NCBI RefSeq assembly: GCF_036488675.1
Contig: NZ_CP133148.1
Coordinates: 2,046,001 to 2,110,000 of the forward strand
Length of the DNA: 64,000 bases
Reading direction: 5' to 3'
Source: Sinorhizobium chiapasense
GTDB taxonomy: Bacteria > Pseudomonadota > Alphaproteobacteria > Rhizobiales > Rhizobiaceae
Shown: positions 1 through 64,000 of the stretch, in pieces
Position numbering within the stretch: position 1 is the stretch's first letter
Layout: each line of letters opens with the position of its first letter
Notes under the pieces: model-generated
Told to the model about the DNA's origin: nothing
Databases searched by the model: none
The model's input: only the letters and a program-made list of their open reading frames with translations
Translations under genes and position numbers: made by a program

Positions 1-489
1 GCGCAGGCCTACATATTGATGGGAGATCTGGCCCACCAGGCCTCGCGCGACCGTACGTCGTCGGTCAAGGAAACGCTCGCGGCAGGTGATTGCAAGGGCG
101 TGACTATTGCCGACGAGCAGTCCGCTGCCTGGACGCGCACGAACGCGATGGATCTGACAACGAACTGGGTCACAGCCGGACAGCCGATCGACGTGATCTT
201 CGCCAACAATGACGAGATGGCGATCGGCGCGACCCAGGCGCTCAAGGCCGCGGGCATGTCGATGGATGACGTGATCGTCGTCGGCATCGATGCGACGCAG
301 GATGGCCTTGCCGCCATGGCCGCCGGTGATCTCGACGTGACGGTGTTCCAGAACGCCAAGGGACAGTCGGCAAGCGCCGTGGACGCAGCCGTGGCGCTCG
401 CACGCGGCAAGAGCGTCGACAAGGAGGTCTGGGTGCCTTTCGAGCTCGTCACGCCCAAGAACATGGCCGAATACGCCAAACAGAACTGA
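1..489 (+). CDS. Sugar ABC transporter substrate-binding protein (3' part)
   Basis: The reading frame is open from base 1, so the gene starts outside the window; 162 residues and the stop are visible. The segment VIFANNDEMAIGATQALKAAG, then VVGIDATQDGLAAMAAGDLDVTVFQ, is typical of the C-terminal lobe of periplasmic binding protein family 1 (ribose/xylose/inositol type), where the N-D pair contacts the sugar. By family knowledge it would be a periplasmic protein delivering a sugar to a membrane permease and ATPase, which must lie upstream. The substrate cannot be read from this fragment. A RIME1-type repeat begins 7 bases after the stop, and the next genes encode a flavoprotein reductase and a sugar-phosphate isomerase, so a sugar-catabolic cluster is plausible but inferred. 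Confidence 0.85.
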   Translation, partial: AQAYILMGDLAHQASRDRTSSVKETLAAGDCKGVTIADEQSAAWTRTNAMDLTTNWVTAGQPIDVIFANNDEMAIGATQALKAAGMSMDDVIVVGIDATQDGLAAMAAGDLDVTVFQNAKGQSASAVDAAVALARGKSVDKEVWVPFELVTPKNMAEYAKQN

Positions 490-495
490 TCCTCC

Positions 496-600
496 TACAG
501 CGCCGCGCGCCTTATCAGACGCGCAAAGGTCGCTGTAGCACTTTGAATTGCTGCATGTCTTTGTCCTTGAATCGAGGTCGATTTAAGGAGACATGCAGTA
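496..600 (+). repeat. RIME1-type double-hairpin repeat, copy A
   Basis: A 105 bp unit bounded by TA (496-497 and 599-600). The left half folds as a palindrome (CAGCGCCGCGCG pairing with CGCGCAAAGGTCGCTG) and the right half as a second one (CTGCATGTC... with GACATGCAG), joined by the linker CACTTTGAATTG. It has the same length and ends as the copies at 2570, 30961, 31098 and 57076. It lies between the binding-protein gene and the flavoprotein gene. Confidence 0.9.
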
Positions 601-649
601 GCCGGCGCTCCCTTCCGGTTGCGCCGGCCTTCTTGCGATTGGAGAGCAC

Positions 650-1855
650 ATGGACGGTATCGTCATCATCGGTGCCGGGGAATGCGGCACCCGAGCAGCA
701 TTCGCCCTGCGCGAAACCGGCTATTCCGGATCTGTCACGCTGGTCGGAGCCGAGCCTCACCTGCCCTATGAGCGCCCGCCGCTATCGAAGCCGATGAACG
801 GTGCGGTTGAGATGAAGTTGATCTGCGCGACAGAAGCGCTGGAGGCCGCCGGCATCGACTATCTTCCCGGATTGTCGGCCTCGAAGCTCCATGCCGACGC
901 CGGAACCGTGACCCTAAGCGACGGGCGGGTGCTGAGGTATGAGAAGCTGCTTCTCGCCACGGGCGCACGTCCGAGACGGCTCACCTGCCCTGGTGGAGAG
1001 CTCGCGCTCGACTTCCGTACCCATGCCGATGCCGAGGCGATTTTCTCCAATGTTGAGGCAGGCCAGAGCATTGCGATCATCGGAGGCGGTTTGATCGGGA
1101 TGGAACTTGCATCGGTGCTTCGAGGAAAAGGTGTCGCGGTCACTGTGATCGAAGCCGCGCCGAAACCTCTGGGCCGCGCCGTCCCCCAGCATTTTGCCGA
1201 AAAGCTGCACGCCAGACACGTCGCCGAAGGTGTGAGCTTCCACCTGGACCGCGGCGTTGTGGCAATCGGCGACGGTGGGGTGACCCTGACCGATGGCAGC
1301 ATGGTGCCCGCTGATCTCGTCGTCAGCGCCATCGGCGTCTTGCCCGAAACTGCTTTGGCGGAAGCGGCCGGACTGGCCACCGGTAACGGCATCCTGACGG
1401 ATGTCTGCCTTCGCACCAGTGCGCCAAACGTTTTCGCGGCCGGCGATTGCGCGGCGGCGACGCAGCCCGGCGGCGGGCACATTCGCTATGAAAGCTGGCG
1501 GAACGCGAGGACGCAGGCCGAAACCGCGGCGCGGAACATGGCCGGTGCAGCCGAGACTTTTACCGCCATCCCGTGGTTCTGGTCCGATCAGTACGATCTT
1601 GGCCTCCAGGTAGCGGGGTTGCCGCAGCCAGCGCATCAGCGCGTCGTGCGCCCTCTCGGCGAAGGCGAGTTGGAATTTTACCTGGACGATGGACGCCTCG
1701 TGGCTGCGGCGGGTCTCGGCATCGGCAACAGTCTGGCGAAGGACATCAAATTGGCTGAGATGCTGATTGCCGCCGGCGTCAGCCCCGATCCGGCCGCTTT
1801 GACCGATCCCGGCGTGAACCTCAAGACGCTTCTGAAGAGCGCGCGGGCCGCCTGA
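650..1855 (+). CDS. FAD-dependent oxidoreductase, ferredoxin reductase-like
   Basis: 401 residues. An FAD-binding Rossmann motif (IVIIGAGECGTRAAFALR) starts at residue ~4, and LPYERPPLSK follows at ~40, as in the reductase components of ring-hydroxylating dioxygenases and putidaredoxin reductase-like proteins. A second dinucleotide-binding motif (IAIIGGGLIGMELA) sits near residue 140 and would bind NAD(P)H. The FAD-contacting VFAAGDCAA is near residue 264, and a reductase C-terminal domain follows. ATG 650 has GGAGAG just upstream. The stop overlaps the next gene's start by one base (TGATG), so the two are translationally coupled. The electron acceptor is unknown because no ferredoxin gene is adjacent. 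Its place in a sugar cluster is unusual. Confidence 0.88.
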   Translation: MDGIVIIGAGECGTRAAFALRETGYSGSVTLVGAEPHLPYERPPLSKPMNGAVEMKLICATEALEAAGIDYLPGLSASKLHADAGTVTLSDGRVLRYEKLLLATGARPRRLTCPGGELALDFRTHADAEAIFSNVEAGQSIAIIGGGLIGMELASVLRGKGVAVTVIEAAPKPLGRAVPQHFAEKLHARHVAEGVSFHLDRGVVAIGDGGVTLTDGSMVPADLVVSAIGVLPETALAEAAGLATGNGILTDVCLRTSAPNVFAAGDCAAATQPGGGHIRYESWRNARTQAETAARNMAGAAETFTAIPWFWSDQYDLGLQVAGLPQPAHQRVVRPLGEGELEFYLDDGRLVAAAGLGIGNSLAKDIKLAEMLIAAGVSPDPAALTDPGVNLKTLLKSARAA

Positions 1856-2592
1856 TGCAAGAGCTGCTTGTCTTCCAGTCGCTGTGGGCCATGGAGCGCC
1901 GGCACACGGACGGGCACGAACGCAGCCTCGACGACAACATCGCCATGATCCTGGAGGCGGGATTCGATGGTATCAGTGCGCACTACACCAACCGGCGGGA
2001 TGTCGTTCGCCTGAACGAAACCATCCAGGGCACCGGATTGAAGGTCGAAGGCGTCTGCTTCCCCCGCAGCGTCGAGGGCTTGCGCCTGCCGCTGGAGCTT
2101 GCCGCGGAATTTCCTGTCAGCCACATCAATCTGCAACCCGATATCCGCCCGCGCCGGATCGAGGATTGCCTGCCGCTCCTCGACGGATGGATGCGGCTTG
2201 CCGAAGACGCAGGCATTCCCGTGTTCATCGAAACGCATCGCGACCGGATGACCACGGATCTTTTCTTCACGCTCGACTTGCTGGAGCGGCGGCCCGAACT
2301 GCCGCTGTTGGCCGACCTCTCGCATTTTCTGGTCGGGCGGGAATTCGCTTATCCCGTCGACGAGGAGAACCATGCACTGATCCGGCGCATTCTCCGGAAT
2401 GCACAGGCGTTTCACGGCCGCGTCGCCTCGCGCGAGCAGGTGCAGGTCGAGATCTCTTTCGCGCATCACCGCCCGTGGGTCGACCTGTTTCTTGAATGGT
2501 GGGAGTACGGCTTTCGCAACTGGCGGTCCCGCGCCGCCGCTGACGCCGAACTCATCTTCACCTGCGAACTACAGCGCCGCGCGTCTTATTAG
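1855..2592 (+). CDS. Sugar phosphate isomerase/epimerase family protein, C-terminus truncated by repeat
   Basis: 245 residues of a TIM-barrel, AP-endonuclease-2/xylose-isomerase-like protein. HINLQPD, VFIETHRDR and LPLLADLSHFLVG carry the metal-ligand-type E, D and H residues of that fold. The last natural residues are ...LIFTCEL. From there the frame enters a RIME1 repeat (starting at base 2570) and ends at a TAG inside it, adding the foreign tail QRRASY. The lost end (GPKPYAITGRDGN... 39 residues) is still readable at 2675-2794. Removing the repeat and one TA rejoins the frame exactly. The metal-binding core precedes the break, so partial activity is possible but uncertain. Confidence 0.82.
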   Translation: MQELLVFQSLWAMERRHTDGHERSLDDNIAMILEAGFDGISAHYTNRRDVVRLNETIQGTGLKVEGVCFPRSVEGLRLPLELAAEFPVSHINLQPDIRPRRIEDCLPLLDGWMRLAEDAGIPVFIETHRDRMTTDLFFTLDLLERRPELPLLADLSHFLVGREFAYPVDEENHALIRRILRNAQAFHGRVASREQVQVEISFAHHRPWVDLFLEWWEYGFRNWRSRAAADAELIFTCELQRRASY

Positions 2593-2674
2593 ACGCGCAA
2601 AGGACGCTGTAGCACTTTGAATTGCTGCATGTTTTTGTCCTTAAATCGGGTACGATTTAAGGAAACATGCAGTA
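2570..2674 (+). repeat. RIME1-type repeat inserted in the isomerase gene, copy B
   Basis: A 105 bp double-hairpin element with TA at both ends (2570-2571 and 2673-2674). It interrupts the isomerase frame. Excising 103 bp and keeping one TA gives GAA CTA GGT CCC, which restores E-L-G-P and the downstream reading frame. This is direct sequence evidence for insertion with a two-base TA duplication. Confidence 0.92.
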
Positions 2675-2794
2675 GGTCCCAAGCCCTACGCGATCACGGG
2701 GAGAGACGGCAACGACTCGACGGACAGGTGGGCGGAGGCCCTGCTGCTTCGGCAGATGGTGCGCGAGCTCTGGGATGGCACAGCCGAGGGCTGA
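2675..2794 (+). pseudogene. Detached C-terminal 39 codons of the isomerase
   Basis: Reading from 2675 gives GPKPYAITGRDGNDSTDRW and then AEALLLRQMVRELWDGTAEG before TGA at 2792-2794. This resembles the normal C-terminus of TIM-barrel sugar isomerases. It has no start of its own and lies just beyond the RIME1 copy, so it is the severed end of the upstream gene. Confidence 0.75.
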
Positions 2795-2878
2795 CCACGG
2801 GCGGCCGCGGCGCAACAGGCAGTGAGCGCCGCAGCAGCCGTATGCTCCTTGAGGTTCTGAAGCACCTCAAGCGCAAGC

Positions 2879-3709
2879 TCAAACCAACTCCAGGAAACGA
2901 AGCGACATCTCCTCCACCAGCTTGGCCGCGCCCCATACGATTAGTGCTACGCCGACAAGGTTGCCCAGCCGGGAGCCCATCGGAAGAACCTTTTCCAGCA
3001 GAACGAATGTCGTGAGACCCACCATCCAGTAAAGATTCATGACGCCGCCGAAAAACAGGAGACCCATCAGGAACCAGCAGCAGGCGACGCACGAGGCGCC
3101 CTGCTCAATTCCCATGCGGAACGCTCCAATCGTTCCCCCGCGCCAATGGGTGAGGATGAATTGCAGCGGAGAGCGACACTGGCGCAGGCAGGCTCGCTTG
3201 AGCGGGGTCAGTTGGTAAATACCCGCCAACAACAACAGCGTGCCGTCGAGCGTCGCGCTTGCACTATCCAGCATCGGCGACAGCAGCGCCGAATGCTCCA
3301 GGCCCCACTGCAAGCCGACTGCCACAATGCTGAAGCCCGCCCAGGCAATCAGGTAGGCCGAGGCAAAGAGCGAGGTTGGGACAAATGGATTGCCTTTTTC
3401 CTTTTGCCGGCGGCTCATCGCGCCGAACAGAAGCACCGCGGGTGCCGCCGAGGGAAGCATCATGGCGATCATCATCACCCACCACATGATGAACATCAGT
3501 GCGGCGTGGCTCATGTCCCAGACGGCGGGCATCATCATCGGTATGCCTGCTCTGCCCGGGGTGGCGCAGATCGTCTCGAGGCCCGACACGTTCATGCCCG
3601 CCCCGGCCAGAACATATGTCCACGCGATCACGATAACGATGGAAAGTGCAGCGAGGAAAACAATCCTGTCGCGCTTCAAGGCGCTCTCGACAGCAGCATC
3701 GATCGACAT
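2879..3709 (-). CDS. DUF2182 family membrane protein
   Basis: 276 residues with about six hydrophobic segments. The Met- and His-rich stretch MMMPAVWDMSHAALMFIMWW followed by VMMIAMMLPSAAP is the hallmark of DUF2182, annotated as a predicted metal-binding integral membrane protein. ATG 3709 lies 24 bases beyond the stop of the DUF1326 gene (3734-3736), so the two genes form an operon, a pairing seen in many proteobacteria. The substrate or metal is not known. The stop at 2879 is followed by 84 bases with no feature before the severed isomerase tail. Confidence 0.85.
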   Translation of the reverse strand: MSIDAAVESALKRDRIVFLAALSIVIVIAWTYVLAGAGMNVSGLETICATPGRAGIPMMMPAVWDMSHAALMFIMWWVMMIAMMLPSAAPAVLLFGAMSRRQKEKGNPFVPTSLFASAYLIAWAGFSIVAVGLQWGLEHSALLSPMLDSASATLDGTLLLLAGIYQLTPLKRACLRQCRSPLQFILTHWRGGTIGAFRMGIEQGASCVACCWFLMGLLFFGGVMNLYWMVGLTTFVLLEKVLPMGSRLGNLVGVALIVWGAAKLVEEMSLRFLELV

Positions 3710-3733
3710 CTCTTTAAGCCCTTTGACTCGACA

Positions 3734-4399
3734 CTATCCGAGCCATGCCGTGAGCCTTGATCTTTCCCGGACCAGGCCATCCTGGTTGAAGTGGTGAATG
3801 CAAAAATCGGCCCATGAGTCTTCGAACGCCATTTCCATGTCACCGGTGACCGAGGTTGTACCGAGCCCAAGCTCGGCGTAGGTAAACTCGAAGCTGCCGC
3901 TCGGTCGCGCCAGCGCGATGTGGAACGGCTCGCCCGTGAACTCGTTGATCTTCGGGCTGGCGCTGCTCGTCAGGACACCGGGGATCGCGACGGTCGCGGT
4001 TCGAGCGTCGAAGTCCGCCTTGAGATCGATCGGAAGGAACAAGGTCTCGCAAAAATCGGAACAGGTGCTGGCGAAGACGGCGAAGAGATTGCTCAAGGGC
4101 GCGCAGGCCGCGCCCGAGATGATCGTTTCAAGCGCGGTCCGTTGAGCTTTGTCCGCACGCTCGTCGATGATGATCTGGCGCCGGCCGTTTCCGTCCTTGA
4201 TTTCACCCGGCCACTTGTACAGAGCCGCCCAGTTCAGGCCCGCGAGCGGCGTGTCGTTGAACTGGCCATCAACGATGTTGCCGATGTAGGCGGACTGGCA
4301 AAAGCCATGAGTGCTTGGCAAATTGAACTGGCATCCGCAATTCATGGCGCAATTGCAGTTATCGTAGGTTTCGCTCTTAAATACCCATTGGTCTCCCAT
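3734..4399 (-). CDS. DUF1326 domain-containing protein
   Basis: 221 residues, soluble. The N-terminus WVFKSETYDNCNCAMNCGCQF has the Cys cluster (CNC...CGC) of DUF1326, and a hydrophobic, Gly-rich body follows. It is the first gene of a two-gene operon with the DUF2182 membrane protein. The Cys cluster suggests metal or thiol chemistry, but no biochemical role is established for the family. It is divergent from the HxlR regulator at 4672, which may control the pair (inference). Confidence 0.83.
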   Translation of the reverse strand: MGDQWVFKSETYDNCNCAMNCGCQFNLPSTHGFCQSAYIGNIVDGQFNDTPLAGLNWAALYKWPGEIKDGNGRRQIIIDERADKAQRTALETIISGAACAPLSNLFAVFASTCSDFCETLFLPIDLKADFDARTATVAIPGVLTSSASPKINEFTGEPFHIALARPSGSFEFTYAELGLGTTSVTGDMEMAFEDSWADFCIHHFNQDGLVRERSRLTAWLG

Positions 4400-4671
4400 T
4401 CCCGGATCCTCCCATCCTTGCGCCGAGGTTGGCGCGACGATTACGGAGATCGCACAAGAGAGGTCGCGCGCTCTAGTTCAGGAACTGAAGCGCCCCGGTT
4501 TAGAATCTGAACTAGCCAGGACAGACCACCTGCCGTAGCGTATGGTGAACCGACTGCTGTTTCGCTGGATCGTAGCCGATCTAACGATAAAACATGCATC
4601 AAAGCAAAGACCTAAACTGCGTCGCATGGCTCCAATCGAATGCGGCGCGCTTTGGGGGGAGGAGGTTCATC

Positions 4672-5373
4672 ATGGCACAGGCAAGCTATGGACAATTCTG
4701 TCCGGTGGCCTTGGCTGCCGAGGTGCTGTGCACGCGCTGGACGATGCTGCTCCTGCGTGAACTGATGGCCGGCTCGACGCGCTTCAACGATCTGCGCCGA
4801 GGCGTGCCGCGCATGTCGCCGGCCCTCGTGGTCAAGCGGCTGCGCGATCTCGAGGAGGCCGGCATCGTCCGTCGCGTTGCTTCGCGGACCGAGCCGGGAA
4901 TTCTTGAGTATCATCTGACGCCTGCCGGACGGGACTTGAAGCCGGTGGTCGAGACAATGGGCATATGGGGCCAACGCTGGTTCGAGGCCGATGTTTCCCT
5001 GCAACATCTCGATCCGTCGCTGTTGATGTGGGACATACACCGCAATCTCGATCCCACGACGTTGCCGCCGCGGCGCTGCGTGATTCAATTCCTCTACCCC
5101 GAACTGCCTTCCGCTCGCCGGCGGTGGTGGCTTCTCGTCGAGCCTGGCGCTGAGGTGGATCTCTGCGCGGTCGATCCCGGCTTCGATATCGACCTCTACG
5201 TCACCACCGACCTGCGTACCATGACTGCTATCTGGATGGGACTAACGACTGTCCGCCAGGCGATGGGCGATGGAAAGCTTGTGCTCACGGGCGATCGTCA
5301 GGTGGCGAGCCAGATGCAGACTTGGCTTGGCCTGAGCCCCTTCGCGGCCGAAAAGAAGCTGGTCTCCGCATAG
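4672..5373 (+). CDS. HxlR-family winged-helix transcriptional regulator
   Basis: 233 residues from ATG 4672, preceded by a strong GGGAGGAGG at 4657-4665, which favours this start over the upstream ATG at 4594. The N-terminal ~100 residues form an HxlR winged helix: C-P-V-A-L-A-A-E-V-L-C-T-R-W-T near residue 10, then RFNDLRRGVPRMSPALVVKRLRDLEEAGIVRR. The C-terminal half (residues 120-233) resembles an SCP2/alkyl-sulfatase-like ligand domain found in longer HxlR members. HxlR proteins often answer to aldehydes, redox or thiol stress. The effector here is unknown. The DUF1326/DUF2182 operon diverges from it. Confidence 0.86.
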   Translation: MAQASYGQFCPVALAAEVLCTRWTMLLLRELMAGSTRFNDLRRGVPRMSPALVVKRLRDLEEAGIVRRVASRTEPGILEYHLTPAGRDLKPVVETMGIWGQRWFEADVSLQHLDPSLLMWDIHRNLDPTTLPPRRCVIQFLYPELPSARRRWWLLVEPGAEVDLCAVDPGFDIDLYVTTDLRTMTAIWMGLTTVRQAMGDGKLVLTGDRQVASQMQTWLGLSPFAAEKKLVSA

Positions 5374-5614
5374 CGGTTTACAGAGCTTATCGCTATGGCG
5401 AGTTAGGGAAATGGCGCAGTGCCGACATCGACGGCGCTTGCGCGAACTCCGGTTTGCCCCCCAACCGCCATTCGCCAATACCGCTCGGAAGATTCCCGTG
5501 CTGACGCAATCGCAAATGGACGCGCACGTCAGTGCAACGGGAGGCTATCGGCGTTGGGTCGGCTGATGCTATGACTGCGAGCTAAAGGCCCAACCGTTAC
5601 GGGACGAGGCGTGC

Positions 5615-7345
5615 ATGTCGACAGCAATTGCCATTCTCGGCGGCATCGGGCTGTTCCTGCTCGGGATGACCGTCATGACCGACGGCCTGAAGGCGTTGGC
5701 GGGATCCGCGCTGCGCACCGTTCTCGGCAAGGCGGCGGCGACGCCGCTATCGGGTGCCCTCTGGGGCGCCGTCGTCACGTTGCTGGTGCAGTCGTCGAGT
5801 GCCGTGACGATGACGACGATCGGCCTCGTCAGCGCCGGGCTTCTGACCTTTCCGCAGGGGCTCGGCCTCGTGTTCGGCGCCAATGTCGGCACGACAGGAA
5901 CAGGCTGGCTCGTGGCGCTGATCGGCGTGCGCGTCTCGCTTTCCGCCTATGCGCTGCCAATGATCTTCGCTGGCGCGCTGGCGAGGTTGCTGGGCGGCGG
6001 GCGGATTGCCGCGTCGGGCGGCGCGCTCGCGGGCTTTGCCCTGGTGCTCTACGGGCTGACGACCCTCCAGCAGGGCATGGGAGGCCTTGCTGAAAGCCTG
6101 CATCCGTCTGACCTGCCCGCGGTGCTCGGCATGCCAGGGGTCGGGTGGGCCGCAGGGTCGGTTGGCCTCATGACCCTGATTATCGTCGGCCTGGCGATGA
6201 CCGCAGTCATGCAGTCGTCGACGGCCGCCATCGCGGTCACAATTTCGGCTTACTATGCCGGGGCGGTGGGCCTGGAACAGGGCGCGGCGCTGATCATCGG
6301 GCAGAATATCGGGACAGCGACGAGCTCCGCATTGGCGGCTATCGGTGCCAGTGCGACGGCCAAGCGCCTCGCGCTTGCCTATGTGCTGTTCAAGGTGATA
6401 GCGGCGCTCATCGCGGTCGTCGCATTTCCGCTCACGGGGTCGCTGATGCGGGCTGCACTCGCGTCGGTCGACGGGATGACACTTCTTGCCGCCTACCACA
6501 CAGCCTATAACGTCGTGGGGGTGGCGGTGCTCCTTCCGGCGACGCAATCCTTCACCCGTATCGTGGAGCGGCTCCTGCCCTCCAGGCAGACGGCGCTTCA
6601 GCGCGCGCTCGATCCTAGCGCGCTTGCCAGTCCGGTGATCGCGGTCGAGACCGCCCGCCGAGTCGTTGCGGACGTCCTCACGACAACGACCGCCTCGGTT
6701 TCTGCAGCACTTTCGGGCGAGGCGCGCCCCCCGGCGCAGGGCATTGCGGCGGCCGCCGCGGCGCTCGAGGAGGTGCGCGACTTCCTGTCCGAATTGAAGG
6801 AGCCGCCCGAGACGGAGGCCGAGCGGCACCGCATGACAAGCACGCTGCACGCGCTTGATCACGTCTCGCGCCTCGTGGAGGCGCTGGCCGACGACGGGCT
6901 CCCGGGGCAGCCGGGCCGAACCCCCCATGACTTCCGCGCCACCGAACTGTGCACAAGGGCCATGAGCGCGACACAGGTGGTTGGCGGTTCGATAACCTCG
7001 GAAAGCGCGCTCAGCGCGCAGGCCGCACCCATCGGCTGGAGCGTTTCGTCCGAGGTCGCCACGGCGCTGGCCGCAGTGGAGGACGCAGCGGGGAAACTTG
7101 ACTCGCTTCAGCGGGATTATCGCGCCGCGACCCTCTCCTCCGTCGCGCCGGGAAAGTTGACCGCCGCGGAAGCCTTGACGAGGATCGACACCGCGAGACG
7201 GCTCGACGGGATTGTGAATCATGCCTGGCGTTCGGCGGCGCATCTCCTCGGCCGCGGCACGCCTGACAACGTGCAAGACAATCTGCTCCCCTCGTCCCAA
7301 CCGGAAAGCGCCACGGCCGGAAGGCACGAGGACGCGGCCAGTTGA
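5615..7345 (+). CDS. Na+/Pi cotransporter family protein (NptA-like)
   Basis: 576 residues. Two copies of the Na_Pi_cotrans repeat can be seen: GGIGLFLLGMTVMTDGL...VVTLLVQSSSAVTMTTIGLVSAG (residues 8-75) and LIIVGLAMTAVMQSSTAAIAVTISAY (~190-215). Each has the QSSSA/QSSTA signature that lines the sodium and phosphate path. A PhoU-like helical domain follows from about residue 340. It would work in the inner membrane as a sodium-driven phosphate carrier or regulator. No partner genes are adjacent, and CorA follows after 377 bases. Confidence 0.88.
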   Translation: MSTAIAILGGIGLFLLGMTVMTDGLKALAGSALRTVLGKAAATPLSGALWGAVVTLLVQSSSAVTMTTIGLVSAGLLTFPQGLGLVFGANVGTTGTGWLVALIGVRVSLSAYALPMIFAGALARLLGGGRIAASGGALAGFALVLYGLTTLQQGMGGLAESLHPSDLPAVLGMPGVGWAAGSVGLMTLIIVGLAMTAVMQSSTAAIAVTISAYYAGAVGLEQGAALIIGQNIGTATSSALAAIGASATAKRLALAYVLFKVIAALIAVVAFPLTGSLMRAALASVDGMTLLAAYHTAYNVVGVAVLLPATQSFTRIVERLLPSRQTALQRALDPSALASPVIAVETARRVVADVLTTTTASVSAALSGEARPPAQGIAAAAAALEEVRDFLSELKEPPETEAERHRMTSTLHALDHVSRLVEALADDGLPGQPGRTPHDFRATELCTRAMSATQVVGGSITSESALSAQAAPIGWSVSSEVATALAAVEDAAGKLDSLQRDYRAATLSSVAPGKLTAAEALTRIDTARRLDGIVNHAWRSAAHLLGRGTPDNVQDNLLPSSQPESATAGRHEDAAS

Positions 7346-7722
7346 GTCAGCCGGCAACCGTTCGCTTCCCGCCTACAGCACCTCGTTCCGCCATTTGGTA
7401 GCATCGGCTTCGCCGCTTACCCGATGCAGCGGCTGGGCAGGCACGACTCAAGGGTCCGAGCGGACCTGCGAGAAGAGGGCCACAACTTGCCGTGGGCAAG
7501 AGGGGATGCAACACGGAGAACGACCGCTTGTCGGACGCGATGGTGCGCGGGTTGCAACTATGGAGCTTGAACATCGGGCCGTCATTCACGATAACGCGGC
7601 AGGCATGCTGCGTGCCTACGATCGCTGTTGCAGTCGGCCCTCGCCATCTTGCGCGGGAACCGCGCCGCATTGGCGATTGGCGGCATCCCGGCGGATCCGC
7701 GGGAATGGAAAGAAGGAAAATC
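7346..7722 (+). other. Intergenic stretch with no recognised feature
   Basis: 377 bases between the Na/Pi cotransporter stop and the CorA start. Several frames are open here, but none carries a recognisable domain or a good start, and no repeat family seen elsewhere in the window is present. The CorA frame itself is open upstream to 7492. The predicted ribosome site AGAAGGA is at 7710-7716. Confidence 0.5.
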
Positions 7723-8688
7723 ATGGCTGTCGTCGCCTCATTCACCTACCGGGATGGAAAGCGCGCGGGGGAACTGCCGCTCTCCGCCACGCCGATTTCC
7801 TTCAGTGACAATGAATTCGCCTGGATCGGCCTCTCTGCCCCGACCGCCGAAGAAATGGCGACCGTCCAGAAGGCCTTCGGGCTTCATCAACTCGCGGTCG
7901 AGGACGCGCTCAGCTCGCAGCAGCTGGCGAAGGTGGACATCTACGGCGAGCAATTGTTCGTCATTGCCAAGACCGCGCACCTCGAAGGCGACAAGATCGC
8001 CTACGGCCAGACGTCGCTGTTCGTCGGGCGAAACCACATCATCTCCGTCAGGCAGGGATCGGCGCGCGCGCATACCGAGTTGCGCTCGCAACTGGAGGCC
8101 TCGCCCCAGCTCTTGCAGAAGGGGCCGGACTACGTGCTGCATGCGATCCTCGACTTCATCGTCGATGGCTATCTCCCGATCGTGCAGACGATCGAGGACA
8201 AAGTGCTCGCAATGGAAAAGCATATGCTCGTGGCGTTTCTCGAGCGCGAGGAAATCCGTCGCATCTTCCGTCTGCGTCGACAGGTGATCCTGTTTCAGCG
8301 CATTCTCGGCCCGATGTCGGAGGTGGTCGGCAAGCTGACGAACCTGGATCTGCCGTGCATCGACGATCATGCCAAGCCTTATTTCCGCGACGTGCTCGAC
8401 CACGTCAGGCGCACCGAGGCCATGGTCAGCGGCCTGCGCGAGGTCATCACCTCGGTGTTCGAGGCGAGCAACCTCCTGGAGCAGCAGCGCCAGGGCACGA
8501 TCACGCGCCAACTGGCCGCCTGGGCGGCGATCCTCGCCGTCCCGACGGCCATTGCAGGGATCTACGGAATGAACTTCCAGAATATGCCGGAACTGGAAAC
8601 CCGCTACGGCTACTTCGCGGTCCTTGCAGTGATCGCCGCGCTGTGTTCCGTCCTTTACGTCCGCTTCAAGCGAGCGGGCTGGATCTGA
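7723..8688 (+). CDS. corA: CorA-type magnesium/divalent cation transporter
   Basis: 321 residues from ATG 7723, chosen because AGAAGGA precedes it and CorA proteins are about this length. The signature YGMNFQNMPEL (GMN selectivity motif) lies near residue 289 at the end of transmembrane helix 1, and a second helix (YFAVLAVIAALCSVLYVRF) closes the protein. The N-terminal cytoplasmic funnel includes FVIAKTAHL and LDFIVDGYLPIVQTIEDKV. By family knowledge it forms an inner-membrane pentamer importing Mg2+ (also Co2+/Ni2+). A RIME1 copy follows 20 bases after the stop. Confidence 0.93.
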   Translation: MAVVASFTYRDGKRAGELPLSATPISFSDNEFAWIGLSAPTAEEMATVQKAFGLHQLAVEDALSSQQLAKVDIYGEQLFVIAKTAHLEGDKIAYGQTSLFVGRNHIISVRQGSARAHTELRSQLEASPQLLQKGPDYVLHAILDFIVDGYLPIVQTIEDKVLAMEKHMLVAFLEREEIRRIFRLRRQVILFQRILGPMSEVVGKLTNLDLPCIDDHAKPYFRDVLDHVRRTEAMVSGLREVITSVFEASNLLEQQRQGTITRQLAAWAAILAVPTAIAGIYGMNFQNMPELETRYGYFAVLAVIAALCSVLYVRFKRAGWI

Positions 8689-8708
8689 CGTCGGCTACCC
8701 GGGTTCAC

Positions 8709-8812
8709 TACTGCATGTTCCTTAAATCGTAGCCGATTTAAGTATAAAAACATGCAGTAATTCAAAGTGCTACAGCGTCCTTTGCGCGTCTGACAAGACG
8801 CGCGGCGCTGTA
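8709..8812 (-). repeat. RIME1-type repeat, copy C
   Basis: A 104 bp element in reverse orientation, TA-bounded (8709-8710 and 8811-8812), with both hairpins and the linker TTCAAAGTGC. It lies between the convergent ends of corA and the DUF1194 gene, where its hairpins could act as a bidirectional terminator (inference). Confidence 0.9.
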
Positions 8813-8826
8813 ATGCGCGCCGATCC

Positions 8827-9612
8827 CTATCGGTTCAGCTCGGGCGAGACAGGTTCCAGGAAGGTCGGCCTCAGGATTTCGCCGCAGTCCGTGGCAGGCT
8901 CGCTCGCAGCGAGACGAAGATGCAAGGCCGGGGCGCGACCGCTCACCTCCAGGATCAGCTTCTGGCGGATAGCGACGGCAAAGTCCTCCGCCTCGTGCAC
9001 GGCAAGCACGAAGGAGCCGGGCCCGCCGATAACGCAATCTCCATAATATCGGTCGAGGGAACCGACGGTTCCCGACGGGCGGATCATGATCGCAAGCCCA
9101 TTGATGACGATGCCGCGAGAGAGCGCAGCGACGCGCGCGGGCCCGACCGGCGGCCCCGTGTTGTTCGGCCCGTCGCCGGAAATATCGAGAATTCGGCGCA
9201 CCCCGGAGAAAGCATTCGAGTCGATAAGCGATGTACCGAACAGGATCGCACTGGAGATGGAGGTCCCCCGCCGTGTCCCGACAGGCCGGGCCTGGAGCCT
9301 GGCGGCAAAGGCTTCGGCATCCTCGGCATCGTCGATCACCTGCCAGGCGATCACGGAGTCCTCGTTCACCAGCCCCGCCCATTCAAAATAGCCGATGGCA
9401 ATGCGCCCGAGATAGCCGCCCTTCACGGCGTTGACGAAATCCGGGTGCCTCAGCGCGTCCAGATAGCCGGAGCGCTGCACCCGCGCTTCCTCCATGTCCA
9501 TCGAGCCGGACATGTCGACGGCAAGCACGAGTTCGACATCGACCTCTTCTTCTGCTGCCGCCTGTGTCGGGATCCCGCTGAACGCCAGGATCAATGCCAG
9601 CACTTTGAGCAT
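8827..9612 (-). CDS. DUF1194 family VWA-like secreted protein
   Basis: 261 residues from ATG 9612. MLKVLALILAFSGIPTQAAA is a clear signal peptide, so this start is preferred to the upstream ATGs at 9642 and 9702. Mature residues ~25-45 read VELVLAVDMSGSMDMEEA, a DxSxS metal-ion-dependent adhesion site as in von Willebrand A domains, and LDISGDGPNNTGPPV is the conserved DUF1194 core. The family is common in rhizobia and has no established function. A periplasmic or envelope location is expected. The stop lies 15 bases from RIME1 copy C. Confidence 0.87.
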   Translation of the reverse strand: MLKVLALILAFSGIPTQAAAEEEVDVELVLAVDMSGSMDMEEARVQRSGYLDALRHPDFVNAVKGGYLGRIAIGYFEWAGLVNEDSVIAWQVIDDAEDAEAFAARLQARPVGTRRGTSISSAILFGTSLIDSNAFSGVRRILDISGDGPNNTGPPVGPARVAALSRGIVINGLAIMIRPSGTVGSLDRYYGDCVIGGPGSFVLAVHEAEDFAVAIRQKLILEVSGRAPALHLRLAASEPATDCGEILRPTFLEPVSPELNR

Positions 9613-9763
9613 TGCGCTGCCCCCACGTCGGAGGACCTGCATACGAGCAGGTCCGGTGAACAACGCCCCTTCCCCGAAGGGTATATTAGCGGCTCCGGTC
9701 ACGATCGCAAAGCGGAGTCACGCATGGCCGCTCTGGACTTAAAAATGAGGCCGTTGCCGTGTG

Positions 9764-9833
9764 GACTGCTGCATGTCTCCTTAAATCGCATCCGATTTAA
9801 GGATAAAAACATGCAGCAATTCAAAGTGCTACG
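9764..9833 (-). repeat. RIME1-type repeat, partial copy D
   Basis: The right hairpin (GCTGCATGTC... AACATGCAGC) and the linker AATTCAAAGTGCTA are present, but the other palindrome is lost after GTGCTACGCG. No TA is left at the outer edge. It sits between the 5' end of the DUF1194 gene and the 3' end of the MFS gene. Confidence 0.8.
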
Positions 9834-9850
9834 CGCTGCCGCGCTCATTC

Positions 9851-11095
9851 TCAGGACGGCTCGCGCATAAGGGCGGCGGCAACGACGCCGGAGAGGAATG
9901 TGAGGGCGGCGACCGCTGCGATCGCCGCGGCAAGGCCGAAACGGTCCGCGATCAGCCCCGCCATGAGCGCCCCGATCGCGTAGCCGAGGTCGCGCCAGAA
10001 CCGGTAGACGCTGAGCGCGCGGGCGCGCCAGGCGGGATGCGCGGCATCCGAGACGGCGGCGATCAGGCTCGGATAGACCATGGCGGTGCCGAGGCCGATG
10101 AGGAGGCTGGCGACCAGCCACCATTCGAACTGGCGCGTCCATGCCGTCAGCAACAGGCCGACGGCCTGCACCCACATGCCGCAGGCGATCAGCCCCTTGC
10201 GCCCCCAGCGATCGCTCAACGGGCCGGTCGCGATCTGGAGGATGCCCCAGGTCGCCGGGTAGACAGCCTTGAGAATGCCGATCCGCTCGACGCCGAGGCC
10301 GAAAGAGGCGAAGAACAGCGGGAAGATGCCCCAACTCATGCCGTCATTGAGGTTGTTGACGAGCCCGGCCTGCGAGGCAGCGAAGAGGTTGCGGTCGCGG
10401 AAGGAGGTCAGCGTGAAGACCTCGCGGAACCCGATCGGCGATGGCTGCTCTGGATGTGACGAAGCCTCGAGACGCACGTGATCGCGCGTGTCGCGAACGG
10501 CGAGGATCGAGAGCAGCGTCCCGAGGACGGCGTAGCCGATGCCGAGATAGATCGGCGCCGGCCTGAGCCCATGTTCCGACGCGAGATAGCCCGTGACGAA
10601 TGCCGTCAGCCCGACGGCGAGATAGCCCGCGAACTCGTTCAGCCCCACCGCAAGCCCGCGTGACCTCGGCCCGACCAGATCGACCTTCATGATCACCGTC
10701 ATCGACCAGGCGAGCCCCTGGTTGATGCCGAGCAGCGCGTTGGCGGCGATGATCCACTCCCAGCTTGGTGCCGAGATGATCATGAATGGAACCGGCAGCC
10801 CGAAAAGCCATCCAAGCACGAGCACGCGCTTGCGCCCCCAGTGGTCGGCCAACTGGCCGGAAACGAGATTGGCAAGGGCCTTCACCACGCCGAAGCTGAC
10901 GATGAAGGAAACGACGAGCGTCGTCGAGGCGATGTGGAACTCTTCCGCCCCGATCAGCGGCACGACGGTGCGCTCGATCCCGACCATGCCGCCGACAAAG
11001 GCGTTGATCAGCACGAGCAGCGCGAATTGCGGCCAGTTTTCCGCAAGCCCGAGCCGGATAGCGGGCGTCGTCGGCGCGCCGCTCTTCGTAGCCAT
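9851..11095 (-). CDS. MFS transporter
   Basis: 414 residues from ATG 11095, with GGAG 8 bases upstream; a GTG at 11101 is also possible. It has about twelve hydrophobic segments and two MFS loop signatures: GQLADHWGRKRVLVLG near residue 75 and GPLSDRWGRKGLIACG near residue 290. It lies 52 bases downstream of the ArsR-rhodanese gene in the same direction and is probably its co-transcribed target. Export of a toxic anion or sulfur species is a guess from this pairing. The substrate cannot be read from the sequence. Confidence 0.85.
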   Translation of the reverse strand: MATKSGAPTTPAIRLGLAENWPQFALLVLINAFVGGMVGIERTVVPLIGAEEFHIASTTLVVSFIVSFGVVKALANLVSGQLADHWGRKRVLVLGWLFGLPVPFMIISAPSWEWIIAANALLGINQGLAWSMTVIMKVDLVGPRSRGLAVGLNEFAGYLAVGLTAFVTGYLASEHGLRPAPIYLGIGYAVLGTLLSILAVRDTRDHVRLEASSHPEQPSPIGFREVFTLTSFRDRNLFAASQAGLVNNLNDGMSWGIFPLFFASFGLGVERIGILKAVYPATWGILQIATGPLSDRWGRKGLIACGMWVQAVGLLLTAWTRQFEWWLVASLLIGLGTAMVYPSLIAAVSDAAHPAWRARALSVYRFWRDLGYAIGALMAGLIADRFGLAAAIAAVAALTFLSGVVAAALMREPS

Positions 11096-11147
11096 CGTCA
11101 CGCTCCGCGAGCGTCACCGAGAGACGAGAGCGTCGCCCGGCCGCCCC

Positions 11148-11807
11148 TCACGGCGAGACCTCGACCGCATATCCCGCCGCCTTCCATTCCGGAAAGCCAT
11201 CCTCGAGGCGGCGGACGCGATATCCCCTCGCCCTCAGCGCCGCCACGGCCTCGAAGGACAGGATGCAGTAGGGTCCGCGGCAATAGGCGACGATCTCCTG
11301 GTCTTTCGGCAGCGCCGACAGGTGTTGTTCGAGCTCACCGAGCGGGACGTTCAAGGCTCCGGGCAGATGGCCGAGGTTGAATTCGTCCTCGGGACGGACG
11401 TCGAGAAGCGTCACGCCGCCCTCGTCGAGGCGACCGAGCAGGTCCTCGCGGCTCACCGGTTCCAGCTGATCGAGCTTTCCGAAGTAGTCGCCGACGATTT
11501 CCCTCACCTCGGCGCTGTTCTTTTCCGCATAGCCATGCAGCGACGCCACGAGGTCGAGGATCGGCCCGTCGCCAAGGCGGTAAAGCACGCGCTTGCCGTC
11601 CCGCCGGGAGCGCACATAGCCACCGCGGCGAAGCAATTGCAGATGCTGCGAGGTATTGGCGACCGTGAGCCCCGTCAGCTCCGCAAGCCGCTCCACCGAG
11701 CGCTCGCCCTGCGCCACGTATTCGATCAGTTCCAGACGATGGGCGCTGCCCAGCACCTTCGCCAGTTCGGCGAGCTGCTCGTAAATCCGGACCTTTGGAC
11801 TTGTCAT
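11148..11807 (-). CDS. ArsR-family regulator fused to a rhodanese domain
   Basis: 219 residues. Residues 8-80 form an ArsR winged helix (LAKVLGSAHRLELIEYVAQGERSVERLAELTGLTVANTSQHLQLLRRGGYV). Residues ~115-215 form a rhodanese domain (VTLLDVRPEDEFNLGHLPGALNVP), with the active-site loop YCRGPYC; the first Cys is the expected sulfur carrier. No classical ArsR metal-binding Cys pair is visible, so the rhodanese Cys may be the sensor for reactive sulfur or thiols (inference). A perfect inverted repeat upstream is the likely operator. An MFS gene follows in the operon. Confidence 0.9.
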   Translation of the reverse strand: MTSPKVRIYEQLAELAKVLGSAHRLELIEYVAQGERSVERLAELTGLTVANTSQHLQLLRRGGYVRSRRDGKRVLYRLGDGPILDLVASLHGYAEKNSAEVREIVGDYFGKLDQLEPVSREDLLGRLDEGGVTLLDVRPEDEFNLGHLPGALNVPLGELEQHLSALPKDQEIVAYCRGPYCILSFEAVAALRARGYRVRRLEDGFPEWKAAGYAVEVSP

Positions 11808-11829
11808 GGCAAATGATCCGAGGAGGAAT

Positions 11830-11857
11830 AATCATTCAATTAATAACTTGAATGATT
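11830..11857 (-). promoter_or_regulatory. Palindromic operator upstream of the ArsR-rhodanese gene
   Basis: A perfect 10-base inverted repeat, AATCATTCAA (11830-11839) and TTGAATGATT (11848-11857), separated by 8 AT-rich bases. It starts 22 bases upstream of the ATG at 11807. Its TTCAA...TTGAA core fits ArsR-family operators, so autoregulation of the regulator-MFS operon is likely. Confidence 0.7.
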
Positions 11858-12029
11858 GCTCCTGTAAATGCGGAGGAGATGCGCGGAAGGTCCGGGATGC
11901 ATCGCCGGGTATTCTTGCTCGCAAGCGGCGAGGCGCTGTTGGTTGCCCGTTCAGCGGCCTAATCGGATCCATTGCAGACGTCACGTGATCGGACATACTT
12001 CATGCTAAAAGCTGTCCGGGAGATGACCT

Positions 12030-12779
12030 GTGGGTGCCTCTCTCTATGAGCCAATCAACCTGTATAAGTCGATAGGGCCAGATATCGGGATAGTCGATGG
12101 ACCATTCGAGTACCTGACCGTGGGTGGCGTCAGGTTACCGCTGCCTTTCACCACCCGGATGACCGTCGTGCGCCTCTCGAATGGTGATCTGTTCCTGCAC
12201 TCGCCGATCAAATTTGATGAGGCGCTTGCACGCGAGCTACAGCGGTTGGGCGCAATCCGTCACCTCGTTTCGCCCAACCAATTTCACTACGCCCATATCG
12301 GGGAGTGGTCGCGGGCCTTTCCCGATGCGATCACATGGGCCTCGCCGCGTGTGCGCCAAAGGGCGCGCGCTCGCCGCATCGAGGTCACCTTCGCGCGGGA
12401 CCTCGACCTCGATCCGCCCGAGGAATGGCGGCAAGACATCGACCAGACGCTCTTTCCCGGTGGATATTTCAAGGAGTTCATCTTCTACCACAAGAGATCG
12501 AAGACGCTTGTTCTCACGGATACGATCATCAACATCGAGTTGAACAAGATGCCCGAGCCTTGGCGAACGGCGACAAAGCTCAGCGGAATGTATCATCCAC
12601 GCGGGCAAATCTTCTTTGGCATGCGGCTGCCGCTACTGCTGCAGCGGCGAACGGCTGAAGCAGCGTTCGCAAAGATCCGCTCCTGGCGGCCGGAGCGCAT
12701 TGTGCTCAGCCACGGCCGGTGTTTCGAGTCCCGTGGCGATGACGTCATTCGGAGGATATTTGGCGGGCCGCCTCCTTGA
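12030..12779 (+). CDS. DUF4336 domain-containing protein
   Basis: 249 residues from GTG 12030, with GGGAGATG just upstream. The body matches the DUF4336 pattern: LHSPIKFDEALARELQRLGAIRHLVSPNQFHYAHIGEW near residue 55, PGGYFKEFIFYHKRSKTLVLTDTI near 145 and RIVLSHGRCFE near 230. It resembles a degenerate metallo-beta-lactamase fold in which only some His/Asp ligands remain. No enzymatic activity is established. It appears to be a single-gene unit. Confidence 0.8.
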   Translation: MGASLYEPINLYKSIGPDIGIVDGPFEYLTVGGVRLPLPFTTRMTVVRLSNGDLFLHSPIKFDEALARELQRLGAIRHLVSPNQFHYAHIGEWSRAFPDAITWASPRVRQRARARRIEVTFARDLDLDPPEEWRQDIDQTLFPGGYFKEFIFYHKRSKTLVLTDTIINIELNKMPEPWRTATKLSGMYHPRGQIFFGMRLPLLLQRRTAEAAFAKIRSWRPERIVLSHGRCFESRGDDVIRRIFGGPPP

Positions 12780-12974
12780 AATCGGCCCTCACGCAAGCCC
12801 GATCTGAAACAGGAGCAGGTACTCGCTGCCGCGGCGATGCGTTGATCGTCGTTTGCGAAAAAGGTCGCACGCCGAGGCGCCGCAAACCAACGTATACCTA
12901 GTCTCCAGCCGCCTATTCCTTGATTAGATCGCAGCAGGAGCCCCCAGGTTCCGGCCATGTAGAGGAGACACCTG

Positions 12975-13385
12975 ATGTTCAGGCCCATTGCTGCTGCCTT
13001 TTCCTTCGCATTGATTGCGGCCGCGCCCGCCTTCGCCGACGAACCGTACAACGCCAAGGTCACAACGATATTCGACCACAAGCTGCCCCATGTTCCGGGC
13101 AAGAGCATGCGGGGCGTCCTGGTGGAATACGGACCCGGTGGACACAACCCCTCGCACACGCATGCCAAGAGCGCCTTTATCTCTGCGACGGTGATCCAGG
13201 GGCGCATCAAAAGCCAGGTCAATGGTGGCGAGGTCAAGGTCTATAATACCGGCGAGAACTGGACTGAAGTTCCTGGCGATCACCATCAGGTCAGCGCCAA
13301 TGCCAGTGATACCGAAGATGCCAAGATCCTCGCAGTCTTCGTCGTAGACACGGAAGAGACCGAACTTACGATCCCCGACGATTGA
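12975..13385 (+). CDS. Secreted cupin domain protein
   Basis: 136 residues. MFRPIAAAFSFALIAAAPAFA is a signal peptide. The cupin fold is shown by GPGGHNPSHTHAKSAFISATVIQGRIKSQVNGG (motif 1, with two His ligands) and GENWTEVPGDHHQVSANAS (motif 2). GAGGAGACACCTG precedes the ATG. It would be a small periplasmic metal-binding beta barrel. The function cannot be narrowed from sequence alone. Confidence 0.83.
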   Translation: MFRPIAAAFSFALIAAAPAFADEPYNAKVTTIFDHKLPHVPGKSMRGVLVEYGPGGHNPSHTHAKSAFISATVIQGRIKSQVNGGEVKVYNTGENWTEVPGDHHQVSANASDTEDAKILAVFVVDTEETELTIPDD

Positions 13386-13488
13386 TCGAAAATCGGCATT
13401 CCTGCCGCCGGCTCCGGGGTGCTTCCTGTGCTGCACAGCGACCCGGAGCGGGTTTATCTAAGCCGGAAGGACGGCATCTCCCCCCAAT

Positions 13489-13521
13489 CCTCATTCCTGT
13501 GCTTGTCACAGGGATCCAGCC
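13489..13521 (+). repeat. Single arm of the CTCATTCCTGTG inverted-repeat family
   Basis: The sequence CTCATTCCTGTGCTTGTCAC followed by AGGGATCCAGCC matches the arms of the long inverted repeat at 33809-33922. Only one arm is present, and it abuts RIME1 copy E. Confidence 0.65.
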
Positions 13522-13525
13522 AGCC

Positions 13526-13632
13526 TACGCATGTTTCTTGTCCTTAAATCGGAGCCGATTTAGGGATAGAATATGCATCAATGAAACTGCGACAGCGACC
13601 TTTGCGCGTCCGAAGCGACGCACGGCGCTGTG
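13526..13632 (-). repeat. RIME1-type repeat, diverged copy E
   Basis: About 107 bp. It keeps the CTTAAATCGGAGCCGATTTAG hairpin core and the GACAGCGACCTTTGCGCGTC half of the other palindrome, but its outer ends have decayed. It lies 38 bases upstream of the Rieske gene and may affect that gene's leader (inference). Confidence 0.78.
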
Positions 13633-13669
13633 GGCACGGCCCCTCTTCTGTAAACGGGGCGGTAGTGAC

Positions 13670-14263
13670 ATGGCTGTAGATCCGGCACCCGCGAACGACA
13701 CGTCGGAACCGACCCGACGGGATTTTCTCTATCTGGTGACCGCAATGGCGGGCGTGGTCGGCGTCGGCGCTGCGAGCTGGCCATTCATCGACGCTATGCA
13801 ACCGGACGCATCGACACTTGCGCTGGCCTCCATCGAGGTCGACATTTCCTCGCTCACCGAGGGCATGTCGCTGACGGTCAAGTGGCGCGGCCGGCCCGTG
13901 TTCATTCGCAACCGCACCGCCAAGGAGGTCGAATCGGCGAAAGCGACCGCAATCGAGGAACTCAAGGACCCGATCGCGCGAAATGCCAATCTTGACCATG
14001 ATCAGGCCGCGACCGACCTCGCCCGCTCCGCCGGAGAGGGAAAGGAGAACTGGATCGTCATGATCGGCGTCTGCACGCATCTCGGCTGCGTGCCTCTTGG
14101 ACAGGCGGGCGATTTCAGCGGCTGGTTCTGCCCATGCCACGGATCGCACTATGATACCGCCGGCCGCATTCGCAAGGGTCCGGCGCCGGAAAACCTCGCC
14201 ATCCCGCCATTGGCCTTCATTTCCGATACCGTGGTGCGGATCGGACAAGCCGTTGCGGCATGA
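13670..14263 (+). CDS. Rieske iron-sulfur protein, ubiquinol-cytochrome c reductase type
   Basis: 197 residues from ATG 13670, normal for a bacterial PetA/FbcF protein. TRRDFLYLVTAMAGVVGVGAASWPF near residues 12-36 is a Tat-type N-terminus that doubles as the membrane anchor. The [2Fe-2S] ligands are in CTHLGC and CPCHGS near residues 130 and 150, with a conserved GPAPENL after them. In a bc1 complex it would pass electrons from ubiquinol to cytochrome c1. No cytochrome b or c1 gene follows here, so it looks like a solitary paralogue beside the copper island. Whether it replaces the main Rieske subunit is unknown. Confidence 0.92.
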   Translation: MAVDPAPANDTSEPTRRDFLYLVTAMAGVVGVGAASWPFIDAMQPDASTLALASIEVDISSLTEGMSLTVKWRGRPVFIRNRTAKEVESAKATAIEELKDPIARNANLDHDQAATDLARSAGEGKENWIVMIGVCTHLGCVPLGQAGDFSGWFCPCHGSHYDTAGRIRKGPAPENLAIPPLAFISDTVVRIGQAVAA

Positions 14264-14345
14264 GCTTGGTTGGTGCTGCGGCGGTCCGTCGCAACTTTCC
14301 GTGAGCGTCTTCCAATGGCGATCGCGCTATGCCATCCATATACAC

Positions 14346-14720
14346 ATGTCTGTCGTCGTCGCGCTCCGGCGCTTCTTCTGTCTGTTGGCGTTGCTCGGGA
14401 TCGTGCTCGGTCCGGTGAGCATCAGCACAACCGCAAGTGCGATGGCGCTTTCATCCGACATGCGGATGGAAGCCATGGCGGACATGCGCGATGCCGATGA
14501 CATGTCCTGCTGCCCGGAGCAGCAGCCGGTTCAGAAGAACGAGTGCGGAAGCACCTGCCCTCTGGCGCTGGTCTGCTCCTCCACCATCCTGGCTCATGAA
14601 GACAGCGTGGCGGGCTGGCGCGTCGACCGTGCCTCGCTTTACCTGTCGCACGCCTTCCTGCAGGAAAGCCAACTGCCGTCGGCCATCGTAGAGCCGCCGG
14701 CCCGACCGCCCAAAGCCTGA
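14346..14720 (+). CDS. Small secreted Cys/Met-rich protein of the copper island
   Basis: 124 residues from ATG 14346. A hydrophobic signal segment (VALRRFFCLLALLGIVLGPVSISTTASA) is followed by a Met-rich stretch (MALSSDMRMEAMADMRDADDMSCC) and a Cys pattern DMSCCPEQ...NECGSTCPLALVC. I do not recognise a named domain. Its layout (signal, Met/His patch, CC-P-x-Q, C-x3-C) closely parallels the protein at 20100, suggesting paralogues bracketing the efflux genes. A periplasmic copper-binding role is inferred from the residues and context. It leads the row of copper genes on this strand. Confidence 0.65.
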   Translation: MSVVVALRRFFCLLALLGIVLGPVSISTTASAMALSSDMRMEAMADMRDADDMSCCPEQQPVQKNECGSTCPLALVCSSTILAHEDSVAGWRVDRASLYLSHAFLQESQLPSAIVEPPARPPKA

Positions 14721-14865
14721 TCTCACCCGCGATTCACGGGACTCCCTGCCCGAAGCATCCTGCCTTCAACCGGAAAGTTGATGAAAGCAGACGCGGCGGC
14801 AGGTGCGTCCGACCATCGTTGTTTTTCAAGGACGCGGCCGAGAGCCCGTCCCAGGTGAGATTTAC

Positions 14866-15270
14866 ATGACAATCAGCCTTACTTTCCCCAAGGGCATCCT
14901 TGCCTCGCTCGCCATCGCGCTGGCCTCGACAACCACATCCTTTGCCGCTGCCACGGACTATGAGTTCCAGCTCGTTCAGCCCGAGGTCGCTCAGAGCCCC
15001 GAAGCAACCGTCGCCGTTCGCCTCGTTGACAGGCGAACAGCGAAACCCGTGCCCGATGCGGTGATCTTCACCACAAGGCTGGATATGGCTCCGGAAGGCA
15101 TGGAAGCGATGACCACCTCGGTCGAGGCGATGCCGTCCGCCGAACCCGGCGTCTACCGGTTCAAGACGAACCTCAGCATGGAAGGCGGCTGGCGCTTCAA
15201 GCTGGCGGCCAAGGTCCAGGGCGAGGCCGAAACCGTCGAGGGCGAACTCATCCTCAAGGCAACGCCGTGA
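14866..15270 (+). CDS. FixH/YtkA-like periplasmic protein
   Basis: 134 residues from ATG 14866, with an N-terminal signal (ILASLAIALASTTTSFAAA). The body has the YtkA/FixH-like Ig fold pattern: EATVAVRLVDRRTAKPVPDAVIFTTRLDMAPEGMEAM..., then YRFKTNLSMEGGWRFKLAAKVQGEAE. Such proteins precede CusB-type adaptors in many copper and silver efflux operons. Its stop overlaps the GTG start of the cusB-like gene (15267), indicating tight coupling. It may deliver or chelate metal in the periplasm (inference). Confidence 0.8.
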   Translation: MTISLTFPKGILASLAIALASTTTSFAAATDYEFQLVQPEVAQSPEATVAVRLVDRRTAKPVPDAVIFTTRLDMAPEGMEAMTTSVEAMPSAEPGVYRFKTNLSMEGGWRFKLAAKVQGEAETVEGELILKATP

Positions 15271-16694
15271 GGACCTCCAGCTTCGTGCTCCTCCTTGGCT
15301 CCCTCGCCGTCGCCGGCGGGGGAGGCTATCTGGCCGGCACGCGTGGTCTTGCCGGCAATGTCACCGATCTTTTCTCCGGGCCGGCGCTCGGGGAAACCAT
15401 GTCGCCCGCGGCCATGCCGACGGGCGAGATCATCTACTACCGCCATCCCGACGGAACCCCGGAATATTCGGCGACACCGAAGGACACCGCCGACGGCCGC
15501 GCCTTCGTTGCCGTGCGGCAAAGCGAGGACGTGTCTTTCGAGCCGGTAAAGGCGGTCTCCGAGAAACCGGCACCCGCCTCGGCCGCGGGCGAGCGGAAGG
15601 TCCTCTATTACCGCAATCCCATGGGCCTGCCGGACACCTCCAAGGTGCCGAAGAAGGACTCGATGGGGATGGATTACATCCCGGTCTACGAGGGCGACGA
15701 GGCGGAGAGCAGCGTCGTCAAGGTCTCGCTGGGCAAGCTGCAGCGGACCGGGGTGAGGACCGCCACGGCAGAGCGTACCGTGGTTGCCCGCAAGGTGCGC
15801 GTCCCCGGCACGGTCACCTTCGACGAGCGGTTGGTCCGGATCGTCTCGATGCGGGCCGACGCCTTCATCGAGGGCGTCGCCAACGTCACGACCGGCGACC
15901 GGGTGAAGAAGGGAGACAGTCTCTTCCAGTTCTACTCGAAGGAGATCGCCAAGGCGGGCGCGGAATACGCGACGGAACTGCGCGGCGGCGGCAAAGCGGG
16001 CCTCGATATCGGAGGCGCGCTGCAACTGCGCAACCTCGGCGTGCCGGAGGATGCGATCAGGGCAATCGCTAGACACCGCACCGTGCCCCGCAACATGGCC
16101 TTTCTGTCGCCGAGCGACGGCGTCGTCCTTGAACGTGGCGCCACCGCCGGCATGATGGCGAAGGCGGGCGACGTCCTCTTCCGCATCGCCGACGCATCGA
16201 GGATATGGGTGATCGCGGACGTTCCGGAGTTCGATGCCGCAACGATCCGCAAGGGCTCGCCCGCAGCCGTCAGGGTGCGAAACCTCCCGGGCAAGGTCTT
16301 CAACGGCACCGTCGACCTGATCTATCCCGAACTTCAGGCGGAGACCCGGACGGCGAAGGTTCGCATCGAGCTTCCCAACCCGGAGGGGCTGCTTCTCGCC
16401 AACACCTACGCCGAAGTCGAGATCGCTTCCGCCGAGCCTGATCCGGTCGTCGCGGTGCCCAACAGCGCCGTCATCGACACGGGCGACCGCCAGCTTGTCT
16501 TCGTCGACAAGGGCGAAGGCCGTTTCGAGCCGCGCGACGTTGCTCTCGGTATCCGCGGCGACGACCGGACCGAGATCACCAGGGGGATCGAAGCCGGCGA
16601 GAAGATCGTGGTCTCCGCCAACTTCCTGCTCGACGCCGAAAGCAATCTCAACGCGGCGATCAGCGCGCTTGCCGCGAGCGAGGTGCAGCCATGA
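15267..16694 (+). CDS. CusB-like periplasmic adaptor of heavy-metal RND efflux
   Basis: 475 residues from GTG 15267. An N-terminal membrane anchor is followed by two heavy-metal-binding-domain-like repeats: YYRHPDGTPEYSATPKDTADGRAF (~residue 52) and LYYRNPMGLPDTSKVPKKDSMGMDYIPVYEGD (~112). An adaptor core follows: barrel-sandwich hybrid (GVRTATAERTVVARKVRVPGTV), lipoyl-like segment and beta-barrel (IWVIADVPEFDAATIRKG). It would bridge the inner-membrane pump to an outer-membrane channel and hand metal to CusA. The first metal-binding repeat lacks the expected Met and may be degenerate. It overlaps cusA by 4 bases. Confidence 0.92.
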   Translation: MRTSSFVLLLGSLAVAGGGGYLAGTRGLAGNVTDLFSGPALGETMSPAAMPTGEIIYYRHPDGTPEYSATPKDTADGRAFVAVRQSEDVSFEPVKAVSEKPAPASAAGERKVLYYRNPMGLPDTSKVPKKDSMGMDYIPVYEGDEAESSVVKVSLGKLQRTGVRTATAERTVVARKVRVPGTVTFDERLVRIVSMRADAFIEGVANVTTGDRVKKGDSLFQFYSKEIAKAGAEYATELRGGGKAGLDIGGALQLRNLGVPEDAIRAIARHRTVPRNMAFLSPSDGVVLERGATAGMMAKAGDVLFRIADASRIWVIADVPEFDAATIRKGSPAAVRVRNLPGKVFNGTVDLIYPELQAETRTAKVRIELPNPEGLLLANTYAEVEIASAEPDPVVAVPNSAVIDTGDRQLVFVDKGEGRFEPRDVALGIRGDDRTEITRGIEAGEKIVVSANFLLDAESNLNAAISALAASEVQP

Positions 16695-19600
16695 TTTCCA
16701 GCGTCATCGCCTGGTCCGCCCGCAATCTGGTGCTGATCTTCGTGGGCGCCGCACTCTCGATCGCGGCGGGCATCTATGCCCTGCGCACGCTTCCGCTCGA
16801 CGCCATTCCGGACCTTTCCGACGTGCAGGTCATCGTCTACACGGATTATCCCGGCCAGGCACCGCAGGTCGTCGAGGACCAGGTCACCTATCCGCTGACG
16901 ACGTCGATGCTGACGGTGCCGCGATCGAGGGTCGTGCGCGGCTTCTCCTTCTTCGGCGTGTCCTTCGTCTACGTGATCTTCGAGGACGGGACCGATCCCT
17001 ACTGGGCGCGCAGCCGTGTCCTCGAATACCTGAACGCCGCCTCGAGCCGTCTTCCGGACGGCGTATCACCGAGCCTCGGGCCAGACGCGACCGGTGTCGG
17101 CTGGGTCTACCAGTACGCCCTGGTCGCCAAGGAACTGTCGCTTGCGGAACTCCGCTCGCTGCAGGACTGGGTCGTGCGCTTCGCGGCCTCGAAGTCCGAG
17201 GGTGTCGCCGAGGTCGCGAGCGTCGGCGGTTTCGTCAAGCAATATTCGGTTGTGGTCGATCCGGCACGGCTGAGAGCCCAGAACGTGACGCTGAAACAGG
17301 TCGCCGACGCGATCCGCGCCAGCAACCGCGACGTGGGCGGGCGCACGGTCGAAATTTCCGAATTCGAGTTCATGGTCCGCGGCAAGGGCTATCTGCAAAG
17401 CACCGCGGACATCGAGAACATCGTCCTTTTGACCGAGGGCGGCGCGCCGCTCCGGCTCGGCGATGTCGCCCGCGTCGAGACGGTTCCGGACGAGCGACGC
17501 GGGATCACAGAGCTCAACGGCGAAGGCGAGGTTGCCAGCGGCATCGTGTTGCAGGGCTTCGGCGCCAACGCGCTTTCGGTGATCGACAGCGCCAAGAAGA
17601 GCCTTGCCGCGATCAAGGAGAGCCTTCCCGCAGGCGCGGAAATCCTGCCCGTCTACGACCGCTCCGAGCTGATCGAGGCGGCGATCGAGACGCTGAAGGG
17701 AACGCTCGTCGAGGAGTCCATCGTCGTCGCGCTCGTGACGATCGCCTTCCTGCTCCATGTCCGCAGCGCCCTCGTCGCCATCATCATGCTGCCGATCGGC
17801 ATCCTGATTGCCTTCGTCGCGATGCGCGCGCTCGGCATCGGCGCCAACATCATGAGCCTTGGCGGCATCGCGATTGCCATCGGCGCGATGATCGACGCGG
17901 CGATCGTCATGATCGAGAACGCCCACAAGCACCTGGAGCGTGCCCCGCCCGATAAACCCCGCACCGAGGTCCTGATCAAGGCCGCGAGCGAGGTTGGTCC
18001 GGCGCTGTTCTTCAGCCTGCTGATCATCACCGTCTCGTTCCTGCCGATCTTCACGCTGGAGTCGCAGGAAGGCCGACTGTTCGGACCGCTTGCCTTCACC
18101 AAGACCTTCGCGATGGCGGCGGCAGCCCTTCTGTCGGTCACGCTCGTCCCTGCCCTGATGGTCGTATTCGTCCGCGGCCGGATCGTGCCGGAGCACAAAA
18201 ACCCGCTCAACCGGTTCCTGATCTGGATCTACCGGCCGCTCATCTCGGGTGTCTTGAAGGCGAAGACGCTGACGATCCTGCTGGCGATTGCGGCCCTTGC
18301 CGCAACGGTCTGGCCGGCGCGCCAGATCGGCAGCGAATTCATGCCGAGCCTCAACGAAGGCACGCTGATGTACATGCCGACGACCTTGCCCGGTCTGTCT
18401 GTCACGAAGGCGGCCGAGCTGATGCAGACGCAGGACCGCATCATCAAGTCGTTCCCCGAGGTCGAGACGGTCTTCGGCAAGGCTGGAAGGGCGCTGACCG
18501 CCACCGACCCCGCACCGACGGAGATGTTCGAGACGATCATCACGCTCAAGCCGAAGTCCGAATGGCGGCCGGGCGTCACGATCGACAGCCTCAAGCAGGA
18601 GATGGACGCGGCACTGCAATTCCCCGGCGTCTCCAATGCCTGGACCATGCCGATCCGCGCCCGCATCGACATGCTGTCGACCGGTATCCGCACGCCCGTC
18701 GGCGTCAAGGTCTTCGGGACCGACTTCAAGGAAATGGAACGGATCGCCCGCGATGTCGAGACCGTGCTGAAGACGATCCCCGGCACGTCGAGCGCCTATG
18801 CCGAGCGCGTGATCGGCGGCTACTATCTCGATATCGTGCCGGACCGGCTGGCGCTCGGACGATACGGGCTTAGCGTCGATGACGTACAAGACGTGATCGG
18901 CACGGCGCTCGGGTCCGAGGTGGTCACATCGACGGTCGAGGGCCGCGAACGCTACGGCGTCGCCGTGCGCTATCCCCGGGCCTTCCGGAGCGATCCGCAA
19001 TCGATCGCCCGCGACGTCCAGGTCTCGCTTCCGGGCGGCGGCAGCGTGCCGCTCGGCGAGGTGGCCGCGGTGAAGCTTTCGCGCGGTGCGACGACGATCC
19101 GCACCGAGAACGGGCAGCTCGTCGTCTACGTCTTCGTCGATATCGCCGGTCGCGATCTCGGCGGCTACGTCGCCGAAGCCAAGGAAGCCGTCGCCAAAAG
19201 CGTGGAGACGCCCGCCGGCTATTCGGTCGCCTGGAGCGGCCAGTACGAATATCTGGAACGGGCAAAGGCGCGGCTGGCGATCGTCGTGCCGCTGACGCTG
19301 GCGCTGATCTTCCTGCTGCTCTACCTGAACTTCAAGCGGCTCACCGAAACGCTGATCGTCATGCTGTCGCTGCCCTTCGCGCTGGTCGGCGGCATCTGGC
19401 TCATGTGGTGGCTTGGCTTCAATGCCTCGGTTGCCGTGGTCGTCGGCTTCATCGCCCTTGCCGGGGTCGCGGCCGAAACCGGCGTGATCATGCTGATCTA
19501 TCTCGACCAGGCATTGAGAGAGCAGCGCGAGGCATGTGCGGCCGCGGGGCGCGCCTTCACGAGAGCCGACCTGCACGAAGCGATCATGGTCGGGGCGGTC

Positions 19601-19867
19601 GAGCGCGTCCGGCCCAAGATGATGACCGTCGTCGCGATCATGGCCGGCCTGGTCCCGATCCTCTGGAGCACGGGAACCGGATCGGAAATCATGCAGCGGA
19701 TCGCGGTGCCGATGATCGGCGGCATGATCTCGTCGACCGTGCTTACGCTCGCGGTGATCCCCGCCATCTACGGGCTCGTCAAGGGCTGGCGGCTGTCGGA
19801 AAATTCCGGCAGCCAACCGGCCGCCACCGGGCTCGAACCGGCGCCTCTGAAGGAGGCGGCCGAATGA
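16691..19867 (+). CDS. CusA/CzcA family heavy-metal RND efflux pump
   Basis: 1058 residues, full length for the HME-RND group. The proton-relay helix GGIAIAIGAMIDAAIVMIENAHKHLE is near residue 395-420. Two periplasmic segments match CusA metal-site regions: NEGTLMYMPTTLPG (~555) and RARIDMLSTGIRTPVGVKV (~655). Their Met residues favour Cu+/Ag+ over the divalent ions of CzcA (established for E. coli CusA, applied here by similarity). It is a proton-driven inner-membrane trimer. Upstream lie the adaptor and a FixH-like gene. No outer-membrane CusC homologue is in the island, so a channel encoded elsewhere would be needed. Confidence 0.94.
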   Translation: MISSVIAWSARNLVLIFVGAALSIAAGIYALRTLPLDAIPDLSDVQVIVYTDYPGQAPQVVEDQVTYPLTTSMLTVPRSRVVRGFSFFGVSFVYVIFEDGTDPYWARSRVLEYLNAASSRLPDGVSPSLGPDATGVGWVYQYALVAKELSLAELRSLQDWVVRFAASKSEGVAEVASVGGFVKQYSVVVDPARLRAQNVTLKQVADAIRASNRDVGGRTVEISEFEFMVRGKGYLQSTADIENIVLLTEGGAPLRLGDVARVETVPDERRGITELNGEGEVASGIVLQGFGANALSVIDSAKKSLAAIKESLPAGAEILPVYDRSELIEAAIETLKGTLVEESIVVALVTIAFLLHVRSALVAIIMLPIGILIAFVAMRALGIGANIMSLGGIAIAIGAMIDAAIVMIENAHKHLERAPPDKPRTEVLIKAASEVGPALFFSLLIITVSFLPIFTLESQEGRLFGPLAFTKTFAMAAAALLSVTLVPALMVVFVRGRIVPEHKNPLNRFLIWIYRPLISGVLKAKTLTILLAIAALAATVWPARQIGSEFMPSLNEGTLMYMPTTLPGLSVTKAAELMQTQDRIIKSFPEVETVFGKAGRALTATDPAPTEMFETIITLKPKSEWRPGVTIDSLKQEMDAALQFPGVSNAWTMPIRARIDMLSTGIRTPVGVKVFGTDFKEMERIARDVETVLKTIPGTSSAYAERVIGGYYLDIVPDRLALGRYGLSVDDVQDVIGTALGSEVVTSTVEGRERYGVAVRYPRAFRSDPQSIARDVQVSLPGGGSVPLGEVAAVKLSRGATTIRTENGQLVVYVFVDIAGRDLGGYVAEAKEAVAKSVETPAGYSVAWSGQYEYLERAKARLAIVVPLTLALIFLLLYLNFKRLTETLIVMLSLPFALVGGIWLMWWLGFNASVAVVVGFIALAGVAAETGVIMLIYLDQALREQREACAAAGRAFTRADLHEAIMVGAVERVRPKMMTVVAIMAGLVPILWSTGTGSEIMQRIAVPMIGGMISSTVLTLAVIPAIYGLVKGWRLSENSGSQPAATGLEPAPLKEAAE

Positions 19868-19879
19868 AGGGAGAATGCC

Positions 19880-19999
19880 ATGATGAACGATATGATGGGC
19901 AGCGGCATGATGTGGGGCATGGGGGGCATCGGCATCCTCGCGCTTCTGGTCATCGCCCTCGTTATTGCCGCCCTGATCAAGTATCTGTTTTTCCGATGA
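19880..19999 (+). CDS. 39-residue Met-rich single-pass membrane peptide
   Basis: From ATG 19880 with AGGGAGAAT upstream: MMNDMMGSGMMWGMGGIGIL and then ALLVIALVIAALIKYLFFR, ending at TGA 19997. The first 15 residues hold seven Met, followed by one transmembrane helix and a basic tail. It lies 12 bases after cusA. Similar tiny Met-rich membrane proteins accompany copper genes in other bacteria but are often not annotated. Copper chelation or stabilisation of the pump are possible roles (inference). Confidence 0.7.
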   Translation: MMNDMMGSGMMWGMGGIGILALLVIALVIAALIKYLFFR

Positions 20000-20099
20000 T
20001 ACGTCACCGCGCGCAGGATAACGCACTGTTGACGGCGCGGGCCGCCGGATGGACGCATCCAGGCTTGTATTCGCGGACGTTCGGCGCGATTCTTTCGTC

Positions 20100-20456
20100 A
20101 TGAAGCACAGGTCGGTCCGACAGCTTGTTCTTTTGCTCCTCGCGATCTTCGTCGCCGCGGGGATGGGCCTGTCGGTCGCCCAGGCGAGCGGCATGGCCGC
20201 CAGGATGGCGACGATGTCCGACATGGCCACGCCTGATCACGGTGACTGCCAGCACTGCCCTGACCAGCCCGAAAACAGTATGAAGGCTATGGCCTGCGGC
20301 AATGTCTGTGCCGCCCCCGTCTTGGCGCCGCTTCCCCTTGCGGCAGTGGTGCCGGACGGCGAGAAACCGGCTTCCGCCGTCGCCCGCGACCTGTTTCTCG
20401 ACGGCACGCCCCCGCCCCCCGATCCAGACCCACCACGAACCTCCGACATCGGCTGA
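20100..20456 (+). CDS. Small secreted Cys/Met-rich protein, second copper-island paralogue
   Basis: 118 residues from ATG 20100; an in-frame ATG at 20049 is also possible, and neither has a strong ribosome site. The signal peptide RQLVLLLLAIFVAAGMGLSVAQA is followed by MAARMATMSDMATPDHGDCQ, then HCPDQPENSMKAMACGNVCAAP, and a Pro-rich tail. The Met patch, C-x2-C-P-x-Q and C-G-x2-C order match the protein at 14346. It sits between the pump and the multicopper oxidase. The role is unknown. Periplasmic Cu+ binding is inferred. Confidence 0.62.
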   Translation: MKHRSVRQLVLLLLAIFVAAGMGLSVAQASGMAARMATMSDMATPDHGDCQHCPDQPENSMKAMACGNVCAAPVLAPLPLAAVVPDGEKPASAVARDLFLDGTPPPPDPDPPRTSDIG

Positions 20457-20552
20457 TCTCCGGCTGTCGCGTCAAGCAAGCCGGGGAAGGAACATCCGCG
20501 CCGGTTTTTCACCGACGTGCTCTATCATCCACGATGATCGGAAGGAACGAAT

Positions 20553-22025
20553 GTGAATAGCATCTTCAATAGCCGTGTGTCGCGGCGGGCCTTGCTTAAG
20601 GCCGGCACGGGCCTTCTGCTTGCGAGCGCGCTGCCGCCTTTCGCGGTGCGCGCCGCCGCGTCGGGCGAATATCGGATCGTCGCGACACCGGCCCGTGCGC
20701 GGCTTACCGGCGACGGTCGCCCGCAAACGGATGTCTGGACCTATGACGGCAAAGTGCCCGGCTCGCTCGTCAGGCTTCGCCAAGGCGAACCGGCGCGCCT
20801 CGTGGTCGAAAACCGCCTCGATCAGGAAACCACGGTCCATTGGCACGGCATAAGGCTTCCCATTGCCATGGACGGGGTGCCGGGCCTGACGCAGCCACCG
20901 ATCAGGCCGGGTGAAAGCTTCGTCTACGAGTTCACGCCGCCTGACGCCGGCACCTTCTGGTATCACCCGCACGCCAACAGCCTGGAGCAGCTTGGCCGCG
21001 GCCTCGCTGGAGCGCTGATCGTCGAGGAACGCGAGCCTCCCGCGGTGGATCGTGACCTTCTCTGGGTGGTTTCCGACTGGCGATTGACCGACGGCGCCCG
21101 CATTGCTGCGGGCTTCGGGAACGGCATGGAGGCGGCGATGTCCGGCCGGGTCGGCAACACCGTGACCCTCAACGGCCGCGTTTCCGAGGCGGAGCCCTTC
21201 CGCGCCGGCGAACGCGTCCGCCTGCGCCTCGTCAACACCTCGCTTGCAAGGATCATGGCGCTGCGCTTCGAGGGACACCGCCCGGTGATCGTCGCCATCG
21301 ACGGCCAGCCCTCGGATCCGCACGAGCCCGAGGGAGGCCGCATCCTTCTCGGCCCGGCCATGCGCGTCGATCTGATGCTCGACATGCGGGGCGAGCCCGG
21401 AAAGCGCTACGACGTCATCGACGATTTCTATGACGGCCTGTCCTACCGGCTGACTGAGCTCGCCTATGATGAGAAGGCTCCCATGCGCGAGCATCCTCTC
21501 GACGCGCTACTCGCCCTGCCCCGCAATCCCTTGCCGGAGCCCGACCTTGCCTCCGCCGAACGCCACGCGCTGAAGCTTCAGGGCGGCATGATGAGCATGG
21601 GCGGCACGTCGGACATGGGCGGCATGATGGGGGGCGGCATGATGGGCGGCGGCATGATGGGAACGGGCCAGATGGGCATGGAGACGCGAGCGGCGTGGGC
21701 GATCAACGGCCTGTCGATGACCGGCGACGGCCACGCCGGCATGGAGCCGGCACTGACGTTCAAGCGTGGACGCAGCATCACCCTGACGCTCAGCAACGCG
21801 ACCGCCTGGTGGCATCCGATGCATTTCCACGGCCACAGCATGCGGGTGCTGACCCGCAACGGCAAGCCCGTGCCGCACCGTCAATGGCAGGACACCGTGC
21901 TGATGGCACCGAAGGATGTCGTCGAGGTCGCCTTCGTCGCCGACAATCCCGGCGACTGGATGCTGCACTGCCACGTCACCGATCACCAGATGGCCGGTCT
22001 GATGACCGTGCTGCGTGTCGCCTGA
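20553..22025 (+). CDS. Multicopper oxidase with Met-rich insert
   Basis: 490 residues from GTG 20553, preceded by GGAAGGAA. A twin-arginine-like leader (SRRALLKAGTGLLLASALPP) indicates export of the folded enzyme. The copper sites are complete: HWHGIR (~95) and WYHPH (~135) in cupredoxin domain 1, and HPMHFHGHSM (~425) and LHCHVTDHQMAGLM (~470) in the last domain; the final Met is the type 1 axial ligand. A Met/Gly-rich insert at ~347-370 (GGMMGGGMMGGGMMG) resembles the CueO-type Cu+ relay. It probably oxidises Cu+ to Cu2+ in the periplasm. A DUF411 gene follows after 32 bases. Confidence 0.92.
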   Translation: MNSIFNSRVSRRALLKAGTGLLLASALPPFAVRAAASGEYRIVATPARARLTGDGRPQTDVWTYDGKVPGSLVRLRQGEPARLVVENRLDQETTVHWHGIRLPIAMDGVPGLTQPPIRPGESFVYEFTPPDAGTFWYHPHANSLEQLGRGLAGALIVEEREPPAVDRDLLWVVSDWRLTDGARIAAGFGNGMEAAMSGRVGNTVTLNGRVSEAEPFRAGERVRLRLVNTSLARIMALRFEGHRPVIVAIDGQPSDPHEPEGGRILLGPAMRVDLMLDMRGEPGKRYDVIDDFYDGLSYRLTELAYDEKAPMREHPLDALLALPRNPLPEPDLASAERHALKLQGGMMSMGGTSDMGGMMGGGMMGGGMMGTGQMGMETRAAWAINGLSMTGDGHAGMEPALTFKRGRSITLTLSNATAWWHPMHFHGHSMRVLTRNGKPVPHRQWQDTVLMAPKDVVEVAFVADNPGDWMLHCHVTDHQMAGLMTVLRVA

Positions 22026-22057
22026 TGCAAACAGAACTTACCCAAAGGAGAACTGAA

Positions 22058-22498
22058 ATGAACCGCATGATCAGCCTCATGAGCCTCACCGCTCTCGTCG
22101 CCTTCGCCACGCCGGCGCTCGCCCAGTCGCTGGAGGCGACACTCTACAAGAACCCGCAATGCGGCTGCTGCGAGGGCTATGCCGCCTATCTGCGCGACAA
22201 TGGCTTCAAGGTCGACGTGAAGCCGACAAATGACCTTCTCGAGATCAGCCACAAGGCAGGCGTGCCGGAAGGGATGGAGGGCTGCCACACGATGTTCATC
22301 GACGGTTACGTGGTCGACGGACACGTGCCTGTGAACGTCGTCCGCAAGCTCCTGAAGGATCGGCCCCCGATCGCCGGCATCACCCTGCCGGGCATGCCGA
22401 TGGGTTCGCCGGGAATGGCCGGGACGAAAACCGAGAAGTTCGTCATCTACACCGTGCCCAAGGACGGCAAGGCACCGGAGGTCTACGCGACCGAATGA
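22058..22498 (+). CDS. DUF411 family periplasmic copper-associated protein
   Basis: 146 residues from ATG 22058, with AAAGGAGAA upstream. A signal peptide (MSLTALVAFATPALAQS) is followed by the defining YKNPQCGCCEGYAAYLRDNGF, with a Cys pair in a thioredoxin-like fold, then EGCHTMFIDGYVVDGHVP and a Met-containing loop (LPGMPMGSPGMAG). DUF411 proteins recur in Cu/Ag resistance operons and are thought to bind metal, but their reaction is not firmly established. It overlaps the TlpA-like gene by 4 bases. Confidence 0.9.
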   Translation: MNRMISLMSLTALVAFATPALAQSLEATLYKNPQCGCCEGYAAYLRDNGFKVDVKPTNDLLEISHKAGVPEGMEGCHTMFIDGYVVDGHVPVNVVRKLLKDRPPIAGITLPGMPMGSPGMAGTKTEKFVIYTVPKDGKAPEVYATE

Positions 22499-23127
22499 CG
22501 ATGATGGCCCGCATTTTCAACCGATCCGACGCGTCCGCCCCGCGCCGCCGGCTGCTGCTTCTGCTGGTGGCCGTCGGCTTCGGCGGTCTCGCGGGCACAT
22601 TCATGTTCCGCGCCGCCCCCGTCGGCCCGGCGCTTGAGGGTGTTCCAAAGGGCTTCGTGCTCAGCGATGTCCCGAGACCCGTGCCGGAGGTCCAATTCAC
22701 CGACGGCGAAGGACGGCCGCACACGCTTGCGGATTTCCGCGGCAAGGTCGTGTTGCTCAACGTGTGGGCAACCTGGTGCCTGCCATGCCGCAAGGAGATG
22801 CCGACGCTCGATCGGCTGCAGGCGGCGCTGGGCGGCCAAAACTTCGAGGTCGTGGCTCTCTCGATCGACCGCCAGGGAGCGGAGGCCGTGAGGACGTTCT
22901 ATTCGGAGATCGGCGTGCGGAACCTCGCCTTGCACGTCGATGCCAGCGGTCGGGCGCTGTCCGCCCTCGCGGCGTTGGGCTTGCCGACGACGATACTGAT
23001 CGACGCCGAGGGACGCGAGCTTCGCCGCCTGATGGGACCCGCCGAATGGGATGCGCCGGACATGGTCGCCTTCCTCAAATCGATCGTCGAAGCGCAGCGC
23101 CTGGCCGCGCCTCGCAAAAAGGAGTAA
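22495..23127 (+). CDS. TlpA-family thioredoxin-like disulfide reductase
   Basis: 210 residues. An N-terminal anchor (LLLLLVAVGFGGLAGTFMF, ~18-36) is followed by a thioredoxin fold (FRGKVVLLNVWATWCLPCRKEMPTLDRL) with the WCLPC active site near residue 98, and GLPTTILIDAEGRE near 165. It faces the periplasm and would keep Cys ligands of copper proteins or SCO reduced. Its start overlaps the DUF411 stop (ATGA). Copper-island context supports a metallochaperone-maintenance role (inference). Confidence 0.88.
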   Translation: MTMMARIFNRSDASAPRRRLLLLLVAVGFGGLAGTFMFRAAPVGPALEGVPKGFVLSDVPRPVPEVQFTDGEGRPHTLADFRGKVVLLNVWATWCLPCRKEMPTLDRLQAALGGQNFEVVALSIDRQGAEAVRTFYSEIGVRNLALHVDASGRALSALAALGLPTTILIDAEGRELRRLMGPAEWDAPDMVAFLKSIVEAQRLAAPRKKE

Positions 23128-23132
23128 TCGCC

Positions 23133-23498
23133 ATGGACACACCCCATTCAACAGATGCATATTCCCGCGCACCCTCACTGCCTTTCGCCGACAGGCTGCC
23201 GCCGTGGCAGCGGGGCCGCCGAGGCCTCATCATGCTGGGCGCTCTCGTGCTGGGCCTCGGTGCGGTCCTCAACTGGAGCTGGCTAACCGCCGCCGGTGCC
23301 GCGCCGCTGCTGCTGAGCATCGCTGCCTGCGTCGCCATGTGCGCGCTCGGGCTTTGCATGAACCGCATGATGGGCTCTCCGAACAGTGCGTCATCGACCG
23401 TTCCTCCGGAGAGCGACGCAACCACCGGCGCGCTCGATATGCCGAGGTCGTGCTGTTCGTCCAGACAGTGCGACGAGACGACAGCCGTTCACAGGTGA
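23133..23498 (+). CDS. Two-helix membrane protein with Cys-rich ends, unknown function
   Basis: 121 residues from ATG 23133, with AAAGGAG 7 bases upstream. A cytoplasmic N-terminus is followed by a helix (LIMLGALVLGLGAVLNWSWL) and a second (APLLLSIAACVAMCALGLCMNRMM) that ends with three Cys. A polar tail holds a Cys cluster (RSCCSSRQCDE). I recognise no named domain, although similar proteins occur in copper and mercury loci. The intramembrane C-x3-C-x4-C series could bind Cu+ (inference). It lies 5 bases after the TlpA gene and 4 before SCO. Confidence 0.65.
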   Translation: MDTPHSTDAYSRAPSLPFADRLPPWQRGRRGLIMLGALVLGLGAVLNWSWLTAAGAAPLLLSIAACVAMCALGLCMNRMMGSPNSASSTVPPESDATTGALDMPRSCCSSRQCDETTAVHR

Positions 23499-23502
23499 CC
23501 CC

Positions 23503-24195
23503 ATGCGCGTCTTGCAGTTCGTAACGTTCGTTTTCACGATGCTCGCCGCGATCGCACCTGCGCTGGCGCACTCGCTCGAGGAGGTCGATCAGGACCTCCG
23601 CGACAAGGAGCAGTATTTCCAGCCCGTGGACAGCGGTGCGCCCGCCTTCACCTTGCAGGACGCGGCGGGCCGCACCGTCGGCCTCGGGGACCTCCGCGGC
23701 AAGGTCGTCGTCCTCAATTTCGTCTACACCAACTGTCCGGACGTCTGCCCGCTGCACGCCGAGCGGATCGCCGAGATTCAGAAGATGATCAACCAGACGC
23801 CGATGAAGGAGATAGTGGAGTTCGTCACCATCACCACCAACCCGAAGCATGATACGGGGGCCGTGCTCCGGGACTACGGCGAGGCGCACGGCCTCGATCC
23901 CGTAAACTGGGTCTTCCTGACCTCTTCGCCTGACAAGCCCGAGGACGCGACGCGCAGGATCGCCGAGGCCTACGGCCTCAAGTTCACCGGAGGCGAGGAC
24001 GGCATGCAGATGCACGGGATCGTCACCCACGTGATCGACCAGGACGGCCGCCTCCGCGCCCGTTTTCACGGGCTGAAGTTCGAACCCGTCAACCTCGTCG
24101 TCTTCGTCAACGCCCTGACAAACCGGCCCCAGAAGCCGCACCCGCACGCGCAGCCCGGCTTCTGGGACAAGCTCAAAGGATCGCTGCCATGGTAG
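23503..24195 (+). CDS. SCO1/SenC family copper chaperone
   Basis: 230 residues from ATG 23503. A signal peptide (FVTFVFTMLAAIAPALA) is followed by a thioredoxin-like fold with the copper-binding motif YTNCPDVCPLH near residue 80 and the His ligand in GIVTHVIDQDGRLR near 177. SCO proteins insert or reduce copper at cytochrome oxidase CuA, or act in copper and thiol homeostasis. The C-terminal HPHAQPGFWDKLKGSLPW is slightly extended. It is the last clearly typical gene of the copper operon and runs straight into the GDCCVxC reading frame. Confidence 0.9.
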   Translation: MRVLQFVTFVFTMLAAIAPALAHSLEEVDQDLRDKEQYFQPVDSGAPAFTLQDAAGRTVGLGDLRGKVVVLNFVYTNCPDVCPLHAERIAEIQKMINQTPMKEIVEFVTITTNPKHDTGAVLRDYGEAHGLDPVNWVFLTSSPDKPEDATRRIAEAYGLKFTGGEDGMQMHGIVTHVIDQDGRLRARFHGLKFEPVNLVVFVNALTNRPQKPHPHAQPGFWDKLKGSLPW

Positions 24196-24384
24196 CTGCT
24201 GACCTGTCCCCATTGCGGTTTCGGCCGGCGGGAGACCATGCCGACCGATGCCTGCCAGTTCTACTATGAGTGTACCAACTGCAGGACACTGCTGCGTCCC
24301 CGCCCCGGGGACTGCTGCGTGTTCTGTTCGTTCGGTTCGGTGAAGTGTCCCCCGGCACAACAGCAGCTTCGATGCTGCGAGTAG
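24196..24384 (+). CDS. GDCCVxC-type Cys-rich small protein, 5' end unclear
   Basis: The frame that opens directly after the SCO stop encodes LLTCPHCGFGRRETMPTDAC, then QFYYECTNCRTLLRPRPGDC and CVFCSFGSVKCPPAQQ, ending at TAG 24382. The C-P-H-C, C-T-N-C and GDCCVFC pairs match the GDCCVxC family found beside mercury and copper genes, probably a zinc-ribbon-like metal binder. There is no in-frame ATG before 24238. The ATG at 24189, which has AAAGGA, is out of frame by one base. Either an internal start at 24238 gives 48 residues, or the 5' end carries a single-base frameshift. Confidence 0.7.
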   Translation: MLTCPHCGFGRRETMPTDACQFYYECTNCRTLLRPRPGDCCVFCSFGSVKCPPAQQQLRCCE

Positions 24385-24429
24385 GTTTTGCGGGGTCACC
24401 GCTGGACCAACTCCAGAGGAGAAGCCCTG

Positions 24430-24807
24430 CTACACCGCAAACCGAAGGAGTCTTCTGCTTCCATAGAGCGCCCATCCAAGGCAATGGCCGAGGAAGCAGA
24501 TCGTCAGGACCATATAGGTGAGCATCACCACCGTGACCATCGTGCCGGCATCAAGCCTGTCGAAGGGTGACAGCTGATGAAGCAGGTTGGCCCACCAGCC
24601 AAAATTCAGGCTCCATCGGCAGGCAGCCTCGTCACATGCGTTTGCAATGAAAGGCAGGCTCACGGCCGACCAGGCGAGGAAAATGAAGCCGGAGCTTTTC
24701 CAGTTGTAGCTGCGGCTGCGTAGCAGCCTGTGCACCTGTCGTCCCTTGGCAATAGTCAGGACAATGAAGGCCAGTATATAAAGCAATATCCACATCTCAC
24801 CGCTCAA
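24430..24807 (-). CDS. Hypothetical four-helix membrane protein
   Basis: 125 residues reading from TTG 24807 (AAGGTAAG 3 bases upstream) or from ATG 24795. Hydrophobic stretches are WILLYILAFIVLTIA, GFIFLAWSAVSLPFIANA, TMVTVVMLTYMVLTICFLGHCLGWALY and a weaker one between. No known family was recognised. It is convergent with the copper operon, ending 45 bases after the GDCCVxC frame, and no link to copper is shown. GC content is a little lower than in neighbours. Confidence 0.6.
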   Translation of the reverse strand: MSGEMWILLYILAFIVLTIAKGRQVHRLLRSRSYNWKSSGFIFLAWSAVSLPFIANACDEAACRWSLNFGWWANLLHQLSPFDRLDAGTMVTVVMLTYMVLTICFLGHCLGWALYGSRRLLRFAV

Positions 24808-24925
24808 TGCTTACCTTTGAAAGCTTCATTGTTAGCAGAGAGATGTTGCTGCGGGGTTCAATCGATAAGTAAATAATTTATGACAAAGCTTGTTCGCATA
24901 GGCCCGAGACCGGTACGGGTCTCCG

Positions 24926-25537
24926 TCATCGCGGCCGGGCGCTGCCTTCATACATGAAGGTCATCGGCTTCGGCCCTTTCATATAGCCGGTCTCGACCCG
25001 GTCGACCCGAAAGCCGCCCTCCTCTATCAGCGACCGGATCGGACGGTTGAGATTGCAGCCGCCGCTGATGCGCCGCCAGATCGGGTTGAGGCAATCCTGG
25101 CACCAGCGCACACCGCGGTCGGGCGAAAGCCCGTGCTCGACGAAGAGCAGCCTGCCCCCGGACCTGAGCACGCGGCGCATTTCCGCAAGTGCTGTCGCCG
25201 CCCCGGGGATGGTGCACAGGGTCCAGGTCGTCACCACCGTGTCGACGCTCCCGTCATCGAGCGGGATCGCCTCGGCGGACGCTTCGATGAAGTTGACCGG
25301 GATCGCGGAATGCGGCACGCGGCGCGCCATGGCCGTCAGACTAGGCGAAGGCTCGAGCGCCAGGATTTCCCGGACCGCCGGGCGGTAGTGCGGCAGGTTG
25401 AGGCCGGATCCGCTGCCGATCTCCAGGACGCGCCCCTCCGCCGCACCGATCACCCGCTCGCGATAGGGAAGCAGTCGCTCGTTGCGCATGGAACAATCGC
25501 AGAGTTTCGGCAGGATGACGTCGCTGTAGATGCCCAT
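24926..25537 (-). CDS. Class I SAM-dependent methyltransferase
   Basis: 203 residues from ATG 25537, with GGGAGGAA 4 bases upstream. SAM-binding motif I is VLEIGSGSGLNLPHY (~38), motif II is LEPSPSL, and DTVVTTWTLCTIPGAATALAEMRRVLRSGGRLLFVEHG (~100-140) follows, as in UbiE/Methyltransf_11 proteins. The C-terminal WCQDCLNPIWRRISGGCNLNR is typical of the small phospholipid/thiol-like methyltransferase group. The acceptor is not known. It stands alone, and the MFS gene upstream is 142 bases away. Confidence 0.85.
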   Translation of the reverse strand: MGIYSDVILPKLCDCSMRNERLLPYRERVIGAAEGRVLEIGSGSGLNLPHYRPAVREILALEPSPSLTAMARRVPHSAIPVNFIEASAEAIPLDDGSVDTVVTTWTLCTIPGAATALAEMRRVLRSGGRLLFVEHGLSPDRGVRWCQDCLNPIWRRISGGCNLNRPIRSLIEEGGFRVDRVETGYMKGPKPMTFMYEGSARPR

Positions 25538-25679
25538 CGTTTCCTCCCCGGCCACGGGCCGCGCGTCTCGATAGATTGGATCATGTTGCAACGGAGATAA
25601 TTTGGAAAGTGGGTGGTGCCGCCTGTTAATCCGCCGTAGCGCCGCACGTCCGCAGACGCACGGCGCCATGCGGGCGCCT

Positions 25680-27005
25680 TCACCCGGCCCTTGGCTCCGC
25701 CGGCTGCCATATGCTGACCTGACGCGTCTCGGGCATCAGGATCAGTGCGAGCACGAAGCATATGGCGGGAACGACGATCGGATAGATCAGCGCGTAGCCG
25801 ATGCTGTTCGTCGCGGCGAAAGCCGCCGAGGTGACGAAGGGCACGAGGCCGCCGCCCCAGCCGTTGCCGATGTGATAGGGCACCGACACCGAGGTGTAGC
25901 GGATCCTGCCGGGGAAATATTCCGCCAGGAACGCCCCGACCGGCCCATAGACCATGCCGACGTAGCACACGAGGATGAAGATGATGAAGATCGCGGTCGG
26001 ATAGTTGATGTTGTCCGGCTGGGTCACCGTTCCGAGCCACAGATACAGCGGGTAGTAGGTGATCGCGGCGAGCAGCATGCCTCCGAGGATCACCGGCTTG
26101 CGGCCGACGATGTCGGAGAGCCACCCGAACAGGATCAGGCTCGGCGTTGCAAGGAGCAGCGCTGCGCCGACGATGTAGGACGAGCTCAGCGCATCCACCT
26201 TGGAAACCTGCTGCAGGAAATAGAGCGCCCAGAACTGGCCGCTGTACCAGACCACCCCCTGCCCGATCAGCACGATGGTGGCGATCCCGACATACTTCAT
26301 GTTGGAGCTGAGGAACGCTTCCTTCCAGGGGTTTCGGGTCGTCTGCCCCCTGGCCTTGATCTCGGCGAAGATCGGCGTCTCCCGGAGCTGGAGCCGGATG
26401 TAGATGGCGATGGCAACCAGCAGGAACGACAGCAGGAATGGTACGCGCCACGCCCACGCCTCGAAGACCTCATTGCCGAAATAGGTGCGCGTGGCGATGA
26501 CCACCGCCAGCGACACGACGATCCCGAGCGTCGGAGAGGTCTGGAGCCAGCCGGTGTAGTAGCCGCGGCTTTCATCGGGCACATGCTCGGCGACATAGGT
26601 GATGGCGCCGCCATACTCGCCGCCGAGGCACAGGCCCTGGATCATCCTGAGGCCGAAGAGCAGGAATGCGGCGGTGAGGCCGATCGCCTCATAGGTCGGG
26701 ATCAGGCCGATCGCGCCGGTACCGAGTCCCATCCCGCTCAACGTGATCAGGAACGTGTATTTGCGGCCGACCCTGTCACCCATCCAGCCGAAGAGAAACG
26801 CTCCCAGCGGACGGATCAGGAAGCCTGCGGTAAACAGCGCAATGGTGCTCAAGAGTGCGGCGACCGGATGCGATGGTTCGAAAAACTTGACCGACAGCAC
26901 CGCGGCCAGGCTGCCGAAAATATAGAAGTCATACCATTCGATGATGTTGCCCACCGACGCGGCGACAATCACGCGGCGGAAATCCGTCGGGGCCTGGATA
27001 GCCAT
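25680..27005 (-). CDS. MHS-family MFS metabolite:H+ symporter
   Basis: 441 residues from ATG 27005, with CGGAGGAAGAAAC upstream. The start VIVAASVGNIIEWYDFYIFGSLAAVLSVKFF is diagnostic of the MHS group (ProP, ShiA, KgtP). GWMGDRVGRKYTF, RMIQGLCLGGEYGGAITYVAEHVP and GWLSDIVGRKPVI are the other family marks. It would import a small organic acid or osmolyte with protons. The substrate is unknown, as no catabolic genes are adjacent. Confidence 0.88.
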   Translation of the reverse strand: MAIQAPTDFRRVIVAASVGNIIEWYDFYIFGSLAAVLSVKFFEPSHPVAALLSTIALFTAGFLIRPLGAFLFGWMGDRVGRKYTFLITLSGMGLGTGAIGLIPTYEAIGLTAAFLLFGLRMIQGLCLGGEYGGAITYVAEHVPDESRGYYTGWLQTSPTLGIVVSLAVVIATRTYFGNEVFEAWAWRVPFLLSFLLVAIAIYIRLQLRETPIFAEIKARGQTTRNPWKEAFLSSNMKYVGIATIVLIGQGVVWYSGQFWALYFLQQVSKVDALSSSYIVGAALLLATPSLILFGWLSDIVGRKPVILGGMLLAAITYYPLYLWLGTVTQPDNINYPTAIFIIFILVCYVGMVYGPVGAFLAEYFPGRIRYTSVSVPYHIGNGWGGGLVPFVTSAAFAATNSIGYALIYPIVVPAICFVLALILMPETRQVSIWQPAEPRAG

Positions 27006-27216
27006 GTTTCTTCCTCCGTTTCAACACATGGCCCCCAAAATTGTCGGGCATCCTAACACAAACCATGGGCAAGCAAAAACCGGTCTTGCTTCCGGAAAGC
27101 GGGAGAATCCAAAGTAACGGCTTGTTTCGACTTCCTGATTTCGCCGAACACAGTACCGTTACTATGAATAATTACTTCATCGATACCGGCCGGCACCGCG
27201 GCTGCCGCCGCAATTC

Positions 27217-27438
27217 TGGAGCGGGATGAGGAACGGTGTCGGCGCGGTTTTCCGCCCGCATCGCGCGTCTCAACTCATTAGAGCAATTCCAGGAAAAGTG
27301 TGTAACGGTTTTCCGTCCGGAATTGCGTAATTTCAAATAGTTAGATCATTTCACTGTTTCAGAGAAACAATGAAATGATCTAGAATCCATCACGTTTATG
27401 ATCTCAGGTCGATTCGACCTCAAGTCATCGCGGTCTAG
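27217..27438 (+). repeat. Mosaic repeat: type-D element interrupted by a type-C element
   Basis: The outer parts, GAGCGGGATGAGGAACGG...CTCATTA (27217-27280) and ATCACGTTTATGATCTCAGG...GTCTAG (27389-27438), match the intact element at 58048-58161. Between them sits a ~105 bp type-C element (27279-27383), from TAGAGCAATTCCAGG to ATGATCTAG, with its own two hairpins. The last CTAG provides the stop codon of the MFS gene at 27435. The rest of the 428-base gap (27006-27216) shows nothing recognisable. Confidence 0.8.
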
Positions 27439-28640
27439 CGTGGCGCCCTTGCCGCGAACAAAGCCGCCGCGAGCATCAGCCCCGCCGCCGCCAGCGGCAG
27501 CATGAAGAAGCCGCTTCCGGCATAGGCCGCGCCGAAGCCGATCGTGCCGGCGAAGAGGGCGAGATAGGTGACGCCGCTGTTGAGCCCCATGATGGCGCCC
27601 CGTCTTGCGGCATCGAGCGCGGTCAGCCGCATGATGAGCACGTTGAGCCCGAAGTGGTTGGCGAGCCCCCAGAGAAATACCACCGCCAGGATGGCAACGT
27701 AGGAGCCGCTCGCCGCCGCCATCGCGACGTAGACACCGGCGACGGCGAGGAAAATGAGCGGCAGCAACCTGCCCGCACCGAAGCGATCGATCAGCCGGTC
27801 GAGAAAGGCCGCGCCGCCGAAGCCGAAGCCGTAGGAGACCGCAACGAGGCCGTTGGCGCTGACAGGCAGGCCGAGCGCGGCATGGAGGTGATCGCCGATA
27901 TAGGCGTAGACACCATAGAAGGCCGCCATGAACACCGCGCAGGCGGAAAGAAGCGGCGCGACGCCGCGAACGCCGAGCGCCGCGAGCGGCGATGTCGCCC
28001 TCACCCCACCAACCTGCCTGCCCCCTGAATCGTCCGTGACTGCATCCTCCGTGCCGGCGACGAACCGGACAGCGGCGCAGGCGACAAGGGTTGCGGTGGC
28101 GACGACGATATAAACCGTCCGCCACCCGGCGAAATCGGCGATTGCCGCCGACAGCGGCACACCGGCCACCATGCTGAGCGTCCAGCCGGTCAGCACCAGG
28201 CCGATCGTCTCGCTCTCGCGCCCGGCCGGCGCGATGATCGAGGCGAGTGTATAGATGGAGGGAAGCGCGACGCCCGCGGCGATGCCGACGATGAGCTGGA
28301 AAGCGACCAGCAGCGGCAGCGCCGGCGCGGCCGCGCTGCCGCCAAGCCCGGCGGCAAGCAGGATGAGCGCCGCCGCCAGCATGCGGCGCGGGCCATGGCG
28401 GTCGATGAGGCGACCAAGGAAGACGGCGCTCGCCGCCGTGCCGAGACCGAAGGCGCCCGAAGCGGTCATCACGGCGGGCACATCCGCGCCGAGGCTCCGC
28501 GCCACTTCCGGCGCGATCGGACCGAGCGCCAGCGAGTTGGAGCCGATGACGCCAATGCATGTGGTCAGCACGAAGGCGAAGGGCGGGATGCGCGCCCTCT
28601 CCGCGGATAGGCCTGGAATGGATTGATTGAGGTTCGTCAT
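27435..28640 (-). CDS. MFS transporter (drug/arabinose efflux-like)
   Basis: 401 residues from ATG 28640. It has twelve hydrophobic segments, GRLIDRHGPRRMLAAALILL near residue 65 and LIDRFGAGRLLPLIFL near 250. PFAFVLTTCIGVIGSNSLALGPIAPEVARSLG is typical of DHA1-type exporters. It is divergent from an Lrp regulator 48 bases away, which probably controls it; amino-acid-related export is an inference. The stop TAG (27435-27437) lies inside the terminal CTAG of a repeat element, so the natural C-terminus may have been altered. Confidence 0.86.
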   Translation of the reverse strand: MTNLNQSIPGLSAERARIPPFAFVLTTCIGVIGSNSLALGPIAPEVARSLGADVPAVMTASGAFGLGTAASAVFLGRLIDRHGPRRMLAAALILLAAGLGGSAAAPALPLLVAFQLIVGIAAGVALPSIYTLASIIAPAGRESETIGLVLTGWTLSMVAGVPLSAAIADFAGWRTVYIVVATATLVACAAVRFVAGTEDAVTDDSGGRQVGGVRATSPLAALGVRGVAPLLSACAVFMAAFYGVYAYIGDHLHAALGLPVSANGLVAVSYGFGFGGAAFLDRLIDRFGAGRLLPLIFLAVAGVYVAMAAASGSYVAILAVVFLWGLANHFGLNVLIMRLTALDAARRGAIMGLNSGVTYLALFAGTIGFGAAYAGSGFFMLPLAAAGLMLAAALFAARAPR

Positions 28641-28688
28641 TGCCGCATATTTGCAGAACTGCATTCGGCAACAAGAGGCGATTTCGGA

Positions 28689-29240
28689 ATGGACCAAAAT
28701 ACAGATGACATTCGGCGGAAGCGTCGCGCCGACCGTGAACTCGACGCGATGGACCGAAAGCTGTTAGGCGTTCTGGTCGAGGACGCCACCACGAGCTACG
28801 CCGAACTCGGCGAACGCGTCGGCCTTTCGCCGCCGGCCGCGCACGAGCGCGTGAAGCGCCTCAGGCGCTCGGGCGCGATCCGGCGCGTGGCGGCTCTGGT
28901 CGATCCCGAGGCGGTGGGCAAGACGCTGCTTGCCTTCGTCCATGTCGACACGACCGGCTGGGGCAAGACGCCGGCGTTGCTTGCGATCGAGCAGCATCCT
29001 GAGGTCGAGGAGATCCACTCGGTCGCGGGCGACACCTGCATGCTGCTCAAGGTTCGGACCGAAAGCACCCACGCGCTCGAAGGGCTGCTGGCGCGCCTCT
29101 ACGACACGCCCGGAGTCAAGGCGACACGCAGCTATGTGGTGCTTTCGACCTATCTGGAGCGGCCGGTGCAGCCGGGCACGACGAGCGAATGGCCGACCCT
29201 GGTGAAAGGCCAAGAACAAGGCGTGGCTCATCAGGATTAA
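28689..29240 (+). CDS. Lrp/AsnC family transcriptional regulator
   Basis: 183 residues from ATG 28689. The helix-turn-helix is LDAMDRKLLGVLVEDATTSYAELGERVGLSPPAAHERVKRLRRSGAI (~18-64). The RAM effector domain follows (LLAFVHVDTTGWGKTPALLAIEQHPEVEEIHSVAGDTCMLLKVRTES), including the GD core that binds amino acids at the oligomer interface. It is divergent from an MFS exporter, the common arrangement for amino-acid-responsive export. A ~25-residue extension precedes the HTH. Confidence 0.9.
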   Translation: MDQNTDDIRRKRRADRELDAMDRKLLGVLVEDATTSYAELGERVGLSPPAAHERVKRLRRSGAIRRVAALVDPEAVGKTLLAFVHVDTTGWGKTPALLAIEQHPEVEEIHSVAGDTCMLLKVRTESTHALEGLLARLYDTPGVKATRSYVVLSTYLERPVQPGTTSEWPTLVKGQEQGVAHQD

Positions 29241-29278
29241 CCACCTTCCCGCGATATGCTATAGAGGCTGCAACCGAC

Positions 29279-29380
29279 TACTGCACGTTTCCTTAAATCG
29301 TGCCGGTTCGAGGACAGAAACATGCAGCAACTCAAAGTGCTACGGCGTCCCTTGCACGTCTGACTGGACGCGCGGCGCCG
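29279..29380 (-). repeat. RIME1-type repeat, copy F
   Basis: 102 bp in reverse orientation with TA at the left edge (29279-29280). Both halves are recognisable, although the CTTAAATCGTGCCGGTTCGAG hairpin has lost pairing. It ends directly at the GGGAGGTAG ribosome site of the cupin gene at 29391, so the repeat forms that gene's leader. Confidence 0.85.
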
Positions 29381-29390
29381 GGAGGTAGCC

Positions 29391-29861
29391 ATGTCGACTT
29401 TCCGAAATGCAGTTGTCTCGTTGCCTGGCAAAGAACGCATCGCAAGAACGCCTTTCGGCGCAAGGGTCGTGATCCATGTCACGGCTGCAGAGACCGGAGG
29501 CGCGTTCGCGATGTGGGAAACCTTCACGCCGCCCGGAGGGGGGCCCCACCCTCATACACACACACGCGAGACCGAGGTCTTTCGCGTCATACGCGGTCTC
29601 TATCGTTTCCAATGCGGCGACGACGAGTTCGACGCCCCTCCGGGTGCCGTCGTCGTTCTGCCACCGCATGTGCGACACGCCTGGCGAAACATAGGCGACG
29701 AGCCGGGCCAGATGTTCGGCACCGCCACGCCGGGTGGTTTCGAGCAACTGTTTATCGACATCGAGGCTTCTCGTGCAGATACCCCCGAGAAGATCGCGGT
29801 GATTGAAGCGCGTCTGGGGATCATCAACGAGATGACGCTGGCTCTCGGACTGGGAGCATGA
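29391..29861 (+). CDS. Cupin domain-containing protein
   Basis: 156 residues from ATG 29391, with GGGAGGTAG just upstream. A single cupin: MWETFTPPGGGPHPHTHTRETEVFRVIRGLYRFQCGDDEFDAPPGAVVVLPPHVRHAWRN, with His/Glu metal ligands in both motifs. There is no signal peptide, so it is cytoplasmic. It resembles quercetinase-like small cupins, but the substrate is unknown. The leader consists of RIME1 copy F. Confidence 0.83.
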   Translation: MSTFRNAVVSLPGKERIARTPFGARVVIHVTAAETGGAFAMWETFTPPGGGPHPHTHTRETEVFRVIRGLYRFQCGDDEFDAPPGAVVVLPPHVRHAWRNIGDEPGQMFGTATPGGFEQLFIDIEASRADTPEKIAVIEARLGIINEMTLALGLGA

Positions 29862-29974
29862 CCGCCTTCCCTCGCTCATCGATCTCACGGAAGCCGCGGC
29901 GTGCCGGCCGGTCCGGCGGTTGACGGCAGCAACCGCCGCGCTAACCTTTTCTGAGCCGGAGGGAGAAATAGCCG

Positions 29975-30679
29975 ATGTGCGGACGCGTCTATATCAAGAG
30001 CACGCTGGAAGGCCTGTTTCGCGCCTTCTCCTTCGCCCAGCGCGAGGCCGGCGCCGAAGCGCTGGCGAACCAGTTTCCCCGCTACAATGGCGCACCGACG
30101 CTTTTCTACCCGATCATCATCCGCGACGTGGTCCGGGATCCGGACGTTTTCGGGCCAACCTTCGTCAGTGCGCGATGGGGCCTCGTTCCCGGCTGGATGA
30201 AGCAACAGCGACCCGGCCGGCCGCCGATCAACGCGCGGCGCGAAGGCATCTCGACCAATGGCATGTTCAAGTGGGCCTATGCGAACCGCCGCTGCCTCAT
30301 TCCGATCGACGGCTTCTTCGAATGGAAGGACATCTACAGCACCGGCAAGAACAAGCAGCCATACGCGATTGCCATGCGTTCCGGCGAGCCCTTCGCGCTT
30401 GCCGGCATCTGGGAGACCTGGCGCGATCCCGAAACCGACGAGGATATTCGCACCTTCTGCGTGATCACCTGCCCGCCGAACGACATGATGGCGACGATCC
30501 ATGACCGGATGCCCGTTATCCTGCACCCGGAAGACTATGCGCGTTGGCTGTCGCCGGAGCCGGACCCTTACGACCTGATGACGCCGTTCCCGGCCGAACT
30601 GATGACCATGTGGCCGATCGACAGAAAGGTCGGGTCGCCCAAGAACGACTCCGCGGACATCCTGGATCCGGTCGATTGA
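29975..30679 (+). CDS. SOS response-associated peptidase (SRAP/HMCES/YedK family)
   Basis: 234 residues starting MCGRV, so the catalytic Cys is residue 2 after Met removal. Conserved elements are SARWGLVPGWMK (~66), INARREGI (~88), RCLIPIDGFFEWK (~106) and IHDRMPVIL (~175), the last carrying the catalytic-region His. By family knowledge it crosslinks to abasic sites in single-stranded DNA and shields them. GGAGGGAG precedes the ATG. It is a single-gene unit. Confidence 0.93.
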   Translation: MCGRVYIKSTLEGLFRAFSFAQREAGAEALANQFPRYNGAPTLFYPIIIRDVVRDPDVFGPTFVSARWGLVPGWMKQQRPGRPPINARREGISTNGMFKWAYANRRCLIPIDGFFEWKDIYSTGKNKQPYAIAMRSGEPFALAGIWETWRDPETDEDIRTFCVITCPPNDMMATIHDRMPVILHPEDYARWLSPEPDPYDLMTPFPAELMTMWPIDRKVGSPKNDSADILDPVD

Positions 30680-30960
30680 CAGGAACCATTTGGATCAAGC
30701 CAGCCAATTGCCCGGCGAGCGAATGTAAGCGGGAATGAGCAGCGGTCATGACAACAGCCGAACTTTCCGACCTCTACCGAGGCTACATTCAGTGCCTGAA
30801 CGACCAGGATTGGCCGAACCTCGGAAAGTTCGTTCATGACGACGTTCATTACAACGGCGAGCGGATCGGGCTCTCGGGCTATCGCAAGATGCTCGAAGGC
30901 GATTTCGACGCGATACCCGACCTCTATTTCGACATCGAGCTGCTGGTGTGCGAGCCGCCC

Positions 30961-31065
30961 TACAGCGCCGCGCGTCTTATCAGACGCGCAAAGGACGCTG
31001 TAGCACTTTGAATAGCTGCATGTTTTTTTCCTTAAATCGGCTGCGATTTAAGGAAACATGCAGTG
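30961..31065 (+). repeat. RIME1-type repeat, copy G (in the SnoaL-like gene)
   Basis: 105 bp, left end TA (30961), right end TG (31064-31065), with both hairpins intact. It is nearly identical to copies A, B and H, so the insertion is probably recent. It supplies the stop codon of the truncated upstream frame (TGA at 31009). Confidence 0.92.
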
Positions 31066-31097
31066 ATTGCGAGCCGCCTGCGTTTCGACTGCACGCC

Positions 31098-31202
31098 TAC
31101 AGCGCCGCGCGTCTTATCAGACGCGCAAAGGACGCTGTAGCCCTTTGAGTTGCTGCATGTTTTTATCCTTAAATCGACTACGATTTAAGGAAACATGCAG
31201 TA
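31098..31202 (+). repeat. RIME1-type repeat, copy H (in the SnoaL-like gene)
   Basis: 105 bp with TA at both ends (31098-31099 and 31201-31202). It lies 32 bases downstream of copy G, in the same orientation, inside the same gene. Excision leaving one TA restores the T-P-R-G codons of the host gene. Confidence 0.93.
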
Positions 31203-31361
31203 GAGGCATGCTGTTTGGCCTCCCCGTCAACGGCCGGAAGGTCCGGTTCGCCGAAAATGTCTTCTACGAGCTTGTGGAGGGACGGATCGAAAGGGTCTGG
31301 TCGATCATAGACAAGGGTGCGATTGAAACTCAGCTGGGGTAGTTTCCAAAGCGACGCAACC

Positions 31362-31796
31362 ATGAAGAAGAGTGATCCGATGGACGGAAAAGCAGAAGAC
31401 TCTCCCTCTCGGCTGATCGATGCCAGAATCGACGAGCTTGGCGATTGGCGGGGCGAAACGCTCGCCCGGGTTCGAGCGCTCATCCGGGAGGCCGACCCCG
31501 AAGTCATCGAAGAGTGGAAATGGCGGGGCGTTCCGGTGTGGTCGCATGCCGGCATCATCTGCACCGGCGAGACTTACAAGCAGGTGGTGAAGTTGACCTT
31601 CGCCAAGGGCGCTTCGCTGGAGGACCCCGCAAGCCTCTTCAACTCCAGCCTCGAAGGCAACACCCGGCGTGCCATCGATATCCGCGAGGGTGAAAAGATC
31701 GATGAGGAAGCGATGAAGGCACTGATCCGCGCCGCCGTGGCGCTGAACACGTCGGCCAAAGCTGCCCGTTCGCAGAAGAAACCGAAGAGCGCCTGA
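31362..31796 (+). CDS. DUF1801 domain-containing protein
   Basis: 144 residues from ATG 31362. LIDARIDELGDWRGETLARVRALIREADPEVIEEWKWRGVPVWSHAGIICTGETYKQVVKLTFAKGASLEDP is the typical DUF1801 (YdhG-like) core, and the C-terminus is Lys-rich. The fold is small and cytoplasmic with no known catalytic role. It begins 19 bases after the end of the SnoaL-like remnant. Confidence 0.83.
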   Translation: MKKSDPMDGKAEDSPSRLIDARIDELGDWRGETLARVRALIREADPEVIEEWKWRGVPVWSHAGIICTGETYKQVVKLTFAKGASLEDPASLFNSSLEGNTRRAIDIREGEKIDEEAMKALIRAAVALNTSAKAARSQKKPKSA

Positions 31797-31843
31797 TCTG
31801 TCTGGGCAGCGCAGCGCGCCGATTCCGGACGTTCGCGGCGCAT

Positions 31844-32446
31844 CTACCCGCAGATCAGGTCGATTGCCGCGCCGCTGAGCTTGTCGAGCGCATCCCGCGG
31901 CTCGCCGGCTCGCGCGCGAACGGCGAGCGAATGCATGATCGCCGAGGCCACGGATGTCAGCCCGGCGGCGTCTGCTTCCGGGTCGAGCTCGCCCTCGGCA
32001 ACTGCCTTGCGAATACGCCCCTCCAGAACGGCATTGAAAGCGGCGAGGCTCTCCTGCAGCACGCGACGAACGGCCGGCCGGTGCACGGCCTCGACCGACG
32101 CGGTTCCGATAAGCAGGCACCCGCGCGCCGCGTCCGTCGACGCCATGTATACGTCCGCCGATTTGCGCAAGACCTCTGCCAGTTCCGTCCTCAGCGGCAG
32201 CTTGCCGCTCAGGGTTTCTCTCAAGGCATCCACACCGGCGTCGCGGTAACGCTCTAGCGCCGCAATATACAGGGCCTCCTTGTCGCCGAATGCTCCGGCG
32301 AGGCTCGGACGTGTCATCTGTGTTGCCGCGCTGAGGTCGTCAAGCGATGTCGCGGCGAAACCAGCCGACCAGAAGAGATCGCTCACGCGCTCAAGTGCCT
32401 GTTCCCGATCGTATTGCACCGGCCGCCCGCGTTTTGCATTGGTCAT
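31844..32446 (-). CDS. TetR/AcrR family transcriptional regulator
   Basis: 200 residues from ATG 32446. The HTH region ERVSDLFWSAGFAATSLDDLSAATQMTRPSLAGAFGDKEALYIAALERY spans residues ~16-65, and the C-terminal half is a helical ligand domain. It is divergent from a glutathione S-transferase gene. Two near-identical 20-base sites lie in the shared promoter, one touching this start codon, so it probably represses itself and the transferase, responding to an electrophile (inference). Confidence 0.88.
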   Translation of the reverse strand: MTNAKRGRPVQYDREQALERVSDLFWSAGFAATSLDDLSAATQMTRPSLAGAFGDKEALYIAALERYRDAGVDALRETLSGKLPLRTELAEVLRKSADVYMASTDAARGCLLIGTASVEAVHRPAVRRVLQESLAAFNAVLEGRIRKAVAEGELDPEADAAGLTSVASAIMHSLAVRARAGEPRDALDKLSGAAIDLICG

Positions 32447-32507
32447 TTATATTCGAACTCGCATAAAAAGATTGACGTTACCTGAATTATATGCGAACTC
32501 GTATAAA
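32447..32507. promoter_or_regulatory. Two tandem TetR operator-like sites
   Basis: TTATATTCGAACTCGCATAAA (32447-32467) and TTATATGCGAACTCGTATAAA (32487-32507) differ at only two positions and start exactly 40 bases apart. Each is a partial palindrome with TTATA/TATAA arms. They lie between the divergent TetR and GST genes. Confidence 0.72.
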
Positions 32508-32554
32508 TGTCGAGCAGCAGTCAGGCCCGACCTATTTCGAGATCGGAGGAACCC

Positions 32555-33193
32555 ATGAAGCTCTATATCCAGCAGGCGGCCTGTTCCCTGTCGCCTCACA
32601 TCATCGCGCGGGAACTCGAACTTGATATCGAAATCATAGAGGTCGAGCGCGGAACGCAGAGGACCAGCGACGGAGAGGACTTTCTTGCCATCAACCCGAA
32701 CGGATACGTGCCGGTGCTTGTGCTGGACGACGGCGAGATCCTTACGGAAGGCCCCGCAGTCGTCCAGCACTTGGCCGACATCAAGCCGTCTGGCGACCTC
32801 GCACCGCGCGATGTCCGTGAACGCCGGCGCATCCAGTCGCTGTTGAACTTCGTGTCGAGCGAGCTCCACAAGCCGATGGTTCAGATGTTCTATCCCGATT
32901 ATGCCGCGGTGAAGGATGTGCTTCGAAAGCATGTCACGGCCCGTCTCGACTGGATATCGGCCCAGTTTGCCGGAGACTTCCTGACCGGCGACCGCTTAAG
33001 CGTCGCGGATGTCTATCTCTTCGTCTGCCTCAACTGGTCTCCGTGGCTGGACATCGATCTGTCGCGCTGGCCGGGGCTCGAAGCGTTCATGCGCCGGGTC
33101 GGCGCTCGTCCTGCGGTGCGTGAAGCGCTCCGCGCCGAACGGCTCGCCCATCGCGCCAATGGCGTGTTCTTCGCGCCGCACGCAACGGCGTGA
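32555..33193 (+). CDS. Glutathione S-transferase family protein
   Basis: 212 residues from ATG 32555, with CGGAGGA upstream. A thioredoxin-like N-domain (MKLYIQQAACSLSPHIIARELELDIEIIEVE) has the catalytic-type Cys/Ser at ~10-12, as in beta-class GSTs. NPNGYVPVLVLDDGEILTEGPAVVQHLAD carries the cis-Pro and glutathione-binding E-S/G-like segment. The helical C-domain includes LTGDRLSVADVYLFV. It probably conjugates electrophiles in the cytoplasm under control of the divergent TetR protein. Confidence 0.9.
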   Translation: MKLYIQQAACSLSPHIIARELELDIEIIEVERGTQRTSDGEDFLAINPNGYVPVLVLDDGEILTEGPAVVQHLADIKPSGDLAPRDVRERRRIQSLLNFVSSELHKPMVQMFYPDYAAVKDVLRKHVTARLDWISAQFAGDFLTGDRLSVADVYLFVCLNWSPWLDIDLSRWPGLEAFMRRVGARPAVREALRAERLAHRANGVFFAPHATA

Positions 33194-33212
33194 GGCGAAC
33201 AGGGAGGTCATG

Positions 33213-33650
33213 ATGACAAGCGATAGCTTCAAAGACCCGGCCAGCTTCAAGGATCCTGCCAGCTTCAAGGATCCGGCCAGCTTCAAAGACCCGGAAAGCC
33301 TCCGGACCGCCGAAATTCTGGCGCGCTTCAACCAGGTGTTCCTCGACCACGACCCTGCGGCCCTGCAGGATCTCGTTGCCGATGATTGCGTCATCGAAAA
33401 CACCCAGCCGGCACCGGACGGCTCCCGTCATGAAGGCAAGGCAGCCTGCCTGGAGCTTTGGACGAAGATCGCCACGATGCCCGCTGCGCACTTCGAAACC
33501 GAAAGCATCATCGCGCGCGGCGATCGCGGCGAAATCCGCTGGCGGCTGATCTGGGGGCCGGAGCACCGCGATTCCGTGCGTGGGGTAAATCTCATGCGTG
33601 TGCTGAACGGCCGGATCGTGGAGGCCCAGGGATATGTGAAGAGCGGCTGA
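33213..33650 (+). CDS. NTF2-like (SnoaL-fold) protein with an N-terminal hexapeptide repeat
   Basis: 145 residues. ATG 33213 is 5 bases after GGGAGG, better spaced than ATG 33210. Residues 5-28 are four copies of SFKDP(A/E), encoded by a tandem 18-base unit. Residues ~30-145 are an NTF2-like domain (RFNQVFLDHDPAALQDLVADDCVIENTQPAPDGSRHEGKAACLELW...RWRLIWG). It lies 19 bases after the GST gene, probably in the same operon under the TetR regulator. The ligand or substrate is unknown, and the repeat looks like replication slippage. Confidence 0.82.
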   Translation: MTSDSFKDPASFKDPASFKDPASFKDPESLRTAEILARFNQVFLDHDPAALQDLVADDCVIENTQPAPDGSRHEGKAACLELWTKIATMPAAHFETESIIARGDRGEIRWRLIWGPEHRDSVRGVNLMRVLNGRIVEAQGYVKSG

Positions 33651-33671
33651 CCTCCACATAGCCAGCAGGGC

Positions 33672-33758
33672 TACTGCATGATTCCTGAAATCGGGATCGT
33701 TTTAAGGACAAAATCAGGCAGCAAATCAAAGTGCTACAGCGACCTTTGCGCGTCCCAT
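33672..33758 (-). repeat. RIME1-type repeat, degraded copy I
   Basis: TACTGCATG, an AAATCGGGATCGTTTTAAG hairpin remnant, the linker ATCAAAGTGCTACAGCGACC and CTTTGCGCGTCCC are visible, but the outer end is lost. Lies in the 477-base gap after the NTF2-like gene. Confidence 0.72.
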
Positions 33759-33808
33759 CACAGTATATGACGGCAACTTAAGTGGCATTGGCGGATGCTT
33801 CTTTCGCC

Positions 33809-33922
33809 CTCATCCCTGTGCTCGTCACAGGGATCCAGCAGCGCCGCGTCTGCGGCGCGGAAGAGTCATTTCAGCCCAAGGACTTGGGCTGGCTGGATTC
33901 CTGTGACAAGCACAGGAATGAG
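33809..33922. repeat. Long inverted repeat with CTCAT(C/T)CCTGTG arms
   Basis: The left arm, CTCATCCCTGTGCTCGTCAC plus AGGGATCCAGC (33809 on), and the right arm, GCTGGATTCCTGTGACAAGC plus ACAGGAATGAG (to 33922), pair over about 30 bases. The spacer contains two further small hairpins (CGCCGCGTCTGCGGCGCG and CCCAAGGACTTGGG). A single arm of the same family is at 13489. The surrounding bases 33923-34077 show nothing else. Confidence 0.75.
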
Positions 33923-34077
33923 GCTCGGAAGAGAAGCCTTGCCGTACCGCAACCGACGAGGCTGAAGCGGACTATGTCGTGTACTGTGGTTTCCGATTGG
34001 ACGCTCGGCGCTGGAAAGTCAGCTTCGATCCCGCCTGTCAGGAGAGAGACAGGCAGGATTGCTGTTGGCCAGCCAGA

Positions 34078-34134
34078 GCAGTTCCAGGAAAAGTGTCTAA
34101 CGGTTTTCCGTCCGGAATTGCGTAAGTTCAATGA
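34078..34134 (+). repeat. Type-C repeat, half copy
   Basis: AGAGCAGTTCCAGGAAAAGT, then GTCTAACGGTTTTCCGTCCG and GAATTGCGTAAG, equal to the first hairpin of the type-C element nested at 27279. The second hairpin is missing. Its end overlaps the stop codon of the oxidoreductase gene on the other strand. Confidence 0.75.
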
Positions 34135-35168
34135 TCCGCGACCACGAATGACAGATTATGCGGCGCCAGTGCGTCGAGATAGTCGCGGGCATCGAAAACG
34201 GCACCCGGCGCCTGCGCCCCACTGCCTCGCGCCCTGCCGTCAAGAATGCGCTGGACGGCTTCACAGATGAGCGGCGCCGAGAAGGCGTAGATGTCTCGCC
34301 CCTCAACCGCGATCCGCCGTATCTGCTCGCCCTTTCGCAAGGTCGCCTCGACCAGGAAGACCTGCGCGGATCGGCCCTCTTCGTCGGCGGGCTTGGGCGG
34401 CGGCGTCGCCGGATCCCGAACGTCGCTCAGCGCGGTGCGATTGAGATAGGTGCGCAGCTCGGATGACCGCGTATGTCGCGAAATCACGACGATCTCGGAA
34501 AACGGGAGCTCGATGACCTTCTGGCGCGCAAACGGCGCCGGGAAATCCCAGTCCATTTCGGCGGCTGGCTGAACCACCGGCGCAAGCTCACCATTGGCAA
34601 CGATCATGCGCCGCGCGGTGTTCTTCACGCCCGTTATGCGCGTGCCTTGCGTCGGATGCCAGCTGTCGAGCGCGATCCCTACCCTGATCTCGTCGGCGAA
34701 CTCCCAGTCGCCCATGGCTGTCGTAACGAGCAGGTCGGCAAAGCCGCCATAAAAGCCCATGGCCGGAATGAAGAGCACGCCGGCATCGCGCGCCTGCTTG
34801 TCGAATTTGTCGTAGATCGCCTGCGCGCTCGGTTGCTCGGCCGTCACGTCGAGATAGTGGATCCCCGCACGAAGCGCCCCGGAAGCGACGGCATCTGCGG
34901 TATCGAGAAAGGGCCCGGCACAATTGATGATCGCGGCCGCACCCTTGAATGCCTGATCGAGCGAGTCCGGGTCGTCTGTCGAAGCACCCCTGACCTCGAT
35001 GCCGCGATCCGCGAACTCCGCCAGTTTCGCCACGTCGCGTGCGACGGCGATCGGGGTGAAGCCGCGGCGCAAGAGTTCCGAGACGACGAAACGCCCCGTA
35101 TGCCCGGCAGCCCCGAATACGGCCACAGTCCGATCCTGCTTCACAGCTCCTGATGAGTGAACAGTCAT
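34128..35168 (-). CDS. Saccharopine dehydrogenase-like NAD(P)-binding oxidoreductase
   Basis: 346 residues from ATG 35168. The Rossmann N-terminus VAVFGAAGHTGRFVVSELLRRGFTPIAVARD (~14-45) is followed by STDDPDSLDQAFKGAAAIINCAGPF and YLDVTAEQPSAQAIYDKFDKQARDAGV, the signature of saccharopine dehydrogenase-like and trans-enoyl-reductase-like proteins. The substrate is unknown. It is divergent from a TetR gene, with a 16-base inverted repeat in between. Its stop codon touches a half type-C repeat. Confidence 0.85.
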   Translation of the reverse strand: MTVHSSGAVKQDRTVAVFGAAGHTGRFVVSELLRRGFTPIAVARDVAKLAEFADRGIEVRGASTDDPDSLDQAFKGAAAIINCAGPFLDTADAVASGALRAGIHYLDVTAEQPSAQAIYDKFDKQARDAGVLFIPAMGFYGGFADLLVTTAMGDWEFADEIRVGIALDSWHPTQGTRITGVKNTARRMIVANGELAPVVQPAAEMDWDFPAPFARQKVIELPFSEIVVISRHTRSSELRTYLNRTALSDVRDPATPPPKPADEEGRSAQVFLVEATLRKGEQIRRIAVEGRDIYAFSAPLICEAVQRILDGRARGSGAQAPGAVFDARDYLDALAPHNLSFVVADH

Positions 35169-35182
35169 TGCCTTCCTCCACG

Positions 35183-35225
35183 CTACAGACCTGTTTGTTC
35201 GATATCGCTACAAACAAGTCTGTAG
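35183..35225. promoter_or_regulatory. Inverted-repeat operator between the oxidoreductase and TetR genes
   Basis: CTACAGACCTGTTTGT (35183-35198) and ACAAACAAGTCTGTAG (35210-35225) form a 16-base inverted repeat with one mismatch and an 11-base spacer. It starts 15 bases upstream of the oxidoreductase ATG, consistent with TetR repression. Confidence 0.72.
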
Positions 35226-35245
35226 CATGTCAAGCATGACTGTGC

Positions 35246-35329
35246 TACCTGCTTAAATCGGAGCCGATTTAAGGAAGCATGCAGCAATTCAGGGTGCTAC
35301 AGCGTCTGAAAAAGACCCACGGCGCTGTA
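35246..35329 (-). repeat. RIME1-type repeat, shortened copy J
   Basis: 84 bases with TA at both ends (35246 and 35328). The CTTAAATCGGAGCCGATTTA hairpin and the CAGCGTC...GCGCTG half remain, each internally shortened. It lies 24 bases upstream of the TetR gene and makes up most of its leader. Confidence 0.78.
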
Positions 35330-35353
35330 GCTTGCCGGCATTGGAGGTAAGCG

Positions 35354-35950
35354 ATGACGAAAAGCGCGGCCAAAGCGAACGACCACGATGCCGTCGACGT
35401 GCGGGACCGGATCCTCGAAACGGCGTCGACACTCTTTTACACACGGGGCGTGCGGGCCGTCGGAGTTGATCTGGTGGTCGAGCAGGCCGGCGTCGCCAAG
35501 ACCAGCCTCTATCGGCATTTCGGCACGAAGGACGATCTCGTCGCCGCCTTCCTCGCACGCGAGGACCAGGATTTCTGGAGTACATGGGACCGCGTGGCTG
35601 AAAAGTACAAGGATGACGCGCGAGCGGAGCTCGACGCGCATCTGGAATGGATCGGCGAGCGGGTCGGGCGGCGGAACTATCGCGGTTGCCCGCAGATCAA
35701 CGTTGCCGCGGAGTTCCCGGAAGCCGACCACCCGGCGCGCAAGGTCGCGGCAGCCCACAAGCGTGAAATGCGGCGTCGGCTGAAGGGGATCGCGGAGCGG
35801 CTTGGCGTCGGCCGCCCGGACGAGCTTGCCGGTCAGCTCGCATTGCTTGTCAACGGCGCATTCGTCAGTTCGCAGGTTCTTGAAGCGGGCGAAGCCATTC
35901 CGCTCCTGCGGCGAACCGCGCACGCGCTGACTGCCGCCGCCGGGCAATAG
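35354..35950 (+). CDS. TetR/AcrR family transcriptional regulator
   Basis: 198 residues from ATG 35354, with GGAGGTAAGCG upstream. The HTH is RDRILETASTLFYTRGVRAVGVDLVVEQAGVAKTSLYRHFGTKDDLVAAFL (~17-67). The C-terminal ligand domain contains GCPQINVAAEFPEADHPARKVAAAHKREMRRRL, as in regulators of oxidoreductase genes. It is divergent from the saccharopine dehydrogenase-like gene, which it probably controls through the inverted repeat at 35183. Confidence 0.9.
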   Translation: MTKSAAKANDHDAVDVRDRILETASTLFYTRGVRAVGVDLVVEQAGVAKTSLYRHFGTKDDLVAAFLAREDQDFWSTWDRVAEKYKDDARAELDAHLEWIGERVGRRNYRGCPQINVAAEFPEADHPARKVAAAHKREMRRRLKGIAERLGVGRPDELAGQLALLVNGAFVSSQVLEAGEAIPLLRRTAHALTAAAGQ

Positions 35951-36000
35951 GAAGGTCGCAGCTGCAATTCCATAGCGGATGACGTGTTGTCCTGCTGATC

Positions 36001-36085
36001 ACACGCGCTCGACACCACGCGACTTTGGGAAGTGGTGCGCGATACGCTTGAGCTGCGTCTCGGTCAGCCGGAATTGGTCAGACAT
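36001..36085 (-). pseudogene. IS5-type transposase N-terminal remnant
   Basis: Reverse-strand ATG at 36085, with AGGAGGATTTACC upstream, starts MSDQFRLTETQLKRIAHHFP followed by KSRGVERV and a stop. This matches the N-terminus of IS5-family orfA proteins. Only 28 codons remain, and no terminal repeats were found. The surrounding 277-base gap (35951-36227) holds nothing else recognisable. Confidence 0.7.
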
Positions 36086-36227
36086 TGGTAAATCCTCCTG
36101 CCGCACTGAGTCACGAAGGCGTGGCTGATGGAAGCTGGAAGATCCGCGACGCCCGCTTTGCGCCAAGAGCGGTCACCCGGTGCGGTGACATAGGGCGAGA
36201 CGTTCCAGGCTTCGCGCCGGTAGTACC

Positions 36228-37139
36228 CTACCAGCCTGCGCCGCCTACAGGTGCCGGAGCTTGTTCGAAACACTCGATCAGCATTTCGGTAAGGACACGT
36301 ACCTTCCTTGCGGGAAACTGCCCCGGCGGGCGGATGACATATATGCCTGCCGGAGGCGGGGGATAGCGTGTCATGACCGGAACCAGCGCGCCGGACGCTA
36401 CATGATCATGGGTTACGCCATCGGGGATCCAAGCTATGCCAACCCCTGCCAATGCGGCGGCGGCGAGAGCCAGAGCGTTGTCGGCCTTGAAGCGTCCCCG
36501 TGGATGAACCGTAATGATCTCGTCGCCATCCATGAATTGCCAGGCTTCCGTCCCTTGCATCAGGGCCTGGTGGGCGACGAGTTCCTCCGGCGTCTCGGGG
36601 GAACCATGCGTTCTTATATAGTCCGGGCTTGCGACCAGCCTTCCGTAAAGCGGACCGACGCGTCTTGCGATCATGTTGGAGTCCTGCAGATAGCCAACCC
36701 GGATAGCGCAATCAAAGCCTTCCGAGACGAGATCAACGAAACGGTCGCTGTAGGACGCATGGATGTGGAGCTGGGGGTGCCGTCGCGCCATGTCCGCGAG
36801 CACGGGAGCGAAGTGGGTCGGGCCAAAGGAAAGCGGCACGGCAATTCTCAAGCGGCCGCAAAGGTCACCGGCGGGTAGGATCGTTTCCCTGGCCACGTCG
36901 ATCTCGGCACAGACCCTTGCCGCATGGTCCCGAAATGTGATCCCGGCCTCTGTGAGAGCCGCGCCGCGGGTCGTTCGTGCAAGAAGCTGGACGCCAAGTT
37001 CCGCTTCAAGCCGGGCGAGCCGCCGACTGACCATTGACTTGGAGACGCCGAGCCGCCGCGCGGCGGGCGAAACACCCCCGGCATCGGCCACTTCCACGAA
37101 TGTCCGCAGGTCCTCGATATCCAATTCGGCGTTCCCCAT
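36228..37139 (-). CDS. LysR family transcriptional regulator
   Basis: 303 residues from ATG 37139. The HTH is LEDLRTFVEVADAGGVSPAARRLGVSKSMVSRRLARLEAELGVQLLARTTRGAALTEAG (~7-65). The PBP2-type effector domain includes GRLRIAVPLSFGPTHFAPVLADMARRHPQLHIHASYSDRFVDLVSEGFDCAIRVG, as in the CrgA-like subgroup. It is divergent from the isochorismatase-like gene at 37281, its likely target. The inducer is unknown. Confidence 0.9.
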   Translation of the reverse strand: MGNAELDIEDLRTFVEVADAGGVSPAARRLGVSKSMVSRRLARLEAELGVQLLARTTRGAALTEAGITFRDHAARVCAEIDVARETILPAGDLCGRLRIAVPLSFGPTHFAPVLADMARRHPQLHIHASYSDRFVDLVSEGFDCAIRVGYLQDSNMIARRVGPLYGRLVASPDYIRTHGSPETPEELVAHQALMQGTEAWQFMDGDEIITVHPRGRFKADNALALAAAALAGVGIAWIPDGVTHDHVASGALVPVMTRYPPPPAGIYVIRPPGQFPARKVRVLTEMLIECFEQAPAPVGGAGW

Positions 37140-37280
37140 TCCGCGACACAGCTTGGCACAAAGCGAGGCTACCGTATTACAAACGGGAATGACAGTGTTC
37201 GTTTCGCAGGCGGCGCGCGCTGTCAGCGCATGTCTGCCGGTAAACCGATCTCACACAAAACGGCAGCAGAGGATTTATCC

Positions 37281-37934
37281 ATGACCTTTCGTAACGGCCT
37301 TGCTTCGCTTCTCCGTCCCGAAGATTCGGTCCTCGTTTTGATCGACCATCAGCCCTACCAGCTCGCAAACCTCAACAGCCACGATCCGCACATGGTGGTC
37401 AACAACACGACCGCGCTGGCGAAGCTAGCAAAAGCTTTCAATGTTCCGACCATTCTCACCAGCGTGATCGCGGCGCGCGGTGGACTTCTCTTTAAGCAGA
37501 TCACCGACGTATTTCCGGACCAGGAAGTCATCGATCGCACCTGGGTGAACACCTGGCAGGACGAGAATGTGGTGAACGTCGTCAAGGCGACCGGCCGCAA
37601 ACAACTGATCATCGCCGGCCTGTGGACCGAGGTTTGCGTCGCAATGCCTGTGATCCAGGCCCTTGGCGAAGGCTGGGACGTGACCGTGATCACCGACGCG
37701 TCGGGCGGGATTTCGAAGGAGTCTCACGAAGTTGCCATCCAGCGAATGATCGCGGCTGGCGCGAACGTGATGACCGTGATGGCGCTCGCTGGCGAATGGC
37801 AACGCGATTGGGCGCGCACCGAGCATGTCGAGGAGCTGACCGAGATTCTCATCCAGCACTTCGGCGGTAGCGGCATCGCGTTCCTGTGGGAGCAGCAACT
37901 GCTCAACACACCGGTACCGAGCAACGCAGGCTGA
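37281..37934 (+). CDS. Isochorismatase-family hydrolase (YcaC-like)
   Basis: 217 residues from ATG 37281, with AGAGGA upstream. VLVLIDHQPYQLANLNSHDPHMVVNNTTALAKLAKAFNVP gives the catalytic Asp near residue 22. KQLIIAGLWTEVCVAMPVIQALGEGWDVTVITDASGGIS gives the nucleophilic Cys near residue 118. This length and pattern match YcaC-like hydrolases of unknown substrate. It is divergent from a LysR regulator. Confidence 0.88.
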   Translation: MTFRNGLASLLRPEDSVLVLIDHQPYQLANLNSHDPHMVVNNTTALAKLAKAFNVPTILTSVIAARGGLLFKQITDVFPDQEVIDRTWVNTWQDENVVNVVKATGRKQLIIAGLWTEVCVAMPVIQALGEGWDVTVITDASGGISKESHEVAIQRMIAAGANVMTVMALAGEWQRDWARTEHVEELTEILIQHFGGSGIAFLWEQQLLNTPVPSNAG

Positions 37935-38099
37935 TCTGAGCGGGGATGACGAAGACCTTGGACGAGGCGATGCGAACAGTGCATCGCTTATCCATACTCG
38001 TCATCCCCATTCGCTGGATGCGAAGGCTCGATGTCTCGTTTGGGCCGAAAGCTGTCATCCAACACTTACGCTGTCGCTCATTTATGGGTCGTGACCCTG

Positions 38100-38201
38100 G
38101 ATCGTTTTGGTGTTCCAGTGAAACACTGAAACGATATAACTCTTTGAAATGACGCAATTCCGGGCGGAAAACCATTACACGCTTTTCCTGAAACTGCTTC
38201 A
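38100..38201 (-). repeat. Type-C repeat copy
   Basis: ATCGTTTTGGTGTTCCAGTG plus AAACACTGAAACGAT forms the first hairpin, followed by CTTTGAAATGACGCAATTCC and the GGAAAACC...GGAATTGC-like second hairpin. It matches 47878-47985 in order. The remaining ~160 bases of the gap (37938-38099) contain GGATGACGAAGACC and CTCGTCATCCCC as a loose inverted pair and nothing else recognised. Confidence 0.72.
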
Positions 38202-38236
38202 GGATCTGAGGTCAACGGAACAGCGGACGTGCGGTA

Positions 38237-38845
38237 CTACATCCCGCTCAACAGCCTGTAGGCGATCATCCACATGACGGCGGCGATGGCGGTATCCAGC
38301 ACCCGCCATGCCGACGGCCGCGAGAAAATCGGGCGCAGCCACTTGGCACCGTAGCCAAGCGCGAAAAAGAACAGGAACGAAGCCGACATGGCACCGGCGG
38401 CGAACAGCATCTCCTCGCCCGGAAAGCGGGTCGCAATGGTGCCGAGAAGGACGACCGTATCCAGATAGACATGCGGATTGAGCCAGGTGAGCGCAAGGCA
38501 GGTCGCAAAAGTCGGCCAGAACCTTGAAGAGACCTCTTCCCCGACCGTCAGGGCTCCGGAAGATCGAACGGCGGAACGGAGGCTTTTCGCACCATACCAG
38601 ATGAGAAAGGCGGCTCCGCCAAACCGCATGGCGGGGTCAAGCCAGGGCAGCATGGCCGCAATTTGCCGCAGGCTGGTAACGCCCAACAGGATCAGGATGG
38701 CATCGGAGACGCCGCAAGTAAGGCACACGGCGAACACATGCTCGCGCCGCAATCCCTGGCGCAGAACGAAGGCATTCTGCGCACCGATTGCGACGATCAG
38801 GCTCAGGCCCATCATCAGGCCGGTCATATAAATCGGAAGGTTCAT
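38237..38845 (-). CDS. LysE/ArgO family amino-acid exporter
   Basis: 202 residues from ATG 38845, with about six hydrophobic segments. GLMMGLSLIVAIGAQNAFVLRQGLRREHVFAVCLTCGVSDAILILLG is the LysE/ArgO signature, and WLNPHVYLDTVVLLGTIA is the second conserved element. It exports lysine/arginine-type amino acids from the cytoplasm. It is divergent from a LysR-type argP/lysG gene, the standard arrangement in which the regulator with bound Lys or Arg activates the exporter. Confidence 0.92.
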   Translation of the reverse strand: MNLPIYMTGLMMGLSLIVAIGAQNAFVLRQGLRREHVFAVCLTCGVSDAILILLGVTSLRQIAAMLPWLDPAMRFGGAAFLIWYGAKSLRSAVRSSGALTVGEEVSSRFWPTFATCLALTWLNPHVYLDTVVLLGTIATRFPGEEMLFAAGAMSASFLFFFALGYGAKWLRPIFSRPSAWRVLDTAIAAVMWMIAYRLLSGM

Positions 38846-38944
38846 GCTGGCGAATGCTCCGCGAACGAGTCGGCATTTCTCTAGCGGAGACCGGGGAGTT
38901 AGGATAATTAATTCAGATAATCCCGATTAAGAAGAGCTAATGGC

Positions 38945-39844
38945 ATGCTCGATTACCCGGCGCTTCACGCCGTCGCGACCGTCGTCCAGACCGGCAGCTT
39001 CGAAAAGGCGGCAGCCGCATTGAACGTCACCCCCTCGGCCATCTCCCAGCGCGTGAAGCAGCTTGAAGAACGCCTCGGCGTAGTTCTGATCGTCCGGGGA
39101 AACCCGTGCACGGCCACCGAGAAGGGAGCCTGGCTCTGCCGCCACATGGAGAATGTCGGCATGCTGGAAGGCGAACTGATGGAGCATCTTCCGTCGCTTG
39201 CCGATCCTGACAAGCCGCGCGAGCACGTGACGTTTCACATTGCGACCAATGCCGATAGCCTTGGAACATGGTTCCTGCCCGCCATATCGAATTTCTCCAG
39301 GCGATCCCCCTATCTCCTGAACGTTGCCATCGATGACCAAGACCATACGGCCGAATGGCTCCAACGCGGCCGCGTGCTCGCCGCTGTCACCAGCCTCGAA
39401 AAGCCGATCGCGGGCTGCCGGCGCACGTCACTCGGAGCTCTGCGCTATCATGCAACGGCAAGCCCCGAATTCATGGCGAAATATTTCGCTGATGGCGTGA
39501 CAGCCGAGGCGATCGGGCGCGCGCCCGCGCTGACCTTCAACCAGAAAGACAGGCTGCAAAGCCGCTGGATTCGTCAGGCCTTCGGACAGGACCTTGCCTA
39601 TCCCACCCATTGGCTGCCGTCGACGCAGAGTTTTCTCGAGGCGAGCCTCCCCGGCATGGGCTGGTGCATGAACCCTGCCCTCCTCGCAGGAGAGCACCTG
39701 GCTTCCGGGCGGCTCGTCGAACTCATCCCCCATACCCCGCTCGACGTGCCGCTCTTCTGGCAGATCAACCGCCTCGCCGCCGACCGGCTGGTGGACCTGA
39801 CGCGCGAGGTGGTCGCCACAGCGAAATCGCGGCTCCTCGGGTGA
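38945..39844 (+). CDS. LysR-type regulator ArgP/LysG-like
   Basis: 299 residues from ATG 38945. LDYPALHAVATVVQTGSFEKAAAALNVTPSAISQRVKQLEERLGVVLIVR is the ArgP/IciA-type HTH, and WFLPAISNFSRRSPYLLNVAIDDQDHTAEWLQRGRVLAAVTS lies in the effector domain. It is divergent from lysE, with an AT-rich 99-base spacer containing GGATAATTAATTCAGATAAT as a possible LysR box. The C-terminal DLTREVVATAKSRLLG has a degenerate copy at 43535-43602. Confidence 0.9.
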   Translation: MLDYPALHAVATVVQTGSFEKAAAALNVTPSAISQRVKQLEERLGVVLIVRGNPCTATEKGAWLCRHMENVGMLEGELMEHLPSLADPDKPREHVTFHIATNADSLGTWFLPAISNFSRRSPYLLNVAIDDQDHTAEWLQRGRVLAAVTSLEKPIAGCRRTSLGALRYHATASPEFMAKYFADGVTAEAIGRAPALTFNQKDRLQSRWIRQAFGQDLAYPTHWLPSTQSFLEASLPGMGWCMNPALLAGEHLASGRLVELIPHTPLDVPLFWQINRLAADRLVDLTREVVATAKSRLLG

Positions 39845-39901
39845 TCCCGCAACGTCGCTCGTTCAGGCAAGCGAGTGCCACGGTATTGACCCTCGGACGG
39901 C

Positions 39902-41116
39902 CTACCGTTCCTCGGGTGGTTTGAGCTGCCGAAACTGCTGTAACAACAGAAGGTCGTAGGTGATCTTCAGCGCAGCACAGATGACGAGGGGCGAAGATCG
40001 ATAGGATGCCGCAAAGAGCGCTCCCGCCAGGGCGGGGCTGGCTGCCGCGGCCAGACTGCGCGGCACGGATGTGAAGCTCGCGGCCGCGGCCCGCTCCGCC
40101 TCCGTGACAACGGCCATCACATAAGAGGAGCGCGTCGGCACATCCATCTGCGACAGCGCCGCCCGGACCAGCAGCAGGGCCAGCACAAGGGGCAAGGTGG
40201 GCGCAAAAGCCGCCAGCAGGAGGGCAATGCTCGACGGGATGTGGGTGAACACCATCGTGTTGATCAGGCCCACGCGCCGTGACAGCCATGCGGCGACAGG
40301 AAACGAGAACGCCGACAGCACGCCCGACCAGAAGAAGAACACCCCGGCTTGCGCGAGCGACAGATCGAACCGCTCGAACAGCCACAGCGCGAGCAGCGAC
40401 TGGACGACGAAGCCGCCGGCGAAGGCATCGAGGCTGAACAGGGCTGCGAGCTTCAGAACGATGGCGCGAGAGGGACCGAGCGCGGCGGTCTTCGCAGATT
40501 CGTGGCTAACGATACGCTTTGGTATGCGGGCATAGAGAAGGCCGCCGGCAATGCCCAGGAATGCGTAGAGCACGAACATCAGTTTGATTGCGGTCAGTCG
40601 GTCGAGCCCCATGACGGTTGAGAAATCCGGCGACGCGCTCGCGAGCGCACCCGCGGCGCTCGCGAGCGCCCCGACGAGGCTGTAGCGCGCAAACATCCTC
40701 GTTCGCTCCGCATCGCTCACTTCGCGGGTAAGCGCCGCGTGCTCCAGCGGCACGAAGACACTGACGCTGCCGGCCGAGGGGTTGATCGTGCCGGCAAATG
40801 CGACGACCAGCAGCAGCCAGTAATCGTGTACCAGGGACATGGCGACGCCCGTCGACGTCATCAGGCTCGCGGCAGCCAGAAGCATCCGGCGAAGATCGTG
40901 GCGCGCGCCGAGGAACCCGACGGCACTCGTCAGGAGCGCGGAGCCGAAGAGCGATGCCGTCGCGATGATGCCGACCTGCAGCGGCGAAAATCCGAGAGCG
41001 AGCAGATAGACCGGCAACAGGATCGCGACGAAGCCGTCGCCGAAGTCACGTAGAGCGCGCGCTCCGAAAAGATATGTCGCCGGATGGGTGCTTTGCACTG
41101 ATCTCACGATTTCCAT
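39902..41116 (-). CDS. MFS transporter of the chromate operon
   Basis: 404 residues from ATG 41116. It has twelve hydrophobic segments, with RALRDFGDGFVAILLPVYLLALGFSPLQVGIIATASLFGSALL at the N-terminus and PVAAWLSRRVGLINTMVF in the second half. It lies 33 bases downstream of chrA in the same direction, so it is probably co-transcribed with chrB-chrA. MFS genes are known third members of chromate loci, but whether it exports chromate or another solute is not shown. Confidence 0.83.
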   Translation of the reverse strand: MEIVRSVQSTHPATYLFGARALRDFGDGFVAILLPVYLLALGFSPLQVGIIATASLFGSALLTSAVGFLGARHDLRRMLLAAASLMTSTGVAMSLVHDYWLLLVVAFAGTINPSAGSVSVFVPLEHAALTREVSDAERTRMFARYSLVGALASAAGALASASPDFSTVMGLDRLTAIKLMFVLYAFLGIAGGLLYARIPKRIVSHESAKTAALGPSRAIVLKLAALFSLDAFAGGFVVQSLLALWLFERFDLSLAQAGVFFFWSGVLSAFSFPVAAWLSRRVGLINTMVFTHIPSSIALLLAAFAPTLPLVLALLLVRAALSQMDVPTRSSYVMAVVTEAERAAAASFTSVPRSLAAAASPALAGALFAASYRSSPLVICAALKITYDLLLLQQFRQLKPPEER

Positions 41117-41149
41117 CGCCCAGCGCCCTCCTGCGCTCAGCTTTGACGT

Positions 41150-42556
41150 CTACGACATCAAGAGCGTCCAGATCATACCGGCGACCGCGCAGGCGAGCAG
41201 CGTCGCGATGACCGACGCGCGGAACCGGAAGATCGCAACCCCTGCGGCCACCGTCAGCCCGAGCGACGGCAGAACCAGCGAACTCAGTACAGGCACATCG
41301 AGCGAGAACCGTCCGATGTTCCACGCCACGACCTCCGCAAACAGCGTGTGCAGGCCGAACCAGACGGCAAGGTTGAGGATCACCCCGACGACGGCGGCGG
41401 TGATCGCCGACATCGCGCCGGTGAGCGCCACGTTGTTGCGCAGCCGTTCGATGAACGGCGCTCCCAGAAAGATCCACAGGAAGCAGGGAACGAAGGTCAC
41501 CCACGTCGTCAGGATCGCCGCGAGCGTCGCCGCCGTCATCGGGTTCAGCGATCCGGGATCGCGGTAGGCTCCCATGAAGCCGACGAACTGTACCACCATG
41601 ATCAGCGGGCCAGGCGTCGTCTCGGCCATGCCGAGACCGTCGAGCATCTCGCCGGGTTCCAGCCAGCCGTAATGCTGGACCGCCTCCTGTGCGACATAGG
41701 CAAGCACCGCATAGGCTCCGCCGAAGGTGACGACCGCCATCTTGCTGAAAAACATGCCGATCTGGGTGAAGACGTCGTCGACGCCGAGAAAGGCCGTGAT
41801 GAGCGCCAGCGGCACGAACCAGAGCGCAAGGAACACCGCCGACACCCGCAGCGACCAGGCGAGGTTCGGGCGGGCATGGGCCGGGGTCTCCTCGCCGAGA
41901 ACCGAGTCCTCGTCCTTGAGGATCGGACCGGTCCCCGCCTTGTGACCGCCGCCGACCCTGAAAAGCGGCGAACCGGAACGGCCGCCGACATAGCCAATGA
42001 TGCCTGCGGCGAGGATGATCAGCGGAAATGGCACGCGGAAGAAGAAGATGGCGATGAAGGCCGCCGCGGCGATTCCGATCATCAGCCGGTTCTTGAGCGC
42101 CCTGCCGCCGATCCGGAAGACGGCCTGGACGACGACGGCGAGCACCGCCGCCTTCAGGCCGAAGAACAGGCCCTCGACCACGGTGACATTGCCGAAGGCG
42201 GCGTAGATGTAGCTTAAGCCCAGGATCGCGAGAAAACCCGGCAGCACGAAGAGCGTCCCGGCGACGAGGCCGCCGGCGGTTCGGTGAAGCAGCCAGCCGA
42301 TATAGACGGCGAGCTGCTGCGCTTCCGGTCCGGGCAGCAGCATGCAGTAGTTCAGGGCATGCAGGAAGCGGTGCTCGCCGATCCAGCGCTTCTCATCAAC
42401 GAGGATGCGGTGCATCACTGCGATCTGCCCGGCCGGGCCGCCGAAGCTCAGGGCCGCCACCCTCAGCCAGACCCGGACGCCTTCGCTGAACGGGATGCCG
42501 TGGTTGTACGGCTGCCGCGCCGTATCCGGCGCGGCCTCGTCGGCGGTATCGGTCAT
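41150..42556 (-). CDS. chrA: Chromate efflux transporter ChrA (two-domain)
   Basis: 468 residues from ATG 42556, with AAGGA suitably spaced; ATG 42565 is also possible and would overlap chrB. It is the long form with two CHR domains: VWLRVAALSFGGPAGQIAVMHRILVDEKRWIGEHRFLHALNYCMLLPGPEAQQLA at the N-terminus, and FFSKMAVVTFGGAYAVLAYVAQEAV...GWLEPGEMLDGLGMAETTPGPLIMVVQFVGFMGA near residue 250. It acts as an inner-membrane chromate exporter. Downstream is an MFS gene and upstream is chrB. Confidence 0.94.
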   Translation of the reverse strand: MTDTADEAAPDTARQPYNHGIPFSEGVRVWLRVAALSFGGPAGQIAVMHRILVDEKRWIGEHRFLHALNYCMLLPGPEAQQLAVYIGWLLHRTAGGLVAGTLFVLPGFLAILGLSYIYAAFGNVTVVEGLFFGLKAAVLAVVVQAVFRIGGRALKNRLMIGIAAAAFIAIFFFRVPFPLIILAAGIIGYVGGRSGSPLFRVGGGHKAGTGPILKDEDSVLGEETPAHARPNLAWSLRVSAVFLALWFVPLALITAFLGVDDVFTQIGMFFSKMAVVTFGGAYAVLAYVAQEAVQHYGWLEPGEMLDGLGMAETTPGPLIMVVQFVGFMGAYRDPGSLNPMTAATLAAILTTWVTFVPCFLWIFLGAPFIERLRNNVALTGAMSAITAAVVGVILNLAVWFGLHTLFAEVVAWNIGRFSLDVPVLSSLVLPSLGLTVAAGVAIFRFRASVIATLLACAVAGMIWTLLMS

Positions 42557-42557
42557 C

Positions 42558-43379
42558 TCAGGCATCCTTTTTCGGCGACGGCCAGTTGTGCGTTTCGTCG
42601 GTCGCATCGCGGCACCAACGGTAGAAGGCGTCATAGAGCAGCATGCCTGCCTCGAGCTGCTCGAGGTCGTCGGCATACATCCGCGACAGGCCAAGCGATG
42701 CGGCAAGCAGGCCCGGGGCTTCCGGAGCGAGATCGAGGCGGGCTGTGTCCGCGCCGCGCACGATCGTCGCCAGCCGCAGCATCGGTTCCGTCGCAAGACC
42801 GAATTCCTCGACCATCACGTCGAAGGTGCAAAGCTCGCCCCTGTGGCTCCAGCGGATGGGCGCATCAATGTCGAAGGGGGTTGCGGCGAAACGTTCGCCG
42901 ACCATCTCGACCTCGGAAGGCGACACGTACAGGAAAACCGCCCGCGGATCGACAAAACGGCGGATCAGCCAGGGGCAGGCAATGCGGTCGATCTTCGGCC
43001 GCGCCCGCGTCACCCAGACAGTGCGTCCGCCGGCATCCCGCTCCGGTATGGCGGATACCGGCACGGCCGGATGGCCGCCCGCTGCCCAGGCCTCGAAACC
43101 GCCCTCGAGCACCTCGGCGGCAATGCCATAGTTGCGAAGCCAGGCGGCAACGCCATAGCTGAGCTTCTTGCCGCGATGGCAGATGACGACGGCGGCGTCG
43201 CTATCGATCTCCGCAGCCCAGTCCTGCACGCTGCGATAGTCGCGCCGGACCGATCCCGGCACCAGGCGCGGGTCAACCTCGAAGTCCTCGTCGATGCGGA
43301 CGTCGATGAGCGCAGGGCATTTCGGGGTGCCTATCAGGCGGGCGAGTTTGTCAGGAGAAATTTCAAGAAGTGACGACAT
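42558..43379 (-). CDS. chrB: Chromate resistance protein ChrB with N-terminal rhodanese domain
   Basis: 273 residues from ATG 43379, with CGGAGGACG upstream. Residues ~1-105 form a rhodanese domain (LIDVRIDEDFEVDP... VICHRGKKLSYGVAAWLRNYGIAAEVLEGGFEAW) with the catalytic Cys in CHRGKKLS. Residues ~120-270 form the ChrB C-terminal domain (VWVTRARPKIDRIACPWLIRRFVDPRAVFLYV). ChrB proteins regulate chrA or reduce/handle chromate. The rhodanese-led form lacks the winged-helix N-domain of regulatory ChrB, so a direct enzymatic or sulfur-transfer role is more likely (inference). Confidence 0.9.
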   Translation of the reverse strand: MSSLLEISPDKLARLIGTPKCPALIDVRIDEDFEVDPRLVPGSVRRDYRSVQDWAAEIDSDAAVVICHRGKKLSYGVAAWLRNYGIAAEVLEGGFEAWAAGGHPAVPVSAIPERDAGGRTVWVTRARPKIDRIACPWLIRRFVDPRAVFLYVSPSEVEMVGERFAATPFDIDAPIRWSHRGELCTFDVMVEEFGLATEPMLRLATIVRGADTARLDLAPEAPGLLAASLGLSRMYADDLEQLEAGMLLYDAFYRWCRDATDETHNWPSPKKDA

Positions 43380-43534
43380 GGCGCGTCCTCCGGGTGAGCG
43401 GTTGAATGGACGCGATACTTCGGCTGTCGCCTCGTGGGGTGATCGCGACCCCATGCGCGATCTTTTGCTCGCTTTGACCGGAGCTGTCAAGGCGGATCGA
43501 CCGGTCCGTCAGCGCATGAATGACCAAGGCGGCG

Positions 43535-43602
43535 GCGCTGACCGGCATGTGGACCTGACGCGCGAAGTGGCCGCAGGGGCGAAGTCGCGACTTCTCGGGT
43601 GA
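43535..43602 (+). pseudogene. Degenerate copy of the argP 3' end
   Basis: The frame ADRHVDLTREVAAGAKSRLLG followed by TGA matches the last 21 residues of the argP product (ADRLVDLTREVVATAKSRLLG) with only a few changes. No other part of argP is found nearby. It lies upstream of chrB in the 307-base gap 43380-43686, which otherwise holds only the chrB leader and the GNAT promoter region. Confidence 0.65.
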
Positions 43603-43686
43603 CCGCATTTTGGCACGCCATGCGGTCGCGTTTTGCTGTTGCCCTGAGCGTTGCCAGAAGTATTCATTCACCCTTATATTTGCAGG

Positions 43687-44169
43687 ATGGAAATCCGTCG
43701 AGCGTCCGATCTGGATCAAGATGCCATTTGGCGGATCATTGGCCCCGTCATAAGGGCGGGAGAGACGTACGCACTGGACCGCAATTTGAGTAGGGATGAA
43801 GCGCTCGCCTACTGGCTCGGCAAGGATCGCGAGACATTTGTCGCCGAAGAGAATGGAGCGGTCGTCGGTACGTATTATATCAGGGCAAATCAGGCCGGTG
43901 GTGGCAGCCATGTTTGCAATTGTGGGTACATGACTGATCCGTCTGCCGTCGGGCGTGGTGTGGCGAGAGAGATGCATGCGCATTCGCTCAACCGCGCAAG
44001 AGAACGGGGTTTCCGTGCCATGCAGTTCAATTTTGTGATCAGTACAAATGAACGCGCTGTGCGTTTATGGAAATCACTCGGATTTGAGGAAGTGGGACAC
44101 CTTCCGGGTGCATTCCTGCATCCCGCAAAGGGCTATGTCGACGCGTTGGTGATGTACCGAACGCTGTGA
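43687..44169 (+). CDS. GNAT family N-acetyltransferase
   Basis: 160 residues from ATG 43687. MEIRRASDLDQDAIWRIIGPVIRAGETYALDRNLSRDEALAYW is the N-terminal GNAT arm. VGTYYIRANQAGGGSHVCNCGYMTDPSAVGRGVAREMHAHSLNRARERGFRAMQFNFVISTNERAVRLWKSLGFEEVG covers the acetyl-CoA loop (GRGVA) and the typical NxRAVxLWxxLGF ending. It is cytoplasmic with unknown acceptor. GCAGG precedes the ATG. Confidence 0.9.
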   Translation: MEIRRASDLDQDAIWRIIGPVIRAGETYALDRNLSRDEALAYWLGKDRETFVAEENGAVVGTYYIRANQAGGGSHVCNCGYMTDPSAVGRGVAREMHAHSLNRARERGFRAMQFNFVISTNERAVRLWKSLGFEEVGHLPGAFLHPAKGYVDALVMYRTL

Positions 44170-44179
44170 CTCTACGCTT

Positions 44180-44490
44180 CAGACAGGCGGCAAGCCGCCA
44201 GCCAAGCCATACCCCGGTGGGAATGGCGATGCGGCAAGTCGCCATCAGTGTCCAGTCGTTGCCCGCCGGTTTCACCAGCTGCAGCCGCGGCAACGCCTTC
44301 GTTGCGTTTCCGACAGTGAAGAACAGACTCGTCGTTCCCGCATAGATTTCCTTGCTAAGGCCCAGTGGCAGCAAATACATCGCCAGCGGCGGTCCGCCCG
44401 AATGCGCGACCATGGTGGTGATTCCCGATGTGAGACCGGCGGCGATCGCCTTCGGTGACGAACGCGGACGGCTTGTCTCCTTCCCGCCTC
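44180..44490 (-). pseudogene. TauE/SafE (TSUP) sulfite-exporter gene fragment
   Basis: The reverse strand reads KAIAAGLTSGITTMVAHSGG then PPLAMYLLPLGLSKEIYAGT and TSLFFTVGNATKALPRLQLV and ...IPTGVWLGWRL, the characteristic second half of TSUP family permeases. The N-terminal half and the end are missing, and the frame has no start upstream. It fills most of the 430-base gap between the GNAT and antiporter genes. Confidence 0.75.
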
Positions 44491-44600
44491 CCGCTCGGCG
44501 CTGTAGTCTCTCGCCGCCCGAGCAATCTTTTGCAGGTTGCGTTTATGCGGGATGCGTCCTTTGATGCCGATTGCAAGCGAAGGTCTGCTTGGGGGCAAGC

Positions 44601-46184
44601 ATGGACGGTACGCATTTCTTTGAACTGGTGATCGCGATGTTCCTCGCGATCATAGCGCTACACTACGCCGCTCACAGACTGGGGCTGCCGCCCGCGGTCG
44701 CACTGCTCGCCGGCGGTGCGCTACTTGCCTTCCTGCCGGGCCTACCCGCAATCACAGTCGACCCCGGGTTGGTTCTCGTCATCTTCTTGCCGCCGTTGCT
44801 GCTGGACGGTGCCTGGTCGATCGCCGTCCAGCGGCTCCGGCGCCACATCCTCGGCATTGCCTCCCTTGCTGTCGGTGCGGTCTTCTTTACCTGTGCCGTC
44901 GTAGCGGTCGTGGCGCATCTCATCTTTCCATCACTTCCCTGGGCCGCGTGCGCGGCGCTCGGGGCGATCGTATCGCCGCCCGACGCCGTCTCGGCACGCG
45001 CCGTGCTGGAACGGGTAAGGCTTCCACGCCGGCTTCAGATTCTGTTGGAAGGAGAAAGTCTGCTGAATGATGCAAGCGGTCTGGTACTCTTCCGTTTGGC
45101 CGTTGCCGCAGCCGCGACCGGAACCTTCAGTGCGGTCGAGGCAGCAGGTAACTTCTTCCTTCTTGCGGTCGGCGGGGCAATTGTAGGCGGCATAGTCGGA
45201 ACAGTTTGGGTCAGGTTCGTCCGGCTGCTGGGTGATCAATATCTCATCATCGCTGCCACGACGCTCCTGGCCTGGATTTCCTATCTGATCGCAGAGCAGC
45301 TTCATGTTTCCGGTGTCATCGCCACGGTGACGACGGGCCTGATCGCGACATGGCATCAGCATACCGTGCTTTCGGCCGCAACGCGGATGCGGGGATCAGC
45401 TTTTTGGACGGTGGTAATCTTCCTCATGGAAGCTGCGGTTTTCATTTTGATTGGGCTGTCCTTACGGGACGTCGTTGAGCGCGGCGGCGGCTTCGGCACC
45501 GTGGTTGCAACCATGGGGCTGCCGATCCTCGCGATTCTGGCGACTCTGGTCGTCGCACGCTTCATCTGGGTGCTCGCCTCGGACCTCGTCATCAACCTAT
45601 GCAACAGGCTGGGGTTTGCGCGAACACCGCCTCTTGGAGCTGGTGGCGCGATCGTCCTGAGTTGGGTGGGCGTCCGCGGCGTGGTCACCCTTGCCTTGGC
45701 ACTTAGCTTGCCGGAAGGCTTTCCGGGTCGCGACTTCATTCTGGTCACGGCGTTTGCGGTCATTGTCGGAACGGTGCTCGTGCAGGGTACGACGCTCGGG
45801 CGTGTAATCGCTTGGGCAGGGTTGACGGAGCCGGATTCGGAACGCGCTCGCCTGACCATGAGCCAGGCAGAGGCCGCCATGGCGCAGGCCCAATTGGCCA
45901 CCATTCAAAGCTTGGCATACGACGTTGACGGAAACCTTATTCATCCTCAATTGCTGGAAAGATATAAGCGCAGAGCGGTCGTAATCGTCGACTACGCGGA
46001 GCGCACCGAGGATTACGCTCCGACGCTTCATGCCCATTTCGACGTCGTCCTGGAGGCCGTGGCGACGGGACGCCGGGAACTTATCCGCCTCCATCGCGCC
46101 GGCGATATCGATGACGAGACTTTGCGTGAACTGGAGCGCGATCTCGACCTCGAAGAGTTGAGCGCGATATCGGCGAAAGCGTAA
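44601..46184 (+). CDS. CPA1-family Na+/H+ antiporter
   Basis: 527 residues from ATG 44601. It has about twelve hydrophobic segments. LVLVIFLPPLLLDGAWSIAVQ (~55), ALGAIVSPPDAVSARAVLERVRLPRRLQILLEGESLLNDASGLVLFRLAV (~115-165) and LSWVGVRGVVTLALALSLPEGFPGRDFILVTAFAVIVGT (~350) are the NhaP/CPA1 signatures, with the ion-binding Asp in LLNDASG. A cytoplasmic helical tail follows (ERTEDYAPTLHAHFDVVLEAV...). It exchanges Na+ or K+ for H+ at the inner membrane. Confidence 0.92.
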   Translation: MDGTHFFELVIAMFLAIIALHYAAHRLGLPPAVALLAGGALLAFLPGLPAITVDPGLVLVIFLPPLLLDGAWSIAVQRLRRHILGIASLAVGAVFFTCAVVAVVAHLIFPSLPWAACAALGAIVSPPDAVSARAVLERVRLPRRLQILLEGESLLNDASGLVLFRLAVAAAATGTFSAVEAAGNFFLLAVGGAIVGGIVGTVWVRFVRLLGDQYLIIAATTLLAWISYLIAEQLHVSGVIATVTTGLIATWHQHTVLSAATRMRGSAFWTVVIFLMEAAVFILIGLSLRDVVERGGGFGTVVATMGLPILAILATLVVARFIWVLASDLVINLCNRLGFARTPPLGAGGAIVLSWVGVRGVVTLALALSLPEGFPGRDFILVTAFAVIVGTVLVQGTTLGRVIAWAGLTEPDSERARLTMSQAEAAMAQAQLATIQSLAYDVDGNLIHPQLLERYKRRAVVIVDYAERTEDYAPTLHAHFDVVLEAVATGRRELIRLHRAGDIDDETLRELERDLDLEELSAISAKA

Positions 46185-46211
46185 ATTCGACCTGAGGGAA
46201 CAAGCCTCGAT

Positions 46212-46268
46212 GTCCGCTTCTGGCGCATTCGGACGAGCGCCGACGACGGGTCTCGGCCCGAAGCGGAC
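46212..46268. repeat. Type-E hairpin repeat
   Basis: Terminal 9-base inverted repeat GTCCGCTTC (46212-46220) and GAAGCGGAC (46260-46268) around TGGCGCATTCGGACGAGCGC and CGACGACGGGTCTCGGCCC. Related copies are at 46570, 59155 and around the IS at 61646-63200. Confidence 0.75.
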
Positions 46269-46340
46269 TTCCGATTGCCCTAAATCCAGAAAGTGATATC
46301 CGAACTTACGCAACTTCAATGGCGTTGAACGGAGTAGGAA

Positions 46341-46541
46341 ATGAGTGATTTCAGTTGCTGGTTTTGCAAGCAGACTATCGAAGAACACGACGTCAAAGCG
46401 GTGGCGATTGAGATTTCAAATCTTTGGTTTTCGGGAGAAAATCAACCTATCCAATCTTTTTGGGCTCATTCAAAGTGCGCACAGCAAAATCTTAGCGGCG
46501 GATACATTTTCGACCCTGACGACCTCATAAACCCACAGTAA
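46341..46541 (+). CDS. 66-residue AT-rich hypothetical protein with CxxC and HxxC
   Basis: ATG 46341 has GGAGTAGGAA upstream. The sequence is MSDFSCWFCKQTIEEHDVKA, VAIEISNLWFSGENQPIQSF, WAHSKCAQQNLSGGYIFDPD and DLINPQ. CWFC and HSKC could form a small zinc ribbon or knuckle. No known family was recognised. It is visibly lower in GC than all neighbours and is bracketed by type-E repeats at 46212 and 46570 in the same orientation, so recent acquisition is likely. Confidence 0.62.
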   Translation: MSDFSCWFCKQTIEEHDVKAVAIEISNLWFSGENQPIQSFWAHSKCAQQNLSGGYIFDPDDLINPQ

Positions 46542-46569
46542 CTACACTTAGATCGAGCAATAGCGTAAT

Positions 46570-46627
46570 GACCGCAATTGGCGACTTCCGGACGAGCGCA
46601 GACGACGGGTCTTGGCCCAAGGCGGTC
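46570..46627. repeat. Type-E hairpin repeat, second copy
   Basis: GACCGC (46570-46575) pairs with GCGGTC (46622-46627). The interior TTGGCGACTTCCGGACGAGC then GCAGACGACGGGTCTTGGCC matches the copy at 46212. The stems differ in a compensating way. The rest of the 374-base gap (46628-46915) has no recognised feature before the binding-protein ribosome site. Confidence 0.72.
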
Positions 46628-46915
46628 GCCTTGCAGTCGAGCGCTTATTTCAGGAGCGAGCGGCACGCTCCGGCAAGCAATTTGCGCAGCAAGATCCGGT
46701 GAATCTTCAAGGTAGATGGCCGCTGCTGCATCACCCGCGGAGCGGACATTTCGGGAAATGGCGATCGAGTCCAGCATTCTATTTCAGACATTTCTGACCG
46801 TAGGCCCGAAACGGTCATGACCTCCTCACTTCTCCACCGGAAGGCTAAAAGTTGATTGCGATACTCCTCTTAACAGACTAAAGCGGAGGGCGAGATTCAT
46901 CTGAGGGGGTATACC

Positions 46916-47881
46916 ATGGAGAGTGCACGCAAAATCGCAACCGTATTCGGGTTTCTGGCCGTTCTGGCGGCCGGCACCGTTCATGCTGAGGACGCGAAGA
47001 CGCTGACGATTACCGATGACCGGGGCGTCAAGGTCGAGGTTCCGGTCCAGCCGAAGCGGATTGCCTCGATTTCCTATTTCGCCGACGACGTCGCCTTGGC
47101 GCTCGGTATCAAGCCGGTTGCCAGCACCTACATGACGGCGGGCCGCGAGCCGGAATTCCTGCTCGGTCTGACCAGGGACATGAAGCAGATCGGCCAGCGT
47201 GCAAAGCCGAACCTTGAACTCCTGTCGGAAGCGAAACCCGATCTCATCGTCGCCATCCGGCGTTACACTGTCGGCAACGCACCGCAGCTCGAAAAGATCG
47301 CGCCCTATGTTGCCTACAACATGGAACTTCTGGATGGCAGCGACAGGGAGATCGCCGAGCTTTCCAAGATCCTCGGCAATCCCGAGCGCGGCGTTGAGCT
47401 GAACAAGGAATTCCGCGAGCACCTGGCCGAATTCGCGGCAAAGGCCCCGAAGAACGTGCATCCGCGTTTTGCAATCATGTGGGGCGGCGAGACGCCGTTT
47501 GCATTCCACAACGAAAATACCTCAGCCTCCATCGTCAACGCCATCGGCGGCGACAACATTGCCGGGGCCATGACACCGGGCGGCGAGTTCGGCGTCGATC
47601 TCAGCCTGGAAACCATGCTCGAGAAGGACCCGGAAGTCCTGTTCATCTATGACTCCGGACCGGACCGCCCGCATGAAAACAACCCGATCTGGCAGGAACT
47701 GACGGCAGTCAGGAACAAGCGGGTCTTCTATGTCGGCGACCAGTGGGTCGAGACGAATGGTCCGATCGCCCGCGAGATCGTTCTGCGCGAGGCCGCCCAT
47801 TACCTCTATCCCGACGTATTCCCGGCGGTCGATGTCAAGGCGGAAGCCGCCAGGATCATTCCGGCTCAAGTCCAGAACTAG
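46916..47881 (+). CDS. Iron-siderophore ABC transporter substrate-binding protein (FecB-like)
   Basis: 321 residues from ATG 46916, with GAGGGGG upstream. The signal peptide TVFGFLAVLAAGTVHAED is followed by a helical-backbone (class III) binding fold: VQPKRIASISYFADDVALALGIKPVAST, LSEAKPDLIVAIRRYTVG, PEVLFIYDSGP. It carries ferric siderophore across the periplasm to the FecCD-type permeases. The stop TAG at 47879-47881 coincides with the CTAG end of a type-C repeat, which also separates it from the first permease. No TonB receptor gene is adjacent. Confidence 0.92.
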   Translation: MESARKIATVFGFLAVLAAGTVHAEDAKTLTITDDRGVKVEVPVQPKRIASISYFADDVALALGIKPVASTYMTAGREPEFLLGLTRDMKQIGQRAKPNLELLSEAKPDLIVAIRRYTVGNAPQLEKIAPYVAYNMELLDGSDREIAELSKILGNPERGVELNKEFREHLAEFAAKAPKNVHPRFAIMWGGETPFAFHNENTSASIVNAIGGDNIAGAMTPGGEFGVDLSLETMLEKDPEVLFIYDSGPDRPHENNPIWQELTAVRNKRVFYVGDQWVETNGPIAREIVLREAAHYLYPDVFPAVDVKAEAARIIPAQVQN

Positions 47882-47985
47882 ATCTCATTTCACAGTTTCA
47901 TTGAAACAGTGAAATGATCTAACCCTTTGAATCTACGCAATTCCGGATGGAAAACCGTTACACACTTTTCCTGGAATTGCTCTAA
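47878..47985 (-). repeat. Type-C repeat copy between binding-protein and permease genes
   Basis: CTAGATCTCATTTCACAGTT, TCATTGAAACAGTGAAATGA and TCTAAC form the first hairpin. GCAATTCCGGATGGAAAACC, GTTACACACTTTTCCTGGAA and TTGCTC form the second. It is 108 bases long and almost identical in reverse complement to the element nested at 27279-27383. It lies inside the siderophore operon. Confidence 0.85.
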
Positions 47986-48007
47986 GGAACAACCGGCCGC
48001 GACGACG

Positions 48008-49012
48008 ATGGACGCACGGAAATCCTCTATAGCCATCGCTTTCGTCGTCGTCGCGACCTTGCTGGTCATGGTCGTCGGGCTGTTGCCCGGCGCCAAGACG
48101 CTCTCGATCGAGACCGCCTTGCGCGTCCTCTTCGCTCCGGACGGGAAGATCGACTCCATCCTCATCTGGACGCTGAGGCTTCCGCGCAGCCTCGCCGCTG
48201 CGGTCGCGGGGGCCGGCCTCGCCGTCTCGGGCTACCTGCTGCAGGCGTTGACCCGCAATCCGCTTGCCGATCCCGGCATCACGGGCGTTACCGCAGGAGC
48301 GATCGCGCCGATCGTCGCTTGCTTCGTTCTGCTGCCCTGGTTTTCCTCGCTCTACTACCCGTTTGTCGGCCTTGCCGGAGGGCTTGCCGCAGCGTCGGTG
48401 ACCTTTTGGGTCGCGCGGGGCGGCAATGGCCGTCCGCTTCATCTGGCTCTTGGTGGTCTCAGCGTCTCCCTCTTCCTGGGCGCAATAACCATCTACGTCC
48501 TGCTTCTCGCGGGGCCGCAATCGACCGCCCTCATGTTCTGGATATCGGGCGGTTTCGCCGGCAGGAGCTGGTCGCACGTCCTCCACATATTGCCTTGGGT
48601 CGCCGTCGGCGTGGGCGGGGCTCTGTTGCTGCATCGGGTCGTGGCGATGTTTTCGCTGAGCGACCATGCTGCCGCCGGGATGGGTGTGCAGCTTAACCTG
48701 TGGAAACCGGTTCTGCTTGTGCTCGGCATCTGTCCCGTGGCCGGCGTCGCGCCGGTCTCCGGACCCGTCGCCTTCGTCGGGCTGGCGGCTCCGCATATTG
48801 CGCGCCTTCTGCGGCCCCGCGGAACGGCCTGGGAAATCGCGCTTTCGGCGGCCATCGGCTCATTGATCGTGACATCGGCGGACCTGATCGGCAGAACGAT
48901 CGCCATCCCGAAGGAAATCCCTGTCGGCATCATGACCGCGCTCCTCGGCGGCCCGATCTTCGTCTACCTCATCCAGCGGGGGCGTCTCGACTTCAAGGGA
49001 GAAGGCGCATGA
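48008..49012 (+). CDS. Iron-siderophore ABC transporter permease (FecCD family)
   Basis: 334 residues from ATG 48008; the ribosome site is weak and lies close to the repeat. IWTLRLPRSLAAAVAGAGLAVSGYLLQALTRNPLADPGITGVTAGA is the FecCD signature (~55-100), and PVSGPVAFVGLAAPHIARLLRP is the second motif (~255). About nine helices. It forms the inner-membrane channel with the permease at 49009 and overlaps it by 4 bases. Confidence 0.93.
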   Translation: MDARKSSIAIAFVVVATLLVMVVGLLPGAKTLSIETALRVLFAPDGKIDSILIWTLRLPRSLAAAVAGAGLAVSGYLLQALTRNPLADPGITGVTAGAIAPIVACFVLLPWFSSLYYPFVGLAGGLAAASVTFWVARGGNGRPLHLALGGLSVSLFLGAITIYVLLLAGPQSTALMFWISGGFAGRSWSHVLHILPWVAVGVGGALLLHRVVAMFSLSDHAAAGMGVQLNLWKPVLLVLGICPVAGVAPVSGPVAFVGLAAPHIARLLRPRGTAWEIALSAAIGSLIVTSADLIGRTIAIPKEIPVGIMTALLGGPIFVYLIQRGRLDFKGEGA

Positions 49013-50043
49013 CGTCGAATGTGCCTGCCGTTGCGCAGCCGAAGCCGTGGCTCCTGCCCGCCGCCTTTCTGCTGGTCCTGCTATCCTTCGTCGCCGCCGT
49101 TTTCCTGGGCGTCGTCGATATCCCGGCGGATGACGTCATGTCGGTCCTGACCGGAGGCGGATCGCCGGAAGCCCGGTCCATCATCCTCGATATCCGTCTG
49201 CCGCGGATCGTTACCGGCATCCTCGCCGGAATCCAGTTCGCCGTGGCCGGTCTTCTGCTTCAGACCATCACCCGCAATCCGCTGGCCGACCCGTCGCTCA
49301 TGGGCGTCTCCCAGGGCGCGACGCTGACTGTCACCACCTTTCTTCTGTTCACCGTCTACATCTTCAATCCCGGCTCGAACACTCTGGCGGAGCTGCCCAT
49401 CGGATGGCTGCCGACCGCCGGATTGGTGGGCGGAATGGCGGCGGGCGGCCTTATCTACCTGATGGCGTTCCGACTCGATCTCAGCCCGCTCAGGATTACG
49501 CTCTGCGGCATCGCGATCGGCGCGGTGCTGCACGCCCTGGCTATCGGTTTGATTGCTGGCTGGGGTTCGGCACGCATCGAAATCATCCTCGAATGGCTCT
49601 CCGGCAGCCTCTACGCGCGCACCTGGGACCACGCGATTTTCCTGCTGCCGTTCACGGTCGCGGGCCTCGCCGCCCTCCCCCTGATCTACCGGCCGCTGAT
49701 CCTCCTGCAGTTCGATGCGGCCCTCGCCCGCTCTTTCGGTCTGTCCTACCGCAAGCAGTTCTCGCTCGTTCTTCTGGTGTCCTGCGCGCTTGCCGCAAGT
49801 GCCGTCGGCGCGATCGGCCCGATCGTGTTCGTCGGCCTCATCGTGCCGCACCTGGCGCGCTTCCTCGCCGGGCGGCATTTCCCGCTGGTGCTGCCGCTGA
49901 CGACCGTCCTCGGGGCGGTGATCGTGACGCTTGGCGACCTCATCGGTCGCCTGGTCGGGCGCGCCGAGGAAGTGCCGATCGGCGTGGTCACAGCCATTGT
50001 CGGCGTGCCGATATTGATCGCGCTGCTCAGAAAGGTCCCTTGA
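49009..50043 (+). CDS. Second FecCD-family permease
   Basis: 344 residues from ATG 49009. ILDIRLPRIVTGILAGIQFAVAGLLLQTITRNPLADPSLMGVSQGA and IGPIVFVGLIVPHLARFLAGR are the two family motifs, and the RNPLADP box contacts the ATPase. It is a heterodimer partner of the preceding permease. An ATPase gene starts 8 bases after the stop. Confidence 0.94.
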   Translation: MTSNVPAVAQPKPWLLPAAFLLVLLSFVAAVFLGVVDIPADDVMSVLTGGGSPEARSIILDIRLPRIVTGILAGIQFAVAGLLLQTITRNPLADPSLMGVSQGATLTVTTFLLFTVYIFNPGSNTLAELPIGWLPTAGLVGGMAAGGLIYLMAFRLDLSPLRITLCGIAIGAVLHALAIGLIAGWGSARIEIILEWLSGSLYARTWDHAIFLLPFTVAGLAALPLIYRPLILLQFDAALARSFGLSYRKQFSLVLLVSCALAASAVGAIGPIVFVGLIVPHLARFLAGRHFPLVLPLTTVLGAVIVTLGDLIGRLVGRAEEVPIGVVTAIVGVPILIALLRKVP

Positions 50044-50051
50044 GTTTGCCC

Positions 50052-50843
50052 ATGCCCCTCTCCTGCTCGCCACTGACGGTTCTCTACGGTCGCCGGAAGG
50101 CGTTGAACGGCTTCACGCTCTCTCTGGAGAAGGGCGAGATACGCGCCCTGATCGGCCCGAACGGATCAGGCAAGAGCACGGCGCTGCAGGCGCTCGCGGG
50201 ATTGATCACACCCGCTGCGGGGCAAACCTCCATCGAGGGCGTCGCCGTAGCCTCCATGTCGCGGCGCGCCATAGCGAAGAAGCTCGCCTTCCTGCCACAG
50301 CAACCCTCTGCGCCGGACGAGATGACCATCGCGCAACTCGTGCGGCAGGGGCGCTTCCCCCATGTCGGGCTGTTCCGCTCTTATGATCGCAAGGACGAAG
50401 AAGCCATAGAATGGGCGCTCGAAAGCACCGGCCTCACGAGCCTCGCAGATCGAACGCTGCAGGAGCTTTCCGGCGGTGAGCGGCAACGGGCATGGATATC
50501 CGCGGCGCTCGCCCAGGAGGCTGGCATCCTGTTGCTCGACGAGCCGACCTCCTTCCTCGATATCGGTTATCAGGTGGAGGTCCTGGACCTCGTGCACCGG
50601 CTCAGTCGGGAAAGGGGCGTGACGATCGTCATGGCGATCCACGACATAAATCAGGCGATCGCCGTCAGCGACCGCATATCGCTGCTCGAGAGGGGCGAGC
50701 TACGCTTCAATGGCGAGCCGAGGGCGCTCGCCGAAAGCGGACTGATCGAAAAAACCTTCCGGGTCAAGGGACGGTTCGTCGAAGTCGCCCCCGGCAAGCC
50801 GCCCCACTTCGACGTCGAGCTTACGAGGCATTCCGACGCTTGA
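50052..50843 (+). CDS. Siderophore ABC transporter ATP-binding protein (FecE-like)
   Basis: 263 residues from ATG 50052. Walker A is GPNGSGKST (~38), the signature is LSGGERQRAWISAALAQ (~140) and Walker B is ILLLDEPTSFLDI (~158). The H-loop follows in VMAIHDINQAIA (~198). It powers the FecCD-type importer. Its 3' end overlaps the 3' end of the methyltransferase gene on the opposite strand by 23 bases. Confidence 0.95.
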   Translation: MPLSCSPLTVLYGRRKALNGFTLSLEKGEIRALIGPNGSGKSTALQALAGLITPAAGQTSIEGVAVASMSRRAIAKKLAFLPQQPSAPDEMTIAQLVRQGRFPHVGLFRSYDRKDEEAIEWALESTGLTSLADRTLQELSGGERQRAWISAALAQEAGILLLDEPTSFLDIGYQVEVLDLVHRLSRERGVTIVMAIHDINQAIAVSDRISLLERGELRFNGEPRALAESGLIEKTFRVKGRFVEVAPGKPPHFDVELTRHSDA

Positions 50844-51513
50844 CGAGGCGGAACACGGTCTTGGTCCCAGTGTAGTATTCGAGCGCATCGGCAAAATCCG
50901 GCGTCCACCCGTCCTCGACGAACGGGATGAAGCCGCCGTACTCGAGTTTTCGGCCAGACACTTCGAAGCCCGCGTTGGCGAAGGCCCGCGCATAATCCGT
51001 AATCGAACGATCCTGGACGACGGTGTTCGTGCGCTTCGCGACGAGTTCGCGCCACTTCGGCCACAGCGGATTGTCCGTATGGCAACCGGTCACGGCATAA
51101 TAGACGCCGCCGGGCTTCAGCGCCTTGAATATATCCGCGGCGTGGGCGTCGATGTCCTTGACCAGGTAGACGACCTCATGGCTGATCGCCAAATCGAACT
51201 CCTCGATCCAGCCTTCGAGCGATTGGCCGACCGTGTGCTGCACGGGAATATTGCCCTTGAAGGCTTCGGCCTTTGCGATCGACTGCTCCGCGATGTCGAT
51301 GCCGAGCGCCTTGCGGAAAGGCCGGATGGCGTAGAGGTGGCGCAACAGACCGCCCTGATTGCAGCCGAAATCGAGAACGCTCTTTTCCGAAAGGTCGCGT
51401 TCGAGAATGAGGTCAATGAGATGTCGCCAGATCGGCGCATGCCCGTCCGACATGTGGTCCTCGGCATCCGGGTCGACATACCAGGTGGCGATGGTCTTGG
51501 CGTCTCGGCTCAT
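50821..51513 (-). CDS. Class I SAM-dependent methyltransferase
   Basis: 230 residues from ATG 51513, with GAGAGGATC upstream. Motif I is VLDFGCNQGGLLRHLYAIRPFRKALGIDIAEQSIAKA (~47). EFDLAISHEVVYLVKDIDAHAADIFKALKPGGVYYAVTGCH (~110-150) follows. The SHEVVYLV and late WRELVAKRTNT segments resemble methyltransferases of unknown acceptor. It is convergent with the siderophore operon, and no functional link is evident. Confidence 0.86.
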   Translation of the reverse strand: MSRDAKTIATWYVDPDAEDHMSDGHAPIWRHLIDLILERDLSEKSVLDFGCNQGGLLRHLYAIRPFRKALGIDIAEQSIAKAEAFKGNIPVQHTVGQSLEGWIEEFDLAISHEVVYLVKDIDAHAADIFKALKPGGVYYAVTGCHTDNPLWPKWRELVAKRTNTVVQDRSITDYARAFANAGFEVSGRKLEYGGFIPFVEDGWTPDFADALEYYTGTKTVFRLVKRRNAS

Positions 51514-51622
51514 ATGATCCTCTCCGATGCGATTCACACCCGGCCAGTCTCATAGGCTCCCCGGAGCGATGTGGGTAGACCAAATTGAAGGATGCAAAGG
51601 TCGGCGTCCGGAGCATTCCATT

Positions 51623-53386
51623 TCATGCGTCCGGCATGCCTGCGAGCAGCAATCCTTCGAGGATGGGTTCGATACGGCCGGGAATCTTGGCGGCCTGGCC
51701 TGCGCGAATGCTGGCGACGGTGACCTCGGGCGAGATCGCGAGCAGGTTGGCGAGGTGCCGCCGGGCCTCCTCCATCCGGCCGAGCCGCGCATTCGCGGCG
51801 ATCAGCATCCAGAAGCACGGGGCATATTCGGCATTCGCCGCCATGGATTTGCGCGCCCAGACCAAGGCCTCTTCATAGTTGCCGCGGACCATCTCGACAT
51901 GAGCCAGGCCGGTAAGATTCCAATGAGCGCCCAACCCGTTGGGACTAAGCCGCTCGGCGCGAAGAAAATAGGTGACGGCGTCATCAAGGCTGCCGCAGTG
52001 CAGGTTCGCGACGCCCGCAAAATTGACCACGTCGAGGTTGTTGGGGTTGAAGGCAACTGCGTTGCGGACCAGCTCGAAGCCTCGATCGTATTCCTTGAGG
52101 TGCTGGATCAAGGCGTTGCCACAGATTCCGGTAACGGTCGCGTCGCCGTGACCATGCGAAAGGGCACGTTCGATGTAGTTCCGGCAGAGTGCTTGCGGAT
52201 CCTCGACGCCGGACAGCTTCCAGCCCAGAGTGCCACGTTGCATAAGCAGGATGACTGCCGTTGCAAGATAGGTGGCGTTGTTCGGCTCGAGGGCAATCGC
52301 CTGGTTGATCAGAGTGAGGCCGGCTTGGTTCCGCTCCGGTGTGTCCACGTAGAAGTTCACCATAGTCTGAAGGTAGATGTCATACGCCTCGATGCTCTCA
52401 GGACGTTCCCTCCGTGAACGGGCGATCTCTGCGCTCTTGATCTGGGGTTCGACTATCGCCACGACGCTTTCGGTAATGCGATCCTGGAAGTCAAAAATAT
52501 CCTCCGTCGATCCATCATAGTGCTCGGCCCAGAGATGTGCGCCGGTGGCACCCTCGACGAGCTGCGCCGTGATGCGCAGCCGAGTGGCAGCCCTTCGAAT
52601 GCTGCCTTCCAGCACGTAGCGCACGCCAAGCTCACGCGCGACCTGGCGGACGTCGGTCGCCCGTCCCTTGTAGACGAACGAGGAATTGCGCGCGATCACG
52701 GCGAAGGAGCGGAAGCGGCTGAGTGCCGTTATCATGTCTTCCACGACGCCGTCTGCGAAATACTCCTGCTCGACGTCGCCGCTCATGTTCTCGAAGGGTA
52801 GAACGGCCAATGACGGACGCATACTGTCCACCTTCTCGAGCGGCAGGGCGGATTTCGCTGCCGTCGGCCGAGGCGGACGCCATTTCCAGATGTGGATGGG
52901 TCGGTCGATGTTCTTAAGCTGAACCTCGCCACTGTCCTCGAACAAGGCGTTGACGCGGCCAACAATACTTTCCTTTACGATCGAGGAGATGCAGATGCCG
53001 CCGGGCTCCGCCAAGGGCTCGAGTCGAGCTGCAACATTGACGCCGTCGCCGTAGATGTCTCCGTCCTCGAACCTGACATCGCCGAGGTTCATCCCGATCC
53101 GCAGGACGATTTCCGGAAGCGGGGCGTCGGAGACTCGGGCGTTCTGCAACGCCAGCGCGCAATTGACCGCATCAACAACACTGTCGAATTGGACGAGTGC
53201 TCCGTCGCCCATCAGCTTGACAAGGCGGCCGTTATGGCCCGCGACGGCGGGATTGAAGACGGACTGCCGATGATGTTTCAGGGCGGCCAGGGTGGCGGTT
53301 TCGTCGGTTGCCATCATGCGGGAATAACCGACGACGTCCGCCGCCAGGACCGCCGCCAGCCTTCGATCGACATGATCATCGCTCAT
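51623..53386 (-). CDS. Class III adenylate/guanylate cyclase with TolB-like and TPR domains
   Basis: 587 residues from ATG 53386, with GAGAGGGGCACG upstream. Residues ~8-170 form a cyclase catalytic domain (RRLAAVLAADVVGYSRMMATDE with the metal Asp, and GDIYGDGVNVAARLEPLAEPGGICIS). Residues ~195-330 are the CyaE/TolB-like insert (SLAVLPFENMSGDVEQEYFADGVVEDMITALSRF...VRYVLEGSIRR). TPR-like repeats run to the end (NNLDVVNFAGVANLHCGSLDDAVTYFLRAERLSPN). It is one of the cytosolic multi-domain cyclases abundant in rhizobia. The signal sensed is unknown. Confidence 0.92.
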   Translation of the reverse strand: MSDDHVDRRLAAVLAADVVGYSRMMATDETATLAALKHHRQSVFNPAVAGHNGRLVKLMGDGALVQFDSVVDAVNCALALQNARVSDAPLPEIVLRIGMNLGDVRFEDGDIYGDGVNVAARLEPLAEPGGICISSIVKESIVGRVNALFEDSGEVQLKNIDRPIHIWKWRPPRPTAAKSALPLEKVDSMRPSLAVLPFENMSGDVEQEYFADGVVEDMITALSRFRSFAVIARNSSFVYKGRATDVRQVARELGVRYVLEGSIRRAATRLRITAQLVEGATGAHLWAEHYDGSTEDIFDFQDRITESVVAIVEPQIKSAEIARSRRERPESIEAYDIYLQTMVNFYVDTPERNQAGLTLINQAIALEPNNATYLATAVILLMQRGTLGWKLSGVEDPQALCRNYIERALSHGHGDATVTGICGNALIQHLKEYDRGFELVRNAVAFNPNNLDVVNFAGVANLHCGSLDDAVTYFLRAERLSPNGLGAHWNLTGLAHVEMVRGNYEEALVWARKSMAANAEYAPCFWMLIAANARLGRMEEARRHLANLLAISPEVTVASIRAGQAAKIPGRIEPILEGLLLAGMPDA

Positions 53387-53434
53387 CGTGCCCCTCTCCC
53401 GCGCGGAGATCATAGCGGCCACCCAAGCGCGATC

Positions 53435-53541
53435 CTAGAGCATCCCGATTTCAAGTGGAATCACTGAAAGCGGATAAGATGCACTAGAATCAAAGTGCTA
53501 GAGCGTCCTTTGTGCGTTCACTTGAACGCACGGCGCTCTAG
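53435..53541 (+). repeat. Type-B (CTAG-ended) double-hairpin repeat
   Basis: 107 bp from CTAGAGCATCCCGATTTCAA to GAACGCACGGCGCTCTAG: two hairpins joined by AATCAAAGTG. The linker and the GCGTCCTTTG core are shared with RIME1. An inverted copy is at 55327-55433 and a direct copy at 57945-58051. Its last CTAG provides the stop codon of the sulfatase gene. Confidence 0.85.
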
Positions 53542-55217
53542 TTACCCGGTTTATTCTTGATGGCGGCCTCGATCTGCCTCTTCACAGCATCAAGGTTGAA
53601 CGACGCCGGATCTTGCATCGGCGGATAGTCGACGGCAGTAAGAGCGAGTTTGACGACTTCCTGCTGAACGCTCACGAACCGCCAGAATTCGCGAGCGAAG
53701 AAATCATTCATGTACCCGCCACCAAGATTATTGAGGCTTTCCTCGCTGATGGATGGGGTCCGCTCGAATGGGTCCTGCCGGATGTTGACCATTGTGGGCA
53801 TGTCCGTCGTGACCTTTGCCCCAGGCCAACCCTGTGGCTGTTGGATAAACTGGAACTTGAAGTTGTCGATCCGAATCGCGCCCAGTGCCGGCCCGGCGAA
53901 GTAGAAAAATTCGTGACGCGCCGACGGTGTCGTTCCCTGCAACAAGGCCAACTGATTGTAGCCGTCAAGATGGTTCTTGTAGGTCCGATCACCGAGTTGC
54001 ACGCCTTTTAGCAGCTGTTCGGTGATGTTGGGGTTGCCAGCGGCCGCGACGAGCGTCGGGAACCAGTCCAGAGCCGAGAAAATCCCGTTTTCAATAGTGC
54101 CCGGTTTAATCTTGCCCGGCCAACGAATGATCGCCGGAGCCCTAAACCCGCCCTCCATAACGGTGCCTTTGGTACCCTTGAACGGGGTCATCCCACCGTC
54201 AGGCCACGTAAATACCTCAGCGCCGTTGTCCGTTGTGAAAATGACAATGGTGTTGTTGGTTTCGCCTGCATCTTCCACGCATTTCATTATTGCCCCGACG
54301 CTGTCGTCCAGCTGTGCCATGCCAGCTTCCTCAAGGCCGTAGTTGCTGTCGCTGCCCATAAGCGCCTGGTACTTCGGCGACAGGAAGGTCCAGACGTGCA
54401 TGCGCGTTGGGTTGTGCCAAACAAAGAAAGGTTTTCGGTCCGCCTTCGCTTTGTCCATGAAGTCGCAGGAGGCCTTGACCAGGACCTCGTCGAACGTCCC
54501 CATGTCGTGTTTGGCCTTGGGGATCACATCATGCATGTTCGGCACATTGGACATGTCGGGATATGGCGCGAGAGGCCCCTCGTCCATGATCCGCTGCTTG
54601 CCGACCTTTCCCCAGCGCGGCTGTTCGGCCGCATCGTCGGTTTCGGTTGCAAAGCTGTGGACCAAGTTACGAGGGCCAAACTTGTCGCGGTACGACTGAT
54701 CGTTCGGAAACGAGTACCAGTATGGGTCCGACATGGCGTCGAGGTGATACAGGTACCCGAAGAACTCATCGAATCCGTGCACTGTCGGCAGATACTTGTT
54801 CAAGTCCCCGAGGTGGTTTTTGCCGAACTGACCTGTGGCATAGCCCTCGGCCTTCAGAGCGGTCGCGATCGTCGCTGCCTTGTCGGGCATCCCTACATCC
54901 GCGCCGGCCTGGCCAACCGTTGTCAGACCTGTGCGCAGTGGTATTTCGCCGGTTATGAAACTCGCGCGTCCTGCCGTGCAACTCGCCTCGGCATAGTAGT
55001 CGGTAAACATCATGCCCTCGGACGCCAACCTGTCGAGGTTTGGCGTCTTGCCTGACATGATTCCCCGGTGATAGGCGCCGATATTGAACCAGCCCACGTC
55101 GTCGCCCATGATGACAACGATGTTGGGTTTCGGTTCCTGCGCCTTGGCAGGCGTGTTCAGGGCCAACGCGAACGTGGATGATAGCAATCCAATACAGATG
55201 TTTCGCAATGTACTCAT
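53538..55217 (-). CDS. Sulfatase (arylsulfatase-type)
   Basis: 559 residues from ATG 55217. The signal peptide NICIGLLSSTFALALNTPAKA is followed by NIVVIMGDDVGWFNIGAYHRGIMSGKTPNLDRLASEG (metal-binding DD). EASCTAGRASFITGEIPLRTGLT holds the formylglycine Cys motif C-T-A-G-R near residue 88. FTTDNGAEVFTWPDGG carries the second metal set. It would be a periplasmic hydrolase of sulfate esters, and needs a formylglycine-generating enzyme encoded elsewhere. Codon use is less GC-rich than in neighbours. Inverted type-B repeats flank it on both sides, and one forms its stop codon. Confidence 0.92.
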   Translation of the reverse strand: MSTLRNICIGLLSSTFALALNTPAKAQEPKPNIVVIMGDDVGWFNIGAYHRGIMSGKTPNLDRLASEGMMFTDYYAEASCTAGRASFITGEIPLRTGLTTVGQAGADVGMPDKAATIATALKAEGYATGQFGKNHLGDLNKYLPTVHGFDEFFGYLYHLDAMSDPYWYSFPNDQSYRDKFGPRNLVHSFATETDDAAEQPRWGKVGKQRIMDEGPLAPYPDMSNVPNMHDVIPKAKHDMGTFDEVLVKASCDFMDKAKADRKPFFVWHNPTRMHVWTFLSPKYQALMGSDSNYGLEEAGMAQLDDSVGAIMKCVEDAGETNNTIVIFTTDNGAEVFTWPDGGMTPFKGTKGTVMEGGFRAPAIIRWPGKIKPGTIENGIFSALDWFPTLVAAAGNPNITEQLLKGVQLGDRTYKNHLDGYNQLALLQGTTPSARHEFFYFAGPALGAIRIDNFKFQFIQQPQGWPGAKVTTDMPTMVNIRQDPFERTPSISEESLNNLGGGYMNDFFAREFWRFVSVQQEVVKLALTAVDYPPMQDPASFNLDAVKRQIEAAIKNKPGN

Positions 55218-55326
55218 CGGGTCACCCTCCTCCAAAAGAGCGCACGCCAAGTTTGCTTGCGCACGCCAAAGAATGCGACATGAAGAGAACTTTAATGCTT
55301 ATTCTGCCAATAGCGTCCCGCGAGGA

Positions 55327-55433
55327 CTAGAGCGCCATGCGCTCAAGTAAACGCACAAAGGACGCTCTAGCACTTTGATTCTAGAGCATCTTATCCACTT
55401 TCAGTGATTCCACTTGAAAGCGGGATGCTCTAA
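55327..55433 (-). repeat. Type-B repeat, inverted copy upstream of the sulfatase
   Basis: CTAGAGCGCCATGCGCTCAA to GAAAGCGGGATGCTCTA, the reverse complement of the copy at 53435 with a few differences. Together they frame a 1.9 kb segment holding only the sulfatase. The remaining bases 55434-55590 show no feature. Confidence 0.85.
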
Positions 55434-55590
55434 CGATGCTTCGAGCCTGAAAGTATTTATCACACAGTTGCGTCTTGTTCCACAATTCGGCAACGTCCGC
55501 GTGTCGGGCTACCTCCATTCACGACTGCTCTTGGCGCATTCCAGGCGATGATCGAGTTGCAAGCGCAAGGACGCATGAACGGCCAGCCGA

Positions 55591-56319
55591 TTACCAGGCG
55601 CAAAGCGACCGCGACGTCGGCGTCAGGCGTGCCACCTCGATCCTCCGCCAGCACTGGCCGTCCATTCTCGGGTAGATCTCGTCCGCCCAATTGACGTTCC
55701 GGTGCAGGCGTTCCTGATAGCGGGCTGCACTTTCCTCGTCCTTGTGGCATTCGAACCAGACAAGCACCGTTTCCCCCTCGCGAACCGGGAGCCTCGGAAA
55801 GCCGTTGACGCCTCGCGCGGTCACAAACACTCCATCGATGCGTGCTCCGGCTTCCTGCATGACAGGAAGTGCCTTGTCGCTGAAGTACCTCGCAAAATCC
55901 TCTTCGGTTCTTGGTGCCAGCGAGCAGATATTTACGACAATCAGGCCCCTCGCCTCGGGCCGCTCGACCTCCTGGCTCCTTTTGAGATTATGTGCGAACG
56001 GTTGCACGCTGCCGGTCGACTTCAAGAGCAATACGTTGTCCGAATTGAGCATCGTCTCGTTGGCGGCTGGTCCATGTTCTTTCCAGACCGGGCCTGAATA
56101 AAAGGATGCGAGCGCTTCCGTTCGGGCTTCCATATCCCTGAAGGAGCGAACCCAGACAAAGGCGTCAGGATCGTCGAGGTCGCGGAACTCGCCTTCGATG
56201 CGCATCCCCTTCGCTTCCTGCGGTTCAACGAACTCCCTGTCAAACAGGCCGATCAATGCCTCTCTGCCATTTGGGAGAAGTCTGTAGCGGCGGAGTTCAA
56301 ACACGGTATGGGGGGTCAT
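55591..56319 (-). CDS. NIPSNAP-family protein (two ferredoxin-like domains)
   Basis: 242 residues from ATG 56319, with AGGAGAAGCC upstream. FELRRYRLLPNGREALIGLFDREFVEPQEAKGMRIEGEFRDLDDPDAFVWVRSFRDMEART is one NIPSNAP/dabb-like domain. ARGLIVVNICSLAPRTEEDFARYFSDKALPVMQEAGARIDGVFVT begins the second. Family members have no firm activity. It is divergent from a TetR gene, with a clear inverted repeat in between. Confidence 0.85.
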   Translation of the reverse strand: MTPHTVFELRRYRLLPNGREALIGLFDREFVEPQEAKGMRIEGEFRDLDDPDAFVWVRSFRDMEARTEALASFYSGPVWKEHGPAANETMLNSDNVLLLKSTGSVQPFAHNLKRSQEVERPEARGLIVVNICSLAPRTEEDFARYFSDKALPVMQEAGARIDGVFVTARGVNGFPRLPVREGETVLVWFECHKDEESAARYQERLHRNVNWADEIYPRMDGQCWRRIEVARLTPTSRSLCAW

Positions 56320-56331
56320 GGCTTCTCCTGA

Positions 56332-56373
56332 CAGGTCAATCATCCTGTTTTGCAACACAGGACAATTGACCTG
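56332..56373. promoter_or_regulatory. TetR operator between the NIPSNAP and TetR genes
   Basis: CAGGTCAATCATCCTGT (56332-56348) and ACAGGACAATTGACCTG (56357-56373) form a 17-base inverted repeat with two mismatches and an 8-base spacer, 13 bases upstream of the NIPSNAP start. It probably controls both divergent genes. Confidence 0.75.
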
Positions 56374-56418
56374 TTTTGTCAAGATGCTATCGTCGATGGA
56401 AATCGAAAGACGGACTCC

Positions 56419-57036
56419 ATGACTGAAAACAGAAGAACCAATGACCCTGAGGGCGTGCGTCGCCGGATCATCGACGCGGCCTACGACGCCTTTGTCAGCC
56501 AGGGTTACGTCGCGACGGGAATGCTGGAGCTGCGCGAAAAGGCATCGGTATCCGGCGGTGCGATGGCGCATCATTTCCCGGCCAAGCGTGATCTCGGACT
56601 GGCGGTAATCCGCGATCGCGTGGCCGATGCTGTTCGGCAGACGTGGATCGAGCCGCTACAGGCGTGTGCAGACGCGCCAACGGCCATCGATCTCATCTTT
56701 GGAAGCATTATCGACGAATTGATGCCCAAAGGTTCGGTCTCCGGCTGCCCGCTCAACAACATGGCGATGGAAGTCTCTCGGCATGACCCGGAAATGCGCG
56801 ACGTTCTCAGCGGGATTTTCGATGCCTGGCACGATGCGCTGTCCGCAAGGTTTCAGGCGGACGTGGCATCGAAACGCGCACGCGACCTCAACCCGGGCAG
56901 CCTCGCAACGCTCACGATTGCCGCCTATTCCGGTGCGATGGCGATCGCAAAGGCACGCCAGGACGTCGGTCCGCTCGTCGACTGCCGGGCGGAACTGGCC
57001 GCGATGCTGGCAACGAAATATCACTTGGGAACGTAG
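56419..57036 (+). CDS. TetR/AcrR family transcriptional regulator
   Basis: 205 residues from ATG 56419. The HTH is RRRIIDAAYDAFVSQGYVATGMLELREKASVSGGAMAHHFPAKRDLGLAVIRDRV (~13-67). The ligand domain includes SVSGCPLNNMAMEVSRHDPEMRDVLSGIFDAWHDAL, similar to LmrA/YxaF-type regulators. The likely operator is the inverted repeat at 56332, and the target is the divergent NIPSNAP gene. Confidence 0.9.
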   Translation: MTENRRTNDPEGVRRRIIDAAYDAFVSQGYVATGMLELREKASVSGGAMAHHFPAKRDLGLAVIRDRVADAVRQTWIEPLQACADAPTAIDLIFGSIIDELMPKGSVSGCPLNNMAMEVSRHDPEMRDVLSGIFDAWHDALSARFQADVASKRARDLNPGSLATLTIAAYSGAMAIAKARQDVGPLVDCRAELAAMLATKYHLGT

Positions 57037-57075
57037 GCTTGTCGGTCTTCAACCAGCTCAAGGCAGCCTTTGCGC

Positions 57076-57180
57076 TACTGTATGTTTCCTTAAATCGTAT
57101 TCGATTTAAGGATAAAAACATCCAGCGATTCAAAGTGCTACAGCGACCTTTCTGCGTCTGAAAAGACGCACGGCGCTGTA
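57076..57180 (-). repeat. RIME1-type repeat, copy K
   Basis: 105 bp in reverse orientation with TA at both ends (57076-57077 and 57179-57180). The hairpin CCTTAAATCGTATTCGATTT plus AAGG is intact, as is CAGCGACC...GCGCTG. It lies between the convergent TetR and TylF-type genes. Confidence 0.9.
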
Positions 57181-57200
57181 AGCATTCGTCCCCCTGGCAT

Positions 57201-57932
57201 TCAGCCATTCAGTCTGGTTCGGCGTAAGATGACGTTTTCTCCGTCCTCGAATGTGAAGTCAGGACGAGCCCGCAGGAACTCGTTTGTCGCCGCTCGGCAT
57301 CCTTCGTAGTCATGGTAGTCATCGATCATGATGACGCCTCGCGGACTGACCCGGTCTGCCAGGCTATTGAGGCAATAGCTGACCGGATCATACCAGTCGC
57401 AGTCGATGTGGGCGAAGGCGATGTTTTTTATCCCTGCCGCCGGCAGGGTATTCTCGAATAGTCCCTTATGCAGGTTGACCATCGGTCCGTCGACGGCGAA
57501 GCCGTATTTCGTGAAGGAACGGCAGACTTCATCATAAAGATTGTCGCGATAGCCATAATAAAGCTCGCCGCCCAGCCCTTTTGATTTCCCGCTCGCGATC
57601 GTCTTGTAACGATCCTTTGCTTTCTGGCCGTCCTTCGCCGACTGAGGCGGGGGTATCATTCCGAAAACGTCGAAGCCGTGAAAGCGGCGTCCATGGCGGT
57701 TGGCTTTCTTGGACAGGATGATTGCGCTTCCACCCAGGGCAATGCCGAATTCGGCTATATCGCCAGGCACATTCTCCTTCAGAACTTCCTTCAGTGCTGT
57801 CTCGAGACGTCTCAGCTTGCGAGGCGAAAGGTAGGTAAGGCGCTCTCGCCGCACGGACCGCGCCGTGGCGCTCAATAGGGAAGTTTCAAGCACGCGGCGC
57901 GCACGCCAGGTAAAAGAGCTCAAATAGTGCAC
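57201..57932 (-). CDS. TylF/MycF-type O-methyltransferase
   Basis: 243 residues. NVPGDIAEFGIALGGSAIILSKKANRHGRRFHGFDVFGMIPPPQS is the SAM-binding TylF region (~54-98). NIAFAHIDCDWYDPVSYCLNSLADRVSPRGVIMIDDYHDYEGCRAATNEFL (~170-220) carries the metal-binding Asp residues. By family it methylates a sugar or polyol hydroxyl with Mg2+. No biosynthetic cluster is adjacent, so the acceptor is unknown. Two repeats (57945-58161) lie directly upstream and contain or replace its promoter. Confidence 0.88.
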   Translation of the reverse strand: MHYLSSFTWRARRVLETSLLSATARSVRRERLTYLSPRKLRRLETALKEVLKENVPGDIAEFGIALGGSAIILSKKANRHGRRFHGFDVFGMIPPPQSAKDGQKAKDRYKTIASGKSKGLGGELYYGYRDNLYDEVCRSFTKYGFAVDGPMVNLHKGLFENTLPAAGIKNIAFAHIDCDWYDPVSYCLNSLADRVSPRGVIMIDDYHDYEGCRAATNEFLRARPDFTFEDGENVILRRTRLNG

Positions 57933-57944
57933 TTTTTCCTCCCG

Positions 57945-58051
57945 CTAGAGCATCCCGCTTTCAAGTGGAATCACTGAAAGCGGATAAGATGCTCTAGAAT
58001 CAAAGTGCTAGAGCGTCCTTTGTGCGTTCACTTGAACGCACGGCGCTCTAG
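57945..58051 (+). repeat. Type-B repeat, third copy
   Basis: CTAGAGCATCCCGCTTTCAA to GAACGCACGGCGCTCTAG, 107 bp. The first stem is perfect (CTAGAGCATC/GATGCTCTAG). It abuts the type-D element at 58048 and shares its CTAG. Confidence 0.88.
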
Positions 58052-58161
58052 ATCGGGATGAGGAAAAGTGTGTGCGGTTTTCCGCCCGCATCCCGCTCTA
58101 ACTTATTAGAATAGATCACGATGATTTTAGGTCGATCCGACCTAAAATCATCGTGATCTAG
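58048..58161 (+). repeat. Type-D double-hairpin repeat, intact
   Basis: GGGATGAGGAAAAGTGTGTG plus CGGTTTTCCGCCCGCATCCC forms hairpin 1. GATCACGATGATTTTAGGTC pairs with GACCTAAAATCATCGTGATC as a perfect 20-base-class hairpin 2, and the end is CTAG. It is the uninterrupted version of the mosaic at 27217. The 313-base gap 57933-58245 consists mostly of these two repeats. Confidence 0.85.
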
Positions 58162-58245
58162 GCTCCTCGCCCCCTCCTTTATCGATTTACCCGTCCTGAT
58201 GTGCAACAGTCTGGCTAATCAAACCATTCACATTTCCCGAAATAT

Positions 58246-59040
58246 CTATGATGCCCGGGCTTGATGGGCCGTTTCGGACAACTCGGGGAAAAAGTGCGAA
58301 CGCATTCGCTCCACGTAGGCTACGCACGCGGGCTTGGATCTGAGGAAATCCCGGATCGGTGACTCGATCGGCGTCAGCACCGATGTCGCCAATGTGCCGA
58401 AGACTGTTGCGTCGACGGTGGTGGGCCTCCCGCCGAAGAAGAAGGGCCCCTCGGACATCACTGCCAGTACGGCGCGCCAATCAAGCACGCCGGATTCGAT
58501 GATGTCGTTGTCAGTATGACGCAAGATGCCCTGCTGCCAGAGCAGGTTCTTGATCTGCTTCTGCACCATGCGAATGACCAACGGACGGACAACCGCCGGC
58601 ACTGCATCGAATCTGGCGCGCGTATGCCTTACCCCTTCGTCGCGAACCAGATGGGTGTACGCCACGACGAAGGCGTAGTGCTCTTCCAGCGTGCGCTGCA
58701 CGAGGAGCGCTGTCGCGCGCTGCGAGGAGTCAAGACTCGCATCGGGATCGACACCGCGCGTTCTTTTCAGATGATCGATGATGATCGATGTGTCGGCGAT
58801 CCGCGCCCCCGAATCCTCGATGAACGGCAACTTCCCCTTCGGTCCCTTGCGAGGGTCAGGCGTCTCGACGATCTCGTAGGGGATTCCGGCAATGCGTAGC
58901 CATGTTTCGAGCTTGCAGCAAAAGGGGCTGAGATTCGGAATCGCAAACACGCGCGGAAACTGGAACAGCTTGATGGGAGGTTGCGCCGCGTTCCGCATGG
59001 GAGAAGGAACCGCGGCGATCGGGTCGCGCTTGGTGGCCAT
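58246..59040 (-). CDS. Glutathione S-transferase-like (metaxin/FAXC-type) protein
   Basis: 264 residues from ATG 59040. The thioredoxin-like N-domain IKLFQFPRVFAIPNLSPFCCKLETWLRIAGIPYEIVETPDPRKGPKGKLPFIEDSGARIADTSIIIDHL (~24-90) has the SPFCCKLE motif of FAXC/metaxin-like GSTs. The helical C-domain ends with GRPTTVDATVFGTLATSVLTP, as in the GST_C metaxin region. It is probably cytoplasmic and its substrate is unknown. It is a single-gene unit. Confidence 0.86.
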   Translation of the reverse strand: MATKRDPIAAVPSPMRNAAQPPIKLFQFPRVFAIPNLSPFCCKLETWLRIAGIPYEIVETPDPRKGPKGKLPFIEDSGARIADTSIIIDHLKRTRGVDPDASLDSSQRATALLVQRTLEEHYAFVVAYTHLVRDEGVRHTRARFDAVPAVVRPLVIRMVQKQIKNLLWQQGILRHTDNDIIESGVLDWRAVLAVMSEGPFFFGGRPTTVDATVFGTLATSVLTPIESPIRDFLRSKPACVAYVERMRSHFFPELSETAHQARAS

Positions 59041-59154
59041 GGTCAGGTTCCTTGTCATTGGTACCGACCACATGACGAAACAGGATGGGCGGGTGTGACG
59101 TGCGCGAGCACAAAAAGGTTGACGGTCCGCGCCCGCACAGAAATGTCCGCTTCG

Positions 59155-59207
59155 GGCTCAATCAGGCATTCGTCCGCCCGACGACCACTCTTGGCCCCAA
59201 AGCGGGC
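59155..59207. repeat. Type-E-like hairpin repeat, diverged
   Basis: GTCCGCTTCGGG at 59155 pairs with CCCCAAAGCGGGC ending at 59207, with ATTCGTCCGCCCGACGACCA inside. The rest of the 321-base gap 59041-59362 includes a few loose CAAAGCGG motifs and no gene. Confidence 0.55.
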
Positions 59208-59362
59208 CTCACACGTAAGGATGCCGAGGTCCGGAGGCCAAAGCGGCGATTCGCGCCGGACTACCGCTATCCACCCAAAGCGGACCTGAACAATCGCAGG
59301 GCTGCTCGGACTTTCATGAGTGAGTACTCAGCGGAGCGGCGTCTTCAGCCGGCCTCGTAGCC

Positions 59363-59989
59363 TCAGACGACACGGCAGCGTCGAAGTTTGAATGGCTTGT
59401 CACAGCCCGAGGCCCGCAAGGCCGTCGCCAGGCGATCGCTGACAAAAAACGCTCGAGACAAAGACGGGTCGATCCAGATGTCGGCTCGGCACAGCGCGGC
59501 CGAGTTCACGACAACATCTCCGTCCTCGGCAATCGGATAAAGTTGATAGAAACCCTTGGAATATGGGTTTTCGCGAACGTTCTTCGATGACGACGGAACG
59601 AAGGCAGTTTTCGTATTGCCGAAATTGAGGGCGTAGTATTGGCCGGGCACAGGTGTCTTTCGGTCCATTTGCCGAAAGTCCACCGGATAGAGAGCACCAT
59701 TTCCAAGATCGCAAGACTGAAGAACCGAGGCGCACGCAGCCGACACGTACCAGTGATCGCCATGAAAGAGGTGACGGGTCTTGGTGAACACGTCTGGATG
59801 GTCGGTGTTGGGATCAATGTTTATCTGCTTGGGAAAGTGGGCGGCCGAAAGCGGCTCGCCTGCTCTATTGCGCCGTATGCTATCAAGGGCGAAAGCGTTG
59901 TTCACCCGCAGAATATCAGCTTCCAGTGCAACAACACTTTCGGTGGAAGCTGGAGCGACACTCACCCAGACGCCGTCGGATTTATTCAT
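59363..59989 (-). CDS. Imm11-like putative immunity protein, third of three
   Basis: 208 residues from ATG 59989. The central VPGQYYALNFGNTKTAFVPSSSKNV matches LPGPFYLLNFGAVKDSFVPS in the protein at 60793. The end RADIWIDPSLSRAFFVSDRLATALRASGCDKPFKLRRCRVV has the W...L...FVSDRL..AL pattern of the Imm11 (DUF1629) family. It lies 60 bases downstream of the second Imm11-like gene. Imm11 proteins are predicted immunity factors of polymorphic toxin systems. No toxin gene is present here. The assignment is from pattern recall. Confidence 0.68.
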   Translation of the reverse strand: MNKSDGVWVSVAPASTESVVALEADILRVNNAFALDSIRRNRAGEPLSAAHFPKQINIDPNTDHPDVFTKTRHLFHGDHWYVSAACASVLQSCDLGNGALYPVDFRQMDRKTPVPGQYYALNFGNTKTAFVPSSSKNVRENPYSKGFYQLYPIAEDGDVVVNSAALCRADIWIDPSLSRAFFVSDRLATALRASGCDKPFKLRRCRVV

Positions 59990-60049
59990 TTGATACCTAA
60001 CCGCGTGTATTGAGCGCGCGGCGTGGGCCGCTTTGAGGCATTCCGGAAG

Positions 60050-60787
60050 CTAGTGCAGCCAGTGCGGCATGTAGGTTTTCACCCAGTCAGGATCACGTTC
60101 GAACATTGTCGCGGGCCGGTTTTTCTCCATCCAATCGACTATGTGCGGCACTTGCCCGCGATAATCAAAGGGCGTGTCGACTTCGTCAAAATGCTCGGCC
60201 CGCGGTTCCTTGAATTTCAAGCGCCGGATTTTCGCATCCATCAGCGCAGATCGTAGTTGATCGGAAACCATGATACCCCCACCTTCCCAAACCCAATAGT
60301 TCAGCCAGAGATGCCGGCCGGCAATCGTCGTTCTGCTGACGGGCAATGGCGGCTTGGTTCCCATGCGGGAAAGATAGGGCATCCCCTCCAGACCGCCTGC
60401 TACTCTCCTGCCCCATTCGAGACTGATGCCTTTGACCAGAATGGAATCGAAACGTTGGCAGACATTGATCAGGAAGTAGGGTTCTTCATGCGGAGCCCCC
60501 TTCCTCGACTTGAGCAGGATTGGAAAAAATTCATGGACGCCTGGTTCGAACGCTTCGACGATCGTCCGAAATCGCTCACTCACACAGGCAAATCCGGGCA
60601 TCGGAAAGACGTCGACAAGAGTGTTGCTATCGGTCTGGGTCGCACTCGTCGGCACTGGGTGTCCAACGAGACTGCGACCCGCGCCCCAGCTCCAGCCAAA
60701 GCCCCACGGCTCTGTCCCGTTGTTGTGCTTGTCGATCGAAAAGTCCGGTTGCGCGGAAACATAGTCGAAGCCAATCTTCCAAGCCAC
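60050..60787 (-). CDS. Imm11-like putative immunity protein, second of three
   Basis: 245 residues from GTG 60787, with GAGGTAG upstream overlapping the previous stop. ERFRTIVEAFEPGVHEFFPILLKSRKGAPHEEPYFLINVCQRFDSI is the most typical Imm11/DUF1629 segment. HLWLNYWVWEGGGIMVSDQLRSALMDAKIRRLKFKEPR is the W...SD.L...L element shared with the flanking proteins. It begins 5 bases after the first Imm11-like gene's stop, so both are co-translated. The C-terminal ~40 residues after KFKEPR are an extension. Confidence 0.76.
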   Translation of the reverse strand: MAWKIGFDYVSAQPDFSIDKHNNGTEPWGFGWSWGAGRSLVGHPVPTSATQTDSNTLVDVFPMPGFACVSERFRTIVEAFEPGVHEFFPILLKSRKGAPHEEPYFLINVCQRFDSILVKGISLEWGRRVAGGLEGMPYLSRMGTKPPLPVSRTTIAGRHLWLNYWVWEGGGIMVSDQLRSALMDAKIRRLKFKEPRAEHFDEVDTPFDYRGQVPHIVDWMEKNRPATMFERDPDWVKTYMPHWLH

Positions 60788-60792
60788 CGGCG

Positions 60793-61470
60793 CTACCTCG
60801 ACGTTCCGCCAACGATCCGCACCCGTGCGAACCGAAACTTGACCTTCACTTTTGCCGCCTGGATGGCGTCGTGGAGCCGCCCACTCATGAAGAGCCCTCT
60901 TTGAAGCTTGCGCTCGTGCCAGAGGTCTGCACCCTCGAACGCCGCCGTTGTCAGCGCAACATCGCCGTCCTCGGGATCATACGTTGCCCACAGTTCGTAA
61001 CCGTCCCGCTCCACCGTCCGGCGGGAAAATAACTTGCTGCGGGTTTCGCTCGGTACGAAACTGTCCTTCACCGCGCCAAAATTGAGCAGATAGAAGGGGC
61101 CCGGAAGCCGGGTCGCCTTGTCGGCCGCGTAGATCGGAAATTCGATCAATCCTCCCTTGCCGAGGTCGAAATCTTTCAGCACATCGGCAAGTCTACCTTT
61201 CACAGCATAGAAGGGACCAGCGCAGAACAGATCACCCACCCGCTTCCAGTTGGTTTCGGCAAACACGTACATAGCCTCGGGAAAATCGGTGCGCTCGAGG
61301 GTGTCGCCGCTATTATGTCGCAGGTGCGCCTCAAGGACATGCTGCGGCTTAACACCAAGCTTAAAGGTCGGAGGTGCCCAATCCTCGCCATAGAACTTTT
61401 CGCGGATGCCTTGCCTGTTTCCGATCTTGTAATCGCTCATCACGCTGCTGACCCAGATGGTCTCCGGCAT
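60793..61470 (-). CDS. Imm11-like putative immunity protein, first of three
   Basis: 225 residues from ATG 61470, with GGAGTGCGGC upstream. The open frame runs further upstream through the IS end, but the homologous part starts here. GDLFCAGPFYAVKGRLADVLKDFDLGKGGLIEFPIYAADKATRLPGPFYLLNFGAVKDSFVPSETR and EGADLWHERKLQRGLFMSGRLHDAIQAAKVKVKFRFARVRIV match the Imm11 pattern and the paralogue at 59363. It leads a three-gene reverse-strand operon. The IS1182 element 175 bases upstream may have removed or displaced an earlier gene (inference). Confidence 0.72.
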   Translation of the reverse strand: MPETIWVSSVMSDYKIGNRQGIREKFYGEDWAPPTFKLGVKPQHVLEAHLRHNSGDTLERTDFPEAMYVFAETNWKRVGDLFCAGPFYAVKGRLADVLKDFDLGKGGLIEFPIYAADKATRLPGPFYLLNFGAVKDSFVPSETRSKLFSRRTVERDGYELWATYDPEDGDVALTTAAFEGADLWHERKLQRGLFMSGRLHDAIQAAKVKVKFRFARVRIVGGTSR

Positions 61471-61645
61471 GCCGCACTCCCCATTCTTTGAGCCATCTGC
61501 CTCGACCGGGCAGCACAGGCACTCCGTGGCAGAATCGTTTCGCAAGCTACACCGGAAAGTTGAAGGAAGAGTTAGGCAAGCAACTCGCCTCAATTCGCAG
61601 ACTTCAATGGAATGTGCCAGCCGTGCGCAATGTCTCCTTTTGGCG

Positions 61646-63200
61646 GAGGCTGTGTGAAAACACCCGCGCATGATAGCCTACCTCGAGTTGAGCGGGAGAT
61701 TCGGCATGGCGGGTTTCATCGAGGGGAAGGACCGCCGAGAACAGTCGTTCTTGCCGGAATGCCTCGATGACTATGTCGCCGAAGACAACCCAGTCCGCGT
61801 TGTCGATGTCTTCATTGACGAACTGGACTGGAGCGGATTGGGCTTTGCAGCGCCAGCGGCGACAGGGCGGCCGGGCTATAACCCCGCGACGATGCTGAAG
61901 CTCTACCTCTATGGCTACCTCAACCAGGTGCAGTCGAGCCGACGACTGGAGCGCGAGGCGGGCCGCAACATCGAGCTGATGTGGCTGACGGGCAAGCTGG
62001 CTCCCGACTTCAAGACGATCGCTGATTTCCGGCGTGATAACGGTGAGGCGATCCGCGCCATCTGCCGCCAGTTCGTCGTGCTCTGCCGGCAGATCGGCCT
62101 CCTTGCCGGTGGCACAGTTGCGGTGGACGGCAGTCGCTTCAAGGCCGTGAACACGCGCGATAAGAACTTTACGTCCGGCGCGATCCGCCGCCGCATGGAG
62201 CAGATCGATGCCAGCATCGAGCGCTACCTGGCCCTGCTTGACACGGCCGATCGTCAGGAGGACGAGGTGGCGGAGATGCGCAGGGATCGCCTGACGGAGC
62301 GCCTCGAACGCCTGCGCCAGCAAATGCGCGATCTGAAAGCGATGGAGCGCGCCATCGAGGCAGCACCCGACCGCCAGGTCTCGCTGACCGATCCCGATGC
62401 TCGCGCCATGGCCACCAACGGCAAGGGCACCGGCCTTGTCGGCTACAACCTCCAGGCGGCGGTGGACACGAAGCATCATCTGGTCGTGGCGCATGAGGTC
62501 ACCAATGTCGGTCACGACCGCACCCAACTCGCCAGCATGGGCCAGCAAGCGAAGGAGGCGACCGGCGCGGATGAGCTGACCGTGCTGGCCGATCGCGGCT
62601 ACTTCTCGGGCGAGGAAGTGCTGGCCTGCGATGCGGCGGGCATAAAGGCCATCGTGCCGAAGTCGCTCACCTCAAGCGGCCTGAAGCGTGGCTTCTTCGG
62701 CAAGCAGGACTTCGTCTTCGACGCCGACCGGGATCTGTATGTTTGTCCGGCCGGACAGGAACTGACCAGAGGCAGGATCCGATCGGATCGCGAGTGCGAC
62801 GTCATCTTCTATCGCCATCTGACCGCCTGTTCGAGCTGCGAACTGAAGTCCCGCTGTACGCCCGAGAAGCTTCGGCGCATCCGGCGCTGGGAGCATGAGC
62901 AGGTGATCGACGCCATGCAGGCCAGGCTCGACCGCATGCCCGATGCCATGCGGGTGCGGCGGCAAACGGTCGAGCATGTCTTCGGGACCATCAAGGACTG
63001 GATGGGCCGAGGCCACTTCCTCACCCGGCGGCTCCCCAACGTCGGAACCGAGATGAGCCTCCATGTCCTCGCCTACAACCTCAAACGGGCGATCGCCATT
63101 CTCGGAGTACCGATGTTGATGAAGGCAATGAGGGCGTGAGCCCCTCAGACCGTCTGCGCGCCACCCAGATCCACGGCAGCAGGCGTTTCCACACAGCCTC
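61646..63200 (+). mobile_element. Complete IS1182-family insertion sequence
   Basis: 1555 bp. The left end GAGGCTGTGTGAAAACACCC (61646 on) matches the reverse complement of the right end, GAGGCTGTGTGGAAACGCCT (63181-63200), at about 17 of 20 positions. A 4-base direct repeat GGCG lies outside both ends (61642-61645 and 63201-63204). One transposase gene fills the element. The host site is a type-E hairpin repeat. Confidence 0.9.
61706..63139 (+). CDS. IS1182-family transposase
   Basis: 477 residues from ATG 61706, with GGGAGATTCGGC upstream. The N-terminal DUF772-type domain reads FLPECLDDYVAEDNPVRVVDVFIDELD and RPGYNPATMLKLYLYGYLNQVQSSRRLEREAGRNIELMWL. The DDE catalytic residues are in VAVDGSRFKAVN (D), VLADRGYFSGEE (D) and VEHVFGTIKDWMGRGHFLTRRL (E). 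The Cys-rich insert CSSCELKSRCTP is typical of the family. The frame is intact, so the element may be active. Confidence 0.95.
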   Translation: MAGFIEGKDRREQSFLPECLDDYVAEDNPVRVVDVFIDELDWSGLGFAAPAATGRPGYNPATMLKLYLYGYLNQVQSSRRLEREAGRNIELMWLTGKLAPDFKTIADFRRDNGEAIRAICRQFVVLCRQIGLLAGGTVAVDGSRFKAVNTRDKNFTSGAIRRRMEQIDASIERYLALLDTADRQEDEVAEMRRDRLTERLERLRQQMRDLKAMERAIEAAPDRQVSLTDPDARAMATNGKGTGLVGYNLQAAVDTKHHLVVAHEVTNVGHDRTQLASMGQQAKEATGADELTVLADRGYFSGEEVLACDAAGIKAIVPKSLTSSGLKRGFFGKQDFVFDADRDLYVCPAGQELTRGRIRSDRECDVIFYRHLTACSSCELKSRCTPEKLRRIRRWEHEQVIDAMQARLDRMPDAMRVRRQTVEHVFGTIKDWMGRGHFLTRRLPNVGTEMSLHVLAYNLKRAIAILGVPMLMKAMRA

Positions 63201-63293
63201 GGCGCATTCCGGACGAGCGCGACGACCGCTTGAAGTCGGTCGTCTCTGTTTGCAGTCGAGCGCCCGCTTTGGCAGGCGCGGGCGGACACGCTC

Positions 63294-63391
63294 TACGGCG
63301 CCACGCGTCCTACGCGCAAAGGACGCTGTAGCACCTTGATTTGCTGCATGTTTTTGTCCTTGATCGGCTGGACCTCAAGGAACATGCAGCA
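63294..63391 (+). repeat. RIME1-type repeat, diverged copy L
   Basis: 98 bases. TACGGCGCCACGCGTCCTAC, GCGCAAAGGACGCTGTAGCA and the CTGCATG...CATGCAG hairpin are recognisable, with shortened stems. It lies between the IS and the VOC gene. The bases 63201-63293 belong to the type-E repeat split by the IS and further hairpin sequence. Confidence 0.82.
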
Positions 63392-63419
63392 GCAAACCCG
63401 GGCGGTAACACGCGAAGCA

Positions 63420-63893
63420 TCAGCCGCGCCGCGCCGCCTCGATCGCGGCGACGTCGATCTTCCCCATCTCCATCATCGCATCGAAGGCACGCTTTGCTTC
63501 GGCGCCGCCGGCCGCAAGCGCGTCCGTCAGCACGCGCGGCGTGATCTGCCAGGAAATCCCCCACTTGTCCTTGCACCAGCCGCACGCGCTCTCCTGGCCG
63601 CCATTGCCGACGATGGCGTTCCAGTAGCGGTCGGTCTCCTCCTGATCGTCGGTGGCGATCTGGAACGAGAAGGCTTCGTTGTGCTTGAACATGGGACCAC
63701 CATTGAGGCCAAGGCAAGGAATGCCGGCAACCGTGAATTCGACCGTCAACACGTCGCCCTCCTTGCCGGACGGGTAGTCGCTCGGCGCGCGGAAGACGGC
63801 AGTCACCCTGCTGTCGGGAAAGACCTCCGAGTAGAAGCGGGCGGCATCCTCGGCGTCCTTGTCGAACCAGAGGCAAATCGTATTCTTCGACAT
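63420..63893 (-). CDS. VOC family protein (PhnB-like)
   Basis: 157 residues from ATG 63893, with AAAGGAACACGC upstream. NTICLWFDKDAEDAARFYSEVFPDSRVTAVFRAPSDYPSGKEGDVLTVEFTVAGIPCLGLNGGPMFKHNEAFSFQIATDDQEETDRYWNAIVGNGGQESACGWCKDKWGISWQITPR is the PhnB/3-demethylubiquinone-methyltransferase-like glyoxalase fold. Its true activity is not known. It is a single-gene unit. Confidence 0.9.
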   Translation of the reverse strand: MSKNTICLWFDKDAEDAARFYSEVFPDSRVTAVFRAPSDYPSGKEGDVLTVEFTVAGIPCLGLNGGPMFKHNEAFSFQIATDDQEETDRYWNAIVGNGGQESACGWCKDKWGISWQITPRVLTDALAAGGAEAKRAFDAMMEMGKIDVAAIEAARRG

Positions 63894-64000
63894 TGCGTGT
63901 TCCTTTCGCTCTGAAGCCATGCGGTCTACCCTTCGACATAGGGAGCCAACCGTTTTTCTCCACCCCGGAAATGTCGCCTCGCCGGGGCAGTCGCCAACAC

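Follow-up and report, generated by a model that had tools for sequence, protein, structure and literature searches.

RIME1, the Rhizobium-specific intergenic mosaic element, was reportedly described by Osteras, Stanley and Finan in 1995 as a repeat of about 105 bp with two large palindromes. The repeat considered here is presumably RIME1, a name that follows the usual description of that element and the distribution of the repeat. It resembles RIME1, as commonly defined, in its length of about 105 bp, its two large palindromes (fold z −10.6 for copy G and −9.7 for copy H, the two copies described below), its many copies and their location, mostly outside genes. It differs in that two copies lie within one coding gene, and in the TA/CTAG insertion rule derived below from empty sites. 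The insertion sequence IS630 is said, going by the title of a 1991 paper by Tenzen and Ohtsubo, to prefer the TA in CTAG. Among 72,556 plasmid records, 467 contain the element, from Rhizobium (280), Sinorhizobium (157), Ensifer (19), Agrobacterium (8), Pararhizobium, Allorhizobium and Nitratireductor (one each); 466 of the 467 are Rhizobiaceae by genus name, so that, as far as plasmids go, the element is practically confined to this family. The searched passages that mention RIMEs treat them just as repeats to set aside.

Several small mobile repeats are comparable. RUP of Streptococcus pneumoniae is 107 bp long and non-coding, and has TA ends with a target duplication, with IS630-Spn1 as its proposed mobiliser in trans (PMC2229807, PMC3049150); in one of these sources, RUP does not clearly stand out from other repeats in mobility (PMC3049150). 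As a class, small TA-ended mobile repeats are described as mainly intergenic, with some in genes (PMC2229807). Our element has in common with RUP its size, its TA ends with target duplication and its high copy number; RUP, however, ends in 9-bp terminal inverted repeats that resemble those of its insertion sequence, whereas our element is without clear ones and no matching insertion sequence was found. ERIC and Correia/NEMIS are likewise small, non-autonomous repeats with TA termini and a target duplication, but they have terminal inverted repeats, whereas the two halves of our element each form a hairpin of their own (PMC2229807). The alphaproteobacterial CIR repeats of Caulobacter and Brucella also have TA termini and two independent stem-loops and no terminal inverted repeat; they differ in carrying a methylation motif and, in the same account, in not being found inside genes and in having a mobility left unexplained (PMC2229807). 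Insertion at TA with duplication of the TA is also known from the IS630 family, where ISY100 duplicated it in 34 of 39 products; unlike our element, these are autonomous, with their own transposase gene and different ends (PMC2170065).

A SnoaL-family gene in three pieces

The window, that is, the whole stretch of 64,000 nucleotides analysed, lies on the 4.3-Mb contig C1, chromosomal, of a 6.87-Mb genome in five contigs from a root-nodule bacterium of the genus Sinorhizobium/Ensifer. At 30748-31342, flanked upstream by a SRAP (PF02586) gene and downstream by a DUF1801 gene, it contains a SnoaL-family (PF07366) gene in three readable pieces, separated by two hairpin-rich repeat copies, G and H:

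30748-30960, plus strand: first piece of the SnoaL gene, 71 codons (MTTAELSD...LVCEPP), PF07366 match of 58.7 bits, aligned to orthologues
30960-31003, plus strand: first hairpin of copy G, from the DNA fold of 30959-31066 (−39.1 kcal/mol, z −10.6)
30961-31063, plus strand: RIME1-like copy G, 103 nt including the left TA; left border C-TA, right border TG-A
31009-31011, plus strand: TGA stop brought by copy G, closing the frame begun at 30748
31015-31064, plus strand: second hairpin of copy G, from the same DNA fold of 30959-31066
31066-31098, plus strand: second piece of the SnoaL gene (IASRLRFDCTP), its final base being the T of the left TA of copy H, from the orthologue alignment
31098-31200, plus strand: RIME1-like copy H, 103 nt including the left TA; left border C-TA, right border TA-G; RNA fold z −9.7
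31202-31342, plus strand: third piece of the SnoaL gene (RGMLFGLP...TQLG), with stop codon TAG, from the orthologue alignment

The first piece by itself (71 aa) matches the PF07366 profile with an E-value of 6.9e-16, and an orthologue from the same genus (genome G015) scores 137.3 bits against a curated cut-off of 28.4, which places the gene in the SnoaL family. From the original start at 30748, the frame now encodes 87 aa before reaching the in-frame TGA contributed by copy G. About 2 kb away is a second SnoaL-like gene (PF12680, 58.2 bits), with an 18-bp tandem repeat of 3.9 copies near its start (33225-33294). The sole Rfam match in the window at the gathering score is a chrB-a cis-regulatory RNA on the minus strand (43377-43457; RF03078, 80.8 bits).

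Orthologues were searched by DNA in 33 genomes of the genus, our own included, and the flanks of the gene were found in nine others among the matches listed. All nine (G015, G017, G025, G026, G027, G028, G029, G031 and G032) have an uninterrupted gene, with the order EPP or DPP, L/R, I/V-ASRLRFDCTP and R/K/T-... matching the three pieces in the window. Seven were also aligned as DNA, G017 being left out and G025 lying in the wrong orientation. Between the E/D and I/V codons at site G, these seven have CCG, then CCC or CCT, then CTG, CGC or CTT; at site H, CCG or CCA precedes AGA, AAA or ACA; and no insertion is present at either site in any of the seven. In a broader protein search, the best 80 of 124 stretches encoding relatives, many from other genera, each gave a single match from residue 1-6 to residue 121-129, with a DNA length of three times the number of residues and no repeat inside. 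Within our own genome, the protein matched only two parts of the broken gene (E ≤ 0.001), with no second copy. Since the nine orthologues found are uninterrupted and no second copy was found in the genome, the SnoaL gene was in all likelihood broken by two independent, lineage-specific insertions.

In register, the direct repeats measure 106 nt (30959-31064 and 31096-31201), are 94% identical and lie 137 nt apart from start to start; as elements, G and H have the same orientation, are separated by 34 nt and each fold into two hairpins. The element is well below 200 bp, a 103-nt unit with its left TA, and encodes no protein of its own, only short frames crossing it. Matches to its right palindrome with at most three mismatches number 170 in the genome (95 + 75), against 0 and 0 for the reversed-pattern control. 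At G000:C5:121357-121665 of the same genome, three RIME1-like copies lie head to tail at a spacing of about 100-108 bp. Between copies G and H there are 6 differences over 103 positions, and each has three differences from the own-genome consensus, into which both were entered twice; the range for 30 own-genome copies of 103 nt is 1 to 35 differences, with 10 of the 30 at three or fewer. To judge from these differences, G and H look like independent, fairly young insertions.

The preliminary description of this locus had proposed a SnoaL-like gene cut into three by two near-identical repeats in the same orientation, an independent double insertion into one coding gene and recent mobility of the repeat. 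The alignment with orthologues that it suggested bears out the first point: continuous orthologues match all three pieces, and none of those seen carries the repeats. The absence of both copies from the nine same-genus orthologues found supports the second, and the closeness of G and H to the consensus supports the third.

At site H, the sequence CC-TA-[101 nt]-TA-GAGGC would collapse to CCTAGAGGC, which contains CTAG, is in frame and, with one TA kept, reads CCT-AGA-GGC (P-R-G). Site G, CCC-TA-[101 nt]-TG-ATT, lacks one base for the frame; G015 and G029 have CCCCTGATC there. Between the E/D and I/V codons the orthologues have three codons (9 nt), where only 8 nt of the window remain once the 103-nt unit is set aside, so that this junction has lost one base. 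Compared with the orthologues, the net gain is 102 nt at G and 103 nt at H. Both expectations of the preliminary description, that removal of H with one TA kept rejoins the frame and that the G junction needs a one-base fix, were therefore correct. An 11-nt direct repeat flanking copy G, TGCGAGCCGCC, was considered as a long target duplication and rejected, comparable stretches being in place without an insertion in relatives such as G015.

Borders and empty alleles of the element

Borders and empty sites were compared in stretches of our own genome (404 kb) and of G015 (420 kb), G029 (400 kb), G027 (280 kb), G026 and G032 (80 kb each). These six genomes gave 123 full-length copies; 34 have a nearby empty site elsewhere, 36 a filled orthologue and nine both. 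At several of the 34, divergence makes the junction unreadable, and no claim is based on these. The base preceding the unit is C in 82% of the 123 copies, the unit starts with T in 85% and A in 86%, and the bases following are T in 77%, A in 73% and G in 86%. The left border is CTA in 82 copies, the right border is TAG in 69 and both are present in 52, compared with 1 and 1 of 123 at the control offsets; the commonest borders are C-TA...TA-G.

Nine copies with these canonical borders have a gap-free relative, two of the nine being one insertion common to G015 and G029. The tetramer in the closest relative is exactly CTAG in none, one base off in seven and further away in two, while tetramers within one base of CTAG make up 4.2% of those in the genome; CTAG is present in any relative for only one of the nine. 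CTAG is strongly depleted (0.37 per kb in our own stretch, 0.33 in G015 and 0.36 in G029) and, in four comparisons among the stretches of our own genome, G015, G029 and G027, was kept in the relative at 35%, 39%, 53% and 24% of its sites. For GATC, CATG, CGAG and CTGG, 66 to 84% were kept; TTAG and TTAA (44 to 69%) and CTAC (55 to 68%) are also below average, less so than CTAG. At 19 gap-free junctions, some of them of shared insertions, the relative has the target C in 12 cases, the T in 10 and the A in 14, compared with a flank identity of 87.5%. One insertion in G015 has CGAG in three relatives, including one with 98% identity in the surrounding sequence, and site H in the relatives is CGAG, CGAA, CAAG or CGAC. 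Going by these alleles, other tetramers may be targets too, or the T may have arisen first. The weak TA signal across species (10 and 14 of 19) is partly resolved by the poor conservation of CTAG and by the strain-level sites described below; the cross-species pattern fits a target that existed only briefly.

For a comparison of strains, six S. meliloti pSymB-type plasmids were chosen among 20 of the 467 plasmid records, and three candidate loci were compared. At the first, only CCMM B554 has a copy, and 1021, Rm41, BL225C, SM11 and B401 are empty, with the sequence CCAGAC-TAGGGTG. At the second, CCMM B554, Rm41, B401, BL225C and 1021 have the copy, and SM11 is empty (AGCAC-TAGACGG); the left T of the copy is C in CCMM B554. 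This second locus could instead reflect a precise loss in SM11, for which the border rule would be the same. At both loci the empty allele is CTAG, the filled allele is C-TA-CAG...CAG-TA-G and the gain is 103 nt. The third candidate (B401 at 175250) was dropped, as only its right flank aligned to the other strains. Duplication of the target TA is thus seen in exact empty alleles at two strain-polymorphic loci, and 52 of the 123 copies have the full C-TA...TA-G borders. In the SnoaL gene, copy H fits the CTAG/TA rule and copy G does so only loosely (C-TA...TG-A, with one base missing).

These borders, together with CTAG empty alleles that have TA on both sides when filled, are the basis for likening the element to TA-duplicating miniature transposons. 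If the rule holds, the element would work like RUP, ERIC and Correia, and like IS630. No terminal inverted repeats joining its ends (CAGCGCC... and, reversed, CTGCATG...) are present, so the claim is limited to a similar way of working and does not extend to membership of that group. Terminal inverted repeats are a feature of most, not all, TA-duplicating MITE-like elements.

Candidate transposases and the origin of the double insertion

We consider it highly probable that two separate insertions of a non-autonomous two-hairpin mobile element of about 101 bp, of the RIME1 kind, broke a dispensable SnoaL gene; the element would be moved by a transposase acting in trans and directed to the TA within CTAG. 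Such a transposase would duplicate the TA on insertion, as the IS630/Tc1-mariner transposases do. Copy H would have entered the target CC-TA-GAGGC, which contains CTAG, and the expected empty site is CCTAGAGG. For copy G the target would have been CTGA-like, the missing base having been lost from it either earlier than the insertion, in its course or later, and a CTRA-like empty site is expected there.

The step from a TA in CTAG to an IS630-type transposase is an inference. IS630-type (DDE_3) genes give six matches in our own genome, four of them over the cut-off, and matches in 31 of the 33 genomes of the genus. Twelve of the 28 IS630 loci scanned have readable ends (at least 11 of 14 bases matching); they begin TA-GAGCG, TA-GAGCA or TA-CCAACG, and none of these 12 has ends like those of the element. 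Among the IS families searched, no ends matching the element were found on IS5-type and other DDE copies of our own genome either, and IS630 and IS5-type copies were therefore rejected as the autonomous partner, their ends differing from those of the element. Lone element ends form eight pairs in 1.66 Mb, with no obvious transposase between any of them by eye. Element copies do adjoin the insertion sequence loci L145, L206-L209, L213, L215, L228, L230, L233 and L237, not as their ends. In the window, a DDE_Tnp_1 transposase gene (62399-63082; 493-aa open frame) is one of three near-identical copies in the genome, and a diverged RIME1-like copy lies close to it (63294-63389).

The same two insertions could have been made by an IS5/IS427-type transposase, an unlikely reading, though the one with most in its favour after our own. 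IS870, an IS5-family element, requires CTAG. Three own-genome IS5-type (DUF4096) copies, L206, L207 and L208 (G000:C1:1775157, C5:1360753 and C1:3664122), have a CTAA start, a CTAG end and RIME-like sequence immediately alongside, as if an IS5-type element had targeted CTAG within RIME copies; the ends of the DUF4096 copies (GGTCCGTACTCAATC and similar), however, are unlike those of the element.

The possible hot spot raised in the preliminary description found no support. Two copies do lie within 240 bp of one gene, and our 404-kb chromosomal stretch has 69 copies (E ≤ 1e-8), of which 46 are full length; however, G and H are its only full-length pair less than 150 bp apart, close to the chance expectation of 0.73 such pairs under uniform scatter, with 5.9 expected if copies are confined to 12% of the sequence. 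For all copies, three pairs compare with expectations of 1.76 and 13.1. The nine orthologues found are also without any copy, which makes a true insertion hot spot in the SnoaL gene improbable. With two separate insertions, a hot spot is unnecessary: the first would have killed the gene, and the second would then have been neutral because the gene was already dead.

A single insertion followed by local duplication or gene conversion would account for two copies in the same orientation, 34 nt apart and 94% alike, but is very improbable: the 34-nt spacer is the gene's own sequence, unduplicated and at its orthologous place, and both copies have closer relatives at other places. Of the copies scored, the one most like G outside the gene is at C1:2159046 (98%) and the one most like H at C1:708648 (97%); because these matches differ, the two are not a local duplication. 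We give just as little weight to a REP/REPIN-like nature of the element, in which a RAYT (Y1) transposase would insert it without target duplication. Two palindromes, a high copy number and a mostly intergenic location would suit such a unit, and a RAYT-type locus (L053, in G006) has an element copy about 0.8 kb from the RAYT gene; yet the PF01797 search for Y1_Tnp found no RAYT/Y1 gene in our own genome and matches in only five of the 33 genomes of the genus, and TA is duplicated at the two strain-level S. meliloti sites. Repeats are prone to misassembly, but an assembly artefact is scarcely credible in a genome of five contigs, with copies that differ at six positions and a spacer of authentic gene sequence.

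Insertions in genes and the biology of the element

The SnoaL gene is not the only one affected. Copies with a junction-spanning empty site number 43, or 39 distinct by empty coordinate and 38 after merging one pair by context; neither SnoaL site is counted in the 38, since the flanks of each contain the other copy. At ten of the 38 sites, third positions account for at least 60% of the changes in a frame that spans the site. On inspection of the reading frames, seven were dropped, as the frames look spurious, the site is upstream of the likely true start or the relative itself ends in the repeat. By this crude test and inspection, three of the 38 other dated sites fall within a conserved reading frame or at its edge: codon 238 of 278 in a TIM-barrel-like gene of the window, codon 130 of 137 in a gene of G015/G029, and codon 7 of 141 in a membrane-protein gene. 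The first corresponds to this feature:

2570-2672, plus strand: further RIME1-like copy, inside another gene (1855-2794)

The G026 orthologue of gene 1855-2794 is intact (278 aa), with a weak match to the xylose-isomerase-like TIM-barrel family PF01261 (E 0.0011, below cut-off); in the window, the frame stops within the element, past the position corresponding to codon 238. The earlier characterisation of RIME elements as intergenic thus stands as a tendency and fails as a rule.

The double hit in the SnoaL gene adds a small but well-documented example to a kind of repeat already known. As an instance of gene loss it is minor; its useful part is that it led on to clean empty sites for the element. 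The new part is the insertion rule, TA within CTAG with the TA duplicated, which we did not find stated in the literature searched, most subscription papers lying outside that search. On balance, we favour the view that RIME1 is a still-mobile, transposase-dependent element of the Rhizobiaceae that targets the TA within CTAG. The scarcity and short life of CTAG would then help to explain both its mostly intergenic placement and the rarity of CTAG at occupied sites in other species, and the SnoaL gene would be a rare case in which two such sites were used in one gene. If the CTAG/TA rule holds, the RIME1 transposase becomes a defined target for searches and assays, and copies polymorphic among strains can serve as markers of recent movement in nitrogen-fixing bacteria.
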